DNA from: Gammaproteobacteria bacterium
Lineage (GTDB): Bacteria > Pseudomonadota > Gammaproteobacteria > SZUA-229
Assembly: GCA_029881795.1 (NCBI GenBank)
Contig: JAOULX010000001.1
Coordinates: 310,001 to 374,000 of the forward strand
Direction of reading: 5' to 3'
DNA: 64,000 bases
The notes beneath the pieces were generated by a model. The model made no database searches. It was not told the origin of the DNA and worked only from the letters and a program-made list of their open reading frames with translations. This document shows positions 1-64,000 of the stretch, in pieces (the first letter of the stretch is position 1; every line of letters starts with the position of its first letter). The position numbers and the translations under genes were made by a program.

Positions 1-1
1 T

Positions 2-244
2 CTGCGCCGTGAAAACGTCGATGTGATTTTGATGGATATACACATGCCGGTTATGAACGGCGTTGCAGCGACCCGGTTGATCAAGCAACAGGCTTTGTCG
101 AGTGCGCCGGTGATTGGGATGACGGCCAGTGTTATGAATGATGAAAAAGCCAGTTATTTTCAGGCCGGTATGGATGCGTTGGTAGAAAAACCGATAATGT
201 TTGATCATCTGCTGGGTGTTATTGAAAAACAGCTGAAAAAATAG
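2..244 (+). CDS. Response regulator receiver domain, C-terminal part (5' truncated)
   Basis: The reading frame is open from the first bases of the window and ends at 244, so only the C-terminal ~80 residues are present. They form the second half of a CheY-like receiver domain. The phospho-acceptor Asp lies in VILMDIHMPVMNG, the switch Thr in IGMTAS, and the conserved Lys in VEKPI. The protein ends just after the last helix of the domain. This fits either a single-domain regulator or the terminal receiver of a hybrid histidine kinase; the latter is common when the sequence stops like this, but it cannot be decided here. An internal GTG at 23 is not a sensible start because it would cut the domain in half. 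Confidence 0.85.
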   Translation: MRRENVDVILMDIHMPVMNGVAATRLIKQQALSSAPVIGMTASVMNDEKASYFQAGMDALVEKPIMFDHLLGVIEKQLKK

Positions 245-289
245 CTGCATATTGGGCGGAGAAAACCCATTAATCCAGCCGGTTACCCT

Positions 290-1018
290 TTAGTCATGGC
301 TGGCTCTTGCCAGCACCCAGACATCAACCTTTTTAATACCTGTTTTTTTCAGCAGTCGGGCCAGCTCATTGACAGTGCTGCCGGTTGACATGACGTCGTC
401 GACCACTGCGATATGCTGATACTGTTTGTGTTGTCTGTTGGTAACTCTGAAAATGCCTTTTACATTTTTTTTCCGTTGCCGGGCACTGAGTCCGCTTTGT
501 TGCGGGCTGTTGATCCGGCGTTCGATATACTGAGTGTCGAGAAAGCAGTCAAGTTGCCTAGCAATCAGTCGGGCGAGTTCTTCCGACTGATTAAAGCCGC
601 GCTGATAGCGACGTTTATAGTGCAGCGGTACAGGGATAATGGCTTCGGGTAGCGGCAGTCGGTGCTGAGTCTGATGCAACAGAAGCTGTTCGGCGAATAA
701 CTGTGCCAGCAGGCGAGCAAATAACATTTTATTGTTAAATTTCATTTGTTGTATCAGCCACACCAGCGGGTTTTGATAATGGTAGATGCTGATCGCGTGG
801 TCGAAATAAGGGGGCTTTTGCAAACACTGCCCGCACAATTGCTTATCTGATGCGTGTGCCAATGGGATGCCGCATTGATAGCAGCTGTGATCGATCAGTG
901 GCAGCGTTTGCTGACAATCCACACAGAGTTCCTGTGTTTTATGAGAACCCGGGTGCAGTGCTGACAGACAGAGAACGCAGTGATGCGGGTAGATAAGCCT
1001 TAAAATCCGTTTCAACAT
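290..1018 (-). CDS. comF: ComF family protein (phosphoribosyltransferase-like)
   Basis: This is a ComF-type protein of 242 aa. The first 70 residues hold four CxxC pairs (CVLC, CVDC, CYQC, CGQC), the usual zinc-ribbon region. The C-terminal half is a type I phosphoribosyltransferase fold with a PRPP-loop motif, VAVVDDVMSTGST. ComF is required for DNA uptake in naturally competent bacteria; its biochemical role is poorly known. DprA (26872-27978) is also in this window, which fits a transformation pathway. The ATG at 1018 has a GGAAA upstream and starts MLKRIL. A TTG at 1045 would add nine residues and is less likely. The gene diverges from the bio unit. Confidence 0.9.
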   Translation of the reverse strand: MLKRILRLIYPHHCVLCLSALHPGSHKTQELCVDCQQTLPLIDHSCYQCGIPLAHASDKQLCGQCLQKPPYFDHAISIYHYQNPLVWLIQQMKFNNKMLFARLLAQLFAEQLLLHQTQHRLPLPEAIIPVPLHYKRRYQRGFNQSEELARLIARQLDCFLDTQYIERRINSPQQSGLSARQRKKNVKGIFRVTNRQHKQYQHIAVVDDVMSTGSTVNELARLLKKTGIKKVDVWVLARASHD

Positions 1019-1132
1019 ATCTTTGATTTTCCATGAAAGAAGCAAGCTTGCATGGCATAATAGCGGTGCTTAGCTGTTCAGGCCATATTATGGGTGCAGA
1101 TGGCTTACGATTAACTGATATTTAATACCCCA

Positions 1133-1558
1133 GTGGATACTTTCGTGGAAAAAATCACCTATACCAAAACCATAACCGCTGCGCAGTCACGACGTACTGC
1201 CGCTCAGTTTAACTGGGGTAATATTGTGGCGATATTAATTCCCTTTCCGCTGATGATTTTCTGGTTTGGTGCATCGATGGTTATTTATGCGATGAACCGG
1301 CATCACCCGGTAGACAAAGTCGGCGACTATACGCAGTGGGCGGCCTATCGCTTTTATTTTATTACCGGTTTTCTGGTTATTATAGGCTCACTCATTCCCG
1401 GTGGTCGAGAAAGCCTCTGGTATTATGCGTATTTATGGCTGGCAGGCATTGTTATTATGCTACCGTGGACATTATATGATTTGCATCGCATTCGCCGGGA
1501 TGACTGGCAGGATGTGGATATCACTGTTGAAGAATACGTAGGAAATGAAGATGACTGA
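1133..1558 (+). CDS. Small membrane protein of unknown function, first gene of the bio unit
   Basis: A 141-aa protein that I do not recognise. It has three hydrophobic stretches at about residues 30-52, 71-89 and 93-114, a polar N-terminus, and a charged C-terminal tail ([11 protein letters not shown] then an acidic end), so it is likely an inner-membrane protein with the tail in the cytoplasm. The start is uncertain: GTG at 1133 or GTG at 1145 in the same frame. Its last codons overlap the start of bioB by 8 bp, implying translational coupling and co-transcription with bioB-bioF. A link to biotin (uptake or sensing) is only a guess from position. Confidence 0.7.
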
Positions 1559-2540
1559 TTCATCGATTCGCCATAACTGGCAACTGGCTGAAATTTCGGC
1601 CTTGCTGGAAATGCCGTTTAATGATTTATTATTTAAAGCCCAAAGCATACACCGGCAGAATTTCAATCCTAATGAAGTTCAGATCAGTACCTTGCTGAGT
1701 ATAAAAACCGGTGCCTGTCCCGAAGATTGCGGTTATTGTTCACAGAGTTCGAAATACGATACCAGTCTTGAAAAAGAGCGCTTATTACCGATTCAGGACG
1801 TGATAGAGCAGGCGGCTGAGGCGAAAGCCAATGGTTCTTCTCGTTTTTGCATGGGCGCGGCTTGGCGTAACCCGACCGACAAGAATCTGGACGTCGTTAT
1901 CGATATGGTGAAAGCGGTAAAAGCACTGGGCATGGAAACCTGTGTAACTCTGGGTATGCTGACCGCTGAACAAACGCGACGAATGAAAGAAGCGGGGCTG
2001 GATTACTACAACCATAATCTGGATACCTCGCCTGAGTTCTATGACAAAGTCATCACCACGCGAACTTATGATGATCGTTTGGATACTCTTGGGCATGTGC
2101 GTGAAGCTGGCATCAATGTCTGTAGTGGCGGCATTATCGGCATGGGTGAAAGTGAAAAAGACCGTGCCAGTTTATTACAGCAGCTGGCGAATTTGCCGAC
2201 ACATCCGCAAAGCGTGCCGATCAATATGTTGGTGCAGGTTGAGGGCACGCCATTATTTAATGCAGATAAACTGGATCATCTGGAGTTTATTCGCACCATA
2301 GCCGTTGCCAGAATTATTATGCCGCAGTCTTATGTTAGGTTATCGGCCGGGCGCAGTGACATGAGCGATGAAACTCAGGCATTGTGTTTCTTTGCCGGCG
2401 CTAATTCGATTTTTTATGGTGATAAGCTGCTGACGACTGCAAACCCGGATGAGAACCATGATCTGAATTTAATGAAGAAGTTGGGTATTACTCCCAGTGG
2501 CTTCAAACAGGCGGCTATGGCTGACCAGCTGGCTTGCTGA
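1551..2540 (+). CDS. bioB: Biotin synthase
   Basis: BioB is a radical-SAM enzyme that inserts sulfur into dethiobiotin, the last step of biotin synthesis. The [4Fe-4S] cluster motif CxxxCxxC is present as CPEDCGYC (Cys 56, 60, 63), and the [12 protein letters not shown] and GGIIGMGE motifs of the family follow. The length, 329 aa, is normal. ATG 1551 is chosen because AGGA at 1540-1543 is well spaced for it; ATG 1545 in the same frame would be too close. It overlaps the upstream membrane-protein gene and is followed 12 bp later by bioF. The other bio genes (bioA, bioC, bioD, bioH) are not in this window. Confidence 0.97.
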
Positions 2541-2552
2541 TAGCCGTCGTCA

Positions 2553-3719
2553 GTGAAAGACTTAAAAAAGCTATTACAGCAAAAAAAAGAGGCCGGCCTG
2601 TATCGTCAGCGCCGGATCACACAGGGACCGCAATCGACCGAACTGATTGTTGATGATAAAAAAGTCATCAATTTCTGCAGTAATAATTATCTCGGGCTGG
2701 CGAATCATCCGACCATCAATCAGGCCTTCAAGCAAGGTATAGACCGCTATGGCAGCGGCAGCGCTTCAGCACACTTAATCAATGGTCACAGCGCAGCGCA
2801 TCATGCGCTGGAAGAAGAACTGGCAGAATTTACCGGCTATCAGCGATGCTTGTTATTCTCAACCGGTTATATGGCTAATATCGGGGTGGTGCAGGCACTG
2901 ATGGGGCGCGGCGATGTAGTGCTGGAAGACCGTCTCAACCATGCGTCTTTACTGGATGCAGGTCTGTTATCCGGTGCTCGATTCAGCCGTTTTGAGCATG
3001 CCAGCGTGAGCGATGCGCGCAGCAAGCTGAGTAAATATCCCGAGCAGGAAAAAATGCTGTTAACCGATGGGGTTTTTAGTATGGACGGCGATATTGCGCC
3101 GTTAGCGGAGCTGGCTCAGGTCTGCCAGCAGCACCAGAGTTATTTAATGGTGGACGATGCACATGGTATTGGCGTGCTAGGGGAACAAGGCCGGGGCAGT
3201 CTGGAGTATCTGGGTTTGGCACCCTCAGCAGTGCCGGTTTTAATGGCAACATTGGGCAAGGCCTTTGGTGCCGCTGGTGCCTTTGTGGCCGGCAGCGAGG
3301 ATGTGATTGAATACCTGATTCAGAATGCGCGTAGCTATATTTATACAACAGCAATGCCGGCGGCTTTGGCAGAAGCCAGTCGCGCCAGCTTAAAACTGGT
3401 GCAGGCAGAAAACGCTCGTCGGCAAAAATTAGTGGAATTGATCAAGCAGTTCCGTCGCGCTGTAGCAGAAATGGGTTATCAGTTAATGGATTCAGTGACA
3501 CCGATCCAGCCGATTGTGATTGGTGATAGCAAGAAGGCACTGGAAATGAGTCAGCAATTATTCGCACAGGGTATTCATGTCAGTGCGATCAGGCCACCTA
3601 CCGTAGAGCAGGGAAAGGCCCGCTTAAGGATTACATTCAATGCCGATCACAGCTTCGGGCAACTGCAGCAACTGCTTGATGCGCTGGACGTCATTAGCAA
3701 AAAAAATACGCTTTTGTGA
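2553..3719 (+). CDS. bioF: 8-amino-7-oxononanoate synthase
   Basis: This PLP enzyme condenses pimeloyl-ACP or -CoA with L-alanine to give 8-amino-7-oxononanoate, the first committed ring-precursor step of biotin synthesis. The length is 388 aa, typical of the family. The PLP lysine is in TLGKAFGAAG (Lys236), preceded by the VDDAHGIGVLG strand and the NYLGLANHP motif near the N-terminus. The start is GTG at 2553, 12 bp after the bioB stop, so the two are co-transcribed. No clear terminator follows; the next gene begins about 200 bp downstream with its own ribosome-binding site. Confidence 0.96.
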   Translation: MKDLKKLLQQKKEAGLYRQRRITQGPQSTELIVDDKKVINFCSNNYLGLANHPTINQAFKQGIDRYGSGSASAHLINGHSAAHHALEEELAEFTGYQRCLLFSTGYMANIGVVQALMGRGDVVLEDRLNHASLLDAGLLSGARFSRFEHASVSDARSKLSKYPEQEKMLLTDGVFSMDGDIAPLAELAQVCQQHQSYLMVDDAHGIGVLGEQGRGSLEYLGLAPSAVPVLMATLGKAFGAAGAFVAGSEDVIEYLIQNARSYIYTTAMPAALAEASRASLKLVQAENARRQKLVELIKQFRRAVAEMGYQLMDSVTPIQPIVIGDSKKALEMSQQLFAQGIHVSAIRPPTVEQGKARLRITFNADHSFGQLQQLLDALDVISKKNTLL

Positions 3720-3926
3720 AACCTGTCATAACCTTATTTCGTGTAATTAACTATGCTTAGCTTATTTAGCCGTGACCATAATGACGAGAGAGGGTGATGC
3801 GCAGACGAAAATAATCGATTATTTTGTATCCGTTTGGCAAAATGCCAGATTATCATCTAAACTAAACCTTAGATTTTGTTTATAACCTCCCGAAAATACA
3901 AATAATTTGGGAATTAGGAGTTCAGT

Positions 3927-4604
3927 ATGAAAAAACAATTATTATCAATGAGCCTGTTAGTATCGCTGGCAGCTGCTTCGTTTTCAGCTAATGCAGCTAT
4001 GATTTTAGGTATTGATGCCGGCTACTATGTCTGGCAGCCAACAATTAGTGGGTCTGTTGATAATGGTGCAACAGATGTAGCGGCAGCCGGATACACTGAC
4101 GGCACAAATGGGGTTGCCTACCTGGCATTTGAGCACCCGGTTCCTTTCGTTCCCAATGTTAAACTGCAGATGACTGAAATGGCTGCTGACGGTTCAGCAG
4201 GTAATGCGATCGATTTAGCGCATACGGATAGCGTGTTCTACTATGAAATTCTTGATAATTTTGTTTCAGTGGATGTGGGTCTGGTAGCCCGTGCATTTAA
4301 TGGCAGTTTTAATATTGGTGGAACGCCTTCAGTAATGGATGATACAGTTTATATGCTTTACACAGCGGCTGAGGTGATTATTCCATTTGCCGGACTGTCT
4401 GTAGGTATGGAAATTAATGAAGATATGAGTTTCGATGATAATGCGATCAGCGACATTAAAATGCGCCTGAGATACGAAATTCTGAGTGGTTTGGGGGTTG
4501 AGCTGGGTCAGCGCACAGTTACTATGTCACTGAAAGAAAGTGCACCACTGACTAAAGATCTTAAGTTTGATGGAACCTATATTGCGGTTACCTATACATT
4601 CTAA
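3927..4604 (+). CDS. TIGR04219-like outer membrane beta-barrel protein
   Basis: A 225-aa exported protein. Residues 1-23 are a clear signal peptide ending in SANA before AMILG. The mature N-terminus (LGIDAGYYVWQP) and the alternating hydrophobic strands resemble the TIGR04219 family of small outer-membrane barrels. The protein ends in the aromatic residue of YIAVTYTF, the C-terminal signal read by the BAM complex. The ribosome-binding site TTAGGAG precedes ATG 3927. The gene stands alone, followed by a strong terminator. An upstream 206-bp spacer contains a small inverted repeat, ATCTAA/TTAGAT, at 3855-3874. The substrate or role is unknown. Confidence 0.8.
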   Translation: MKKQLLSMSLLVSLAAASFSANAAMILGIDAGYYVWQPTISGSVDNGATDVAAAGYTDGTNGVAYLAFEHPVPFVPNVKLQMTEMAADGSAGNAIDLAHTDSVFYYEILDNFVSVDVGLVARAFNGSFNIGGTPSVMDDTVYMLYTAAEVIIPFAGLSVGMEINEDMSFDDNAISDIKMRLRYEILSGLGVELGQRTVTMSLKESAPLTKDLKFDGTYIAVTYTF

Positions 4605-4639
4605 GCTTAATAATACTTTCGAATATTAACAGTTAGTAA

Positions 4640-4670
4640 AAAGCCCTGCATTGCAGGGCTTTTTTTTTTG
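4640..4670 (+). terminator. Rho-independent terminator after the outer-membrane protein gene
   Basis: A perfect stem AAGCCCTGCA / TGCAGGGCTT is followed directly by a run of about ten T residues. It lies 36 bp after the stop codon of the barrel-protein gene. Confidence 0.93.
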
Positions 4671-4758
4671 TTTGCTACTTTTTATAAATTACCCGCTATA
4701 CTTGAAAAATACTGTCATGATTAAACTAATAATATAAATCACATGATAAGCAAATTAC

Positions 4759-7308
4759 TTGGCTAACACATTGATAAAGAAATGGGTCTTTCCTTTTTAC
4801 CACAGTCTGCGTGGTAAATTTGTACTCGCTTCGGTTTTAGTGTGTTTTATCTTAATTAGCAGCAATATTGCAACGCAGTTTTATATTAATAAGTCCTCTT
4901 CAGAAGCTACATTGTTACTGGAACAACGGATCACCAAGCTGAATCATACCCGGATTATTATGGATAATGTCTGGGATGTAAGCTTTGTTCTGGAGGAGCA
5001 TTCGATCGCACCAACAAATTCTACGCATTCGCGTATATTTAATAAAATGGTAATGTCGGTTGACCGGTTACTGGCATTGATAGATTCTGAAGAAGCTAAT
5101 CAACCGATGGTTGATCAGCTTGAAATTGTTCTGGGTGATTTCAACCAACTCGGGATTTATATCAATTATCTGATGGATATCAGGTCAAATCCGTCCAAGC
5201 TCTATCCTGCGATTGAAATTTCGCGTTCTACAATGTACGAAAGTCAGTCGATATTTTCCCGCTTGGCGGGGCTCAGTATTGATGAAACGATAGCAGCAAT
5301 AAAAGGCTCCGACACCGAGGCTCTGACTCTGCTTCTGGATCTAAGGTATAAATGGGTGCAGATGATATCTTTGTATCGGATGTATCTTGTTAACCGGTTG
5401 GCATTACTCGATAGTGAGGCATTAGATAATCAGGTCGAAAATATAAATCTGTTCTGGATTAATTTAAATACTATTTTTAAAGCGCTGAATAAGTTAAAGG
5501 AAAATAATCGGCTGGAGTTTCAGACTGAAGAGGCTCTGCCGGAAATGATAAAGGCTGCGAACAGCTGGAACCAGAGTTTTAAGAATATCGTGTCAACAGA
5601 AGCACCAGAGGAATGGCGCTCAGATTACTCCATTATAAAAATGAAAGTTGCCCCGTTGATGAAATCAATCTGGGATAATATCAGAGATTACGACAGAGAT
5701 ATCGAGGCGGATGTAAAGAAAAGTGTGCTTGATTTATCGCAGGTTGCCGGTAATACAAGCCTGATATTATGGGGGCTTACAATTGCCGGTATGCTGGTGC
5801 TGGTCGCGTTGTTTTATTTTCTGCACAACACCGTTTTGAATCCGATCAAACAGATATCAGAAGCAATGAGACAGGAAGCTGAGGATGGCAGTCTGTTAAA
5901 ACCACTGCTGATCAAAGGAAAATCATTAGAAACGACGAACTTGATTGATGCCTTTTCTATGATGCAACTACAGGTGCACAGCCGTAAAAATGATCTTGAA
6001 TATCAGACCTTGCATGATGATCTGACAAGGCTACCAAATCGCTTGCTGTTGTTTGATCGTCTGGAACAAAATATCTCTAAGTTAAAAAGGGATAAAGGTT
6101 CTCTTGCCTTAATTATGATGGACCTTGATCGCTTTAAAGAAATTAATGACACCCTCGGGCATCACGCTGGAGATGAGTTATTAAAACTGGTTAGCGACCG
6201 GCTGGTTGTCAGTCTGAGAGAGGTGGATACGGTTGCACGATTAGGTGGAGATGAGTTCGCTATTCTTATACCTGATTGTGATCTTGAAAAGTCAAAAATT
6301 GTTGCCGGTAAAATACGCGATTGTATGCGCCCGGCACTACAGGTGCATGAGCAATCGCTCTATGTGCATGGCAGTGTGGGTATTGCAATATACCCGGATC
6401 ATGGCACAAATGCCGAGACTTTGCTGAAAAATGCTGATATCGCTATGTATGCTTCAAAAAGAAATAACTCTAATTATGAGATATATGTATACGAGCAGGA
6501 ATTACACAGTATTAAAAAACTTGAATTAAAATATAAACTGCAAAAAGCGATACTAAATAACGAGATGCGGCTTTATTTTCAGCCACAGATAAGTTGTGAG
6601 CTGAATAAGCTTGTCGGTGTTGAGGCCTTGCTGAGATGGCATATTCAGGATGACTTAAATATTTCGCCGGATGTATTTATCCCCCTGGCGGAAGAATCAG
6701 GCCTGATAAAAAGTCTGACAGAGTGGGTTATTTTTGAGGCGATGAAACAAAAACAGGGCTGGATGCGGCAACTTGAGAATGTACCGGTCAGTATAAATCT
6801 GTCAGCATGGAATGTGTCTGACCCCGAGCTGCACGGGTATGTGCTGGAATGCTTCACGAAGTATGAGTTATCAACGGACGACATTGTTTTTGAAATTACT
6901 GAAAGTGCAATGATGAAGGATACTAATCAGGCGCTGAAAATAATGCAGGACTTGAATGACAGCGGGTTTGATCTGATCGTTGATGATTATGGTACCGGCT
7001 TTTCATCACTGGCATACCTGAAAAAATTTCCTGTAAAAGAACTAAAGATAGATAAGTCCTTTGTTATGAACATGATCGAAAATGAAAATGATGCAGTGAT
7101 TGTTAAATCAACGATAGATTTGGCACACAATCTGGGGCTTGGTGTAATTGCAGAAGGCGTAGAGAAAAAAGAAGTATTTGATATGCTGAAAGAGCTGGAC
7201 TGCGACAAAGTTCAGGGGTTTTTAATTGCTAGGCCAATGCCGCTGGAAGAATTTATGACCTGGTTTGCCAGTTATCAGCCAAGTATCAATCCGGAGCTGG
7301 TGAGTTAG
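4759..7308 (+). CDS. Membrane-bound GGDEF-EAL c-di-GMP enzyme with HAMP-like linker
   Basis: An 849-aa signalling protein. It has one membrane segment at about residues 18-40, a ~290-residue periplasmic sensor region of helical character, a second segment at about 335-358, a HAMP-like linker, then GGDEF and EAL domains. The cyclase motif is intact (LGGDEF, GGDEF at 496-500), with an inhibitory RxxD site at 487-490. The phosphodiesterase motifs also look intact: EAL at 622-624, then INLSAWN, FEITES, VDDYGTG, ELKIDKSF and AEGVE. It could therefore both make and degrade c-di-GMP. The sensor ligand is unknown. The start appears to be TTG (4759, or 4771), with no strong ribosome-binding site. Its stop overlaps the stop of the convergent MazG-like gene. 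Confidence 0.9.
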   Translation: MANTLIKKWVFPFYHSLRGKFVLASVLVCFILISSNIATQFYINKSSSEATLLLEQRITKLNHTRIIMDNVWDVSFVLEEHSIAPTNSTHSRIFNKMVMSVDRLLALIDSEEANQPMVDQLEIVLGDFNQLGIYINYLMDIRSNPSKLYPAIEISRSTMYESQSIFSRLAGLSIDETIAAIKGSDTEALTLLLDLRYKWVQMISLYRMYLVNRLALLDSEALDNQVENINLFWINLNTIFKALNKLKENNRLEFQTEEALPEMIKAANSWNQSFKNIVSTEAPEEWRSDYSIIKMKVAPLMKSIWDNIRDYDRDIEADVKKSVLDLSQVAGNTSLILWGLTIAGMLVLVALFYFLHNTVLNPIKQISEAMRQEAEDGSLLKPLLIKGKSLETTNLIDAFSMMQLQVHSRKNDLEYQTLHDDLTRLPNRLLLFDRLEQNISKLKRDKGSLALIMMDLDRFKEINDTLGHHAGDELLKLVSDRLVVSLREVDTVARLGGDEFAILIPDCDLEKSKIVAGKIRDCMRPALQVHEQSLYVHGSVGIAIYPDHGTNAETLLKNADIAMYASKRNNSNYEIYVYEQELHSIKKLELKYKLQKAILNNEMRLYFQPQISCELNKLVGVEALLRWHIQDDLNISPDVFIPLAEESGLIKSLTEWVIFEAMKQKQGWMRQLENVPVSINLSAWNVSDPELHGYVLECFTKYELSTDDIVFEITESAMMKDTNQALKIMQDLNDSGFDLIVDDYGTGFSSLAYLKKFPVKELKIDKSFVMNMIENENDAVIVKSTIDLAHNLGLGVIAEGVEKKEVFDMLKELDCDKVQGFLIARPMPLEEFMTWFASYQPSINPELVS

Positions 7309-7637
7309 CAATTTTTAAAGTCGGATACTCTTATTCTGCCATCAACCATTCGTGATTTTCTGTTCATTAAAACATTCATTTTTTTCCAGAATTCTTCATT
7401 CAAATCAAAATCTTTGGCTATCGCTGTGCCTATTAATAGGATTAAAAGGTCTGCGCATTCTTCCGCTAGTTCGCTGAGTGGTTTGCCTTTGGTAATACAG
7501 GCTGAAATCTCACCGAGTTCTTCAGCCATAAGAGCCAGTCGGTATGTCATTTCTTCGCCGCCTTTTTCTTTAAACTGGTGTTTGTCGTGAAATGCCTGAA
7601 CCGCAGTCAGCATCTGCTGGTAAGAGTCGTTATTCAT
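7305..7637 (-). CDS. MazG-like nucleotide pyrophosphohydrolase family protein
   Basis: A 110-aa protein with the helical MazG/dUTPase-2 type metal site. The EELGE motif is followed by a helix containing ELAEECADLLILL, giving the usual ExxE...ExxD pattern of Mg-binding acidic residues. Such proteins hydrolyse non-canonical or excess NTPs to NMP and pyrophosphate; the substrate cannot be read from sequence. ATG at 7637 is chosen over the GTG at 7649. The gene is convergent with the GGDEF-EAL gene, and the two stop codons overlap at 7305-7308. Confidence 0.75.
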   Translation of the reverse strand: MNNDSYQQMLTAVQAFHDKHQFKEKGGEEMTYRLALMAEELGEISACITKGKPLSELAEECADLLILLIGTAIAKDFDLNEEFWKKMNVLMNRKSRMVDGRIRVSDFKNC

Positions 7638-7722
7638 TTTATAGACCACTGTTGTTATGATAGTTATTCATAATGATGTTTATGAGATCTGTAACAGTTA
7701 TAACATATCCGGTGCTTTATTA

Positions 7723-8079
7723 ATGATGAAAACACTAGTAGCAATGATTTTATCGGGCTGTGCTTTAACTCTTCAGGCTGAAAGCATAAGAGTTAATGTT
7801 TTTAAAAACAACCAACGGCAGTACCTCGATATAAAAGTCGGACAAACTCTGGGGCAGATCTGCCTGCAATGGTGTGATATCAGCAAGACTTCGGTGGCTG
7901 CTTGCCAGCAAGATATCGTCGCAAGAAACCCGCAAGCATTTGTTAATGCGAATCCTGATTATCTTCTTGCTGGAGCAAGGTTGTGGCTTCCGGGGGCTTA
8001 TCAGTCGATCAGTAGCCAGGACAGCAGGCATTATCAGATTCAAAGGTTTAGCTGGGGATCAATAAAAACTCCCCGCTAA
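7723..8079 (+). CDS. Small secreted LysM-like protein (resembles FimV N-terminal domain)
   Basis: A 118-aa protein starting at the double ATG at 7723/7726. The first 20 residues form a signal peptide (MMKTLVAMILSGCALTLQA). The mature part reads VGQTLGQICLQWC, then ARNPQAFVNANPDYLLAGARLWLP. This is the pattern of the LysM-like N-terminal domain in FimV/TspA-type proteins: an xNPxAF segment followed by LLxGxxLxLP. A longer frame from 7657 lacks signal-peptide logic. It probably binds peptidoglycan in the periplasm. It contains three Cys residues in the mature part, unusual for LysM. The role is unknown. Confidence 0.6.
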   Translation: MMKTLVAMILSGCALTLQAESIRVNVFKNNQRQYLDIKVGQTLGQICLQWCDISKTSVAACQQDIVARNPQAFVNANPDYLLAGARLWLPGAYQSISSQDSRHYQIQRFSWGSIKTPR

Positions 8080-8106
8080 GTTACTATATCGGTGACCATG
8101 AGCGGC

Positions 8107-8778
8107 TTATAAATAACCTCTTTCAGCAAATGACACTAGTTCATCGCCGACAATAATATGATCGAGTACACGCACATCAACCAGTGACAATGCGTCACTT
8201 AAACGCCGGGTAATGTTCTTATCGGCCTGACTGGGCTCTGCCACCCCGGAAGGGTGATTGTGAGCGAATATAACAGCGGCGGCATTATAGCTCATGGCTT
8301 TTTTAACCACCTCTCTGGGGTAGACGCTGGCACCATCGATGGTACCTGAAAACAGTTCTTCAAACTTAATCACCCGATGCCGGTTATCGAGAAATAAACC
8401 AGCAAAGACCTCGTGTTTGTAGGTTCTGAGTTGGGCTGCCAGATAGTGTTTGGTGGCATCGGGGTTCTCCAGTGCGTCGCCGCGTTCCATCTTTTCGTAT
8501 AAATGCCGTTTTGCCATTTCCAGCACGGCTTGTAGCTGGCTGAACTTTGCCGGCCCCAGCCCCAGATGCTGACAAAAGTCAGCCTGCTCTGCGCATAATA
8601 AATGTCTCAGGCCACCGAAGTTGTCGAGTAGCTCCCGGGCCAGATCAACGGCAGATTTGCCTTTAACGCCGGTGCGTAAAAATATCGCCAGCAGTTCAGC
8701 ATCACTCAGGGCAGCGCTGCCTCTTAGCAGCAGTTTTTCGCGCGGCCGTTCACTGGCAGGCCAGTTTGATATGGACAT
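8107..8778 (-). CDS. radC: RadC/JAB-domain protein (UPF0758)
   Basis: A 223-aa protein with an N-terminal helix-hairpin-helix-like region (about residues 1-70) and a C-terminal JAB/MPN metalloprotease-like domain. The metal motif is intact: HNHPSG (His173, His175) followed by a downstream Asp in the PSQAD segment. The family was once tied to DNA repair, but its actual function is unresolved. The start at 8778 is set by a strong GGAGGA ribosome-binding site (minus strand, 8782-8787); an upstream in-frame start would lie before it. It diverges from coaBC, as in many gammaproteobacteria. Confidence 0.93.
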
Positions 8779-8891
8779 GATTCCTCCGTGAATCATTTAA
8801 AGATAGCTAATCATAACCCTGATTAGCGAGTTGTGAAGTCGGATAAATCTGAAACTGACCTGAAAGGCATGAATCTGCTAAACTCTGCGGC

Positions 8892-10097
8892 ATGAGTTTC
8901 TTACATAATAAAAATATCTTGCTGGGTGTGACCGGTGGTATAGCTGCCTATAAAAGCCTGACACTGGTCAGACGGTTAAAAGAGCAGGGCGCTAATGTAC
9001 AGGTGGTAATGACAGAAGCGGCCCAGGAATTTATCCGTCCGCTTAGCTTTCAGGCTTTATCGGGAAATACTGTGCATTTAAGTCTGCTTGATCCTGCCGC
9101 CGAAGCGGCGATGGGGCATATTGAGTTGGCACGTTGGGCTGATCTGATCGTAATTGCACCGGCCACTGCTAACAGCATGGCGCGGCTGGCAAACGGTGAA
9201 GCGAATGATTTGTTAAGCACGCTTTGTCTGGCATCCAAAGCACCACTGGCAATCGCTCCGGCAATGAATCAGGCGATGTGGGCAAATACAGCAACTCAAG
9301 AAAATCTGCAGATATTACAGCAGCGACAGGTCGTTATTCTCGGACCAGTAGCCGGAGAACAGGCCTGCGGTGATGTCGGTGACGGTCGAATGATGGAAGC
9401 GGATGAGATAGTTGAAAAAATACAGCAGTTATTTAGTCATCAGGCCTTAAGTGGCGTTCGTGTATTAGTCACAGCAGGGCCGACTCGTGAGGCCATTGAT
9501 CCGGTCAGGTATCTGAGCAATCACAGCTCCGGAAAAATGGGCTATGCCGTCGCTCAAGCGGCACTGGAAGCCGGGGCCAGCGTAGAACTGGTGAGCGGCC
9601 CCTGTGCGCTGAGTGCCGATAAGCGGATCAGGCTATACCGGATTGAGTCCGCTGAGGATATGCTGCAGGCCGTTCACGAAAACCTGGCGCAGGTTGACAT
9701 TTTTATTGCGGTGGCTGCGGTGGCGGATTACCGTCCGCAACAGGTGGCCGTACAGAAAATAAAAAAACAAGCTGGCAGTATGTCGATTGAGCTGATCAGA
9801 AACCCGGATATTCTGGCATCGGTCGCAGCGCTGGAAAACAAGCCATTTTGTGTCGGTTTTGCTGCTGAAACAGAGAAGCTGGAACAGCATGCGAGGCTAA
9901 AACTGCAGCAGAAAAAACTTGATATGGTAGTGGCTAACCGGGTCGATAAATCGGACTCTGGCTTTAATAGTGAATATAATAGTGTCACTGTTATCTGGGA
10001 TAAAGGCAGTAAAGTCTTTGAAAAAACCACAAAATCGAGATTGGCAACAGACTTAATAGCGCTGATTGCCGGGCATTTTAAGCAGCAAAAAAAGTAG
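8892..10097 (+). CDS. coaBC: Bifunctional phosphopantothenoylcysteine decarboxylase / phosphopantothenate-cysteine ligase
   Basis: CoaBC carries out two consecutive steps of coenzyme A synthesis. Residues 1-185 are the FMN-dependent decarboxylase (VTGGIAAYKS start, APAMNQAMW, and the substrate-clamp Cys in GEQACGDVGDGRM). Residues about 188-401 are the CTP-dependent synthetase (VTAGPTREAIDPVR, SNHSSGKMG, VAAVADYRP). The length, 401 aa, is typical. It is followed 6 bp later by dut, the usual gammaproteobacterial pairing. Confidence 0.97.
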   Translation: MSFLHNKNILLGVTGGIAAYKSLTLVRRLKEQGANVQVVMTEAAQEFIRPLSFQALSGNTVHLSLLDPAAEAAMGHIELARWADLIVIAPATANSMARLANGEANDLLSTLCLASKAPLAIAPAMNQAMWANTATQENLQILQQRQVVILGPVAGEQACGDVGDGRMMEADEIVEKIQQLFSHQALSGVRVLVTAGPTREAIDPVRYLSNHSSGKMGYAVAQAALEAGASVELVSGPCALSADKRIRLYRIESAEDMLQAVHENLAQVDIFIAVAAVADYRPQQVAVQKIKKQAGSMSIELIRNPDILASVAALENKPFCVGFAAETEKLEQHARLKLQQKKLDMVVANRVDKSDSGFNSEYNSVTVIWDKGSKVFEKTTKSRLATDLIALIAGHFKQQKK

Positions 10098-10103
10098 GAT
10101 GTT

Positions 10104-10559
10104 ATGAGCAAGATTCAGTTAAAAATTTTAGATTCACGTATTGGCAATGAGATTCCACTACCGCAATACACAACAACAGGTTCTGCCGGTATGGACTTAA
10201 GAGCCTGTATCGATGAAAAAATTATTCTTAAGCCTGGTCAGACAGAACTGATCCCGACAGGAATTGCGATTCACATTTCAGATAACAGTCTGGCAGCAAC
10301 CATCTTGCCGCGTTCCGGTCTCGGCCATAAGCATGGGATTGTACTCGGTAACCTAGTTGGTTTAATTGATTCGGATTATCAGGGGCAGCTATTTGTGTCG
10401 ATGTGGAACCGGAGTGATAAAGCATTCGAAATTGAATCGGCTGATCGTATCGCGCAGCTGGTTTTTGTGCCGGTGGTTCAGGTTGAATTTGAACAGGTTG
10501 ATGAATTCAGTGACAGTGATCGTGGTGAAGGTGGTTTTGGCAGCACTGGTCATAAGTAA
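10104..10559 (+). CDS. dut: Deoxyuridine 5'-triphosphate nucleotidohydrolase (dUTPase)
   Basis: Dut hydrolyses dUTP to dUMP and pyrophosphate, preventing uracil incorporation and feeding dTMP synthesis. The five conserved motifs of the trimeric dUTPases are present, including AGMDLRA near the N-terminus, [19 protein letters not shown] and the C-terminal GEGGFGSTG. The length of 151 aa is standard. It lies 6 bp after coaBC and is probably co-transcribed with it. A hairpin (10613-10630) separates it from the next gene. Confidence 0.97.
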
Positions 10560-10612
10560 AAAATAAAAGCACCGGACTGATCACAGTTTGTAAGTCAGAC
10601 TGCAGCTAGTAT

Positions 10613-10630
10613 CAGCACTTATCGGTGCTG
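10613..10630 (+). other. Hairpin between dut and the phosphomannomutase gene
   Basis: CAGCAC and GTGCTG can pair across a six-base loop just upstream of the mutase start codon. The upstream copy GCACCG (10569-10574) could pair instead with CGGTGC (10623-10628), giving two mutually exclusive structures in the 87-base spacer. There is no T-run, so it is not a standard terminator. Confidence 0.35.
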
Positions 10631-10646
10631 AATTTGAGAATATAAT

Positions 10647-12931
<2,285 letters not shown>

Positions 12932-12932
12932 T

Positions 12933-13625
12933 TTAATTGGCTGGAAGGTTGTAGATCTCTTCTTCCAGTCGTTTTCTTTCAAGACGTCTGCGTTCCAGTT
13001 CGAGATTGCGCAGATGTTCCTGCTCTTTCAGATAAAGAAAGCGGGATAAGTCTTTATCAAACTGAAGCATGATTTTATCGCGCTCTTTTTTCTGGTCATC
13101 AATATAGCCCTGATTATCAATAATCTGGCGCCGTAATATTTTTTCCTGTTCCTGCATATGAGCCGGCAATGGCTTCTCGAATCGTTCGAATTCAGCTTTT
13201 CTGCTGAGTAAGCGCTGTAGTTGCTCCTCGTTACTCTTGATGATGGTATAGGTCAGGTCAATCAGAGAAGTAAAGGTGCCGATTCGCTCTTCTCTAGCTT
13301 TTAACAGGTCGCGCTCGGTAGTATAAGTATCGATTAAGACCCGGTCTTTAAAATCCTGTTGACGTTTTTTTTCAGCCTGAATTTCATTGATTTTTTGCTG
13401 ACGTCTTTCAGCTCGCAGCTGCTCTTCTGTTTTGCTGGCAGGCACATTTTCAATTACCACGCCTTCCTGATTCATGATTTTATGTTCTTTGCGCAGGTAT
13501 TGTGGCGGAACCTTGTCACCGTAATGAATCTGGCCGTTAGTATCTACCCATTTTTTCAGTTCAGCATACACTGGCTGGCTAAGAAAAAATAAAATAAGAA
13601 AAATAGTGCGTAGCAGGTAGGGCAT
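12933..13625 (-). CDS. Secreted DUF4124-domain coiled-coil protein
   Basis: A 230-aa exported protein. The signal peptide covers about residues 1-21 (ends PVYA). A DUF4124 domain follows (LKKWVDTNGQIHYGDKVPP), a short motif common in gammaproteobacterial envelope proteins. The rest (about residues 60-225) is highly charged, rich in Glu, Arg, Gln and Lys with heptad-like spacing, so a long coiled coil is expected. Function is unknown. It is convergent with argB with almost no gap, so both genes share a 3' boundary. Confidence 0.8.
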   Translation of the reverse strand: MPYLLRTIFLILFFLSQPVYAELKKWVDTNGQIHYGDKVPPQYLRKEHKIMNQEGVVIENVPASKTEEQLRAERRQQKINEIQAEKKRQQDFKDRVLIDTYTTERDLLKAREERIGTFTSLIDLTYTIIKSNEEQLQRLLSRKAEFERFEKPLPAHMQEQEKILRRQIIDNQGYIDDQKKERDKIMLQFDKDLSRFLYLKEQEHLRNLELERRRLERKRLEEEIYNLPAN

Positions 13626-13725
13626 TATCGTAAACTAGTCCGTTAATTTTATTCTGACCATGGTTCTCTTTATTATATGATGATAGGGTCGTATAAGTCA
13701 TTGATAATTGTTAAAAGTGTGTGTC

Positions 13726-14484
13726 GTGTCTGAATTTTCTTCCCAAATAGTCTTATTTATCGTTTCTGTGATTGCCAATGCCTTGTCAGCTCTGGCTGGC
13801 GGTGGTGCTGGTTTGCTTCAGTTACCTGCGATTATTTTTCTGGGATTGAGTTTCAGTACAGCGCTTGCCACCCATAAAGTAGCCAGTGTAGCGCTGGGGC
13901 TTGGGGCAACACTGAGGCATCTCAAAGAAGCATCGCTGGAACGACGCTTTGCGCTGTTTATACTGATATCGGGTTTGCCGGGAGTGGTAACCGGGGCATA
14001 CTGGATAATCGACGTGCCTGACCGTCTGGCTGAGCTTGCGCTCGGTGGCTTAACCATCAGCCTGGCGATCTATTCCTTTTTACAAAAAAAACTGGGGCAG
14101 CTCGAACGAGCTTGTCACCGTGATGTTAACGGCTACCTCATTGGCGCTCTGGTGTTGTTTTTCATTGGCGTTTTAAACGGTTCATTGACATCCGGCAGCG
14201 GGCTGTTTGTCACCATCTGGTTGGTCAAATGGTTTGGTCTGGATTATAAAAAAGCCGTGGCTTATACCTTGGTCTTGGTTGGACTGTTCTGGAACGGTGC
14301 CGGGGCTGTTACCTTAAGTGCATTAAGTTCAGTGCAATGGGACTGGTTGCCTGCGCTGTTCCTGGGCTCATTAAGCGGCGGTTATCTGGGGGCTCATATC
14401 AGCCTTAAAAATAGTAACCGGCTGGTTAAACGGGTCTTTGAGGTGGTGACTTTGCTGGCCGGTTTAACGCTGCTGATCGGTTAG
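13726..14484 (+). CDS. TauE/SafE family membrane permease
   Basis: An integral membrane protein of about 252 aa with roughly eight hydrophobic segments. It has the two-fold repeated pattern of the TauE/SafE (sulfite/organosulfur exporter) family: an N-terminal ANALSALAGGGAGLLQ segment with the related LNGSLTSGSG in the second half. Proteins of this family move sulfite, sulfoacetate or other small anions; the substrate cannot be deduced. The start is uncertain (GTG 13726 or TTG 13708) and no good ribosome-binding site is visible. It ends 12 bp from the end of the convergent pyrE. Confidence 0.82.
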   Translation: MSEFSSQIVLFIVSVIANALSALAGGGAGLLQLPAIIFLGLSFSTALATHKVASVALGLGATLRHLKEASLERRFALFILISGLPGVVTGAYWIIDVPDRLAELALGGLTISLAIYSFLQKKLGQLERACHRDVNGYLIGALVLFFIGVLNGSLTSGSGLFVTIWLVKWFGLDYKKAVAYTLVLVGLFWNGAGAVTLSALSSVQWDWLPALFLGSLSGGYLGAHISLKNSNRLVKRVFEVVTLLAGLTLLIG

Positions 14485-14496
14485 ATCAGCATACTC

Positions 14497-15141
14497 TCAA
14501 ATCCCGTATTGGGCTTGATAGCTTGTCATCAGTTCCAGCATATGGGCCTGTGACTGATCGTCGGATAGGTAACTGATCAGATTCTGCAGAGTGATAATGT
14601 TAGCGACCTGAATGCCAAAATCCTGTTCGACCTCCTGTACTGCTGACTGCTCACCCTGACCTTTTTCTTGCCGGTCTAGTGCGATCATTACGCCGACTGC
14701 TTCGGCATTTTCAGCCTTGATAATATTCACCGCCTCACGAATAGCGGTTCCGGCCGTGATCACATCATCGATGATCAGCACCCGTTTACCCGTCAGTTCG
14801 GCACCGACTATATTGCCACCTTCACCATGTGTTTTGGCTTCTTTGCGGTTAAACGCATAGGGTACATCGATGCCGTGCTCGAGTGCTAATGCCATTACGG
14901 TGACAGCGGCAACGGGTATACCTTTATAAGCAGGGCCGAACAGTACATCGTACTCAATCCCGCTATCGATAATGGCCTGAGCATAACAGCGCCCCAGTTG
15001 TGCCAGCGCCTGACCGCTATTAAATAAACCGGCATTAAAAAAATAAGGACTAACACGACCGGATTTAAGGGTAAATTCACCAAAACGAAGTACCTTGCTC
15101 TGCACCGCAAGTTCAATAAATTGGCGTTGATAGTCGTGCAT
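14497..15141 (-). CDS. pyrE: Orotate phosphoribosyltransferase
   Basis: PyrE transfers ribose-5-phosphate from PRPP to orotate, giving OMP, the fifth step of UMP synthesis. The 214-aa length is standard. The PRPP motif [13 protein letters not shown], the flexible catalytic loop ([12 protein letters not shown]) and the N-terminal [14 protein letters not shown] are all present. Other pyrimidine genes in the window (pyrB, pyrC', pyrR) lie far away at 50-53 kb, so this gene is regulated separately. Confidence 0.97.
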
Positions 15142-15207
15142 CAGATCTACTCTTTATAGTGTTTGTGGATCAAGTATTGTAACTAAGTTAGCTTGCTCGC
15201 TACATCA

Positions 15208-16119
15208 TTATTTTTTAAAAAAGTACTCGAGCACAAGGCCGGTAAAGATAGCAATACCAAACCAGTTATTGTTTAAAAAGGCTTCGATACAGAGTCTGGG
15301 CTCGCGGCTTTTAATCAGGTATTGCTGATAAAGGGAAAAAATACCGGCGACGAAGACACCGAGGTAATAAAACATGCCAAGCCCGGCACGATCGCCAATC
15401 AGTAACAGGGTTAATATTAACATCAGCTGGATAATGCCGATCATAATACGGTCAGCATCGCCAAATAAAATGGCAGTGGATTTTACGCCGATTTTGATAT
15501 CATCATCACGGTCAGCCATCGCGTACATAGTGTCATAGACCGTAGCCCATAACACGGTTGCCAGAAATAACAACCAAGCCAACGGTGTGATCTGATTGCT
15601 CTGTGCGGCATAGGCCATCGGCACAGCCCAGCCAAAAGCAGCACCCAGATGTACCTGTGGCAGGAAATGGTAGCGTTTCATAAAGGGGTAACTGGCTGCC
15701 AGTGCTGCACCGGCAAACGATAAATAAATAGTCAGAGCATTCATGAATAAAACCAGCAAAAAAGAGCAGCCGGTGAGAATAACAAAGACCCACAAAGCTT
15801 CTCTGGGGCTTACCTTGCCACTGACAATCGGGCGGTTTTGGGTACGGCTGACATGGCCATCCACTTCACGGTCGGCATAATCATTAATGGCACAGCCGGC
15901 AGATCGCATAAAAAATACCCCGAGCATAAAAACAATGAGAACGCCAAGGTCCGGCAAGCCTTCTGCAGCAATCCATAAGGCCCATAGAGTCGGCCACAGC
16001 AGCAACAGGATGCCGATAGGGCGGTCAAGACGGATTAGGTAGGCATAATTTTCGAGTTGTTGAATAAGCGGATTATTAGAATGAGTTGCGAGCTTGCGTA
16101 AATAACGAAAAATGACCAT
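15208..16119 (-). CDS. ubiA: 4-hydroxybenzoate octaprenyltransferase
   Basis: UbiA is a membrane prenyltransferase that attaches the polyprenyl tail to 4-hydroxybenzoate in ubiquinone synthesis. It is 303 aa with about eight hydrophobic helices. Both Asp-rich prenyl-diphosphate sites are visible: [10 protein letters not shown] (about residues 78-87) and the YAMADRDDD segment near residue 205. The early [15 protein letters not shown] motif is characteristic. The usual partner ubiC is not adjacent. It lies upstream of pyrE on the same strand with a 66-bp gap. Confidence 0.96.
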
Positions 16120-16218
16120 GACCCAGTGGAATCCCGTGTAATATAATGATTTAATGAAATAGCAGTGCTGTTTATGCTGCTATATTACCTGACTGCCATC
16201 TAATACATAAGAGCCTCT

Positions 16219-17598
16219 ATGACGAATCAAACCAGCAAAAATAAAAAACACGCCTTCGATTATGACTTGATTGCCATTGGTGCAGGTAGTGGTGGTTTGT
16301 CGGTGGCAGAAAGGGCGGCCCTGTACGGCGCTAAGTGTGCCGTGGTTGAAGTGGGTAAAATAGGCGGCACTTGCGTGAATGTAGGTTGTGTGCCGAAAAA
16401 GGTGATGTGGTTTGGCGGCTCGTTAGCGCATGCAATACAGGATGCCAGAGATTACGGTTTTGATGTCAGCAATAAGGGTTTTGACTGGTCGGCACTGGTA
16501 AACAAGCGTGAACAATATATCGATGGTATTAATACTTGGTACCACAGTTATCTGAAAGACTCGAATATTGACGAGATACAGGGCTATGCCAAATTTGTAG
16601 ATGCCCACACACTGGATGTCGATGGCAAACAGATTAGTGCGGAAAAAATTGTGATTTCACCGGGTACCAAGCCGGTAGTGCCAAAAATCCCGGGTGCAGA
16701 GTATGGTATCACCTCGGATGGCTTTTTTGCCTTAACCCAGCAGCCGAAAAAAGTCGCGGTGGTCGGGGCCGGGTATATAGCGGTTGAGATTGCCGGTGTA
16801 TTAAATAGTTTGGGTACCGATGTGGCTTTGTTTATTCGTAAAGGCCAGTTTTTACGGAGTTTTGATGCGATGCTGCGTGAGTCGCTGATGGAAGCGATGA
16901 TTAATGATGGTGTGGATTTAATGGCGCGCACCCAGGTTGCCGAATTGATTAAAGAAGATGATGGCACACTGACGCTGGTCTGTGATCAGGGTAAGCGCAC
17001 GAGCGGTTTTGATCAGGTGATCTGGGCGATAGGGCGTGAGCCAAACACCGCAGGTATGTCGATTGAAGTCAGCGGCGTAGAAATGGATGACGAGGGTTAT
17101 GTGCCCTGTAATGATTATCAGGAAACCAATATCAAAAATATTTATTCGCTGGGGGATGTAACTCGGCGTGCGCAATTAACACCGGTGGCGATAGCGGCTG
17201 GCAGACGCATGGCGGACCGGCTTTACGGTGGCATGAAAGGTCGTCATTTAAATTATGATTTAATTCCGACCGTTGTTTTCAGTCACCCGCCGATTGGAAC
17301 CGTTGGGCTGACTGAGGAAGAAGCCAAAGTCGAACACGGCGCGGCGGTTAAGATTTATAGTTCACGTTTCACAGCCATGTACAATGCCATGACCGAGCAC
17401 AAAGTCGAAACAGCGATGAAGTTGGTGGTGGTCGGGGCTCAGGAAAAAGTCGTTGGCTGTCATATCATTGGCCCTGGCGCTGATGAAATGTTGCAGGGTT
17501 TTGCCGTCGCCATTCGCATGGGTGCGACTAAAGCCGACCTTGATGACACGCTTGCGATACACCCGACCAGCTCAGAAGAGCTGGTAACTATGCGCTAA
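16219..17598 (+). CDS. gor: Glutathione-disulfide reductase
   Basis: An FAD-dependent pyridine nucleotide-disulfide oxidoreductase of 459 aa that reduces glutathione disulfide with NADPH. The FAD motif IGAGSGG (residues 20-26), the redox-active disulfide [13 protein letters not shown] (Cys52, Cys57), the NADPH domain ([10 protein letters not shown]) and the C-terminal catalytic HPTSSEE are all present. Glutathione synthetase is also in the window (gshB, 56118-57071). It is followed 15 bp later by the gamma carbonic anhydrase-like gene and is probably co-transcribed with it. Confidence 0.94.
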
Positions 17599-17613
17599 AC
17601 CACAGGGCAGGAT

Positions 17614-18147
17614 ATGACAATACGAAAATTTGATGGGGTAAGCCCCGTTATTGCAGACGGTGTCTTTGTTGATGAAATGGCACTGGTGCTGGGTGATGTA
17701 GAGCTCGGCAAAGACAGCTCGATTTGGCCAATGGCGGTATTACGCGGTGACGTCAACCGGATTAAAATCGGCAAACGCAGCAATATTCAGGACGGTAGTG
17801 TGCTGCATGTGACCCATGAAGGTCCGCTTGGTGCAGGCCGTGGATTGATAGTCGGCGATGATGTGACCGTCGGCCATAATGCGGTATTGCATGCCTGTAG
17901 TATTGGCGACTGTTGTCTGATCGGAATGTCTGCAACGGTACTGGATGGTGCGGTGATACACGATAATGTCATTGTTGGTGCCGGTAGTCTGGTGCCGCCA
18001 AATAAAGAGCTGGAAAGTGGTTATCTGTATTTAGGTAACCCGGTAAAACAGGCGCGGCCACTGAGCGATAAAGAAAAAGCTTATTTTAAATATTCGGCCG
18101 AGCATTATGTGCGGCTGCAACAGCGCCATCAGGATCGTCACGCATGA
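17614..18147 (+). CDS. Gamma carbonic anhydrase family protein
   Basis: A 177-aa left-handed beta-helix protein of the YrdA/PaaY/gamma-CA group. Hexapeptide-like repeats run through residues 25-140. The three candidate metal-ligand histidines are present in LHVTHEG and VGHNAVLH. Some members are true Zn/Fe carbonic anhydrases, others hydrolyse thioesters (PaaY), and many are uncharacterised, so activity is inferred only. It follows gor closely. Confidence 0.85.
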   Translation: MTIRKFDGVSPVIADGVFVDEMALVLGDVELGKDSSIWPMAVLRGDVNRIKIGKRSNIQDGSVLHVTHEGPLGAGRGLIVGDDVTVGHNAVLHACSIGDCCLIGMSATVLDGAVIHDNVIVGAGSLVPPNKELESGYLYLGNPVKQARPLSDKEKAYFKYSAEHYVRLQQRHQDRHA

Positions 18148-18277
18148 ATTATTCTGACCGGTTATCGTGTGAATTAGCCTTTGGTCCAGATACTGTTGTT
18201 AGTCGGCTTCCAAACAGAGTTTTGGCCGTGCTAGTCTCAGGTCTTTCATTAAAGTGCACAATGACAAGGAGATCATA

Positions 18278-18733
18278 ATGAAAAAATTATCGTATATCAG
18301 TCTCGGTTTTATTCTTTTATCATCTGCAGTCTCAGCCACAGAAAATATAGCCAGATCGATTTTTACAAGCGGTGTTGAAAACAGAGAACCGATTGATAAG
18401 GTGGGTCAGCTGACCAATGATAATGAGAAAATTTATTTTTTTACTGAAATAAAAGGCATGTCGGGCAGGACGATTACCCATCGCTGGGAACATGCCGGCA
18501 ATGTGAAAGCAGAAGTTGCTTTCAAGGTTGGTTCAAATCGCTGGCGTATCTGGTCAAGTAAAACACTGCAACCGCAATGGTTGGGTGAATGGATAGTAAC
18601 CGTGGTTGATGATGCCGGTAATACGCTGGCCGAAGAAAGCATGGCTTATATTCCTAACAGCTCAGATGAGGGGGTGGTAATGCCATCGGCCAGTCCGACC
18701 TCAGCTGTTACAGATTCACCAGCAGTGAATTAA
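18278..18733 (+). CDS. Secreted DUF2914-domain protein
   Basis: A 151-aa exported protein. The start ATG 18278 is set by AAGGAG seven to eight bases upstream; an earlier in-frame GTG at 18254 is poor. Residues 1-21 are a signal peptide (ends VSATE). The core has the DUF2914 pattern: KIYFFTEIKGMSG, ITHRWEH, then RWRIWSSK and GEWIVTVVDDAG, a small beta-sandwich. The C-terminus is a low-complexity Ser/Pro/Thr/Val tail. Function is unknown. A clear terminator follows. Confidence 0.75.
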   Translation: MKKLSYISLGFILLSSAVSATENIARSIFTSGVENREPIDKVGQLTNDNEKIYFFTEIKGMSGRTITHRWEHAGNVKAEVAFKVGSNRWRIWSSKTLQPQWLGEWIVTVVDDAGNTLAEESMAYIPNSSDEGVVMPSASPTSAVTDSPAVN

Positions 18734-18768
18734 CTAAAATTAACTAGTTCGATTTGTTTAGTAAAAAC

Positions 18769-18796
18769 AGCCCGGTAATTTAACTGGGCTTTTTTA
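18769..18796 (+). terminator. Rho-independent terminator after the DUF2914 gene
   Basis: The stem AGCCCGGT / ACTGGGCT (with one G-T pair) and a six-base AATTTA loop are followed by a T-run, 35 bp after the stop codon. Confidence 0.88.
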
Positions 18797-18922
18797 TGTT
18801 TTATGAGAGCTAATCGGACTTATAAGACAGGCATAAAATGATTATTTATACTAAGATATAACGAATGTTGAAATTTGATTTTATGTTACAAATAATAATT
18901 ACTGATAATTAAGGGGAATAAG

Positions 18923-19447
18923 ATGTTGAAAAAACTATCGCTTTGTTTGTTATTAAGTGGAGTCGCTGTGCTCAGTGTCAGTCAGTCAGCTTATGCCATG
19001 CGTCAGCCGGCGATGGATTCTGCCTTGCAGGCGCTGGATGATGCAGAAAAAATTCTCCAAGGAGCCGAAGCCAATAAAGGCGGACACCGGGTTAAGGCAT
19101 TACAACTGATTAAAAAAGCACAGCGAGAAGTCAGACAAGGTATCCGTTTTGCGAATACTCGGGCTGCTGATCTGGAGCTGAAACAAAGAAGAGAACGTGA
19201 GGCAAGAGAAGCCCTAAGGCTGCAAAATGAAGCGAGAGAGCGGGAAAGAAGAGAGCGTGAACTCAGAGAAAGAAGAAATGCCCGACCTGTTGATCGTAAT
19301 GATCGACGTCGTGATGAAGCTGCATCAGCACGCGACAGAAAATATAATAACTGTATCAAACAGGCCAGAAATAATGACAGAAGGATTGATGCCTGTAATA
19401 AACAGTTCGGTCAAGAACGTCGTGAGCCAGTTCGTGAAAGAAGATAG
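18923..19447 (+). CDS. Small secreted Arg/Glu-rich coiled-coil protein
   Basis: A 174-aa protein with a signal peptide (residues 1-25, ending SAYA) and no domain that I recognise. Residues 28-75 form a helix of mixed character (LQALDDAEKILQGAE). Residues 85-135 are almost entirely Arg, Glu, Leu and Ala in runs such as ERERRERELRERR, giving a highly charged single helix or coiled coil. The tail is very basic and contains two Cys residues (NNCIKQ, DACNKQ). The start has a strong AAGGGG ribosome-binding site. Export and strong net positive charge suggest binding to an anionic envelope partner, but this is speculation. Confidence 0.7.
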   Translation: MLKKLSLCLLLSGVAVLSVSQSAYAMRQPAMDSALQALDDAEKILQGAEANKGGHRVKALQLIKKAQREVRQGIRFANTRAADLELKQRREREAREALRLQNEARERERRERELRERRNARPVDRNDRRRDEAASARDRKYNNCIKQARNNDRRIDACNKQFGQERREPVRERR

Positions 19448-19479
19448 GTGACTTAGAAAAAAATCTGATCTGCTGCCGA

Positions 19480-20313
19480 TTACATATTGCGGCGGATTGA
19501 GGTTATCACCGGTTTTGTATCCGGCCTGATATGTCTCCAGCAATAAAATGATTCGGCGGCCTGTTCAACTAACATACCCAGGCCGTCGAGTATTTTCGTT
19601 GCGTTATTTTGCTTTGCCCACAGCATAAACGGCGTGTCTTCTTTGCCATACATCATGTCATAAGCGGTACTGGTATTCTTTAGCAGCTTTTCAGGCAGCG
19701 GCGGCAAGTCACCACTTAAACTGGCTGATGTGCCGTTAATAATAATATCAAACTGCAGCCCTTCGAGCGCTGTGTATTCAGATGTTTCGATATGAAATAT
19801 ATCAGAAAAATCCTCAGCTAAATCCTCAGCCCGTTGCAGGGTCCGGTTAGCGATAAGCAAGCGATCAGGTCGTTGCTGAATAAAGGGCTCAAGTATACCG
19901 CGGACTGCACCGCCAGCACCGAGGATAAGAATATCCTTATTCGCCAGTTCGGTATCGTGATTTTGCATTAAGTCACGCACCAGTCCAATGCCATCGGTAT
20001 TGTCACCGGTATAATTATTCGTTGCATTGAGGATGAGCGTATTGACTGCTCCGGCTCGACGGGCGCGCTCGGTTAGCTGGTTAGCGATTTTAAAGGCATG
20101 TTCTTTTAACGGTACGGTAATATTTAAACCTTTACCATTATTCTGCTGGAATCGCGCGACTGCATCGCTGAAGTCATCGGTTTCGACCTGAATTTTTTCG
20201 TAGCTCAACTGTTGACGTGTTTGGGCTGCAAATTGCTGGTGGATTTGCGGTGATTTACTGTGCGTTATTGGGTTTCCCATGACGGCATAGCGGTCGATAG
20301 TGATATTAGGCAT
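19480..20313 (-). CDS. aroE: Shikimate dehydrogenase (NADP+)
   Basis: AroE reduces 3-dehydroshikimate to shikimate with NADPH in the chorismate pathway. From ATG 20313 it is 277 aa, starting MPNITIDRYAVMGNPITHSKSP, the conserved shikimate-binding N-terminus. The catalytic Lys (ITVPLKEHA) and Asp (NTDGIGLVRD) are present, with the GAGGAVRG nucleotide loop. A longer frame to 20358 would run into hemB and is rejected. It starts 4 bp after the hemB stop, so the two are co-transcribed. Confidence 0.95.
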   Translation of the reverse strand: MPNITIDRYAVMGNPITHSKSPQIHQQFAAQTRQQLSYEKIQVETDDFSDAVARFQQNNGKGLNITVPLKEHAFKIANQLTERARRAGAVNTLILNATNNYTGDNTDGIGLVRDLMQNHDTELANKDILILGAGGAVRGILEPFIQQRPDRLLIANRTLQRAEDLAEDFSDIFHIETSEYTALEGLQFDIIINGTSASLSGDLPPLPEKLLKNTSTAYDMMYGKEDTPFMLWAKQNNATKILDGLGMLVEQAAESFYCWRHIRPDTKPVITSIRRNM

Positions 20314-20317
20314 GGAC

Positions 20318-21358
<1,041 letters not shown>

Positions 21359-21381
21359 TTAGGGTTTTGGTCATTATACAG

Positions 21382-22002
21382 TCATTTTTTTCTGTTGTCT
21401 GAAACCACATCCAGAGTATGCGGAGTGTACCTCGCATGGCTGGTTTTTGCGAAAAATTCAGGCAGGTCCAGAATATAACTGCTATCAGGCAGCTGCAGAT
21501 TAAAATCCCAGTATTGCTGTAATGTAATCGCTTTAGCGTTGTTTGCTGGCTGAATAGCAGGATAGTGAGGAAACGCGGTGGCATCAATATGTGACAGCAT
21601 ATGGGAGCGATCGGAACTAAAGTGCTGATGATATTCTGAAGCCGGTATTAAACGAAACAGTGGTGAGTATGACGCGGCTTCGGCTATGAGCGGTGGAAAA
21701 CTCAGTCGAAAATAATGGCTGGCCGGGCAGGGAAAGTGAGCCAGCGTTTCAAAATCATAAATAAAAAAATCAGTCGCTGTAGTGTGCAATAAAACAACAT
21801 GGTAATCCCAGATAAGAGGCTGATGCAATGAGCCTCTCTGCTGATTAAAAACAGCGACCTGTCTGCTCTGGTTACTGATAAAAACGACGTCCAGTTCAGT
21901 AGCCGGTACAGCCTGGCTAAGTAATAAATCAACCAGCTTCCAGATATTTTCCTCACAAAATTGTTTTGTGTAAACACAATCAGTTTTGTCTGGTGCTGGC
22001 AT
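21382..22002 (-). CDS. Protein N-terminal glutamine amidohydrolase (NTAQ1 / Nt_Gln_amidase family)
   Basis: A 206-aa protein that closely resembles eukaryotic NTAQ1, which deamidates N-terminal Gln to Glu in the arginine N-degron pathway. Recognisable blocks in order are CVYTKQFCEENIWKL, VVFISNQSRQV, LIWDYHVVLLH, FFIYDFETLAHFPCP, and HFSSDRSHM. The catalytic triad known for human NTAQ1 (Cys28, His81, Asp97) maps to Cys16, His68 and Asp83, all conserved. The length equals the human protein (205 aa). The start codon overlaps the HopJ-like stop by one base (TAATG), so the two are translationally coupled. The bacterial substrate is unknown. Confidence 0.88.
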   Translation of the reverse strand: MPAPDKTDCVYTKQFCEENIWKLVDLLLSQAVPATELDVVFISNQSRQVAVFNQQRGSLHQPLIWDYHVVLLHTTATDFFIYDFETLAHFPCPASHYFRLSFPPLIAEAASYSPLFRLIPASEYHQHFSSDRSHMLSHIDATAFPHYPAIQPANNAKAITLQQYWDFNLQLPDSSYILDLPEFFAKTSHARYTPHTLDVVSDNRKK

Positions 22003-22361
22003 TATTTTTTTATTAACGCGGTCTCGTCAAATTTTACGCCAGTCCAGCCATGCTGCATAAAATTGCGAATATTGGCGTGATCTGAACCCAGCGAGTTCTG
22101 TAAAACATCGTGCCGGTAATAGTCACCAAAACAATGCAGAGTCTGCTGTTCTGTCAGCTGGTTGATCTCAGCAAATGCAAAGATCTTGCAGGAGCCTTCA
22201 TTAGTACCGGCTTCATTGATCGCCATATTGCTGCCGAGGCCATTGGTAAAACGGCTCGGCGTGTAATTATAGTCAGACTCGATGGCTTCAATAACCTGAT
22301 TGAAGCTGACACTTTCCGCGGAGCTGGCGAGTTGTTGTAATAGTTGTTCGGTCTTTGTCAT
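22002..22361 (-). CDS. HopJ family protein
   Basis: A 119-aa protein matching the HopJ type III effector family in name. Diagnostic stretches are FNQVIEAIESDYNYTPSRF, NEAGTNEGSCKIFAFA, and HCFGDYYRHDVL, with NIRNFMQHGW near the end. The family was named from a Pseudomonas syringae effector screen, but it occurs widely in free-living marine bacteria and algae without type III secretion, so it is most likely a cytoplasmic protein of unknown role. It sits 6 bp after hemF and directly before the N-terminal glutamine amidase gene. Confidence 0.88.
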   Translation of the reverse strand: MTKTEQLLQQLASSAESVSFNQVIEAIESDYNYTPSRFTNGLGSNMAINEAGTNEGSCKIFAFAEINQLTEQQTLHCFGDYYRHDVLQNSLGSDHANIRNFMQHGWTGVKFDETALIKK

Positions 22362-22367
22362 AGTGAT

Positions 22368-23853
<1,486 letters not shown>

Positions 23854-23854
<1 letters not shown>

Positions 23855-26349
23855 TATTGACTGTCGGTTTTTTTCTTGGTTGTCTTTTTCTTAGTAGTGG
23901 CTTTCTTTTTTGTTGTTGTTTTCTTTTTAGCCGTGCTCTTCTTTTTCGTGGTTGTTTTTTTCTTGGCAGTGGATTTCTTTTTAGTCACAGTCTTTTTCTT
24001 CGTGACTTTTTTCTTTGCGGCGGCTTTTTTCTTGAGTTTCTTCTTGCCCTTGCGTTCTGGTGCAGCGGCTAATAATTCCTCGCATTCTTTCAGGGTCAGT
24101 GATTTAGGTTCGCGATCTTTAGGGATCTTGGCATTCTTTTCACCGTTGGTGATATACGGGCCAAATCTGCCGTTAAGAACTTCTATATCAGTGCCTTCAA
24201 AAGAATTGATGTATTTGTTAGCTTCGAATTCTTTCTTTTCTTTTACCAGAACCAGTGCATCTTCAAGTCCGATATTATAGGCGTCGATGCCACGGTCCTG
24301 ATATTCTTTGCGAATCGAGACAAAGGTATTGTTGAATTTTACGTACGGGCCAAAACGTCCTACGTTGGCAGAGACTTCCTCGCCATCTGCTGTTTGTCCG
24401 AGAATTCTCGGGAATACAAACAGTTCTTCGTAGTTGCTCATGTCAATCTGGTTCATTTTTTGACCAGGCTTGAGGCTGGCAAAGGCCGGTTTTTCTTCGT
24501 CATCCTTATCGCCGATCTGCACAAACGGGCCATAAGGTCCCATTCGTACGGTGATAGGTTTGCCGGTTTTTGAATCAGTGCCGATCAGGCGTGACTGAGC
24601 AACATCGGCACGGCTGACATTTTCTTCGATATGATCAACCTGTTGCTTAAACGGGGTCCAGAAGTTTTGCATTAACGGAACCCAGTCTTCTTCACCACGA
24701 GAGACTGCGTCGAGTTCGTCTTCTAATTCGGCAGTAAAACTGTAATCGACATATTTGGTGAAATGTTCTGTCAGAAAACCGTTAACAATGCGACCGATAT
24801 CGGTTGGGGTAAAACGCCGGTTTTCCAGCTCTGCATAATTTCTGTTTTGCAGTGTTGAGATAATTGATGCGTAGGTTGAAGGCCGGCCTATGCCGTATTC
24901 TTCAAGTGTTTTTACCAGACTGGCTTCTGAAAAACGCGGTGGTGGTTCAGTAAAATGCTGTTCGGTGAGGATATCAATGAGTTTAATTTTCTCGCCTTGT
25001 TCCAATGGCGGCAGCAGTTTTTCATTGTCTTCATTATTGCTGTCATCGGTATCTTCGAGATACAGCGCCATGAAGCCGGCGTGTTTAATAGTCGAGCCGT
25101 TAGCGCGAAAACGGTAGCGATCCGAGCCACAGTCCAAATCAACTGCTACCGTGTCCATGGTGGCGTGAATCATCTGGCAGGCCATGGTGCGTTTCCAGAT
25201 CAGTTCATAGAGTTTGTACTGGTCCGGTTTTAAATGTGATTTGATCTCTTCTGGCAGGTGGTTGACGGAAGTCGGGCGGATAGCTTCATGCGCTTCCTGC
25301 GCGTTTTTAGATTTGGTTTTAAAGGTGCGCACTTCATCGGGCAGATTGTCTTTGCCGTATTTGCTTTCTATTAATGCCCGCAGCTCTTCTATCGCTTCCT
25401 GCGCCAGGTGTACCGCATCGGTACGCATATAGGTAATTAAACCAACGGTTTCACCACCGATGTCGATCCCTTCATAAAGCTGCTGTGCTGTACGCATGGT
25501 ACGTTGCGCTGAAAAGCGCAGTTTTCTGGCGGCTTCCTGTTGCAAGGTCGAGGTTGTAAAAGGAGGTGCAGGGTTGCGTTTGCGCTGTTTCTTTTCAACT
25601 TTTGCAACGCTCAGATTGCCGTTTGCCGCATCCAGCATGGTTTGCTTTGCAGCAACACTGTCTTTTTCGTTATTAAAGGTAAATTGCTTGACCTTTTCAT
25701 TGTCGAAAACCGTGAGCTTTGCTGAAATAGCTTTTGCATCTTTTTCTGTCTGCGCATCAATGCTCCAATATTCCTGAGGCTCAAAGGCTTCGATTTCTTC
25801 CTCGCGCTCAACCAATAAACGCAAGGCCGGACTTTGTACACGGCCGGCAGATAAACCACGCTGAACTTTTTTCCACAGTAGTGGTGACAGATTAAAACCG
25901 ACAAGATAATCCAGACCGCGCCGAGCCTGCTGAGCATTCACCATGCTCATATCAAGTTCGCGTGGATTGGCGACTGCATGTTGCAGGGCGCGCTTTGTCA
26001 CTTCGTTAAAAACAACACGATGGACGGTTTTGTTTTCAAGTAAACCCTGTTCGTTTAATAGTTCGTACAGGTGCCAGGATATGGCTTCTCCCTCGCGGTC
26101 CTGATCGGTTGCGAGATAGAGGGTGTCGGCTTTCTTAAGGGCTTTTTTTATCGCGTCGACGTGTTTTTCGTTTTTTTCGATAACCTGATATTTCATTTTG
26201 AAATCATTATCGGTTTCGATTGCGCCTTCTTTCGGGATTAAATCGCGCAGGTGTCCGTACGATGCAAGGATTTGAAAGTCATTGCCCAAGTATTTTTTTA
26301 TGGTTTTTGATTTTGCAGGTGACTCTACAATAACCAGATTGGTGCTCAT
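23854..26349 (-). CDS. topA: DNA topoisomerase I with lysine-rich C-terminal tail
   Basis: TopA relaxes negative supercoils. It is 831 aa. The Toprim domain (residues 1-115) starts VIVESPAKSKTIKKYLG and has the DQDREGEAI motif. The catalytic Tyr lies in GLITYMRTDAV. The C-terminal region has no four-cysteine zinc fingers; instead it has repeats with the GRFGPYV/GPYGPFV signature (Toprim C-terminal repeats, about residues 590-750). Residues 765-831 are a Lys/Thr/Ala tail like histone H1. The gene follows smg-dprA on the same strand and its stop overlaps the tsaC start. Confidence 0.97.
23857..24057 (-). repeat. Repetitive sequence encoding the Lys-rich TopA tail
   Basis: The last ~67 codons of topA are a degenerate tandem array. 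The 12-residue unit KKKSTAKKKTTT occurs twice in a row, flanked by shorter KKK-TT units, so the DNA has a 36-bp period and strongly biased A/G (sense strand) composition. Such arrays can change length by slippage. Confidence 0.85.
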
Positions 26350-26384
26350 ATATTTATTTTTTTCGTTGATGTTTAATGTGATTG

Positions 26385-26867
26385 TTAATGGATATAATCC
26401 AGACCCTGATCAAACACAAGGCTTTCCATCCAGGCGTAGGCATTCTCTTCACCAGGGTGGTTAAACAGCACGATCATAACGATCCATTTTAATTGTTCAA
26501 TATCAACCTGGGTGTCGAGTGCTAATACTCGGTCGAGCACCAGCTCACGGGTTAACGGTGTCAATATGCCGGTTTGCTCAAGATGCAGTAAGAAGCCGAT
26601 ACCTTCCTGATCGAGCAGTGACATTTCTTCCTGGCTGATGACCCGCATCGCTGTCGATGTGAGAGGGGTAAGCTCGGCAATATCCTGCAACTCGGCCAGA
26701 TCTTCAAGCCAGTCAAAGGCTTTGTTGATAGCCATTTGTGGAAAACCCAGTTCCTCAAGACGAATTTCTGCCAGATCGCGGGCCGATTCGTGGGCTTGTT
26801 CTTCGATGTCATCCCCAATGTAGTGTTCGAACAGGAACATAAGGACATCAACAACATTTTGTTTCAT
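26385..26867 (-). CDS. smg: Smg family protein (DUF494)
   Basis: A 160-aa acidic protein of the Smg/DUF494 family, recognised by MKQNVVDVLMFLFEHYI at the start and the GFPQMAINKAFDWLEDL segment. The family sits next to dprA in many gammaproteobacteria and its biochemical function is unknown. ATG 26867 is chosen because it lies 4 bp after the dprA stop; a longer frame to 26924 would overlap dprA. topA follows 35 bp downstream. Confidence 0.94.
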   Translation of the reverse strand: MKQNVVDVLMFLFEHYIGDDIEEQAHESARDLAEIRLEELGFPQMAINKAFDWLEDLAELQDIAELTPLTSTAMRVISQEEMSLLDQEGIGFLLHLEQTGILTPLTRELVLDRVLALDTQVDIEQLKWIVMIVLFNHPGEENAYAWMESLVFDQGLDYIH

Positions 26868-26871
26868 TCGT

Positions 26872-27978
26872 TTAATCTCTCTTGCCAAGCCGGGTATATA
26901 AGCCGTTGCTGGCAACAATATCACCTTGTAGTTCCAGTATTAACAGCATGGAAGCAATATTTGCTGCGCTAAACCCCGTACACACTGAAATACTGTCGAT
27001 ATCGATGGGATCGTAACCCATGCAGCCTAATAATTTCTGGTACTCTGGATCGGGGTCTTTAGTCGGGTTTGCCCGATTTTCGCCTGTAGTATCACCCGAA
27101 GTGTTATCTTTTACCAGTATTTGCAATTCTTCTAACACGTCATCGGCTGTTTCAACCAGCTTTGCACCTTGTTTTATCAGGGCGTGACAGCCTTTTATTG
27201 CCGGGTTGTGAATAGAGCCGGGAATAGCGAAGACCTCTTTGTTTTGCTCAATCGCATGTCGCGCGGTTATCAGTGTGCCGCTTTTAATGGCTGCCTCGAC
27301 CACCAGAACACCGAGGCTGAGGCCGCTGATGATACGGTTTCGTAGCGGGAACAGACCGGCATGCGGGGCGGTGCCCAGTGGTTGCTCTGAGATTAATGCG
27401 CCCTGTTCGCAAATCTGATGAGCCAGCTGTCGATGCTCTGCCGGATACACGCGGTCCAGACCGGTGGCCACCACCGCAATAGTGCCGGCAATACCTTTGA
27501 GAGCGCCACGATGACTGGCGGCATCTATCCCGCGGGCAAGTCCACTGGTTATGGTCAGGCCATTGGCAGAGAGGTGTTGCGCAAAGGCTTCGGCCGTTTT
27601 TTCACCGCCAGCACTGGGGGAGCGGCTGCCGACCATGGCCAGCTGTGGTTGGTAGAGATAATCAATGTCGCCATTAACAAACAATACTTTGGGTGGGTTG
27701 CTTATGTTTTTTAACTGCGCCGGATAGCGCTCGTCAGTTATCGGCAAGACGTGATGATGATCTTGCTGTGCCCACTCAAGCATGGCATTAATTTTTTCAG
27801 GTTCGGCAGAGTTGAGCTGAGAAATCTGGTGCGCGGTAAACTTCAGTTCTTTTAAAGAGGATTCGCCGGCATGAATAAGCTGACTTAAAGTCGAGCAAGC
27901 CTGCAGAGCGGATAAGAGTTTGTCTGAACTTAAACCGCCCATTAATGAAATCGTTAACCAGTCTTTTAAATCATCCAT
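26872..27978 (-). CDS. dprA: DNA-processing protein DprA
   Basis: DprA loads RecA onto incoming single-stranded DNA during natural transformation. The 368-aa protein has an N-terminal helical/SAM-like region, the Rossmann-fold core (MVGSRSPSAGG, SGLARGIDAASHRGAL, VVATGLDRVYP, FPLRNRIISGLS) and a C-terminal winged-helix-like domain at about residues 305-365. With comF this suggests competence for transformation. It diverges in position from def and is preceded on the minus strand by the LysM gene. Confidence 0.96.
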   Translation of the reverse strand: MDDLKDWLTISLMGGLSSDKLLSALQACSTLSQLIHAGESSLKELKFTAHQISQLNSAEPEKINAMLEWAQQDHHHVLPITDERYPAQLKNISNPPKVLFVNGDIDYLYQPQLAMVGSRSPSAGGEKTAEAFAQHLSANGLTITSGLARGIDAASHRGALKGIAGTIAVVATGLDRVYPAEHRQLAHQICEQGALISEQPLGTAPHAGLFPLRNRIISGLSLGVLVVEAAIKSGTLITARHAIEQNKEVFAIPGSIHNPAIKGCHALIKQGAKLVETADDVLEELQILVKDNTSGDTTGENRANPTKDPDPEYQKLLGCMGYDPIDIDSISVCTGFSAANIASMLLILELQGDIVASNGLYTRLGKRD

Positions 27979-28011
27979 GAGGCAGTTTAGTCAGAATCTC
28001 GGACCTCGTGT

Positions 28012-28036
28012 CCGACAGACTATTGATCTCTGTCGG
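28012..28036 (-). other. Inverted repeat between the LysM gene and dprA
   Basis: CCGACAG and CTGTCGG (7-bp arms, 11-base loop) lie in the 64-bp gap after the LysM stop codon. No T-run follows on either strand, so it is a weak terminator candidate or an mRNA structure. Confidence 0.3.
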
Positions 28037-28042
28037 TTGGTT

Positions 28043-29371
28043 TTACTTATAAGGTGTGCGAACCACATCGTTGCGTTTAATAACCCGTGAGGCTTCGAGA
28101 ATCAGGCCATAGCTGACACGATCAAAGGTTTTAAATAGCATGATCATGCCGCTGCGTTCATTCGGCAGTTTGACTTTAACCTTGCCTTCCTGGCGTTCAA
28201 AACGATTGCGTATGGTTTCGCCCTGCGTATAGGTCGACAATATATTGCCGACCGCGACGCCGTTGCGCTTACCCAGATTAATAACGGCTATCTGGTATTG
28301 TGCGATGCTGGAGATGGCGTCAAACAGTGAAATAATCTGACCTTCTACCTGCTCCTCGGGTGGTTTCGGGAAAAACAGGTTATTTAATTCAGAATGGTCG
28401 GTTGCCAGCAAGCGGTCGCCGACAATGATTTCCCGCGAGGCTTTTATGATGCGACCACTGGCCGGGCTATCGTATTTTGAAATACTGGCTTCACCGGCAT
28501 AGATGACTTCGTAGCCAAGTATGCTGCCCGATGCGGGATCAACTAATTCAGAGCCTTTGCGGTATATATTGTATCGCAGGTTTTCTCGGTCGAGCTCGCC
28601 CTGAATATAAATGCGGTTGCCCTGGCTGAGAATCAGGTGTTTGTCATCACTGCCAATAATATAGGGTGCATCCTGCCATTGCTCGAGAGTAACGACCTGA
28701 GGTTTGGTGGTGAACTGTTCAATGGCATCATTGGGGATGGTTTTGATGCTTTCTTTTAAGTCGGTACTGCGGATTCGCGGTGAGAGTTTGATTTGTTTTA
28801 GCGGACCTTCTTTATGAACACGCTCAAAACTATTGGTTTCGGTTTGTTTATCGCTTTGCGTATTGACGGCAGCGCTGCTGTTGACGACCTGTCCATCGCG
28901 AGAAACCTGGAAAACAGGCTGGCCATTAAGGTAAATTAAACTGATAATATCACCAGGAAATATCAGATGAGGGTTATTTATCTGCGGGTTTTTGGCCCAC
29001 AGCTCGGGCCAGTACCAGGGATCGTTTAGAAAGTAGCCGGCAATACCCCATAATGTGTCGCCTGATTTAACAAGGTATTCGCGTGGCGTTGCTTCGCGGA
29101 TATTGGCAACGACTTCAGGCGTTAGTGTGGCAGTGGTTTCCTCGGTATCGCTGGTGGCAGCGGCGTCTTCTGAGATTGGGGCCGTGCTTTCAGATTCGGA
29201 TTCAGGCAGACCGACAATGATCGGTTGCGAGTCTTCTGCTTGCAGGCTGGAATCAGTGATGGCCGTGTCATCGGCACGGGCTAGCTGGCTTGAGCAGATC
29301 GATATTGACAGCAGCGAACAGATTGCCAGGATGAGTAGCGGATTATTTAGTATTTTTTGTTGAATCCCCAA
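28043..29371 (-). CDS. Secreted LysM-domain protein
   Basis: A 442-aa exported protein with a hydrophobic signal segment at about residues 10-30, a low-complexity acidic Ser/Thr/Glu region, and one LysM domain at about 95-150 (REYLVKSGDTLWGIAGYFL ... NPHLIFPGDIISLIY). The remaining 290 residues are a beta-rich domain of unknown function. LysM binds peptidoglycan, so a periplasmic role is likely. The start is TTG at 29371, supported by GAGGAT nine bases upstream. Divergent placement from def-fmt-rsmB next to dprA is the conserved gammaproteobacterial order. Confidence 0.85.
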   Translation of the reverse strand: MGIQQKILNNPLLILAICSLLSISICSSQLARADDTAITDSSLQAEDSQPIIVGLPESESESTAPISEDAAATSDTEETTATLTPEVVANIREATPREYLVKSGDTLWGIAGYFLNDPWYWPELWAKNPQINNPHLIFPGDIISLIYLNGQPVFQVSRDGQVVNSSAAVNTQSDKQTETNSFERVHKEGPLKQIKLSPRIRSTDLKESIKTIPNDAIEQFTTKPQVVTLEQWQDAPYIIGSDDKHLILSQGNRIYIQGELDRENLRYNIYRKGSELVDPASGSILGYEVIYAGEASISKYDSPASGRIIKASREIIVGDRLLATDHSELNNLFFPKPPEEQVEGQIISLFDAISSIAQYQIAVINLGKRNGVAVGNILSTYTQGETIRNRFERQEGKVKVKLPNERSGMIMLFKTFDRVSYGLILEASRVIKRNDVVRTPYK

Positions 29372-29480
29372 GCTGATATCCTCATCATAATTCCGTGGTT
29401 TTCCAGAGTTTAGCTGATAAACTTAAGGTATTAAAGTAGGTTTAGGCTTTTAGTTGATAATTTTTAAGGTGTAGGTAGAG

Positions 29481-29987
29481 ATGGCGATACTTCCCATTTT
29501 AGAGTTTCCAGACGACCGATTGCGTACGGTTGCGCGCCCGGTAGAGGTTGTCGATGATCAAATCCGCGCAGTTCTGGATGATATGCTGCAAACCATGTAT
29601 GACGCACCGGGTATTGGTTTGGCAGCTACGCAGGTTAATATTCACCAGCGACTGATCGTAATTGATGTTTCAGAAGAGAAGAATCAGCCGCTTTATTTAG
29701 TTAATCCTGAGATTGTCGGCCTGCAGGGTATCGAAGAGATGGATGAGGGCTGTTTATCGGTGCCGGGTATCTACGAAACGGTGCAGCGCGCAGATCGGAT
29801 CACAATAAAAGCGCTGGGTTACGATGGTAACGTCTTTACGCTGGATGCAGAAGAGCTTCTGGCGGTCTGTATTCAGCATGAAATAGATCACCTGGATGGT
29901 AAATTATTTGTTGATTATTTATCGCCACTAAAGCGCAACCGGATAAAGAAAAAGCTGGAAAAGCAACGCAAACAGGCTGCGAGTTAA
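29481..29987 (+). CDS. def: Peptide deformylase
   Basis: Def removes the formyl group from the N-terminal Met of new proteins. The 168-aa protein has the three metal-site motifs: [17 protein letters not shown] (Cys ligand) and [11 protein letters not shown] (two His ligands and catalytic Glu). It heads the def-fmt-rsmB operon, with fmt 25 bp downstream. Confidence 0.98.
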
Positions 29988-30012
29988 GCCTCAACCAAGA
30001 CACTGAATTCCT

Positions 30013-30969
30013 ATGCTAAAAATAATTTATGCCGGTACACCGGATTTTTCTGTTGCTGCGTTACAGGCCCTGATCGACTCTGAACATGAAGTGGTTGCCG
30101 TTTATACACAGCCGGATCGGCCGGCCGGCCGTGGCCGAAAATTAACACCAAGCCCGGTCAAACAGCTGGCGCTGGAAAATGATATTGCTGTTTATCAGCC
30201 GTTAAACTTTAAAGCGCAACAGGATCGACAGCAGCTGATAGATTTAAAGGCCGACTTAATGGTGGTTGCAGCTTATGGCTTAATCTTGCCAGAAGCAATT
30301 TTAGCGGCGCCCCGGCTGGGATGTATCAATATACACGCATCTATTTTGCCCCGCTGGCGCGGTGCAGCACCGATACAAAGGGCGATACTGGCCGGCGATA
30401 AGGAAACCGGTATTACCATTATGCAAATGGATATCGGTCTGGATACCGGCGATATGCTGTCGAAATCGGTGTGTGAGATTAACAACGATATGACAGCTTC
30501 ACAATTACATGACCGGCTGATGGAAATGGGTGGTCGTGCATTAATGGAGATTATGCCTGCGATCGAGAATCAGACACTTGAGCCTGAAAAGCAGGATGAG
30601 GCACTGGTGACCTATGCAGAAAAACTGCAAAAGATAGAAGCCAAAATTAACTGGCAACACAGCGCCGAATTGATAGCGCGTCAGATCAGAGCGTTTAACG
30701 CCTGGCCGGTGTCGCAGACGGTTTATGATAATAAGGTCATGCGAATCTGGCAGGCGCATGTGGTCGATGCCTCAGAGCTGACAGCAAGCAACACAGCACA
30801 GCCAGGGCAGGTTATTGCAGTGCAGAAAAAAGCCTTTTATGTGATGACCGGTGATGGTGTGCTGGCGCTTACAGAAATTCAGATGCCGGGTAAAAAACCG
30901 ATGCCTGCCGCGGCGTTTTTAAATGCTCATGATCCGGCCTCTAAGATACTCGGTCTTGAGGCCGAATAA
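30013..30969 (+). CDS. fmt: Methionyl-tRNA formyltransferase
   Basis: Fmt formylates initiator Met-tRNA using 10-formyl-THF. The 318-aa protein starts with IIYAGTPDFSVAAL. It has the catalytic region CINIHASILPRWRGAAPIQ and the downstream Asp in MDIGLDTGDML. The C-terminal tRNA-binding domain covers about residues 210-318. Its last base overlaps the rsmB ATG (TAATG). Confidence 0.98.
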   Translation: MLKIIYAGTPDFSVAALQALIDSEHEVVAVYTQPDRPAGRGRKLTPSPVKQLALENDIAVYQPLNFKAQQDRQQLIDLKADLMVVAAYGLILPEAILAAPRLGCINIHASILPRWRGAAPIQRAILAGDKETGITIMQMDIGLDTGDMLSKSVCEINNDMTASQLHDRLMEMGGRALMEIMPAIENQTLEPEKQDEALVTYAEKLQKIEAKINWQHSAELIARQIRAFNAWPVSQTVYDNKVMRIWQAHVVDASELTASNTAQPGQVIAVQKKAFYVMTGDGVLALTEIQMPGKKPMPAAAFLNAHDPASKILGLEAE

Positions 30970-32282
30970 TGGCCACTAAGCCTCAGCAAAAAATGGATGC
31001 ACGCTTTATTGCGATCAAAGTTCTTCTCAGAGTGCTGAAAAACGGCGAGTCACTGAGCAGTGCGATACCTAATGAAATCAGTAATCTGGATGAGCGTGAG
31101 CGGCCACTGTTACAGGCACTGGTGTATGGCGTGTTACGCTGGCGCTGGCAACTTGAATCGATTCTTAAAAAATATTTAAAAAAAGCACTGAAAGCCAAAG
31201 ACCTGGATATCAACATCATATTAATGCTGGGTGTGTTTCAGTTACTGTGGTTACGCACCCCCGATTATGCTGCGGTCGATGGGGCGGTCAATAGCTCTCT
31301 TAAAATCAGAAAAAAATGGGCGAAAGCACTGATCAATGCCGTTTTGCGACAGTTGATACGAGAGCGTGACGAGATCAATTATAAAGATACTTTAGAAGCT
31401 GAATTTTCGCACCCACAATGGCTGATCGATAAAATAAAATATGACTGGCCCGAGCAGTGGCAGCAAATTTTAAGTGAGGCTAATCAAGCCGCTCCGATGA
31501 CGCTACGGCTGGATACCCGGCAAATGGAAGTGGCAGATTATAATGAATTATTAAATGAGGTTGAGCTGGATGCAGAGGTGGCAGCCCATGTACCCGGTGC
31601 GCTGATTTTAAAGCAGCCGGCAGATGTGTCTCGGCTGCCGGGTTTTGAGCAGGGTTTGGTGTCTGTGCAGGATGCCGCAGCCCAGTGTGCAGCGCCGTTG
31701 TTGCAGCTTGCGCCTCAGCAGAAAGTGCTGGATGCCTGTGCCGCACCGGGTGGTAAAAGCGCGCATATTCTGCAGACTGAGCCGGCGCTAGAACTCGATG
31801 CGGTGGACATTTCAGAATCACGACTGCAGCGGGTTGCAGAAAACTTGCAGCGATTAGGGCAGCAGGCGAATTTGATCTGCGCCGATATTTCGCAACCGGA
31901 GCAATGGTGGCAAGGTCAGCAATATGACCGAATTTTGTTGGATGCCCCGTGTTCTGCCAGTGGGGTAATTCGTCGTCATCCGGATATTAAGTCATTGCGC
32001 CGCGAGAGTGATATTGCAGAGCTGGTAGCGACGCAGCAACAAATTCTTGATGTACTCTGGCCGATGTTGAAGCCGGGTGGGCTGATGCTATATGCAACCT
32101 GCTCAATTTTTCGGGTCGAAAACGAGCAGCAAATGCAGCATTTTTTACAGCGCATGACGGATGCTGAAGAAATAAAGATAGCAGCCGGTTGGGGCCATGA
32201 ACAAAAAGTCGGCCGGCAGATCTTAAGCGGTGAGCAGCAGATGGATGGTTTTTATTACGCGCTGGTACGAAAGTCTATTTAG
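30969..32282 (+). CDS. rsmB: 16S rRNA (cytosine-967-C5)-methyltransferase
   Basis: RsmB (Sun/Fmu) makes m5C967 in 16S rRNA. It is 437 aa. The N-terminal NusB-like domain spans about residues 1-145, followed by a SAM-dependent methyltransferase domain with DACAAPGGKSAHIL, the DAPCSASGVIRRHPD motif (releasing Cys) and YATCSIF (catalytic Cys). It is the third gene of the def-fmt-rsmB unit. Confidence 0.97.
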   Translation: MATKPQQKMDARFIAIKVLLRVLKNGESLSSAIPNEISNLDERERPLLQALVYGVLRWRWQLESILKKYLKKALKAKDLDINIILMLGVFQLLWLRTPDYAAVDGAVNSSLKIRKKWAKALINAVLRQLIRERDEINYKDTLEAEFSHPQWLIDKIKYDWPEQWQQILSEANQAAPMTLRLDTRQMEVADYNELLNEVELDAEVAAHVPGALILKQPADVSRLPGFEQGLVSVQDAAAQCAAPLLQLAPQQKVLDACAAPGGKSAHILQTEPALELDAVDISESRLQRVAENLQRLGQQANLICADISQPEQWWQGQQYDRILLDAPCSASGVIRRHPDIKSLRRESDIAELVATQQQILDVLWPMLKPGGLMLYATCSIFRVENEQQMQHFLQRMTDAEEIKIAAGWGHEQKVGRQILSGEQQMDGFYYALVRKSI

Positions 32283-32291
32283 TTTTTATCA

Positions 32292-32320
32292 TTTGTTATT
32301 TTTTATAACAAAATATTTTT
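32292..32320 (+). terminator. Probable AT-rich terminator after rsmB
   Basis: TTTGTTAT pairs with ATAACAAA over a loop of T residues, followed by ATATTTTTAT. The stem is weak (mostly A-T), so efficiency is doubtful, but its position between rsmB and mgtC is right. Confidence 0.45.
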
Positions 32321-32375
32321 ATCTGCTGCTATTATTGGCGGCACCGATCACTTTTAAACAGGCAGTTGACTATAC

Positions 32376-33065
32376 ATGTACGCAGATGAAATTTTAGTTC
32401 TCAATCGTTTATTGCTGGCTTTATTAGCCGGTGGAATTATTGGTATTGAGCGGGCCTATCACGGACGTGAAGCCGGGTTTCGTACTCACACGCTGGTTTG
32501 TGTGTCATCTGCACTGTTGATGCTGCTAATGGCCTTTCAGTGGCAGTTTATGCCGGCTGAATTCATTGAGACGATTCGTACAGACCCGACCCGAATGGCG
32601 CAGGGCATTATGACGGGTATTGGTTTCTTAGGTGCCGGTGTAATCATCAAAGAAGGCTTGTCTGTTCGTGGTCTGACTACCGCGGCTTCGATCTGGATGA
32701 CCGCCTCGATCGGAATCGTTATTGGATTGGGATTTTATTTTCCGGCTGCGCTGGCGACGCTTATCACGGTGACGGTGCTTTCATTTTTCAGAATGTTTGA
32801 AAAATGGCTGCCGTCGCAAAAATACGCAAAATTCTCCATCAGCTTATTCAGAACAAACGGCTCTATGGATGAAGAGGCGTTAATGCACATGCTTGATCAA
32901 TTCGGCTTAAAAGCGTTTGATCTGAGTTATATCCTGCGTGATAAAGGCACTTATATCCGCTATGAAATGTTTATTATGTCGAAACATAAAAAGAATTTTA
33001 ATGAGTTGGCGCAGCGACTGCTGCAAATTGACACGGTGCATGCGTTCAAAATTATCCCGAGTTAG
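32376..33065 (+). CDS. MgtC/SapB family membrane protein
   Basis: A 229-aa protein with four to five N-terminal membrane segments and a cytoplasmic C-terminal domain (about residues 140-229). The family signature is GGIIGIERAYHGREAGFRTHTLV, split here around residue 20-40, and GIGFLGAGVIIKEG with TTAASIWMTASIG. MgtC proteins modulate Mg2+ homeostasis, ATP synthase or K+ uptake under stress. The Trk potassium uptake genes are next downstream, but MgtC is separately spaced. Confidence 0.88.
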   Translation: MYADEILVLNRLLLALLAGGIIGIERAYHGREAGFRTHTLVCVSSALLMLLMAFQWQFMPAEFIETIRTDPTRMAQGIMTGIGFLGAGVIIKEGLSVRGLTTAASIWMTASIGIVIGLGFYFPAALATLITVTVLSFFRMFEKWLPSQKYAKFSISLFRTNGSMDEEALMHMLDQFGLKAFDLSYILRDKGTYIRYEMFIMSKHKKNFNELAQRLLQIDTVHAFKIIPS

Positions 33066-33244
33066 GGCTTGCTGGTAGCGCCTGGCTAGTCGGGTGGAAG
33101 TCTCTCCGGTGCTGGCTGGCAGGTGTGTTGTGCGGTAAAGATCTGCAATTAGGCTTATCAGCTGAGTGTATTTAGCGTAAAATCCGCGCTTTACTCTCTC
33201 TGCTTGATTAGCATCCGGTTGGGTCTGGGTTGGGGACTTCTTAA

Positions 33245-34621
33245 ATGAAAATTCTTATTCTTGGTGCGGGACAGGTTGGCTCGTCGGTTGCGGCAAACCT
33301 GGCACGCGAAGCCAATGATATTACACTGGTCGATAAAAACCCTGACTGGTTGCATGATTTGCGCGATCGTATGGATATCCAGACCGTGGTTGGTGATGCC
33401 TCACACCCGCATGTGCTTGAAAAAGCCGGGATTGAAGACACCGATATGCTGATCGCTGTTACCAACAGCGATGAAACCAATATGGTAGCTTGTCAGATTG
33501 CCTACTCGCTGTATAACACACCCACCAAAATAGCCCGTATCCGCGCACTCGATTACATCATTCATCCCGAACTGTTTCAACGTGAAGCGTTTCCGATTGA
33601 TGTCATCATCAGTCCCGAACAAATTATGACGGATTATATTCATCATTTGATTGAATATCCCGGGGCATTACAGGTGCTGGATTTTGCCAAAGGAAAAGTG
33701 CAGCTGGTCGGCATCAAAGCCTATAACGATGGTTTGCTGGTAGGGCATGAGCTACAGGCATTACGAGACCATATGCCGGGAGTTGATACGCGGGTTGCCG
33801 CAATATATCGACGCGGTAAAGCGATTGAGCCAAAGCGTGACACCATCATTGAAGTTGATGATGAAGTCTTCTTTGTCGCCGCAAGAGAAAACATTCGTGC
33901 TGTTATGAATGAGCTAAGACGCGTTGAAAAACCGTTTAAGCGAATTCTGATTATTGGCGGCGGGCATATCGGTAAGCGTCTGGCACAAACCCTTGAAAAA
34001 AGTCATCAGGTAAAAATAATTGAGCAGGACCAGCAGCGTGCAAAATATTTATCGCATACTCTGGAAAAAGCGGTGGTGTTGCTGGGTAGTGCAACGAATG
34101 AAGAGTTATTGCTTGAAGAAAATATAGACAGCATGGATGTGGTGATCTCCTGTACCAACAGTGATGAAATCAATATTTTGTCAACTATGCTGGCCAAGCA
34201 TATGGGTGCCAGTAAAGTTATGGCGCTGATTAACAAACCCGGTTATAGCGAGCTGATTGAAAAAAAAGGTCTGATAGATGTCGCCATTTCACCACAGCAG
34301 GTGACCATAGGCGAACTCTTAACCCATGTGCGTCGTGGTGATGTAGTGGCTGTGCATTCATTGCGCAAAGGGGCGGCTGAGGCGATTGAAGCCGTAGCCC
34401 ATGGTGATGAAAGCACTTCGCAGGTGGTGGGTAAACGGGTCGATCAGGTAGTTTTGCCACAGGGAGCAAATATCGGTGCAATCGTTCGTGGCAAACAGGT
34501 GCTGATCGCGCACCATGATACGGTGATTGAGTCAGAAGATCACGTCGTGTTATTCGTTACAGAAAAATCCAGAATCCATGATGTTGAACGGCTGTTTCAG
34601 GTCAGTGCGTTCTTTATTTAA
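33245..34621 (+). CDS. trkA: Trk system potassium uptake protein TrkA
   Basis: TrkA is the cytoplasmic NAD(H)/ATP-binding gating subunit of the Trk K+ channel. The 458-aa protein has two tandem RCK units. The first Rossmann motif is ILGAGQVGSSVA with acidic Asp of LVDKN; the second is IIGGGHIGKRLA with IIEQD. Each is followed by a TrkA-C domain (about residues 140-215 and 370-450). trkH follows 20 bp downstream. It sits after def-fmt-rsmB, as is common in gammaproteobacteria. Confidence 0.97.
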   Translation: MKILILGAGQVGSSVAANLAREANDITLVDKNPDWLHDLRDRMDIQTVVGDASHPHVLEKAGIEDTDMLIAVTNSDETNMVACQIAYSLYNTPTKIARIRALDYIIHPELFQREAFPIDVIISPEQIMTDYIHHLIEYPGALQVLDFAKGKVQLVGIKAYNDGLLVGHELQALRDHMPGVDTRVAAIYRRGKAIEPKRDTIIEVDDEVFFVAARENIRAVMNELRRVEKPFKRILIIGGGHIGKRLAQTLEKSHQVKIIEQDQQRAKYLSHTLEKAVVLLGSATNEELLLEENIDSMDVVISCTNSDEINILSTMLAKHMGASKVMALINKPGYSELIEKKGLIDVAISPQQVTIGELLTHVRRGDVVAVHSLRKGAAEAIEAVAHGDESTSQVVGKRVDQVVLPQGANIGAIVRGKQVLIAHHDTVIESEDHVVLFVTEKSRIHDVERLFQVSAFFI

Positions 34622-34641
34622 TTTATCAGGGCCGACTTACA

Positions 34642-36093
34642 TTGCACTTAAAAATGATTCAACAGATTATCGGCCTGCTGCTGGTGCTTTTCAGTGCCAG
34701 TATGTTGCCGCCTATAATACTGGATTTATTTTATTCTGAAGGCGTTTTACAGTCTTTCTTTACAAGTTACCTGATCCTGTTGGGTACTGGTCTGATGTTC
34801 TGGTTTCCGGTCAGAAAAATTAAAAATGAATTACGAATCAGGGATGGATTCGTCGTTGTCGTAATGTTCTGGCTGGTGCTCGGGGTATCGGGCTCGTTGC
34901 CATTTTTATTATTCGATGCCTTTGATATCAGTATTACCGATGCGGTTTTTGAATCGGTATCTGCACTTACTACTACCGGCGCAACAGTCATTACCCGGCT
35001 TGAAAGTTTGCCGCATGCATTGTTGTTTTATCGACAGCAGTTACAGTGGATGGGAGGAATGGGTATTATCGTACTGGCTGTGGCGATTTTGCCAATGCTG
35101 GGAATCGGCGGGATGCAGCTATACCGTGCGGAAACTCCGGGCCCGGTTAAAGACAGTAAGCTAACACCTAGAATTACAGAAACAGCAAAAGCGCTCTGGT
35201 ATATCTATCTCTGGTTAACGATCAGTTGTGCCTTTGCTTACTGGGTGGCAGGGATGGACTGGTTTGATGCGATTGGTCATAGTTTCAGTACCGTGGCTAT
35301 CGGTGGTTTTTCAACACACGATGCCAGCCTCGGTTATTTTGACAGTCAGCTGATCGAAAGCGTCGCTGTTTTTTTTATGTTTTTAGGCGGGGTAAACTTT
35401 GCTCTGCATTTTTTGGCATTTCAACGCAAAGATCTATGCCCCTATTTTTCCGATGCGGAATTCAAAACCTATAGTCTGGTGCTGGCGCTGGCAGTCATCA
35501 TTTCGGTGCTGTATTTATATTTCAGTGAGACAGTTGATAATTTTTCCGATGCTTTTCGTCAGGGGCTGTTTCAGGCTGTATCGATTGGAACAACCACGGG
35601 CTTTTCAACCACGGACTTTTTCTTATGGCCGGTTTTTTTGCCGGTATTTTTAATGTTCATCAGTTTTGTGGGTGGTTGTTCAGGTTCAACTGGTGGCGGT
35701 ATGAAAGTGATACGCGTCTTGCTGTTGTTTAAGCAGGGTATGCGTGAGCTGGTGAAGCTGGTGCATCCGAATGCTCAGGTAGTGGTCAAAGTCGGAAAGC
35801 AACCGATGTCTGACCGAGTGATTGATGCTGTCTGGGGTTTTTTTGCGGCCTATGTTGCGTTGTTTGTGGTGATGATGCTGTTGTTGATGATGGCAGGAAA
35901 TGATCAGGTTACGTCGTTTTCAGCGGTCGCAGCGGCGATGAATAATCTCGGTCCCGGGCTGGGAGAGGTTGGCCAAAACTACGCAACCATCAATGATTTT
36001 TCCAAATGGGTTTTGTGTTTTGCGATGCTGTTGGGCCGGCTTGAAGTATTTACTCTGTTGGTTTTGTTTACACCAGTTTTCTGGCGTCGGTAA
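34642..36093 (+). CDS. trkH: Trk potassium uptake membrane subunit
   Basis: TrkH is the K+-conducting membrane subunit. It is 483 aa with four M1-P-M2 repeats. The four selectivity-filter loops are recognisable: TTTGATV, VAIGGFSTH, GTTTGFSTTD and NNLGPGLG. The start is TTG at 34642, giving MHLKMIQQ, which aligns with the usual TrkH N-terminus; ATG 34654 is the alternative. Its stop overlaps the start of the methyltransferase (TAATG). Confidence 0.96.
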   Translation: MHLKMIQQIIGLLLVLFSASMLPPIILDLFYSEGVLQSFFTSYLILLGTGLMFWFPVRKIKNELRIRDGFVVVVMFWLVLGVSGSLPFLLFDAFDISITDAVFESVSALTTTGATVITRLESLPHALLFYRQQLQWMGGMGIIVLAVAILPMLGIGGMQLYRAETPGPVKDSKLTPRITETAKALWYIYLWLTISCAFAYWVAGMDWFDAIGHSFSTVAIGGFSTHDASLGYFDSQLIESVAVFFMFLGGVNFALHFLAFQRKDLCPYFSDAEFKTYSLVLALAVIISVLYLYFSETVDNFSDAFRQGLFQAVSIGTTTGFSTTDFFLWPVFLPVFLMFISFVGGCSGSTGGGMKVIRVLLLFKQGMRELVKLVHPNAQVVVKVGKQPMSDRVIDAVWGFFAAYVALFVVMMLLLMMAGNDQVTSFSAVAAAMNNLGPGLGEVGQNYATINDFSKWVLCFAMLLGRLEVFTLLVLFTPVFWRR

Positions 36094-36677
36094 TGACCTT
36101 GCTTGCTAACAAACAACAAAACTGGAATCAACGCTATCAGCTAAAAGCAATCACCGAGCCGGAAGCGGCTTATGTGCTGACAGCAAACTCTCATCTGCTG
36201 GCTGATAAAGGCAGAGCGCTCGATCTTGCCTGTGGTCTCGGAGCTAATGCGATTTTTCTGGCGAGAAAAGGTTATCAGGTGACAGCGGTGGATTATTCGG
36301 CTGTGGCGCTGGAAAAGTTAGATCGATTTGCTGAATCAGAAAACTTGTCGATTAACAGTCGTTTGATTGATCTGGAAAATTTTGAGGGTGCGCTGGGTAA
36401 TTATGATTTGATTGTGGTTAGTTATTATCTGCAGCGTGAACTTTTTCCTCTTATTTTATCTGCTATAAACAGCGGAGGCATGTTGTTCTATCAGACCTTT
36501 AGCGGAATTGCAGACAATATGTCTGGGCCGAAGAATGCGGCATTCAGATTAAAACGGTCAGAGTTGTTAGCCCTGAGTTCAGGCCATGAAATACTTTATT
36601 ACAGAGAAGATCCGGATAATTGCATTGGCGATGACTGTTTTAAAGGTGAAGTGATGATCGTAGTAAAAAGAGATTGA
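36093..36677 (+). CDS. Class I SAM-dependent methyltransferase
   Basis: A 194-aa Rossmann-fold methyltransferase. The SAM-binding motif I is ALDLACGLGANAIFLA, followed by VTAVDYS (acidic loop) and the motif IV region NYDLIVVSYYLQR. It resembles the TehB/small-molecule methyltransferase group, but the substrate is unknown. It overlaps trkH by one base, so it is translated with it, although no functional link to K+ uptake is known. Confidence 0.85.
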   Translation: MTLLANKQQNWNQRYQLKAITEPEAAYVLTANSHLLADKGRALDLACGLGANAIFLARKGYQVTAVDYSAVALEKLDRFAESENLSINSRLIDLENFEGALGNYDLIVVSYYLQRELFPLILSAINSGGMLFYQTFSGIADNMSGPKNAAFRLKRSELLALSSGHEILYYREDPDNCIGDDCFKGEVMIVVKRD

Positions 36678-36678
36678 C

Positions 36679-37635
36679 ATGAAAAAGTATGAAAAAAGTG
36701 AGCCAGCTTCTCATCCTGGCTATTTACCGGAATTTAAAATAAGTTTTTTGTTGCCAAAGCATTGGTTGAGCTGGTTCGGTATTTTCTTGTTATGGCTGAT
36801 GATGTATCTGCCTTCTGTAGTAAAAAATCAGATAGCCAGAGGTATTTGTTTTCTGTCATGCAAGACAAATAAAAAGCGTTATCGCATCGCAAAACAAAAT
36901 CTGCAGCTGTGTTTTCCGCAGAAAACGGCAGCTGAAATCGAACAGATGGTTGGGCGATTTTTTTATTATAAAGCCAGAATATTTCTGGACTATGCCTATG
37001 TCTGGTTTGCCAGTGAAAAAAAACTTTCACGAGTCTATCAGGTGTTCAATGATGATGAATTGCAGGCAATAAAAAAGTCCGATAAAAAAGTCATTCTTCT
37101 TACCTGTCACATGCTGGGGCTGGATCAGGGGTCGCAGGCGCTGTCATTTGATAACGAGATAGTGTCAATGGTAAAAGCCATGAAAAATCCGCTATTAGAC
37201 TGGGTCATTGGGCGCGGGCGTACCCGGTTTAATACGCATGTTTATGAGCGTTCGTACGGGCTGACTGGCGTAATTGCCAGTGTTAAGGCAGGTGATCAGT
37301 TTATTTATTTACCGGATGAGGATCTGACAGGAGGTCACTCGGAATTTGTACCTTTTTTTGGCGTGCAAAAATCAACCATTACGGCGCTCGGCCGGCTGGC
37401 GAAAATATGTGATGCTAAAGTTGTGCCATTTGTGTCTGTATTTAACGATAAGACCGGCGTCTATGAAGCGCATTTTTTACCGTCAATGAGTGATTATCCT
37501 AGCGGTGATAAAATGGCTGACACGCTGGCAATGAATCAGGTATTTGAAAAGATGATTTTACAAGCACCGGAACAATACCTGTGGACATTCCGTTATTTTC
37601 AGACCAGACCGGCTGGTGAACCAGCTGTTTATTAA
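36679..37635 (+). CDS. LpxL/HtrB-like lysophospholipid acyltransferase
   Basis: A 318-aa inner-membrane acyltransferase of the lipid A late-acyltransferase superfamily. It has an N-terminal membrane anchor (about residues 35-55) and the catalytic HxxxxD motif as CHMLGLDQG. Conserved later blocks are YLPDEDLTGGHSEFVPFFG (positions ~215-233) and the C-terminal WTFRYFQTRP. Members add the secondary acyl chain to Kdo2-lipid IVA or acylate ornithine-type lipids. The acyl donor is not readable. It follows the methyltransferase by 1 bp. Confidence 0.88.
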   Translation: MKKYEKSEPASHPGYLPEFKISFLLPKHWLSWFGIFLLWLMMYLPSVVKNQIARGICFLSCKTNKKRYRIAKQNLQLCFPQKTAAEIEQMVGRFFYYKARIFLDYAYVWFASEKKLSRVYQVFNDDELQAIKKSDKKVILLTCHMLGLDQGSQALSFDNEIVSMVKAMKNPLLDWVIGRGRTRFNTHVYERSYGLTGVIASVKAGDQFIYLPDEDLTGGHSEFVPFFGVQKSTITALGRLAKICDAKVVPFVSVFNDKTGVYEAHFLPSMSDYPSGDKMADTLAMNQVFEKMILQAPEQYLWTFRYFQTRPAGEPAVY

Positions 37636-37644
37636 AACGGGTTG

Positions 37645-37830
37645 ATGATGTTAAAAATATTTAATAGCGTACCGTATCTCGGAGCACTGATCATTGCCGT
37701 AGGCATGGTGGCTGGATTTTATTATCTTTTTACGGATGCCGATGAGATGGCAAAATACTTTCTGGCAATGATACCGGTCGGTTTTTTAATCCTGTTTGTA
37801 GGTGTCGTGACCAATATGCTGCGCCGATAA
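37645..37830 (+). CDS. Small two-helix membrane protein
   Basis: A protein of about 61 aa with two hydrophobic segments (about residues 9-28 and 37-57) and a short charged loop TDADEMAKY. The start could be TTG 37642, ATG 37645 or ATG 37648. It follows the acyltransferase by 9 bp and is probably the last gene of that unit. No family is recognised. Confidence 0.6.
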   Translation: MMLKIFNSVPYLGALIIAVGMVAGFYYLFTDADEMAKYFLAMIPVGFLILFVGVVTNMLRR

Positions 37831-37849
37831 TATCGCATCTGGCAAGGCC

Positions 37850-38359
37850 TTACTTTACAGTAAAGTTTTGTGTTGCGATGGTTTTACCATCTTTCTTTAA
37901 ATGGAAGACCCAGTCGCCCGCTTTTAATTCGTCTTCAGTTTCCAGTAAATAACCGTTTATAGCAGTGACTTTTTTGTCTATTACCAGAAAGCTATTGGTT
38001 TCGTTATAATGGCTGGAGATGCTGCCATCCTGTTGTCTGATTTGAGGATGACTGACTTCGCTGGTAATTTTTATGAGTTTGTCTTCAATGCCTACAATCT
38101 GATATTCGAAGCCGAAAAACAGTGGTGTTTTTGCCGGAATGGTTCGGGTATGTTTTAAATGAACCGGTGATAAAGAGGTGCTGTTGATGGTTTTGTCAGA
38201 AATCGGGTTAATCCAGGTTTTGCCGTTATCGGGAGTATGAGCGTATATGCCAAAATGAAGGATTGTTATGTCTTCGCTTTTTTCTGCACGCAAATTAAAG
38301 GCGAGGCTGCTGAGACAGCTGATGATAAGACAGATTAATAATTTATTTTTTCTACGCAT
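37850..38359 (-). CDS. Secreted protein, probable DUF3859 family
   Basis: A 169-aa exported protein with a signal peptide of about 25 residues (ending NLRA). The mature part begins with ILHFGIYAHT and is beta-rich, ending in AGDWVFHLKKDGKTIATQNF, a pattern that I associate with DUF3859. Function is unknown. It lies 10 bp after the TtcA-family gene on the same strand and is convergent with the small membrane protein. Confidence 0.6.
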   Translation of the reverse strand: MRRKNKLLICLIISCLSSLAFNLRAEKSEDITILHFGIYAHTPDNGKTWINPISDKTINSTSLSPVHLKHTRTIPAKTPLFFGFEYQIVGIEDKLIKITSEVSHPQIRQQDGSISSHYNETNSFLVIDKKVTAINGYLLETEDELKAGDWVFHLKKDGKTIATQNFTVK

Positions 38360-38369
38360 CCTGGCGACC

Positions 38370-39149
38370 TCATTTTGATTGGGCTGTTTTTGTTACGTGT
38401 TGTTCATCTAATAATTCCGGCATACCCTCAGACATGATAGGTTTTAGTGTTGTCAGCAGGGTTTTAAACAGGGTTTTATTGCCCTGTTCTTCATTATGTA
38501 ATAATTGTTTCATGTGTTCGCGCTGGGTTGGCATACTAAAACAGGCCGGGCAGCTGTCAGCTATTACGGGTAACTGGTGTTCATTTACAAAGTCCCGGCT
38601 CTGGCGTTCCCGCATATATACCAGTGGTCTGATAATACGTAAATCACCGTCGTCATTGGTGTAATGCGCTTTCATTGTTTTGATTTTACCTAAATGGAAT
38701 GCCGCCATTAAGAAGCTTTCGGCAAGATCATCAAGATGCTGTGCCAGTGCCAGAACATTGTAGTGATGTTTTCTTGCGGTGCTGTACATGATGCCGCGTT
38801 TAATGCGTGAACAAAAAGCACAGTATGACGGTTTGCCCATGTGCTCTTTAGCCATTTCCATAATTGGCTCTTGCATATAATGATATTCAAGTCCCAGTGA
38901 TTCTATATAAGGAATCATCGGTGAGGGATCGAAGTCACCGGCTTGCGGGTCAACGGTCATCACGCCTAATTCAAAATGAATAGGAGCGTGTCGCTGGAAA
39001 TGATGCAATACATGCAGCAATGTTAACGAATCTTTTCCGCCTGATAAACCAAGCAAGATGCGGTCACCATCGCGAATCATTTGAAAATGACTAATGGCCT
39101 GACCGGCCTGTCGTAAAATTGATTTTGGTGGAGGGATAAATTGACTCAT
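38370..39149 (-). CDS. TtcA-family tRNA thiolation/ATP-pyrophosphatase protein
   Basis: A 259-aa PP-loop ATP pyrophosphatase. The PP-loop is LGLSGGKDS (residues 36-41 for SGGKDS). The Fe-S/thiolation cysteines are Cys110 and Cys113 (YCAFCSRIKRG), with a second pair Cys200/Cys203 (CPACF). This is the TtcA group, which makes 2-thiocytidine-32 in tRNA. The second motif is CPACF rather than the CNLCG that I recall for canonical TtcA, and the protein is shorter than most, so it may be a TtcA paralogue with another substrate. The start codon is 45 bp downstream of the sRNA terminator. Confidence 0.78.
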   Translation of the reverse strand: MSQFIPPPKSILRQAGQAISHFQMIRDGDRILLGLSGGKDSLTLLHVLHHFQRHAPIHFELGVMTVDPQAGDFDPSPMIPYIESLGLEYHYMQEPIMEMAKEHMGKPSYCAFCSRIKRGIMYSTARKHHYNVLALAQHLDDLAESFLMAAFHLGKIKTMKAHYTNDDGDLRIIRPLVYMRERQSRDFVNEHQLPVIADSCPACFSMPTQREHMKQLLHNEEQGNKTLFKTLLTTLKPIMSEGMPELLDEQHVTKTAQSK

Positions 39150-39193
39150 GCCGCATAAGATACGGGTAATGCCTGTATTTGCAAGTTTATTTC

Positions 39194-39372
39194 AATAAAA
39201 AAGCCTCCGGCGTTTCCATGCCGGAGGCTTTTCTAATAAACCACAAGTTCCTGATAAAAAAGGAAATTCCAGCCTATCCTTGGCTGGAATTTTTGGCTTC
39301 CCTGACAGGAGGTTTGTCAGTCTAATTGAAGAATTGGGGTATCTTCAAACAACATCCTTGTAATAAGACAAT
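39194..39372 (-). ncRNA. Candidate Csr/Rsm-family regulatory RNA (second of two)
   Basis: On the minus strand a TATAAT box at 39383-39378 predicts a start near 39372, and a strong hairpin with a T-run ends the transcript near 39194 (about 179 nt). The RNA contains several GGA motifs: CAAGGAT, CAGGGAA, AAGGATA in the loop of a TCCAGCC/GGCTGGA hairpin, CAGGAAC, and ATGGAAA in the loop of the terminator. GGA in hairpin loops is the binding signature of CsrA/RsmA. A GacA-type box lies at 39449-39466. The internal TCCAGCC hairpin is itself followed by a pyrimidine run and might cause early termination. Confidence 0.62.
39196..39232 (-). terminator. Rho-independent terminator, minus strand
   Basis: The 13-bp stem AAAAGCCTCCGGC / GCCGGAGGCTTTT has an eight-base loop. 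Read on the minus strand it ends in TTTTTTATT and exposes ATGGAAAC in the loop. Confidence 0.88.
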
Positions 39373-39448
39373 TACAGATTATACAGAGTGTCAAAAGGAT
39401 ATCTGTCAGTTAATTCGTAAAGTTCTGGAGTCTATTTTCTAGGCTGAG

Positions 39449-39466
39449 TGTAAGATAATTCTGAGA
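39449..39466 (-). promoter_or_regulatory. GacA-like upstream activating box, RNA 2
   Basis: TGTAAG-N6-CTGAGA resembles the palindromic GacA/UvrY box TGTAAG-N6-CTTACA: the first half is perfect and the second matches 4 of 6. Its edge is 66 bp from the TATAAT box of the second RNA. Confidence 0.5.
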
Positions 39467-39507
39467 AATGGTCGTGTCGGCTGGGGCATGGTTAAAATAA
39501 AGCAGGC

Positions 39508-39706
39508 AATAAAAAACCCGGTCATTCCATGACCGGGTTTCGCCATCCTAGCAGACTTGGTGATTAGCCTCGCGCAATTATTTCATCCTGTATATCCACT
39601 CGTTCCCTTGAGAGTCTCTGACTATCCTTTGATTCCCTTTCCCTGAGACTCCGCTACTTCCTGGTACAAATGAGCTTCCTTGCAGACCTCGTTCTCCCTA
39701 GGTCTG
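39508..39706 (-). ncRNA. Candidate CsrB/RsmZ-type regulatory RNA (first of two)
   Basis: Read on the minus strand, 39706 to 39508 is a ~199-nt transcript with twelve GGA motifs, most as AGGA, AGGGA or AAGGA. The GGA trinucleotides map to plus-strand TCC at 39526, 39546, 39586, 39595, 39604, 39625, 39634, 39640, 39650, 39659, 39677 and 39695. The 5' end folds as CAGACCT / AGGTCTG with AGGGA in the loop; a second hairpin has GAGTCTC/GAGACTC arms enclosing three GGAs. The 3' end is a terminator with GGA in a three-base loop. No open frame with coding character is present. This is the design of CsrB/RsmZ, which titrate CsrA/RsmA. A CATAAT box at 39717-39712 and a GacA-like box at 39784-39801 lie upstream. 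Confidence 0.8.
39510..39540 (-). terminator. Rho-independent terminator, minus strand
   Basis: A perfect 12-bp stem AAACCCGGTCAT / ATGACCGGGTTT has the loop GGA on the minus strand and is followed by TTTTTTATT in that direction. Confidence 0.93.
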
Positions 39707-39783
39707 AGGATATTATGCCTATTATGTTTTTGCGGTTCTATACGGAGATTCGGAATATGCTGTAGGAAGAACACCTTACGTGA

Positions 39784-39801
39784 TGTAGGAATTTTCTTAC
39801 A
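39784..39801 (-). promoter_or_regulatory. GacA-like upstream activating box, RNA 1
   Basis: TGTAGG-N6-CTTACA differs at one position from the GacA box TGTAAG-N6-CTTACA. Its edge is 67 bp from the CATAAT box of the first RNA. A second, weaker copy with an eight-base spacer (TGTAGG...CTTACG) lies at 39761-39780. Confidence 0.62.
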
Positions 39802-39904
39802 TGAGGTGTTGAGAGCGAGTCTGCTTGAGTGTCTTCATTCTATTGCAGGTTATTATGGCTGGAACTATGGCATATAATCAATAGAAAATAATTCAGGGGG
39901 CGTT

Positions 39905-40858
39905 ATGCGTCATTATTTATACCCGAAACTGCATGCCTATCGTTCGCAGTTCTTACAAGTGGATGAAGTGCACCGACTTTATATTGAGGAGTCGGGTAAC
40001 CCGCAGGGGATTCCGGTTGTCTTTCTGCATGGCGGGCCGGGTGCAAGTTGTCAGCCAGTTCACCGGCGTTATTTTGATCCGAAAAAATACAGAATCATTC
40101 TATTTGATCAGAGAGGTTGTGGGCAGTCGCTACCCCATGCCAGTTTGCAACAAAATACCAGCCAGGATCTGGTGCAGGATATGGAGCGTATCAGAGCGGC
40201 ACTGGAAGTTGATAAATGGGTCGTGTTTGGCGGCTCATGGGGTTCTACGCTGGGTCTGTTATATGCGCAGGCACATCCTACCCATGTCTTGGGGTTGGTG
40301 TTAAGGGGAATCTTTTTATGTCGCGATGAGGATGTCAGCTGGTTTTATCAGCAGGGTACCAGTGCCTTGTTTCCTGAATACTGGCAAGACTTTATCGCAC
40401 CCATTGCCGAAGCGGAACGCGCTGATATGGTCGGGGCTTATTACCGGCGGCTGACAGGGGATGATGACGTGGCTAAAATGCGTGCAGCCGAAGCTTGGTC
40501 GGTGTGGGAAGGGCGCACCGCAAGTTTGCAAGTTAATGAGGAGCTGGTGGATTATTTTTCTGACCCTTATGTGGCGTTGAGTGTGGCTCGTATAGAGTCG
40601 CATTATTTCGTTAATCAGAGTTTTTTACAGCCTAATCAGATTCTTAATGCTGCGCATAAGCTAAAAGATATTCCCGGTTATATTGTGCACGGGCGTTATG
40701 ATGTGATTTGCCCGGCGCAGCAAGCCTGGGCATTGCATCAGGCCTGGCCAGAGTCTGAGCTGCATATGATTGCGGATGCCGGCCACGCGGTGAGCGAGCC
40801 TGGGATTACCCAAAAGCTGGTCGAAATTACGGATCAGTTGGCGGAACGCTTGTCTTGA
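39905..40858 (+). CDS. pip: Proline iminopeptidase
   Basis: An alpha/beta-hydrolase of 317 aa that cleaves N-terminal proline from peptides. The oxyanion region HGGPGAS, the nucleophile elbow [10 protein letters not shown] (catalytic Ser), the Asp in GRYDVICP and the His in [10 protein letters not shown] are all present, as is the DQRGCGQS motif typical of this family. ATG 39905 has a GGGGG ribosome-binding site. Its stop overlaps the dtd start (TTGA), so the two are co-transcribed. Confidence 0.95.
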
Positions 40859-41301
40859 TCGCGTTAATTCAGAGAGTTAGTCAGGCCTCTGTGCTGGTTG
40901 AGAGCCGACAGATTGCCGCAATCGGTAGCGGTTTGCTGGTGTTGTTCGGGGTCGAAAAAGGAGATACCGAAAACGAAGTGGAGCGGTTGCTTGAAAAGCT
41001 ATTGAAATACCGCGTGTTCGCTGATACGGATCAAAAAATGAACCTGAGTTTGCTGGATACGGCGGGGGAATTACTGATGGTGCCGCAATTTACGCTGGCA
41101 GCCGATACGGCAAAAGGCCTGCGTCCGAGTTTTTCATCGGCAGCGGACCCGACAGAAGGGCGACGATTGTTTGAGCTGGCTGTAAAGCGGGCTAAAAAAT
41201 CGGTGAAAACAGTCCAAAGCGGACAGTTTGGCGCAGATATGCAGGTCTCGCTGATAAATGACGGGCCAGTGACATTTTGGTTGCAAGTCAGCGCCGTCTG
41301 A
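40855..41301 (+). CDS. dtd: D-aminoacyl-tRNA deacylase
   Basis: Dtd hydrolyses D-aminoacyl-tRNAs (and Gly-tRNA-Ala), protecting translation. The 148-aa protein has the IQRVSQASV start, the SQ-containing motif region [16 protein letters not shown], and the C-terminal NDGPVTFWL with the Gly-cis-Pro-like GPVT motif. The start is TTG at 40855, overlapping the pip stop by 4 bp. A small CGCCGTC/GACGGCG hairpin at 41292-41309 covers its stop codon. Confidence 0.96.
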
Positions 41302-41382
41302 TGACGGCGTTGTCATAAACCGTAAATTTTATTAAAAACCTGTCTAAGTGGCGGAAAATCCGTGTTTTTTTACCGTAAAGTA

Positions 41383-41409
41383 ATACAACCATTAGCCTAT
41401 CCGTTGTAT
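41383..41409 (+). promoter_or_regulatory. Inverted repeat in the his promoter region
   Basis: ATACAAC and GTTGTAT (7-bp perfect arms, 13-bp spacer) lie 33 bp upstream of hisB, overlapping the likely promoter (TATAGC at 41412-41417). It could be an operator. No His-rich leader peptide was seen in the 140-bp spacer. Confidence 0.4.
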
Positions 41410-41441
41410 CCTATAGCTTTAATTGGATCGGAGCTTACCGC

Positions 41442-42035
41442 ATGGCGGAACGCAAGGCTGAAATAAGCCGCGACACACTGGAAACTCAAATCAGTGTCAG
41501 TATTAATCTTGATGGCAGCGGACAATCTAATTTTGAAACCGGTGTTGCGTTTCTGGACCATATGATGGATCAGATTGCCCGTCATGGCATGATCGATATG
41601 GATGTGCGCGCAATGGGTGATTTGCACATCGATGCGCACCACACCGTTGAAGATATTGGTATCACTCTGGGGCAGGCGTTTAATCAGGCGATGGGCGATA
41701 AAAAGGGAATCACACGCTACGGTCATTCGTATGTGCCATTGGATGAGGCATTGTCTCGCGTGGTGATAGATTTTTCCGGCCGTCCCGGTCTCGAATTTAA
41801 TGTTGATTTTAAGCGCGCCAGTATTGGTGAGTTTGATGTTGATTTATTTCATGAGTTTTTTCAGGGCTTCGTTAACCACGCTCATGCGACCGTGCATATT
41901 GATAATATTCGCGGCCGAAATGCGCACCATATTGCTGAAACCATTTTCAAAGCCTTTGGTCGTGCATTACGAATGGCGATAGAGCCAGATCCACGGATGC
42001 AAGGTATTTTACCGTCAACCAAAGGGGCCTTGTAG
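41442..42035 (+). CDS. hisB: Imidazoleglycerol-phosphate dehydratase
   Basis: HisB dehydrates imidazoleglycerol phosphate in histidine synthesis. The 197-aa protein is the single-domain dehydratase without the histidinol-phosphatase domain found in enterics. The Mn-binding motifs HHTVEDIGI and the later [16 protein letters not shown] are intact, along with [13 protein letters not shown]. It begins the hisBHAFIE run. Confidence 0.97.
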
Positions 42036-42041
42036 TTTCCG

Positions 42042-42689
42042 ATGTCACTGATTGCTGTTGTTGATTATGGTATGGGAAACCTGCGTTCGGTTTCCAAGGC
42101 GATAGAACACGTCGCTAAAAATTCGGACCGGGTTATCGTGAGCTCAAATCCTGCAGATATTAATAATGCCGACCATGTTGTGTTTCCGGGTCAGGGAGCT
42201 GCGCGTGACTGTATGCATGAGTTACAGGCACGCAAGCTCGACGCTGTGGTCTTAAAGGCCGCTGCTGAAAAACCTTTTCTGGGTATTTGCATGGGTATGC
42301 AGATTTTACTGACGCATAGTGAAGAAAACCAGGGGGTTGAATGTCTCGATCTCTATCCGGGTAATGTTCGCCGCTTTAAAGATAATATGCACGATAGTGA
42401 AGATCTAAAATTAAAAGTTCCGCATATGGGCTGGAACCGGGTTCGCTGGACCCAAGAACACCGCTTGCTGGAAAATATCGCGCAGGATAGCCGTTTTTAT
42501 TTTGTGCATAGTTATTTTGCTGAGCCATCCGATTCCTCACTGATTGCGGCGCGTTCTGATTACGGTATCGATTTTGCTTGTGCGCTGGCAAAAGATAATG
42601 TCATGGCTGTACAATTTCACCCGGAAAAAAGTGCAGCCGATGGCTTACAACTTTTAAAAAATTTCTGTCATTGGAATGGGCAGCCATAA
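42042..42689 (+). CDS. hisH: Imidazole glycerol phosphate synthase subunit HisH
   Basis: HisH is the glutaminase subunit that supplies ammonia to HisF. The 215-aa class I amidotransferase has the nucleophile Cys in GICMGMQIL, the oxyanion region FPGQGA and the catalytic His/Glu in QFHPEKS. It follows hisB by 6 bp and works with hisF (43448-44221). Confidence 0.97.
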   Translation: MSLIAVVDYGMGNLRSVSKAIEHVAKNSDRVIVSSNPADINNADHVVFPGQGAARDCMHELQARKLDAVVLKAAAEKPFLGICMGMQILLTHSEENQGVECLDLYPGNVRRFKDNMHDSEDLKLKVPHMGWNRVRWTQEHRLLENIAQDSRFYFVHSYFAEPSDSSLIAARSDYGIDFACALAKDNVMAVQFHPEKSAADGLQLLKNFCHWNGQP

Positions 42690-42716
42690 ACGAATGGAAA
42701 GTAGACGAGGCAAATT

Positions 42717-43448
42717 ATGTTATTAATTCCTGCAATTGATCTGAAAGACGGCAAATGTGTACGTTTGCGTCAGGGCGATATGGAAGATGAAACCATATTT
42801 TCAGAAGATCCTGTGGAGGTTGCGGCAAAATGGGTAGACGCTGGCGCACGCCGATTGCATTTGGTTGATTTAAATGGTGCTTTTGCTGGCGAGCCTAAAA
42901 ACGCCGCCATTGTGCATGAAATATGTAAAGCATTTCCTGATTTACCGGTACAAATTGGCGGAGGTATTCGCAGTGAAGAAACGATCGAAACCTATCTTGA
43001 TGCCGGTGTGCGATACGTGATTGTTGGTACCAAGGCTGTTCAGGAATCACATTTTGTACCTGAAATCTGTGCCGAGTTTCCAACCCATATCATTGTCGGT
43101 CTTGATGCAAAAGACGGCAAAGTAGCAACAGATGGCTGGTCAAAATTATCCAAGCACGATGTGATTGATATGGCCAAGCGCTTTGAAGAGGACGGTGTAG
43201 AGTCCATTATTTATACCGATATTTCACGCGATGGCATGATGCAAGGTGTTAACGTCGAAGCCACCGTGAGACTGGCGCGGGCGATAAATATTCCGGTTAT
43301 CGCATCCGGTGGTATCACTAATATGGATGATATTAAGGCACTTGCTGCGGTTGAAGATGAAGGGATTATGGGTGCGATTACCGGTCGTGCAATTTACGAG
43401 GGCACGCTGGATCTAAAAGAAGCTCAGAACTGGGTTGATAACCGTTAA
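42717..43448 (+). CDS. hisA: ProFAR isomerase
   Basis: HisA isomerises ProFAR to PRFAR by an Amadori rearrangement. It is a 243-aa TIM barrel. The catalytic Asp pair lies in [14 protein letters not shown] and in [13 protein letters not shown]; phosphate loops are QIGGGIRS and ASGGITN. Its last base is the A of the hisF start (TAATG), so translation is coupled. Confidence 0.98.
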
Positions 43449-44221
43449 TGTCACTTGCTAAACGAATTATTCCCTGTCTGGATGTGGCCAATGGCCGCGT
43501 CGTTAAAGGTGTGCAATTTGTCGATATCCGCGATGCCGGTGACCCGGTCGAAGTGGCTCGCCGCTATGATGCTGAAGGTGCCGATGAAATTACCTTTCTA
43601 GACATCACCGCCACATCCGATGATCGCGATACCATTATTCATGTGGTTGAGCAGGTCGCTGAACAGGTTTTTATACCGTTGACAGTCGGCGGAGGTGTGC
43701 GCTCAGTGGATGATGTGCGTCGTTTACTGAATGCAGGTGCTGATAAAGTGGCGATTAATTCGGCCGCAATATTCAGGCCTGAATTTGTTAAAGAAGCTGC
43801 CGACAAAGTTGGTTCACAATGCATTGTGGTGGCGATAGATGCAAAACGCGTCAGTGCTGAAGGTGAAGCCAATAAGTGGGAAATCTTTACTCATGGCGGT
43901 CGCAAACCAACCGGTATTGATGCGGTTGAATGGGCAATAAAAATGGTTGCGTTTGGTGCCGGTGAAATACTCTTAACCAGCATGGATCGAGACGGCACGA
44001 AAATTGGTTTTGATCTTGATTTAACACGCGCCATTACCGATGCGGTTAATGTGCCGGTGATAGCATCTGGTGGTGTGGGTAATCTTGACCATCTGGCTGA
44101 GGGCGTCATTAAAGGTCATGCCGATGCGGTTTTGGCTGCCAGTATTTTTCATTTTGCAGAATATTCTGTCGGCGAAGCCAAACAGCATATGGCTAGTTGC
44201 GGCATAGAAGTGCGGCTTTAA
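43448..44221 (+). CDS. hisF: Imidazole glycerol phosphate synthase subunit HisF
   Basis: HisF is the cyclase subunit forming imidazoleglycerol phosphate and AICAR. The 257-aa TIM barrel has the catalytic Asp in [14 protein letters not shown] and in [13 protein letters not shown], with phosphate loops TVGGGVRS and ASGGVGN. It is coupled to hisI by a one-base overlap. Confidence 0.98.
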
Positions 44222-44616
44222 TGAATAATGATAAGACAGACTGGCTGAATCAGGTAAAATGGACAGCGGATGGCTTGGTGCCGGTTATTGCTCAGGATGA
44301 AAAAAGCGGCCGGATTCTCATGATGGCATGGATGAGCCGGCAATCGCTGGCAATGACGGCAGAAAAAAATGAAGCGGTGTACTGGTCTCGTTCACGCAAG
44401 AAACTGTGGCACAAAGGCGAAAGCTCAGGCCACATACAGAAAGTAAAATCAATTCGTCTGGACTGCGATGCAGACGTGATTGTTTTACAGGTCGAACAGC
44501 TTGGCGGGATTGCCTGTCATACTGGTCGTGAGAGCTGCTTTTATAGTGAGTTAAAAGACAATCAGTGGCAGGTTGTTGATGCTGTCATAAAAGACCCGAA
44601 GGAAATCTACCAATGA
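44221..44616 (+). CDS. hisI: Phosphoribosyl-AMP cyclohydrolase
   Basis: HisI opens the adenine ring of PR-AMP. It is 131 aa from ATG 44221. The Zn/Mg ligands are visible in [11 protein letters not shown] and [13 protein letters not shown] (Cys and His residues). A frame from 44197 would overlap hisF further and is rejected. HisI and HisE are separate genes here, not fused as in enterics; they overlap by 4 bp. Confidence 0.97.
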
Positions 44617-44936
44617 GCAATGATGTCCTGACGCGTCTTGAAGAAGTTCTGGAAGCACGTAAAGCTGCAGACCCGGATTCGTCTTATGTTGCCAGTCTTT
44701 ATCATAAAGGACTGGATTCGATTTTAAAAAAAATCGGTGAAGAAGCCACAGAAACAGTCATGGCTGCAAAAGACGGAGAGAAGGAAAAAATAATCTATGA
44801 AACCGCAGATCTGTGGTTTCACTGCATGGTGTTGTTAAGCCAACAAAATATAAAAGCTGACGACGTATTAAAAGAACTTGATCGTCGTTTTGGTTTGTCG
44901 GGGTTAGAAGAAAAAGCATCCCGCAAATCTGATTAA
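44613..44936 (+). CDS. hisE: Phosphoribosyl-ATP pyrophosphatase
   Basis: HisE hydrolyses PR-ATP to PR-AMP and is a MazG-like helical protein of 107 aa. The metal motifs [15 protein letters not shown] and ETADLWFH match the family. It overlaps hisI by 4 bp (ATGA). tatA starts 36 bp downstream, so the his and tat genes may share a transcript; hisG, hisD and hisC are not in this window. Confidence 0.96.
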
Positions 44937-44972
44937 GTAACCGATTTAAAAAATATATTTCTGGAGAGTAAA

Positions 44973-45203
44973 ATGGGTATTAGTATCTGGCAACTGGTGA
45001 TTATTCTGGGCATTGTGATTTTGCTGTTTGGCACAAAAAAACTACGCAATGTCGGTGGTGACTTGGGTAATGCCATCAAGAGTTTTAAAAAAGCGGTTAA
45101 GTCAGGCGAAGAAGAAGCCAGCAATGAGCAGATTGTAAAAAAAGAAGATGGTCGTGTCATCGATGCTGAAGTCAGCAAAGAAAAAAACGAAAACAAATCT
45201 TAA
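44973..45203 (+). CDS. tatA: Sec-independent translocase subunit TatA
   Basis: TatA forms the pore-like assembly of the twin-arginine export system. The 76-aa protein has one N-terminal membrane helix (about residues 3-20), the FGTKKL hinge and an amphipathic helix ([15 protein letters not shown]), followed by a charged tail. It begins with MGISIWQL, typical of TatA rather than TatB. Confidence 0.95.
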
Positions 45204-45250
45204 TGCAATTATAAAAATCTGAACGACTTTACTTAACGGGCAGTTAATAC

Positions 45251-45775
45251 ATGTTTGATATTGGTTTCTGGGAAATCATGCTGATTTCCATTCTCGCAAT
45301 GGTTGTGATCGGCCCTGAGCGACTGCCCGGTGTTGCGCGTACTGCTGGACACTGGTTTGGTAAGGCTCGTCGTTTTGTAGAAGGTGTTAAAAGTGATGTT
45401 GAAAGCGAGTTTGACACCACCGAGTTAAAACGCCTTTTACATAACCAGGAAGTTCAGCTCAAAGAATTACAAAGTAAAGTTAACAGCGAAGCCGGCGATA
45501 TCCGCAGTGGCTTTTCATACAATCTCGATGATGAGAAAGCCGCTAGTGATAACGATCAGACTGATGATTATCTTGAGTTTATGGATGAAGACGAGGAAAA
45601 GGATCACGAGCAAATAGCGGCTGAAAAGGCAGAAAAAGCCCGGCAGAATTCGCAACAAAAAGTGGCCGATAAAGCTCAGCTATCTGAGAAACCGGATGCG
45701 CACAGTGAACAAACAACGAATGATGACAAACTAATGGTCACCGACACAGACAAGCAACCCAGACATGACGGATAA
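45251..45775 (+). CDS. tatB: Sec-independent translocase subunit TatB
   Basis: TatB is part of the substrate receptor complex with TatC. The 174-aa protein has the MFDIGFWEI start, the GPERLP hinge (Glu and Pro of TatB), an amphipathic helix, and a long acidic Gln/Glu/Lys-rich tail (about residues 85-174). Its end overlaps the tatC start by 11 bp. Confidence 0.95.
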   Translation: MFDIGFWEIMLISILAMVVIGPERLPGVARTAGHWFGKARRFVEGVKSDVESEFDTTELKRLLHNQEVQLKELQSKVNSEAGDIRSGFSYNLDDEKAASDNDQTDDYLEFMDEDEEKDHEQIAAEKAEKARQNSQQKVADKAQLSEKPDAHSEQTTNDDKLMVTDTDKQPRHDG

Positions 45776-46649
45776 CAGCATTTCCCCCGACGCAAATCAA
45801 CAGGAAGAAAAAGGCTTTATGTCGCATTTGCTGGAGTTACGTGATCGCATGATGCGTATGACACTGGCCGTACTGATCTTATTTCTGGCATTGTTTAGTT
45901 TTTCAGAAGAAATTTTTACCTTTGTCGCGCAGCCTCTTATTTCCTTAATGCCAGAAGGCACGTCAATGATCGCAACCGGCGTGGCAGCGCCTTTTTTGGT
46001 GCCGTTCAAACTGGTATTAATGGTCTCTGTGTTTCTGGCAGTGCCGTATTTGCTGTATGAAATATGGGCATTTGTGGCCCCTGGTCTGTATAAAAATGAA
46101 AAATCACTGGCAGCACCGATCCTGGTATCCAGTATTGTTTTGTTTTACTGCGGCGTTGCCTTTGCGTACTATGTTTTATTCCCGCTACTGTTCGGGTTCT
46201 TAATTGCAATTTCGCCGCAAGGCGTGGTTATGATGACCGATATCGGTCAGTATCTGGATTTTATACTGGCTATATTTTTTGCTTTCGGTATTGCTTTTGA
46301 AGTGCCGATCGCGGTTTTTCTGCTAATTATGATCGGTGCTACCACGCCGGATGCGCTGGCAGAAAAAAGACCTTATATCGTTGTCGGTGCATTTGTTATT
46401 GGTATGCTATTAACACCACCCGATATAATTTCTCAGACCATTCTGGCGCTGCCGATGTTGTTTTTGTTTGAGGCAGGCTTGCTGATTTCACGCATCGTAC
46501 TGAAACGTCGTGCCGAGCAGGCAGATGACGACGATGACTATCATGAAATGTCAGACGATGAAATGGAATCGGAACTTGACCGGCTTGATGCAGAAGAGAA
46601 TGAGATTGTGTTTGACGGCCAAGAGTCCGATGAAAAAACTGATAAATAG
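45765..46649 (+). CDS. tatC: Sec-independent translocase subunit TatC
   Basis: TatC binds twin-arginine signal peptides. It is 294 aa with six membrane helices. Conserved blocks are FMSHLLELRDRM at the N-terminus and the periplasmic/cytoplasmic loop YEIWAFVAPGLYKNE. The last ~45 residues form an unusually acidic tail (ADDDDDYHEMSDDEM), longer than in E. coli. Confidence 0.96.
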   Translation: MTDNSISPDANQQEEKGFMSHLLELRDRMMRMTLAVLILFLALFSFSEEIFTFVAQPLISLMPEGTSMIATGVAAPFLVPFKLVLMVSVFLAVPYLLYEIWAFVAPGLYKNEKSLAAPILVSSIVLFYCGVAFAYYVLFPLLFGFLIAISPQGVVMMTDIGQYLDFILAIFFAFGIAFEVPIAVFLLIMIGATTPDALAEKRPYIVVGAFVIGMLLTPPDIISQTILALPMLFLFEAGLLISRIVLKRRAEQADDDDDYHEMSDDEMESELDRLDAEENEIVFDGQESDEKTDK

Positions 46650-46735
46650 CATACAGGCATGTTATTGTAGTGGTCAGACAGATGCATCTTGATGACTCAT
46701 AGTGTTAAACAGACTGCTGGTATCAATCTAATCTG

Positions 46736-47869
46736 ATGAATACGGAAATTGATAGACTAAAGGCTGAAAATAAAAACCTCCAGCATCAGATGAATAATTT
46801 GATGCGCAATGCCCGCCTTAACGAAGAAAAACTGCAGCGATTTTCTGAAATGGAGCTGCTGTTAATCAGTACGCACTCACTGCGTGATTTACTGCAAATT
46901 GTTATTAATAACTACCGTAATGCATTTGACCTTAATGCGGTTACGCTGATCCTGATTGATCCCGAATATGAATTGCTACGATTTCTTGATGAAACGGGAT
47001 TACAGGCCGATCAGTTACCAGAGTTAAAACTGGTGGCCGATCCGGCTGATGTCGAAAAATGGTTTGATCTGCAACTTTCACCACGATTAATGGCCTATCA
47101 GCAAGAGCATCAAGTACTGTTTGCCGGTTCACAGGCGGTATTACAGTCAGTCGCGCTTATACCGCTGATTCGTCAAGGCAAGCTGATCGGAAGTCTTAAT
47201 CTGGGTAGCAACCGGCATGAACGGTTCCAGCAGTCTAATAGTACCGATTTTTTACAGCGGCTGGCTGCAATCGTATCGATTTGTATCGAAAATGCGCTCA
47301 ATGTTACTAAACTTGAGCGCATTGGCATGACTGATCCGTTAACGGCTGTGTATAACCGTCGATTCTTTGAGCGACGACTGATCGAAGTGGTTTCGAGTTC
47401 GGTGCGCTATAGCTATGAACTCAGTTGTATGTTTCTCGATGTTGATCACTTTAAACGGGTTAATGATAATCTCGGGCATCAGGTCGGCGATCTGGTGTTG
47501 CGAGAAGTGGCTGCTATTATCGATCAGCATCTGCGTGGCAGTGATATGGTGGCGCGTTATGGGGGTGAAGAGTTTGTTGTGTTATTGCCTCAAACCCCGG
47601 CTAATGATGCGCGGATGGTAGCTGAGCGCATAAGAGAAAGTTTGGCCATGCACCAGTTTAATCTGGCTGAAGGAAAAACATTACAGGTCAATATCTCAAT
47701 CGGTGTTGCTGGTATGGAATTAAGCAAAATGGGTGGTGAGGTGATTGATTTGGGGCGAGAGCTGGTAAAAAGAGCTGATCTGGCTTTGCTTGAGGCCAAG
47801 AGTACCGGCCGTAATAAAGTGGTAATGGCTGAGGTATTTGTCGAAAAAACAGAGCTGGAAACCAGCTGA
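46736..47869 (+). CDS. Cytoplasmic diguanylate cyclase with DUF484/GAF-like sensor domain
   Basis: A 377-aa soluble signalling protein. Residues 1-40 form a coiled coil (DRLKAENKNLQHQM). Residues about 45-190 are a GAF-like domain resembling DUF484. The C-terminal GGDEF domain has an intact YGGEEF (276-280) and an RxxD inhibitory site at 267-270, exactly five residues before it, so it is probably an active, product-inhibited cyclase. No EAL domain is present. It lies after tatC with an 86-bp gap. Confidence 0.92.
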   Translation: MNTEIDRLKAENKNLQHQMNNLMRNARLNEEKLQRFSEMELLLISTHSLRDLLQIVINNYRNAFDLNAVTLILIDPEYELLRFLDETGLQADQLPELKLVADPADVEKWFDLQLSPRLMAYQQEHQVLFAGSQAVLQSVALIPLIRQGKLIGSLNLGSNRHERFQQSNSTDFLQRLAAIVSICIENALNVTKLERIGMTDPLTAVYNRRFFERRLIEVVSSSVRYSYELSCMFLDVDHFKRVNDNLGHQVGDLVLREVAAIIDQHLRGSDMVARYGGEEFVVLLPQTPANDARMVAERIRESLAMHQFNLAEGKTLQVNISIGVAGMELSKMGGEVIDLGRELVKRADLALLEAKSTGRNKVVMAEVFVEKTELETS

Positions 47870-47905
47870 AGAAAATATCGCTAATAAAATTAAAAATAAA
47901 AAAAG

Positions 47906-47938
47906 CAAAAAAAAGGCCATTAGTAAACTAATGGCCTT
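47906..47938 (-). terminator. Strong minus-strand terminator hairpin, no obvious gene
   Basis: A perfect 12-bp stem AAGGCCATTAGT / ACTAATGGCCTT has a two-base loop. The plus-strand flank is A8 on the left, so read on the minus strand it is followed by eight T residues. On the plus strand no T-run follows. It therefore best terminates a minus-strand transcript, but the next minus-strand gene to the right ends at 50204. Confidence 0.8.
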
Positions 47939-48372
47939 ACAAGAGGATATTTACATATAACAATGACTTCATTAAACGAAAAGTCTTATGAAGACATAAA
48001 GCGATCAGTGTTTGAGCAATGACGCTTAGGGGGTATTAGAATCCTTCTTGGGTAAGAATAATACTGGGTTAACGGCGTAACCAATTAGGGGTTTACCCTA
48101 GTGGTCATGGTGAAGGCCTTTAATAATACATATTTTAGTCTTTTTTATTTTTAATCGCGTCAGTATTCGGCGAATAAAACAGCCGATTTTAATGATCAAT
48201 CGTAGAACGGATCAGCGCTTTTAGCGCCACAGGGCTTCATTTTGTCAATAATGAGACCTGTTTACAATTTACCCATGAATTTTATGCTATCTTTATAAGC
48301 TGAATACTAATAATAACGCATTGTAGCGATGCCGATTCGCTGGTTGTTAGCGGCATCCGTTGGGAAAGAAGA
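47939..48372. other. 434-bp gene-free region with repeat and inverted-repeat motifs
   Basis: No plausible open frame is present on either strand. The region holds TAGGG-GTTTA-CCCTA, a perfect inverted repeat at 48086-48100. A related TTAGGGGGTATTA element lies at 48027-48039, about 59 bp upstream. GGTTA...TAACC is at 48067-48082. The rest is AT-rich and precedes the protease start. It may contain the promoter of the protease gene and a minus-strand RNA that ends at the 47906-47938 hairpin. Confidence 0.5.
48086..48100. promoter_or_regulatory. Perfect inverted repeat, candidate regulator site
   Basis: TAGGG and CCCTA flank GTTTA. A similar GGGG-containing element lies upstream at 48027-48039. 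Their spacing of about 59 bp and their presence in a gene-free region suggest regulator binding; the regulator is unknown. Confidence 0.4.
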
Positions 48373-50151
48373 ATGTCTATTAAAACGATAAAACACAGTT
48401 TACTGAGTCTGACACTAGCACTAACTGCTCTGCTGGGCGCGCAACAGGCATCTGCAGAAGCTACTTATCAAACACGGATTGTTGGTGGTACGGAGTCCAC
48501 TCAGGGCCAGTGGCCGTGGATGGTGTTGTTATCTTCTTCTAGTCATTCTAATGGGGCTAATCCACCACCACCTGCCTACCCAGGTGACCCTGCTGCCATA
48601 CCCGGCATTCCCCATTTTTTTTGCGGAGCCACGCTCATTTCAGAACAGTGGGTGCTCACAGCAGCGCACTGTGTGGTGAATGATTCTGCCGCCGATGTTT
48701 TTGCTTTTGTTGGTTTACACGACAAAAATGATACCAGTATTGCAGCCACTGGGATAAGTCAGATTATTGTGCACCCGGATTATGATGATCTTACATCAGA
48801 TAATGATATCGCTTTATTAAAGCTGGCAACGCCGGCAACTGGTGCGGCAACCGTATCGTTTATTGATTCAAGTACGGCTACACTGCTAAACCCCGGTAAT
48901 AATGTCAATGTGGTTGGCTGGGGTGGCGTGGTTGCGCAACCCGCAAGCACAAGCTCTAGTCTGCCTTCGCTGTCACAAAGTTACCCCGACATTCTGCGTG
49001 ATGTCAGCATGCCTTATATTTCAAATACCGATTGTAATGCCGTGATGAATGGCCGTGTCACCGATAACATGATGTGTGCCGGCGTACCACAGGGTGGTGT
49101 CGATTCCTGTCAGGGCGATAGTGGTGGGCCTTTGGTGTTTTCAAATGATAACGGTGCCAGCTGGATTCAGGCCGGTATCGTCAGCTGGGGATACGGATGT
49201 GCCGATGCCAGTGCATACGGTGTTTATACCCGGGTGCAGAGCTATAGCGACTGGGTTACACGAGCGATCAACGGGGTAACACCAAGTATACGTTTTGGTA
49301 GCTGGATTCCCGGCAAGGTCGCTACAGCTCAAATAAATATTGAAAACAGCTCCGGTGTTGATTTTGACTTTACTTCCACGATTAGCAGCAATAATGCTGC
49401 TTTCATTGTGAGCGATAATTGCCAAACAACTTTAATTGCCGGTCAGTCTTGTTCGGTTGATCTTACTTTTTCAGCTTCTGTTGAAGGTGTTTATAACGGT
49501 CTCGTTTCTTATACGACAAATTCACCGGTTCTGTCAGTTGTTGGCGTGGATGTTGTAGCAACGCTTACTTCAGAGGTTAGCTTTAATCTGGTTGAAGCGG
49601 ATAATTCGATACAATGGGCTTTAGGAGGGGATAATAGCTGGACTGAGCAGCAAGTAACGACGGATGGTAGGTATTCATTCCAGTCCGGCACGATTACCCA
49701 TAATCAGAACAGTAGTTTGTTGGCTTATGTGAACGTGGCGGGTACTGCCAGAGATGTTTATTTTGACTGGAAAGCTTGTTCTGAAGCTACCTATGACTTC
49801 CTGGAATTATGGGTTGATAATAAAAAAATCGATGCTCGTTCAGGGAATGCCGTTTGGGCTCGTAAAATGGTGACATTAGCAGGGGCTGGTGACCATGTGA
49901 TTGAGTGGCGCTATAACAAAGACTACGTCGCGGACTATGGTGCCGATGCTGGCTGGGTCACTAATATAACACTGGATGCTGCTTCTGCTAACCCGTTGCC
50001 GCAACACAGTACCAGCTGCGCGCCGGTTGCTACGCCAGAACCAACAGCGCCGGTTTCATCAGGCGGTGGCGGTGCGGCTATATCAGCTTGGGCCTATCTG
50101 GTGTTTGCGATGCCGTTATTGATGCGTCGTCGTTTTAACAGGGCGTCTTAA
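48373..50151 (+). CDS. Secreted trypsin-like serine protease with GlyGly-CTERM tail
   Basis: A 592-aa exported S1 protease. The signal peptide (residues 1-28, ending ASAEA) is followed by the activation-type N-terminus RIVGGTES. The triad is His99 (TAAHC), Asp145 (DNDIALLKL) and Ser250 (GDSGGP); Asp244 sits six residues before the Ser, giving trypsin-like specificity. Residues about 300-390 and 400-540 look like two beta-sandwich domains. The end is GGGG (564-567), a hydrophobic segment, then RRRFNRAS. This is the GlyGly-CTERM signal processed by rhombosortase, used by type II-secreted proteins that are anchored on the cell surface. The start has a GGGAAAG site. Confidence 0.93.
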   Translation: MSIKTIKHSLLSLTLALTALLGAQQASAEATYQTRIVGGTESTQGQWPWMVLLSSSSHSNGANPPPPAYPGDPAAIPGIPHFFCGATLISEQWVLTAAHCVVNDSAADVFAFVGLHDKNDTSIAATGISQIIVHPDYDDLTSDNDIALLKLATPATGAATVSFIDSSTATLLNPGNNVNVVGWGGVVAQPASTSSSLPSLSQSYPDILRDVSMPYISNTDCNAVMNGRVTDNMMCAGVPQGGVDSCQGDSGGPLVFSNDNGASWIQAGIVSWGYGCADASAYGVYTRVQSYSDWVTRAINGVTPSIRFGSWIPGKVATAQINIENSSGVDFDFTSTISSNNAAFIVSDNCQTTLIAGQSCSVDLTFSASVEGVYNGLVSYTTNSPVLSVVGVDVVATLTSEVSFNLVEADNSIQWALGGDNSWTEQQVTTDGRYSFQSGTITHNQNSSLLAYVNVAGTARDVYFDWKACSEATYDFLELWVDNKKIDARSGNAVWARKMVTLAGAGDHVIEWRYNKDYVADYGADAGWVTNITLDAASANPLPQHSTSCAPVATPEPTAPVSSGGGGAAISAWAYLVFAMPLLMRRRFNRAS

Positions 50152-50162
50152 GGTTTGATCAA

Positions 50163-50206
50163 GCCAGCCGCACGCAAGTATAAGCAAGCGTGCGGCTTGT
50201 GTTTTA
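50163..50206. terminator. Convergent terminator between the protease and pyrC' genes
   Basis: The 9-bp stem GCCGCACGC / GCGTGCGGC has a 12-base loop. It lies 15 bp after the protease stop and just beyond the pyrC' stop, with a loose T-run (TTGTGTTTTATTT) on the plus strand. Confidence 0.65.
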
Positions 50207-51490
50207 TTTGATCAGCTGTCCGCTAATAATGGTATGCACGACCTGATTCTCAAAATTCCAGCCTAAAAACGGGGTGTTTTTACCCTGACTCTTCATCTTT
50301 GTTGTTTCCAGTGTCCAGTCCTTATTCGGATTGATGATGGCCAGATCAGCGCAGGCACCGATCGACAGATGGCCTTTATCTATACCGAGTATTTTTGCCG
50401 GTGCAGAAGTGAGAGCGGTAACCGCTTGTGACCAGTCGAGTATATTTTCTGTAACCAGCTTAAAGGTCAGTGGTAGCAAAGTGTCGAGGCCCGAAATACC
50501 GGGCTCAGTTGCCGGGAATGGGTGCAGTTTTGCATCTTCTTCATGAGGCTGATGATCGGAGCAGATTGCCTGAACCACACCGCTTGCAACAGCCTGTCGG
50601 AGGATGTCTCGGTCACGCAGTTCTCTGAACGGTGGCAGCACATGGCAATGGCTGTTATAGGTGCTCAGATCCATCTCAGTTAAGAACAGCTGGTGAATAG
50701 CGACATCGGCACTGACTTTTAATCCCTGTTGTTGTGCCTGCTGAATCAGTGCAATGCTGCGAGCTGATGAAAGTCGGCCAAAATGCACGCGGGCACCAAT
50801 CGCAGCGACCAATTCAAGATCTCTGGCAATGATTGTGCTTTCAGCTGCATCCGGAATTCCGGGCAGCCCTAGTCTTGTCGCCACTGCGCCTTCGTGGGCG
50901 CAGCCGTGGTTGCTCAGGTAAGGCTCGTTGGGTTCGATGAAAACCGTTAAGTCATGTGAGCGGGCATATTCCAGTGCCCGCCGTAAAACCAGAGTGTTGG
51001 TGATGGGCTGGCTAGCATTGGATATGCCGACGCAACCTGCCGCCTTAAGCGCAGCCATTTCACTCAAGTGTTCGCCTTTTAATTTTGATGTCATGGCGCC
51101 GAGACAAACAATATGACTATGGCCTGCATGTTTAACGCCGTGATTAATCAAATCAACAACGGATTTTTCATCAATCACCGGGTCGGTATCGGGCGGGCAG
51201 CACAAGGTGGTGATACCGGCCTTTGATGCGGCAATTGTTTCACTTCTGATAGTGGCTTTGTGCTCCAGCCCCGGTTCGCGAAGGCGGGCGCAGAGGTCGA
51301 TGATTCCGGGCATGATAATCAGCCCTTTGGCATCGATTTCCTGAACGGCGCTGTTTTTAGCCTGATCGATGTGATCGTCGATGGCAATAATCAGTCCGTT
51401 TTCGATGTAGATATCTTTGACAGCATCGAGCTGGTTGGCCGGGTCAATCAGGCGGCCCTGTTTAATTAGAATGGCAGATGACGGCTTCAT
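50204..51490 (-). CDS. pyrX: Dihydroorotase-like protein lacking the catalytic metal site (PyrC'/PyrX)
   Basis: A 428-aa protein homologous to class I dihydroorotase, but the metal-binding HxH after the first strand is Cys67-Ala-Arg69 in [11 protein letters not shown]. Its neighbour is pyrB, as in Pseudomonas, where the inactive homologue (pyrC' or pyrX) forms a complex needed for aspartate transcarbamoylase assembly. The same structural role is likely here. Later parts ([20 protein letters not shown]) are conserved. It overlaps pyrB by 4 bp. A catalytic dihydroorotase must be encoded elsewhere. Confidence 0.9.
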
Positions 51491-52512
51491 TTTTCGTCCC
51501 CAGTCTGCTGTGCACTGGTGCCTAAGGTCATTGACATGATGGCCATGCGCACAGCAATGCCATTACTGACCTGGTCTAAGATAACAGACTGCTCACCATC
51601 GGCCACGCAAGATTCGATTTCAACACCGCGATTAATGGGTCCGGGGTGCATCACAATAGCGTCCGGTTTGGCATATTTGAGTGTCTGGCTGGTTAAGCCG
51701 TATTGCTGATAGTATTCGAGCTCACTCGGCAACATGGCACCTTGCATACGTTCTTTTTGCAGTCGCAGCATGATGATGACGTCGGCGTCTTGTATGCCTT
51801 GTTGCAGATTGTAATGCACTTTAACACCAAGTTTCTCGATGTTGGCGGGTAACAGGGTACGCGGTGCAACGACTCTGATTTCGCCGGTGTTGAGTGTGTT
51901 TAAGGCATGAATTTGTGAGCGGGCCACACGTGAGTGCAGAATGTCACCGACGATGGCAACACGCAGTGCACTGAAATCATGACCCTTATTTTGTCGAATA
52001 GTGAGCAGGTCCAGCATCGCCTGGGTAGGATGTGCATGACGGCCATCACCGGCGTTTAAGACGCTGATGTGGGGCGCAACATGGCGGGCGGCAAAATGCG
52101 CCGCACCGGAGTCCTGATGGCGGATCACAAACATATCGGTTTGCATGGCCTGCAAATTGTAAAGAGTATCAAGCAGTGACTCGCCCTTACTGGTGGCGGA
52201 GGTGCTGATGTTGATATTGAGCACATCAGCAGATAAACGCTTGGCTGCCAGCTCAAACGTAGTGCGGGTTCGGGTGCTGGCTTCAAAAAATAAATTAGTG
52301 ATGGTTTTACCGCGTAATAAAGGGACTTTTTTAACTGTGCGGTTATTAACGCCGGTAAAATTTTCAGCGGTGTCCAGTATTTCGGTGAGGATCTCGCTCC
52401 CCAGTCCCTCAATTGTCAGGAAATGCTTTAAACGTCCATTTTCATCCAGCTGGATATTCCAGTGATCTTGTCCCAGTAAAGGGTTGGTTGCGCGGGCGTT
52501 TTTGTTCACCAT
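51487..52512 (-). CDS. pyrB: Aspartate carbamoyltransferase catalytic subunit
   Basis: PyrB forms carbamoyl-aspartate in UMP synthesis. The 341-aa length and the flanking pyrC' match the Pseudomonas-type enzyme, which lacks the PyrI subunit. Carbamoyl-phosphate motif [15 protein letters not shown] (about residues 73-87), the HPTQAMLDL motif and [10 protein letters not shown] are present. The long N-terminal extension (about 40 residues before the usual start) is typical of this class and mediates contact with PyrC'. It lies 18 bp after pyrR. Confidence 0.96.
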
Positions 52513-52530
52513 GTCTTAATCAGGTCTCGT

Positions 52531-53043
52531 TCAGGATAAGGTTGTGTTCTTGATGTCAAAAGCCAGTGGTTCTGGCCCGGTTAATTTGACCTGTATATCG
52601 TCGCTTAGCGTCAGTTGCTGGCCGACGATATCGGCTCTGATCGGTAGTTCGCGGCCATCGCGTTCGAGCAGACAAACCAGTGTGATAGAGGCTGGACGGC
52701 CATAATCAAATAACTCGTTCATCGCAGCGCGAATTGTGCGCCCGGTTTGTAATACGTCATCGACCAGTATGATGTGGCGATTTTCAATTTCATTGGGCAA
52801 GGTGGTTGGTGTCACCTGCGGGTGAACACCAATGCGCGAAAAGTCGTCACGGTAAAAGCTGATATTGAGACTGGCCAGCGGTTCGCTGATCTGCAGATTG
52901 TCATGTAACTGTTTGGCAACCCAGACACCGCCGGTATGGATGCCGACCATAACAGGGTCTGTGATGTTTTTTTTCGGTAAAAATTCAGTGAGCTTTTGAG
53001 TTAAACTCTGGATTAAAATATCAGGGCTGGTTATTTTTGTCAT
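52531..53043 (-). CDS. pyrR: Bifunctional PyrR (pyr regulator / uracil phosphoribosyltransferase)
   Basis: A 170-aa type I phosphoribosyltransferase with the PRPP motif HIILVDDVLQTGRTIRAAM. In Gram-positives PyrR controls pyr attenuation by binding mRNA; in gammaproteobacteria with this gene order its role is less clear and may be enzymatic. No PyrR-type attenuator was recognised upstream. It overlaps ruvX by 23 bp. Confidence 0.93.
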   Translation of the reverse strand: MTKITSPDILIQSLTQKLTEFLPKKNITDPVMVGIHTGGVWVAKQLHDNLQISEPLASLNISFYRDDFSRIGVHPQVTPTTLPNEIENRHIILVDDVLQTGRTIRAAMNELFDYGRPASITLVCLLERDGRELPIRADIVGQQLTLSDDIQVKLTGPEPLAFDIKNTTLS

Positions 53044-53503
53044 ATTGTTGTTGTAGCCAGGTTTCCGTGATCAGTGCTGCCGCTAGTTTATCAATTTCGT
53101 GTTTGTTTTGCTTGTCTATTTTTTTAGTTTGTTTGAGTTGTTCTTCGGCTTCAAAAGAAGACAGGGTTTCGGAGACAGTAAAAACAGGCAGCCCGAAGCG
53201 GCCATGTAAGCGCCGGGAGAATTTATCGGCGCGTAAGGTCATTTCGGTTGCTTTGCCGTCGAGTAAATAAGGCAGCCCTACAACCAGTGCTTCGGGTTTC
53301 CATTCATTCAATAATGCTTCAATCCGTTGCCAGTCGGGTTTATCGTTGACATTGTTAAGTGTTTGCAGCGGTGTGGCGCTGGATGTCAGGGTTTGACCGA
53401 CGGCAATGCCGATACGTTTAGCGCCAAAATCGAAACCCAGGACAGTGTGAATGACTTTGTTCTGACTCGGTAGTCCAGTTTTGCCGGGGCTGATTTCAGG
53501 CAT
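53021..53503 (-). CDS. ruvX: RuvX/YqgF family RNase H-like protein
   Basis: A 160-aa RNase H-fold protein of the YqgF/RuvX family, implicated in 16S rRNA 5' processing and Holliday-junction resolution. FDFGAKRIGIAVGQT carries the first catalytic Asp, and VVGLPYLLDGK and the FSRRL-segment are conserved. A ~15-residue N-terminal extension precedes the usual start, and a later start is possible. It overlaps yqgE by 8 bp and pyrR by 23 bp. Confidence 0.92.
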   Translation of the reverse strand: MPEISPGKTGLPSQNKVIHTVLGFDFGAKRIGIAVGQTLTSSATPLQTLNNVNDKPDWQRIEALLNEWKPEALVVGLPYLLDGKATEMTLRADKFSRRLHGRFGLPVFTVSETLSSFEAEEQLKQTKKIDKQNKHEIDKLAAALITETWLQQQYDKNNQP

Positions 53504-54074
53504 GTCCTGCGTCGTTGCTTAATAATTGTAAATCGATGCCGAGTAATGAGGCCGCTGACTCCCAGCGTTTTTCAATCGGTGTATGGAAAATAATATCTGC
53601 ATTTGCCGGGCAGCTTAACCAGAGGTTGTCTGCCATTTCCTGTTCAAGCTGACCACTACCCCAGCCGGCATAGCCCAGAGTAATCAGGTGCTGTTCAGGG
53701 CCCTGATTGCTGGCAATCGCTTTGAGAATGTCTTTTGAACTGGTGAGCTGGATCTGATCGGTGACATCAAGACTGGCGTCCCATTTTTCATCGGTTTTGC
53801 TATGTAAAATAAAACCGCGATCGGTTTGCACCGGGCCACCGTGATAAATGGTTTCATGTGCGATATCACTGCTGGATGATTTGAGCTGGATTTGATCCAG
53901 AATATCCTGCAACAGAATGTCTGACGGGCGGTTAATGGTGACACCCATCGCGCCTTCCTGATTATGTTCACAAATATATGTGACAGATTGACTGAAGTTG
54001 ACATCGTCAAGTGACGGCATAGCGATCAGAAAATGATTGCGGAGATACTGGGTAGCTGTTTTTTGGGTTTCCAT
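53496..54074 (-). CDS. yqgE: UPF0301 family protein YqgE
   Basis: A 192-aa protein with the YqgE/AlgH signature: YLRNHFLIAMPSLDDVNFSQS, EGAMGVTINRP, YHGGPVQTDRGFILHS and LGYAGWGSGQLEQE. AlgH in Pseudomonas influences alginate production, but the biochemistry is unknown. The overlap with ruvX is the usual yqgEF arrangement. Confidence 0.95.
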   Translation of the reverse strand: METQKTATQYLRNHFLIAMPSLDDVNFSQSVTYICEHNQEGAMGVTINRPSDILLQDILDQIQLKSSSSDIAHETIYHGGPVQTDRGFILHSKTDEKWDASLDVTDQIQLTSSKDILKAIASNQGPEQHLITLGYAGWGSGQLEQEMADNLWLSCPANADIIFHTPIEKRWESAASLLGIDLQLLSNDAGHA

Positions 54075-54147
54075 TGTATAAGCATATACGGAAATTTGAA
54101 TTTTACCGCTTAATCTGACAAATTAAATTCAGTAGTCGCAAAATTGG

Positions 54148-55023
54148 CTAATGACTGCTCAGTGAATGGTCGCTTTCAAAGACCCAGCTGCGGGTGATAT
54201 GGATGATATCGGCCTGCTTTTTTAGTGCTTCGGGGAAGCTCTCAAACGGCGATGCGAGGCTGATAATGCGCCTTGCTGCATCATCTAGTATTTTATGGCC
54301 GGACGAGCGCTGTAAATTGTATTTAATCAGTTCACCTTTATCATTAATAACAACATCCATGATTAAGGTCCCGCTGAGTCTGCTGCGAACCGCTTCATCC
54401 GGGTAATTGAGATTACCGATCCGTTCGACCTTATCAATCCATTTGCGCATATAGCTGGCAGCAACGTGTTCGCGGGTGCGTGAATTGATGAATTTTTCAC
54501 GCGGTTTTTTGGTCAGCTCTTCAGTGGTTTTATCGAGCTCTGCCGCCAGTCGGGCAATTTCTGCCTGATAATCCGGTGTCTGTTCAGAGGGCGGAGTTGC
54601 TTCTTCATGCGGACTGATATTGGGATCAGTGTTAACTGAATAATCCGATTGTTGTTGAGTGAGCAGTCTCTGCTGATTGTTTTGCTGTATTTTATTGATC
54701 GAGGCAATGCTCTGCTCAGGCGCAACACCGGGTGTCTCTGACAATGTCGGTGCCGAAAACATATCAGTGGGTCGAAGTTTTTGCTCGGAATTTCCGCCGC
54801 CATCCTGTGAAACCTGTGCCAGATAATCGGCTTTTAGTGGGTTTGAGCTGCTCTTGTTTTGAACCAGGATGACATCCAGTGTCGGTGCTGTTTCTGACTT
54901 ATCTTCATCACCAGAAAAGGTAATGCCGAGAATGATAATGCCGTGAAAAATCGCCATTAACAAAATCGTCATGCTGAGTCTGTCGCCTGAGCCGACTTTT
55001 GTTGGGGGGATTATCGCAGCCAT
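54148..55023 (-). CDS. TonB family energy-transducing protein
   Basis: A 291-aa inner-membrane-anchored protein. One membrane helix lies at about residues 19-37, followed by a Pro/Gln-rich periplasmic spacer (about 45-165) with no long Pro-Lys repeat. The C-terminal TonB domain (about 200-285) contains YPDEAVRSRLSGTLIMDV and SSGHKILDDAA. In Pseudomonas the TonB gene at this position (tonB3) is needed for twitching motility, and the pil genes are nearby here too. Confidence 0.88.
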   Translation of the reverse strand: MAAIIPPTKVGSGDRLSMTILLMAIFHGIIILGITFSGDEDKSETAPTLDVILVQNKSSSNPLKADYLAQVSQDGGGNSEQKLRPTDMFSAPTLSETPGVAPEQSIASINKIQQNNQQRLLTQQQSDYSVNTDPNISPHEEATPPSEQTPDYQAEIARLAAELDKTTEELTKKPREKFINSRTREHVAASYMRKWIDKVERIGNLNYPDEAVRSRLSGTLIMDVVINDKGELIKYNLQRSSGHKILDDAARRIISLASPFESFPEALKKQADIIHITRSWVFESDHSLSSH

Positions 55024-55053
55024 AGGGTTATTGAGCTCATAATAAAAAGGGAG

Positions 55054-56121
55054 TTAGAGTTTTTCACTGATCGTTACCGATGCGCCTTGACTGTTTAGCT
55101 GGATACGCTGCGCCATGGCTGGATTCATGTGTATATCACCATTGGCAGCGACCAGCATAACAAATTTAATCCCCATTTTTTGGGCGATGCGATGCCAATG
55201 TTCCGGCCCTGCAACGAAAAGCGCAGTAGCGGCGGCATCAGCCAAACCGGCATCATTATCGATCACCGTAACCGACTGTGACAAGTTGGCCGAATAGCCG
55301 GTTCTGGGGTCAAGAATGTGATTGTAGCGGGTGTTATTAAAGATGAAGTAGCGTTCATAATCACCCGAAGTAAACACGCTTTCCTCATTCGAGGCTTCGA
55401 CCGAGGCGATGACAGTCTGTTTATCGCGAGGATGGCGAATACCGATACGCCAGGCTCGGTCGATATGCTGACCGAGTACTTTGAGGTCGCCACCGGCATT
55501 GATAACGGCCTGTTCAATACCAAGTTTTTTTAAGGTCTGTATGCTGCGTTGAATCGCGAAGCCCTTAGCAAAAGCACCGAAATTTAGTTGCACGCTTTCA
55601 TTATCACTTTGAAGCTGTATGTTATTGAGTTGCAGGTTCTGCATCGACGGATTAGCAGCGACCAGGGCATCAATTTGCTGTTTGTCAGGCGGTTGTTTGT
55701 TGTCTTTTTCGTGCTCATGAAAACGCCACAGATTAATCAACTGGCCGATTGCCGGATTAAAAAGGCCTTCAGATTGCTGATAATAATCCTGGCTTTGTCG
55801 AATTAACGGGATCAGGTGCAACGGCAAGCTGAAGGCTGCTTTAGTAGGGATCAGAGAATTTACCCGCGCTAACGGACCGTTTAACCACGGGTTCCAGACG
55901 CGATGCCAGTATTCGAAGTCCTCATCTAAAGTGTTGAAGGCTTGCTGAGCCAGGGCTTCATCAGTGCTAAGTACAGTGACATCGATTACAGTGCCAAAGC
56001 TGAGGATGGCGTGCTGATATTTTTTTGCCGTTGGCGAGGCCGTTTCCGCGGTATTGTCAGGCGTGGCATCGCAGGCGCAAAGTATAAAGAGGCTGATGAC
56101 AGCCAGATAGTATGTTTTCAT
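55054..56121 (-). CDS. apbE: FAD:protein FMN transferase (ApbE family lipoprotein)
   Basis: ApbE attaches FMN to Thr residues of extracytoplasmic flavoproteins such as NqrB/NqrC and RnfG. The 355-aa protein starts with a lipoprotein-type signal (VISLFILCAC). Conserved blocks are FGTVIDVTV, NFGAFAKGFAIQ, VINAGGDLKVLG, YNHILDPRTGYSA and ADAAATALFVAG. Its stop lies 30 bp upstream of tonB, and its start overlaps the gshB stop by 4 bp. The gene is not found at this place in Pseudomonas. Confidence 0.93.
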   Translation of the reverse strand: MKTYYLAVISLFILCACDATPDNTAETASPTAKKYQHAILSFGTVIDVTVLSTDEALAQQAFNTLDEDFEYWHRVWNPWLNGPLARVNSLIPTKAAFSLPLHLIPLIRQSQDYYQQSEGLFNPAIGQLINLWRFHEHEKDNKQPPDKQQIDALVAANPSMQNLQLNNIQLQSDNESVQLNFGAFAKGFAIQRSIQTLKKLGIEQAVINAGGDLKVLGQHIDRAWRIGIRHPRDKQTVIASVEASNEESVFTSGDYERYFIFNNTRYNHILDPRTGYSANLSQSVTVIDNDAGLADAAATALFVAGPEHWHRIAQKMGIKFVMLVAANGDIHMNPAMAQRIQLNSQGASVTISEKL

Positions 56122-57071
56122 GATGCTAGTTTGGTCTCAATAAGGTTCATTAAATCAGTGGCGATATCCAAACCAAATTGAGCATCGAGTTCACGAATAC
56201 AGGTCGGGCTGGTCACGTTGATTTCTGTCAGGTAATCACCGATCACATCGATGCCTACAAACAGCAGGCCTCGAGCTTTTAAAGTTGGTCCTACTTGTTG
56301 GCAAATCCAACGATCCCGCTCGCTTAAAGGCTGACCGATAGCGCTGCCGCCGGCTGCCAGATTACCGCGTGTTTCACCTTTTGCCGGTATTCGCGCCAGT
56401 GCATAAGGCACGGCTTCACCATCAATTAATAAAATGCGTTTATCACCTTCTGTAATTGCCGGGATAAACTGCTGAGCCATCGTCATTTTAGTGCCGTTAT
56501 CGGTTAATGTTTCGATAATGACATTGAGGTTCGGGTCGTTCGCGCGTACCCGGAAAATAGATGCTCCTCCCATGCCATCGAGCGGTTTTAAAATAACGTC
56601 GTTATGTTTAAAAATAAAAGCCTTGAGTTGATTTTTGTGGCAGCTGACCAGATTGGCGACGCAGCATTGAGGAAACTGACTGGTAAAAAGTTTTTCATTG
56701 GCATCCCGGATGCTGGCGGCTTTATTGACCACCAGCGCGCCTTGTTGCTCGGCCAGCTCAAGCAGATAAGTGATGTAGACGTAGTCCATATTAAAAGGCG
56801 GGTCGAGGCGCATTAACAACACATCAAAAAAATCGACTGACAAATCGACAGCTTGTTCTGCCTGATACCAATTCTCAGGGTTGTCTTCGAGCTGGATTTT
56901 GCTTGCTGATGTGCGCACTTTTGAATCTGAAATATAAAGGTCCTGAGGCCGGATATAGTAAATTTCCCAGTGCTTTTTTTGTGCTGCCAGCATCATTGCG
57001 AAGCTGCTGTCTTTTTTTGTATTGATGTTTTCAATAGGGTCCATGATGACCCCGATTTTTATTGTATTCAT
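56118..57071 (-). CDS. gshB: Glutathione synthetase
   Basis: GshB ligates gamma-glutamylcysteine and glycine with ATP. The 317-aa ATP-grasp protein has the family blocks GVIMDPIENIN (start), VLLMRLDPPFN, the ATP-grasp loop LKPLDGMGGASIFRV, and INVTSPTCIRELD near the C-terminus. Glutathione reductase is also in the window. gshB lies upstream of the pil genes in divergent orientation. Confidence 0.97.
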   Translation of the reverse strand: MNTIKIGVIMDPIENINTKKDSSFAMMLAAQKKHWEIYYIRPQDLYISDSKVRTSASKIQLEDNPENWYQAEQAVDLSVDFFDVLLMRLDPPFNMDYVYITYLLELAEQQGALVVNKAASIRDANEKLFTSQFPQCCVANLVSCHKNQLKAFIFKHNDVILKPLDGMGGASIFRVRANDPNLNVIIETLTDNGTKMTMAQQFIPAITEGDKRILLIDGEAVPYALARIPAKGETRGNLAAGGSAIGQPLSERDRWICQQVGPTLKARGLLFVGIDVIGDYLTEINVTSPTCIRELDAQFGLDIATDLMNLIETKLAS

Positions 57072-57436
57072 GCCGGGAATTCTAATCGTAAATGATGATC
57101 AAGTAATGGTTTTTACGCCAACATTCGAGATTTTGTCAGCCTTTATCTAGCAAACTACACTATAGTTTAACATTAAGTAAGTCCGATAAACGGGGCAGGA
57201 ATTCGGCTGAAATCGTCACAAAAGTGTTAATTGCCATAGAATACAATGAGTTAGGTTTATTATGGTGATATTTTACTTAACATTTGTGGGCTAAGTTTCT
57301 TAATAAATGGCATTTTTTATTTGCGTAAGCCTATGACATAGGCTAAATTACAAGCAAATAACAGCCGGTGCGAAGACCTGTAATATTTAAAATAAAATAT
57401 GTAAATTCAAAGTTTACGTAAGTAATTGGGAATACT
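57072..57436. other. 365-bp divergent intergenic region between gshB and pilG
   Basis: No reading frame is supported. The region is AT-rich and must contain promoters for both gshB (left) and the pil-chp operon (right). It contains the perfect palindrome at 57328-57344 and a TTACGTAA element at 57414-57421. No terminator is seen. Confidence 0.6.
57328..57344. promoter_or_regulatory. Perfect 17-bp palindrome upstream of pilG
   Basis: AGCCTATG-A-CATAGGCT is a perfect inverted repeat with a single central base, about 93 bp before the pilG start. It could be a dimeric regulator site controlling the pil-chp operon. Its identity is unknown. Confidence 0.5.
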
Positions 57437-57841
57437 ATGGCAGACGATTCTGTTGAAATTTCAGGGTTAAAAGTAATGGTGATTGATGACAGTAAAACCA
57501 TTCGCCGGACTGCAGAAAATCTATTAAAAAAAGAAGGCTGCGATGTTGTCACAGCCATAGATGGTTTTGAGGCTTTGTCTAAAATTGCCGAACATAAACC
57601 GGATATCATTTTTGTAGATATTATGATGCCAAGACTGGATGGATATCAGACCTGTGCATTGATTAAACATAATAACGTTTTTAAAAGCACGCCGGTCATT
57701 ATGTTATCCAGTAAAGACAGTATCTTTGATCGTGCGCGTGGTCGTATTGTTGGCTCAGAACAATATTTAACCAAACCGTTTACTAAAGATGATTTGCTTG
57801 ATGCGATTAAGCAATATGCATTCAATGACTCGGCAGCTTAA
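57437..57841 (+). CDS. pilG: Type IV pili response regulator PilG
   Basis: A 134-aa single-domain receiver. The phospho-acceptor is Asp61 (FVDIMMPRLDG), with the acidic pair VIDDS and the Lys of YLTKPF. PilG is the CheY-like output of the Chp system that promotes pilus extension. It is the first gene of the pilGHIJ-chpA operon. Confidence 0.93.
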   Translation: MADDSVEISGLKVMVIDDSKTIRRTAENLLKKEGCDVVTAIDGFEALSKIAEHKPDIIFVDIMMPRLDGYQTCALIKHNNVFKSTPVIMLSSKDSIFDRARGRIVGSEQYLTKPFTKDDLLDAIKQYAFNDSAA

Positions 57842-57905
57842 AAGTTACGTTGATCAGCAGCAGAAAGTAACTGAAATTTTAATTTTTAATTGGGTGGTAT
57901 AAAAA

Positions 57906-58271
57906 ATGGCGCATATATTAATAGTTGATGATTCGCCTACAGAGGTGCATGTATATCAGGGCTATCTGGAGAAGAACGGACATCAGGTGTCGGTTGCTAC
58001 TTCGGGAGAGGAAGGCGTAGAAAAAGCAAAAGAAGCCTTGCCTGACCTGATACTGATGGATGTGGTGATGCCAGGAATGAACGGTTTTCAGGCGACACGC
58101 TCTTTAAGTAAAGATGATTCAACTAAAGATATTCCTATTATTATTATAACAACTAAAGACCAGGAAACTGATAAGGTCTGGGGTATGCGTCAGGGAGCAA
58201 AGGACTATATTGTTAAGCCGGCTAAAGAATCGGAATTAATCGAACGCGTTAATTCAGTCCTGGGTGGCTAG
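57906..58271 (+). CDS. pilH: Type IV pili response regulator PilH
   Basis: A 121-aa single-domain receiver with Asp52 (LMDVVMPGMNG), acidic pair VDDS and the Lys of YIVKPA. PilH is the second CheY-like regulator and is thought to drive retraction or act as a phosphate sink. It follows pilG by 64 bp. Confidence 0.93.
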   Translation: MAHILIVDDSPTEVHVYQGYLEKNGHQVSVATSGEEGVEKAKEALPDLILMDVVMPGMNGFQATRSLSKDDSTKDIPIIIITTKDQETDKVWGMRQGAKDYIVKPAKESELIERVNSVLGG

Positions 58272-58314
58272 TAGCCCCGAATTTATCATGCCGAAAGCTT
58301 AAGAGCCGAAAAAG

Positions 58315-58845
58315 ATGGCAAGCCCTTTTGAAGTATTACAATCTGTAGAAGCAGAGTCATTAAATAAGGCTGCCGGTTTACCGATTCTTGATGATGTTAA
58401 GCAATCGTGGACAGGTATAGGGTTCAGAATCGGCGATTCATTACTGGTCGCTTCAATGGATGAAGTGGCAGAAATACTGCACATGCCGGTCTATACGCAG
58501 ATTCCCGGTGTTCGTTCGTGGATGGTTGGTCTGGCGAATGTGCGCGGTAATTTATTGCCTTTATTAGATTTAAAAGGTTTTGTAACAGGTCAGGATGCGG
58601 CATCAAGAAAAGACTGCCGGGTACTGGTGGCAAGACATGAAAGCGGAATGACCGGTTTAGTCGTTGACGAAATATTGGGTCTGAAACATTTCTATCTTGA
58701 AGAGCAGGCCTATGAAATACCGACACTGGCAGATAACCTTCGACCATATATAAAAATGGCATTTAAAAATGCAGATCAATACTGGCCAGTATTTAGTTTT
58801 GCAAAATTAATACAACAAGAAAAGTTTTTACAAATTGCTATCTAA
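58315..58845 (+). CDS. pilI: CheW-like adaptor PilI
   Basis: A 176-aa CheW-domain protein that couples PilJ to ChpA. The CheW fold is seen in WTGIGFRIGDSLLVASMDEV and VRGNLLPLLDLKGF. The N-terminal ~40 residues are an extension seen in PilI. It lies between pilH and pilJ, the Pseudomonas order. Confidence 0.92.
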   Translation: MASPFEVLQSVEAESLNKAAGLPILDDVKQSWTGIGFRIGDSLLVASMDEVAEILHMPVYTQIPGVRSWMVGLANVRGNLLPLLDLKGFVTGQDAASRKDCRVLVARHESGMTGLVVDEILGLKHFYLEEQAYEIPTLADNLRPYIKMAFKNADQYWPVFSFAKLIQQEKFLQIAI

Positions 58846-58887
58846 TAAATAGCCGCAGTGTAGAAATGAGAGTGAGGAATAGTGGTT

Positions 58888-60945
58888 ATGGCAGCAGGAA
58901 CAGGAACAGCTTCAGGGCTAAGTAAATTAGAATTAGGGTTGCTAGGGGTCGTTATTGGTACACTTCTGGCTGCCTTTGCTTTGTTCTTCTGGGCCAGTAG
59001 TGAGAGAGCAGATATTCAGAAACATCTGGAGATTGTTGCTAACGAGTCCTTAACATCACAACGGCTTTCAACGCAGGCACTTGAAGCGGCAGCAGGTAAA
59101 GCCGGATCATTTAAACAACTCGAAACATTGCGTAATGCTTATATCAAGACCATTAATCAGTTTAAAAAGGGTGATCCTGTAAAGGGTGTGGTACCGCTGC
59201 CTTCCGGTGTCAGTGCAGACTTTAAATCGATGGAAAAAATCTGGACCAGTTATCAGTCCGATATCAACATGATTCTTGAAGGTCTGGAACCTATATCTAA
59301 GGTTTCCGAATACGTTGTCGTTATCAATGAATTTATTCCACAGCTGCTGGCTTTTTCTGATGAAGTGGTCGGCATTCTGGTCAGAAAAAAAGCCGACCCT
59401 CAGCAAATATATATTGCCAGTCGTCAGTTGATGCTGACTCAGCGTATTGAAAATAATCTTAATCTGGTACTGGCTGGTGGTGAAGGTGCGACCACAGCGG
59501 CTGACCGTTTTGGTCGTGATGCGACCCTTTTTGGTAGTGTACTTGAAGGGATGCTTAAAGGCTTCCCCGGTCTCAATATTCAACGCGTTAAAGATGGCGA
59601 GGTTCGTGCCAAGTTGCGTGAAGTGGCAATGTTGTTTACCTCGGTGAGTGATCACGTTGATGCGATTCTGGAATTATCGCCGGTGTTGTTTGAAGTTAAA
59701 GATGCGGCCAGCAGGATGGAAGTAACAGCGGCTGCGCTGTTAACGGCGACGCAAAAACTTGAGCTGAGTATTCAGACAGAAGCTGGGCAGCTTGAATATA
59801 TCGATTTCGCGGTAATCTTCTTTGGTGTCGTGGCATTGTTAGCCTTCCTGTATTTTGGCTGGATCAATGTATCGAATGCTAAGGAACGTGAAGAACTGGC
59901 GCTGGAACAGAATCGCCGAAATCAGCGCGCAATTTTACGATTACTTGATGAAATGGCTAACCTGGCAGAAGGTGATTTAACCGTGCATGCGACGGTAACA
60001 GAAGAAATAACAGGAGCCATTGCAGACTCGGTCAACTACGCGATTGACGCTTTACGATCACTGGTAACTACCATCAACCTGACCGCGGTGCAGGTGTCTT
60101 CATCAGCTGAAAAGACTCAGGCAACAGCCGGACGCCTAGCCGATGCATCATCACACCAGGCCAGAGAAATCGCATCCGCATCAGCGGCTATCGCTGATAT
60201 GAGTGAATCGATGGATAAGGTATCAGAAAACGCTTCGCAGTCAGCAGAAGTTGCGAGGAAGTCAGTTGATATCGCTCAGCATGGTGCAACGCTGGTACGT
60301 AATAGTATTGCCGGTATGGATAATATCCGCGAACAAATTCAGGAAACATCAAAACGAATTAAACGTCTGGGTGAGTCATCTCAGGAAATCGGAGATATCG
60401 TCGGGCTGATCACAGAGATCGCCGATCAGACCAATATTCTGGCACTGAACGCGGCAATCCAGGCTTCGACGGCTGGTGATGCCGGACGTGGTTTCGCGGT
60501 TGTTGCCGATGAGGTACAGCGACTTGCGGAACGTTCATCAAATGCAACAAAACAGATCGAGGCACTGGTAAAAACTATCCAGGCCGATACCAACGAAGCG
60601 GTTCACTCAATGGAGCAGAGTACATCCGGAGTGGTAAGCGGAGGTAAGATGGCCGAGGATGCGGGTGAGGCACTGACCCGGATCGAGGATGTATCTACCG
60701 AGCTGGCAACACTGATCCAGGCTATTTCGGATTCAGCAAATCAGCAAACCGTTGTTGCAACAGATGTATCGAATACGATGAACGTTATCCAGGAAATTAC
60801 CGTACAAACATCTGAAGGTTCTGAAGAGACCTCTAACTCGATCGGAAACCTGAGCGAGATGGCAAATGAGCTGCGTAAGTCGGTTGCCGGATTTAAACTG
60901 CCGGATTCAGGTGATCAGGTAGAAACAGTGATACTGAATAATTAA
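58888..60945 (+). CDS. pilJ: Methyl-accepting chemotaxis protein PilJ
   Basis: A 685-aa membrane chemoreceptor for the Chp system. One membrane helix is at about residues 11-32, then a ~270-aa periplasmic region with PilJ-type domains, and a second helix at about 305-325. A HAMP-like region follows, and then the cytoplasmic signalling domain, whose conserved tip is [15 protein letters not shown] and [21 protein letters not shown] 58888 is preferred because GAGGAA (58873-58878) is correctly spaced; a GTG at 58882 is the alternative. pilK is missing between pilJ and chpA. Confidence 0.94.
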
Positions 60946-61015
60946 ATAGCGGTTTGACTGACAAGCGTCGACACTACCTTGAAGAGTTAATAATGATATT
61001 GAATAGTAGTCATTG

Positions 61016-64000
61016 ATGATGAATCCGAGTGATACGATTGAATATAACTCGTTAGGTTGGGTGAAAAAAGAACTCGACCTGGTACTGGAAGATGCCCAGA
61101 AAGCATTCAATATATATATTGAAGACGCCTCAGAGTCGGCAAAATTGCAGGAGTGTATTGATCAGGTTCATCTGATTCACGGTACATTATTAATGGTAGA
61201 GCTGTATGGCGCTGCCATGCTTGCAGAAGAAATTGAAGTGCTGTTGCAGGCACTGTTAAACGCTGAAGTATCCGGTAATGATGAAATTTACCAGATGATC
61301 ATGGGCGCAATGCTCAGGTTGCCTGATTATTTAGACGGGCTTATCAGCGGTAATAAAGATGTTCCTATTGTTTTGCTTCCGGTTCTTAACGATCTGCGTG
61401 CTGCGCGTAATGAAACACTGCTTTCAGAAAATCTGTTGTTTTTCCCGGATATTGAATCAGATGACCTTGATGTAGAAGAAATCGAAGTCAGTGCAAAAAC
61501 CACAGATGACTTGCAGTCGCTGGCAAAACGTCTGCGTCCACATTTCCAGATAGGCTTACTGACCTGGTTCAAAGATGAGAAACCACTGTCAGGCCTGAAA
61601 AGAATTCAGGCTGTTATCAATGAGCTTGAAAAAAATTCAGTAGAAAAAAAGGTTAGGCGTTTATGGACAGTTGCATCCGCTTTACTTGAATCGCTGATTC
61701 ATAAAGGCATAGATTCAAGCATCACCATTAAGCTGCTGATAGGTAAAATTGACAGGCTAAATAAAGAATTAATTGATATGGGTGAAGCAGAGCTGGCGAA
61801 GTCAATGCCAACCGATATCATAAAAAATCTTTTATATTATATCGCCAGATCAGATTCGCTGGGAGAGCGGGTTTCCGGTATCAAGGACGCCTACCAGTTA
61901 AATGAATTACTGCCGGCTAATAATGCTGAAAATGAAGCGGCTCTCAATATGGGTGGCCCAAACATTGATCTGTTACAGACGGTTTCGCAGGCTATCAGAG
62001 AAGACTTTACCGAAGTCAAAGACGCGTTAGAGGTATTTGTTCATGGTGATGATCAGGACAAGTCAAAACTCGAACCGTTGCCAGTATTGCTGGCTAAAAT
62101 AGCTGATACCATGGGTATGCTGAGTCTGGGTACGCCGAGGCAGATGATACTTGAGCAAAAAACTCAGGTAGAAAAGTTTATCTCGAGTGGATCAGAAATT
62201 AGTGACAGCGAAGTAATGGAAGTCGCCAGTGTGTTGCTGAGTGCTGAAGCTAAACTGAATAACTTTATCGCACGTAAAAGTAACAGAGCAGATGATGAGA
62301 GCGAAGATGATGCTCATGATTCTGAATATCAGGAAGTCCTGTCATCGGTAGCGCGAGAAGCCTTGCTTGATTTCGGTCAGGCCAAGCAGTTGATTCTGTT
62401 GTTTGCAGATGCGCCAGATGATGTCAGTAATCTTGAACAAGTCATCAGACTGTTTGATGCGGCAAGCGGGGCATTATTTATGGCGCCGCTGGATACGCTG
62501 GCGCCATTATTAAGAGGCATCAGTGAATATATACAGACTGTTTTAATGCAGTCTCAGCAAATAATTCCGCAGCAACTGGATGTCTTGGCCGATGCAGTCA
62601 CCAGTATTGAATATTATCTGGAAGCGGTTATTGAGGGTCGTAAAGACCTCAAGGCTGATCTCAATTTCGGTCGTAGTGCGGTAGATAAACTGCGCCAGTA
62701 CACGGCAGAGTTTGACAGCACTGACGCGGTCGTCAGGCCAATTAAAGAAGATATTAAAGTAGCTGAGACAGTTCTTGATAGCAGCGAGACAAATACAGCT
62801 GAAACGCCGGTTGTTGCTGCTGAACCCAAAGCTAAAGCAGCGGTGATTCCGCATGCTGACCGTGATGGACTGCAAATAATTGCCGATGACATAGATGAAG
62901 AAATATTTGAAATCTTTATTGAAGAAGCACTTGAAGTGTTTTCGGATATTAATAACGCCTTGCCGCTGTGGAAAGCAGATAACGCTAATGAAGAGGCTCG
63001 TGCCACTATCAGGCGTTCATTTCATACATTAAAAGGCAGTGGCCGTCTGATCGGCGCAATGATGATAGGCGAATTTGCCTGGAGCATTGAAAACATGCTG
63101 AACAGAGTCATCGATAACAGCATTAATCTGAGCGCAGAAGTGTTTAATGTTATTGATGAGGCTGCGGCGGTCTTGCCACAACTGATTGAGCAGTTACAGG
63201 GCAGTAAGCAACCCGTTGTTAATCTGCATGAACTGATGGATCATGCAGATGCCCTGAGTAAGGGGGAAAACTACTCCCCCCCCGTTGAAACCGGGGTTGC
63301 TACAACAGTAGCCCCGGGTGAAGTACCAGCCCCTGATAATACCGAAGATGAGATCATCGATTTTGCGGACCTTGCATTAGCAGAACCTGCGGATGATGAC
63401 GGTGATGTTTTGCAATTCGAGTTGCCGGAAGACGAGCTTGAATTTGATGAAAGCATCGCAGATAAAGCCGAAGAGATTGAATTTGAACCAGCCGATATTG
63501 AATTGCTTGATCTGGACGTCGAAGAGTCGCCAGATGAAGTTTTAGACTCTGCAGATTTTGATACTGAGGATGCTGAAGAAATCAGCTTTGACCTGCCCGA
63601 AGTCAATGTGTCTGATGATTTTGAACTTGATGAGCCTGAGTTGGCAGTGTCCGGTTCCGAAAGTTTACATGCTTCACTCGACGATATTCCAGCCAAAGTC
63701 GAAATCGATGCTGAATTGTTTAGTATTTTTCGTGCTGAATCAGAAGGTCACCTGAATACAATTCGCAATATTCTGCTGAAAAATAGCACAGACGGCAGTG
63801 CTGTTGTACCCAATGATGAACTGACCCGGGCTTTGCATACGCTGTTTGGCAGCGCACGCACTGCCGAGGTGCCGGCTATTGGATCGGTTTCGGGAATTGC
63901 TGAAAAATACATCAAAATAAAACAGGAAAATAACGCCGCAGAAATTGATCAAGACGGCATCTCTGCGCTGAATCAGCTGGTAAGCAGTGTGACTGAAACA
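61016..64000 (+). CDS. chpA: ChpA/PilL chemotaxis histidine kinase, N-terminal part (runs off window)
   Basis: The frame is open from ATG 61016 (second ATG 61019) to the window end, 995 codons, so the protein is cut. It is the N-terminal regulatory half of a ChpA-type multi-domain CheA kinase. Residues about 1-600 are helical Hpt-like domains lacking clear phospho-histidines. An intact Hpt motif occurs at His670 (RRSFHTLKGSGR) and a second at His941 (RALHTLFGSAR). Between them is an acidic low-complexity linker (about residues 765-900). The kinase core and receiver must lie beyond the window. A C8 homopolymer is at 63276-63283. Confidence 0.92.
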   Translation, partial: MMNPSDTIEYNSLGWVKKELDLVLEDAQKAFNIYIEDASESAKLQECIDQVHLIHGTLLMVELYGAAMLAEEIEVLLQALLNAEVSGNDEIYQMIMGAMLRLPDYLDGLISGNKDVPIVLLPVLNDLRAARNETLLSENLLFFPDIESDDLDVEEIEVSAKTTDDLQSLAKRLRPHFQIGLLTWFKDEKPLSGLKRIQAVINELEKNSVEKKVRRLWTVASALLESLIHKGIDSSITIKLLIGKIDRLNKELIDMGEAELAKSMPTDIIKNLLYYIARSDSLGERVSGIKDAYQLNELLPANNAENEAALNMGGPNIDLLQTVSQAIREDFTEVKDALEVFVHGDDQDKSKLEPLPVLLAKIADTMGMLSLGTPRQMILEQKTQVEKFISSGSEISDSEVMEVASVLLSAEAKLNNFIARKSNRADDESEDDAHDSEYQEVLSSVAREALLDFGQAKQLILLFADAPDDVSNLEQVIRLFDAASGALFMAPLDTLAPLLRGISEYIQTVLMQSQQIIPQQLDVLADAVTSIEYYLEAVIEGRKDLKADLNFGRSAVDKLRQYTAEFDSTDAVVRPIKEDIKVAETVLDSSETNTAETPVVAAEPKAKAAVIPHADRDGLQIIADDIDEEIFEIFIEEALEVFSDINNALPLWKADNANEEARATIRRSFHTLKGSGRLIGAMMIGEFAWSIENMLNRVIDNSINLSAEVFNVIDEAAAVLPQLIEQLQGSKQPVVNLHELMDHADALSKGENYSPPVETGVATTVAPGEVPAPDNTEDEIIDFADLALAEPADDDGDVLQFELPEDELEFDESIADKAEEIEFEPADIELLDLDVEESPDEVLDSADFDTEDAEEISFDLPEVNVSDDFELDEPELAVSGSESLHASLDDIPAKVEIDAELFSIFRAESEGHLNTIRNILLKNSTDGSAVVPNDELTRALHTLFGSARTAEVPAIGSVSGIAEKYIKIKQENNAAEIDQDGISALNQLVSSVTET

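Follow-up and report, generated by a model that had tools for sequence, protein, structure and literature searches.

A putative CsrA-sequestering small RNA of a gammaproteobacterium carries a segment complementary to the csrA mRNA leader

Results

The DNA analysed is a 64-kb stretch (64,000 nucleotides), referred to here as the window. It contains a predicted CsrB/RsmZ-like small RNA gene on the minus strand (39508..39706), whose predicted transcript of about 199 nt carries 12 GGA motifs. The gene is conserved in four of four genomes of the genus, and further members were found in the family with a covariance model. Its divergent neighbour is pip, encoding prolyl aminopeptidase (39905..40858, plus strand; TIGR01249, 423.3 bits against a cut-off of 259.75), followed by dtd, encoding D-aminoacyl-tRNA deacylase (40855..41301, plus strand; TIGR00256, 185.9 bits, cut-off 101.5), and these two genes served as synteny anchors. 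On the opposite side lies a ttcA-like gene (38370..39149, minus strand), whose best NCBIfam match is TtcA with 209.3 bits, below the cut-off of 272. Between the RNA gene and ttcA there is another candidate for a small RNA or a leader (39255-39375, minus strand), with hairpins whose loops are AUACCCCAA and AACCUCC, followed by a terminator; both loop motifs recur in two other members of the genus (L020 and L022).

A first-pass annotation of this DNA had described twelve GGA motifs within about 199 nt of the minus strand. The exact count for 39508-39706 is indeed 12, whereas the runner-up among 199-nt stretches of the window, both strands considered, has 8. The structural elements that it had reported can likewise be read in the sequence and are essentially reproduced by the predicted fold, all of them on the minus strand: a 5' hairpin formed by CAGACCT and AGGTCTG with AGGGA in the loop (39683..39706), a GAGTCTC/GAGACTC stem around three GGA motifs (39612..39651), and an intrinsic terminator with a 12-bp stem, a GGA loop and a T run (39511..39540). 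GGA motifs are predicted to be exposed in loops of each of the three. The fold as a whole is only modestly better than that of dinucleotide shuffles (z of -1.81, with 6 of 200 shuffles equally stable).

Comparison of the spacer among relatives, which the same annotation had proposed, showed conserved GGA positions, with structural covariation that is thin and confined to the terminator. In the alignment of the four genus members, 11 of the 12 GGA motifs occupy identical columns, the twelfth being displaced by one base in one genome, and GGA columns are less variable than the remaining columns of the RNA (Fisher p of 0.007). The RNA is 87-93% identical in the other three genomes, and invariant columns make up 77% of it as opposed to 45% of the promoter region and 21% of the distal upstream region, gapped columns being counted as variable. 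Within the genus a double change was seen in one of 48 predicted pairs, located in the terminator. Double changes in the terminator also occur in the family, and RNAalifold retained the terminator alone (6 pairs) among 30 family members. None of the four genus members differs in the 5' hairpin or the middle stem, and the 30 family sequences, those four included, gave no covariation for either one.

It could be argued that this element is not an independent RNA, being instead the leader of ttcA or a small coding gene, and to this we give a negligible probability. A 50-codon ORF on the minus strand (39622-39774) does overlap the gene; however, it begins upstream of the predicted start of the RNA, the indels found within the genus are not multiples of three, and the genus comparison revealed no conserved ORF in the RNA. 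As for a leader, a terminator belonging to the RNA lies about 360 nt ahead of ttcA, with two more terminator-like hairpins in between, and several other genera have no close ttcA in the flanks examined and still carry the RNA by pip/dtd.

The search with Rfam models that had been suggested at first pass was negative for the Csr/Rsm families. At the gathering threshold no Csr/Rsm match was obtained across the window, and the 14 loci of relatives gave only a tRNA; at E<=10 around the gene, the CsrB, RsmY and PrrB/RsmZ families were absent. The 22 low-score matches at E<=10 belonged to other families, many of them lying over terminator hairpins, and were rejected. This negative result fits an RNA family that is absent from Rfam.

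A predicted -10 box, CATAAT (39712..39717, minus strand), is conserved in the genus, and a CATAAT or CATACT was chosen as the -10 box in 30 of 30 family members, in two of them after manual correction. Further upstream lies a GacA/UvrY-type box, TGTAAGAAAATTCCTACA (39784..39801, minus strand), with its centre some 87 nt before the predicted start; it shares with the other family RNAs the pattern [TC]GTA[AG][GC]-N6-C[CT]TAC[AG]. Such a box precedes all 30 inspected family RNAs, although it is absent from the covariance model with which they were found. Relative to starts inferred from the position of the -10 box, two after manual adjustment, its centre falls at -64/-65 in 16 RNAs and at -87/-88 in the other 14. 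The two positions are about two helical turns (~23 bp) apart with respect to the -10 box (L019-L022, L033-L058). An ATAG/ATGG motif near -35 was also noticed in most of these 30 RNAs.

In the organism's own genome the box pattern with at most one mismatch gave 13 matches, the same as its reversed control (13), and four more loci were found with the regular expression, none with a GGA-rich RNA on reading. Other boxes in this genome (G000:C19:201965, C19:250468 and C19:34445; L009, L010, L013; L217-L219) precede genes for a response regulator with an HD domain (HD_5), a methyl-accepting chemotaxis protein and a GGDEF-EAL protein, which hints that the regulator may have direct targets related to c-di-GMP.

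The covariance model, built from the four genus sequences, found matches at E<=1 in 34 of the 54 genomes of the family, and 30 RNAs were inspected (4 from the genus and 26 others, with G020, G021, G022 and G038 left out). With the start set from the promoter they contain 10-17 GGA motifs, and 28 of them adjoin pip and/or dtd, the exceptions within the flanks examined being L047 and L051. A search of the family at the DNA level returned the genus and a box-only match in G035, with no GGA-rich stretch downstream of it; in G035 the covariance model located the RNA elsewhere.

When the search was extended to the class with model R2, 59 of 369 genomes matched at E<=0.01, many of the listed matches barely exceeding the terminator. 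Of the 27 new loci, 22 were inspected and 10 judged real, one of them within the family. One locus, L082 (G415), is GGA-rich, with CsrB-like hairpins and a terminator, and lacks a strict GacA box. Independently of the model, dtd was detected in 277 of 377 genomes and the DNA upstream of 74 listed dtd places was surveyed, one per family, four stretches being shorter than intended. A strict box on the divergent strand was present in 6 of the 74 (L103, L124, L125, L146, L154 and L161), and four further stretches were picked by eye (L109, L117, L129 and L162).

Similar terminator-ended, GGA-containing stretches were thus found in 18 further families, at 19 loci (9 from R2 and 10 from the dtd survey), both the stretches and the RNA ends being judged by eye. 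A strict GacA-type box is present at 14 of the 19, and seven of the nine loci found with R2 adjoin pip and/or dtd, as the survey loci do by construction. It must be taken into account that the GGA counts in the 18 stretches with a testable csrA range from 3 to 16 (G137 has 3, G462 has 4, G254 and G087 have 5 each), so that some of them are doubtful as sponges.

The genome also encodes the expected partners of such an RNA. CsrA is present, with 117.4 bits in NCBIfam against a cut-off of 73, and its best match among solved structures is 1y00 (Carbon storage regulator); the gene preceding csrA reads as a putative aspartate kinase. A UvrY/SirA/GacA-like regulator scores 272.7 bits with its best family, just below the NCBIfam cut-off of 280. 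A BarA-like kinase of 921 residues contains sCache_4, HAMP, HisKA, HATPase, REC and Hpt domains, and its best family is BarA with 710.8 bits, clearly below the cut-off of 890. Taken with the conserved GGA motifs, the predicted promoter and GacA-type box, the terminator and the lack of a conserved ORF, these genes support the CsrB/RsmZ-like identity first put forward in the annotation, which is the best reading of 39508-39706 on the minus strand as judged from sequence. The annotation had also invoked c-di-GMP, pil-chp and protease genes in the neighbourhood. Such genes do occur in the window, at 4759-7308, 46736-47869, 48373-50151 and 58882-60945 (GGDEF-EAL, GGDEF, trypsin-like and PilJ-like chemotaxis proteins, respectively; the domain check covered these four ORFs and one TatC-like ORF), but the argument from context contributes nothing decisive.

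Besides the GacA box, two features are additions to what had been proposed, namely a conserved non-GGA segment and its complementarity to the csrA mRNA. The segment, UUGCGCGAGG-CU-AAUCACCAA, precedes the terminator, and both of its parts have exact complements in the leader of the genome's own csrA. Site 1, UUGCGCGAGG (39568..39577, minus strand), matches CCUCGCGCAA over 10 bp near position -59 of the csrA leader, in a predicted hairpin-loop region, and site 2, AAUCACCAA (39557..39565, minus strand), matches UUGGUGAUU over 9 bp near -31, the same site being present in other genera and families. Each of the two strings occurs once in the window, inside the RNA gene. Among the upstream regions of the 81 ORFs of the window, three share a 9-mer with the complement of the RNA, none within the two cores, and nine share an 8-mer with the complement of the 30-nt segment. 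Predicted accessibility is mixed and weighs somewhat against the pairing: by mean unpaired probability, site 2 is open in the RNA (0.88) and site 1 mostly paired (0.16), while in the csrA leader site 1 is mostly open (0.76) and site 2 half paired (0.56). In several other genomes site 2 of the leader is predicted to be largely paired (0.27 in G001, 0.27 in G036 and 0.32 in G339).

In other genomes the csrA leader complements the local version of the RNA, over 15 nt in G373 (AGGUGAUUGAAGUUC), 14 nt in G339 (AAGGUGAUUGAGUG), 13 nt in G036 (CCUAUGGUGAUUG), 12 nt in G388 (GGUGAUUGAAGC), G093 (GUGAUUGAGUGC) and G031 (GUGAUUAAGCUU, facing AAGCUUAAUCAC in the RNA), and 10 nt in G262 (AGGUGAUGUG). Covariation is also seen within a single genus, with ACAGUGCGA/UCGCACUGU in G040 as opposed to AUAGCGCGA/UCGCGCUAU in G044. 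Site 2 keeps its place, beginning 56-70 nt from the 3' end of the RNA and lying at -25 to -39 of csrA (-10 in G137), and the CGCGC-type site of csrA lies at -50 to -59. A CGCGCU-type motif, complementary to AGCGCGAG of the RNA, was observed in about 20 of 30 csrA leaders (L001, L164-L192), in a predicted hairpin loop in the few that were folded.

The significance of these matches was evaluated by permutation of partners. csrA could be tested for 18 of the 31 family RNAs (the 30 and G045), the remaining genomes having no csrA match (as G002, G003, G012, G023, G028, G053 and G035), and for 18 of the 19 genomes from other families, G343 having none; when several csrA-like matches existed the best one was used. 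From these 36 genomes, 26 representatives were taken, one per genus or family, and the longest complement between the RNA and csrA from -120 to +10 was determined. The sum over matched partners was 254, whereas permuting the partners gave 194.1 (sd 6.6), and none of 20,000 permutations reached the observed sum; the same permutation with duplex energy also gave 0 of 20,000. Taken alone, the eight family genera gave 2, the nine families found with the covariance model 4 and the nine families of the dtd survey 25 of 20,000. The families found with the covariance model were partly selected via the RNA segment; the csrA side was never a criterion of selection. In an alignment of site 2 from 15 taxa, Watson-Crick cells numbered 197 versus 156 (0 of 10,000) and extra pair types 25 versus 15.6 (8 of 10,000), figures that address the matching of the flanks and not the presence of the site, since the alignment is limited to taxa showing it. 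As a control, E. coli CsrB and csrA share a complement of 7 nt, which is at chance level. Their raw duplex energy, obtained with a longer RNA, is -63.6 and similar to the mean of matched partners (-1602/26), so energy alone cannot discriminate.

Such matches could also arise, with no contact between the RNAs, from a site for a DNA-binding protein that occurs in both the RNA gene and the promoter region of csrA, oppositely oriented in the two, and the GGTGATTGA core, common to many genomes, would suit it. We regard this explanation as very improbable. The excess is found in the complementary orientation, while same-strand controls are near chance, with 747 of 20,000 for the 26 representatives and 1868, 2021 and 4942 of 20,000 for the family genera, the families found with the covariance model and those of the dtd survey, respectively. 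Moreover, the position is fixed with respect to the 3' end of the RNA and the start of csrA, and the flanks vary between genomes yet match within each.

The complementarity, with its compensatory changes, holds over the representatives as a whole and not in every genome. A canonical complement, defined as at least 10 nt lying 56-70 nt from the 3' end of the RNA and at -10 to -39 of csrA, is present in 8 of the 18 genomes outside the family. Among the others, the complement is weak in G139 (a 7-nt run, with 16 of 22 positions paired) and in G087, out of place or short in G254 (11 nt at -113), G067 (9 nt at -48), G426 and G462 (8 nt each), and no csrA complement to the RNA segment was found in G115, G245, G178 and G157. 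Within the family, matches at the sites do not exceed chance in G005, G015, G016 and G045, and those of 7-9 nt in genera g2 and g10 are not individually significant. The motif AAUCACC is retained in genera whose csrA leader lacks GGUGAU, and thus another target is possible. Mimicry of an anti-Shine-Dalgarno sequence was a further candidate explanation for AUCACC(UCC), rejected on the ground that the bases following AUCACC vary.

An alternative is a plain CsrA sponge, acting by titration only, in which the non-GGA segment serves another purpose, such as folding, RNase protection or termination, and the complementarity to csrA is accidental or inherited. In its favour, the CsrB/RsmZ-type sequence features are present, 10 of the 18 genomes of other families have a weak canonical complement or none, and site 1 is predicted to be engaged in pairing inside the RNA itself. 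Nevertheless, permuted partners never attained the observed complementarity in 20,000 trials, three separately collected subsets agree and the flanks co-vary, and we therefore consider titration alone unlikely.

Discussion

Sponge RNAs of the Csr system are described as acting through protein titration. The data presented here argue, with good though incomplete confidence, for a predicted Gac-controlled CsrA sponge that would also base-pair with the csrA mRNA, probably repressing csrA. In the proposed mechanism, phosphorylated GacA would switch on the RNA, whose GGA repeats would bind CsrA dimers. The conserved segment may at the same time pair with the hairpin-loop region of the csrA leader and/or with the site a short way upstream of the Shine-Dalgarno sequence, which would probably reduce translation of csrA; the pool of free CsrA would then shrink both by titration and because less of it is made.

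Of these steps, the sign of the effect on csrA carries the greatest uncertainty, and repression is proposed because site 2 is close to the ribosome-binding site. The pairing could be real and its consequence reversed, with the csrA mRNA trapping the sponge or making it less stable, or with the sponge opening the leader and raising csrA translation, in a form of homeostasis. The location of site 1 within a predicted hairpin-loop region of the leader would be in agreement with such a role, as would the fact that in the leaders examined site 2 is mostly upstream of the Shine-Dalgarno sequence and not over it. On the other hand, site 2 lies mostly 25-39 nt from the start codon, where the 30S footprint can reach it, and its counterpart in G137 overlaps the region of ribosome binding. 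We see the reversed effect as a minority possibility, deserving more weight than titration alone, and repression of csrA as the probable outcome.

It is somewhat more probable than otherwise that this RNA represents a widespread, possibly ancestral, gammaproteobacterial Csr switch: a bifunctional, Gac-controlled sponge combining titration by GGA motifs with a built-in antisense arm against csrA, which would have been lost later in lineages such as E. coli. If true, the antisense arm would add a second layer to a much-studied post-transcriptional switch and would change its kinetic modelling. The pip/dtd locus, the GacA-type box and the local complementarity to the csrA leader also suggest a route to Csr RNAs of uncultured bacteria that are missed by Rfam.

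The RNA resembles CsrB and CsrC of E. coli and RsmX, RsmY and RsmZ of Pseudomonas in its many GGA motifs, the upstream 18-bp palindrome of the GacA/UvrY type, the intrinsic terminator and the lack of a conserved ORF. It differs from them in having no Rfam match, in its pip/dtd locus and in the segment complementary to csrA, the match of E. coli CsrB to csrA being of chance length. The UvrY palindrome is treated in the available portions of PMC4682653, which place the E. coli box within -222 to -142 (csrB) and -223 to -143 (csrC), in contrast to the box described here at about -65 or -88.

Sponging by CsrB and CsrC, the dual action of McaS and the in silico pairing of the Pf RNAs are dealt with in PMC7652899, PMC10729762, PMC11882849 and PMC12249760, and in the accessible parts of this open-access literature no pairing of a sponge with the csrA mRNA was found. 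In Pseudoalteromonas fuliginea, Pf1-Pf3 are GGA-rich Csr RNAs with imperfect mRNA pairing proposed in silico, and the RNA predicted to act against the csrA mRNA is a putative antisense RNA distinct from the Pf sponges (PMC11882849). Here the conserved pairing with csrA would be made by the sponge itself, and none is described for the Pf RNAs in the sections of that article available. The closest parallel in function is perhaps McaS of E. coli, which, as described in the available text of PMC10729762, regulates mRNAs, with csgD and flhD as targets, and sequesters CsrA by means of four GGA motifs. The RNA described here is likewise predicted to join mRNA pairing and CsrA sequestration in one molecule; unlike McaS, it has 12 GGA motifs, and its candidate target is the message of the very protein that it would sponge.
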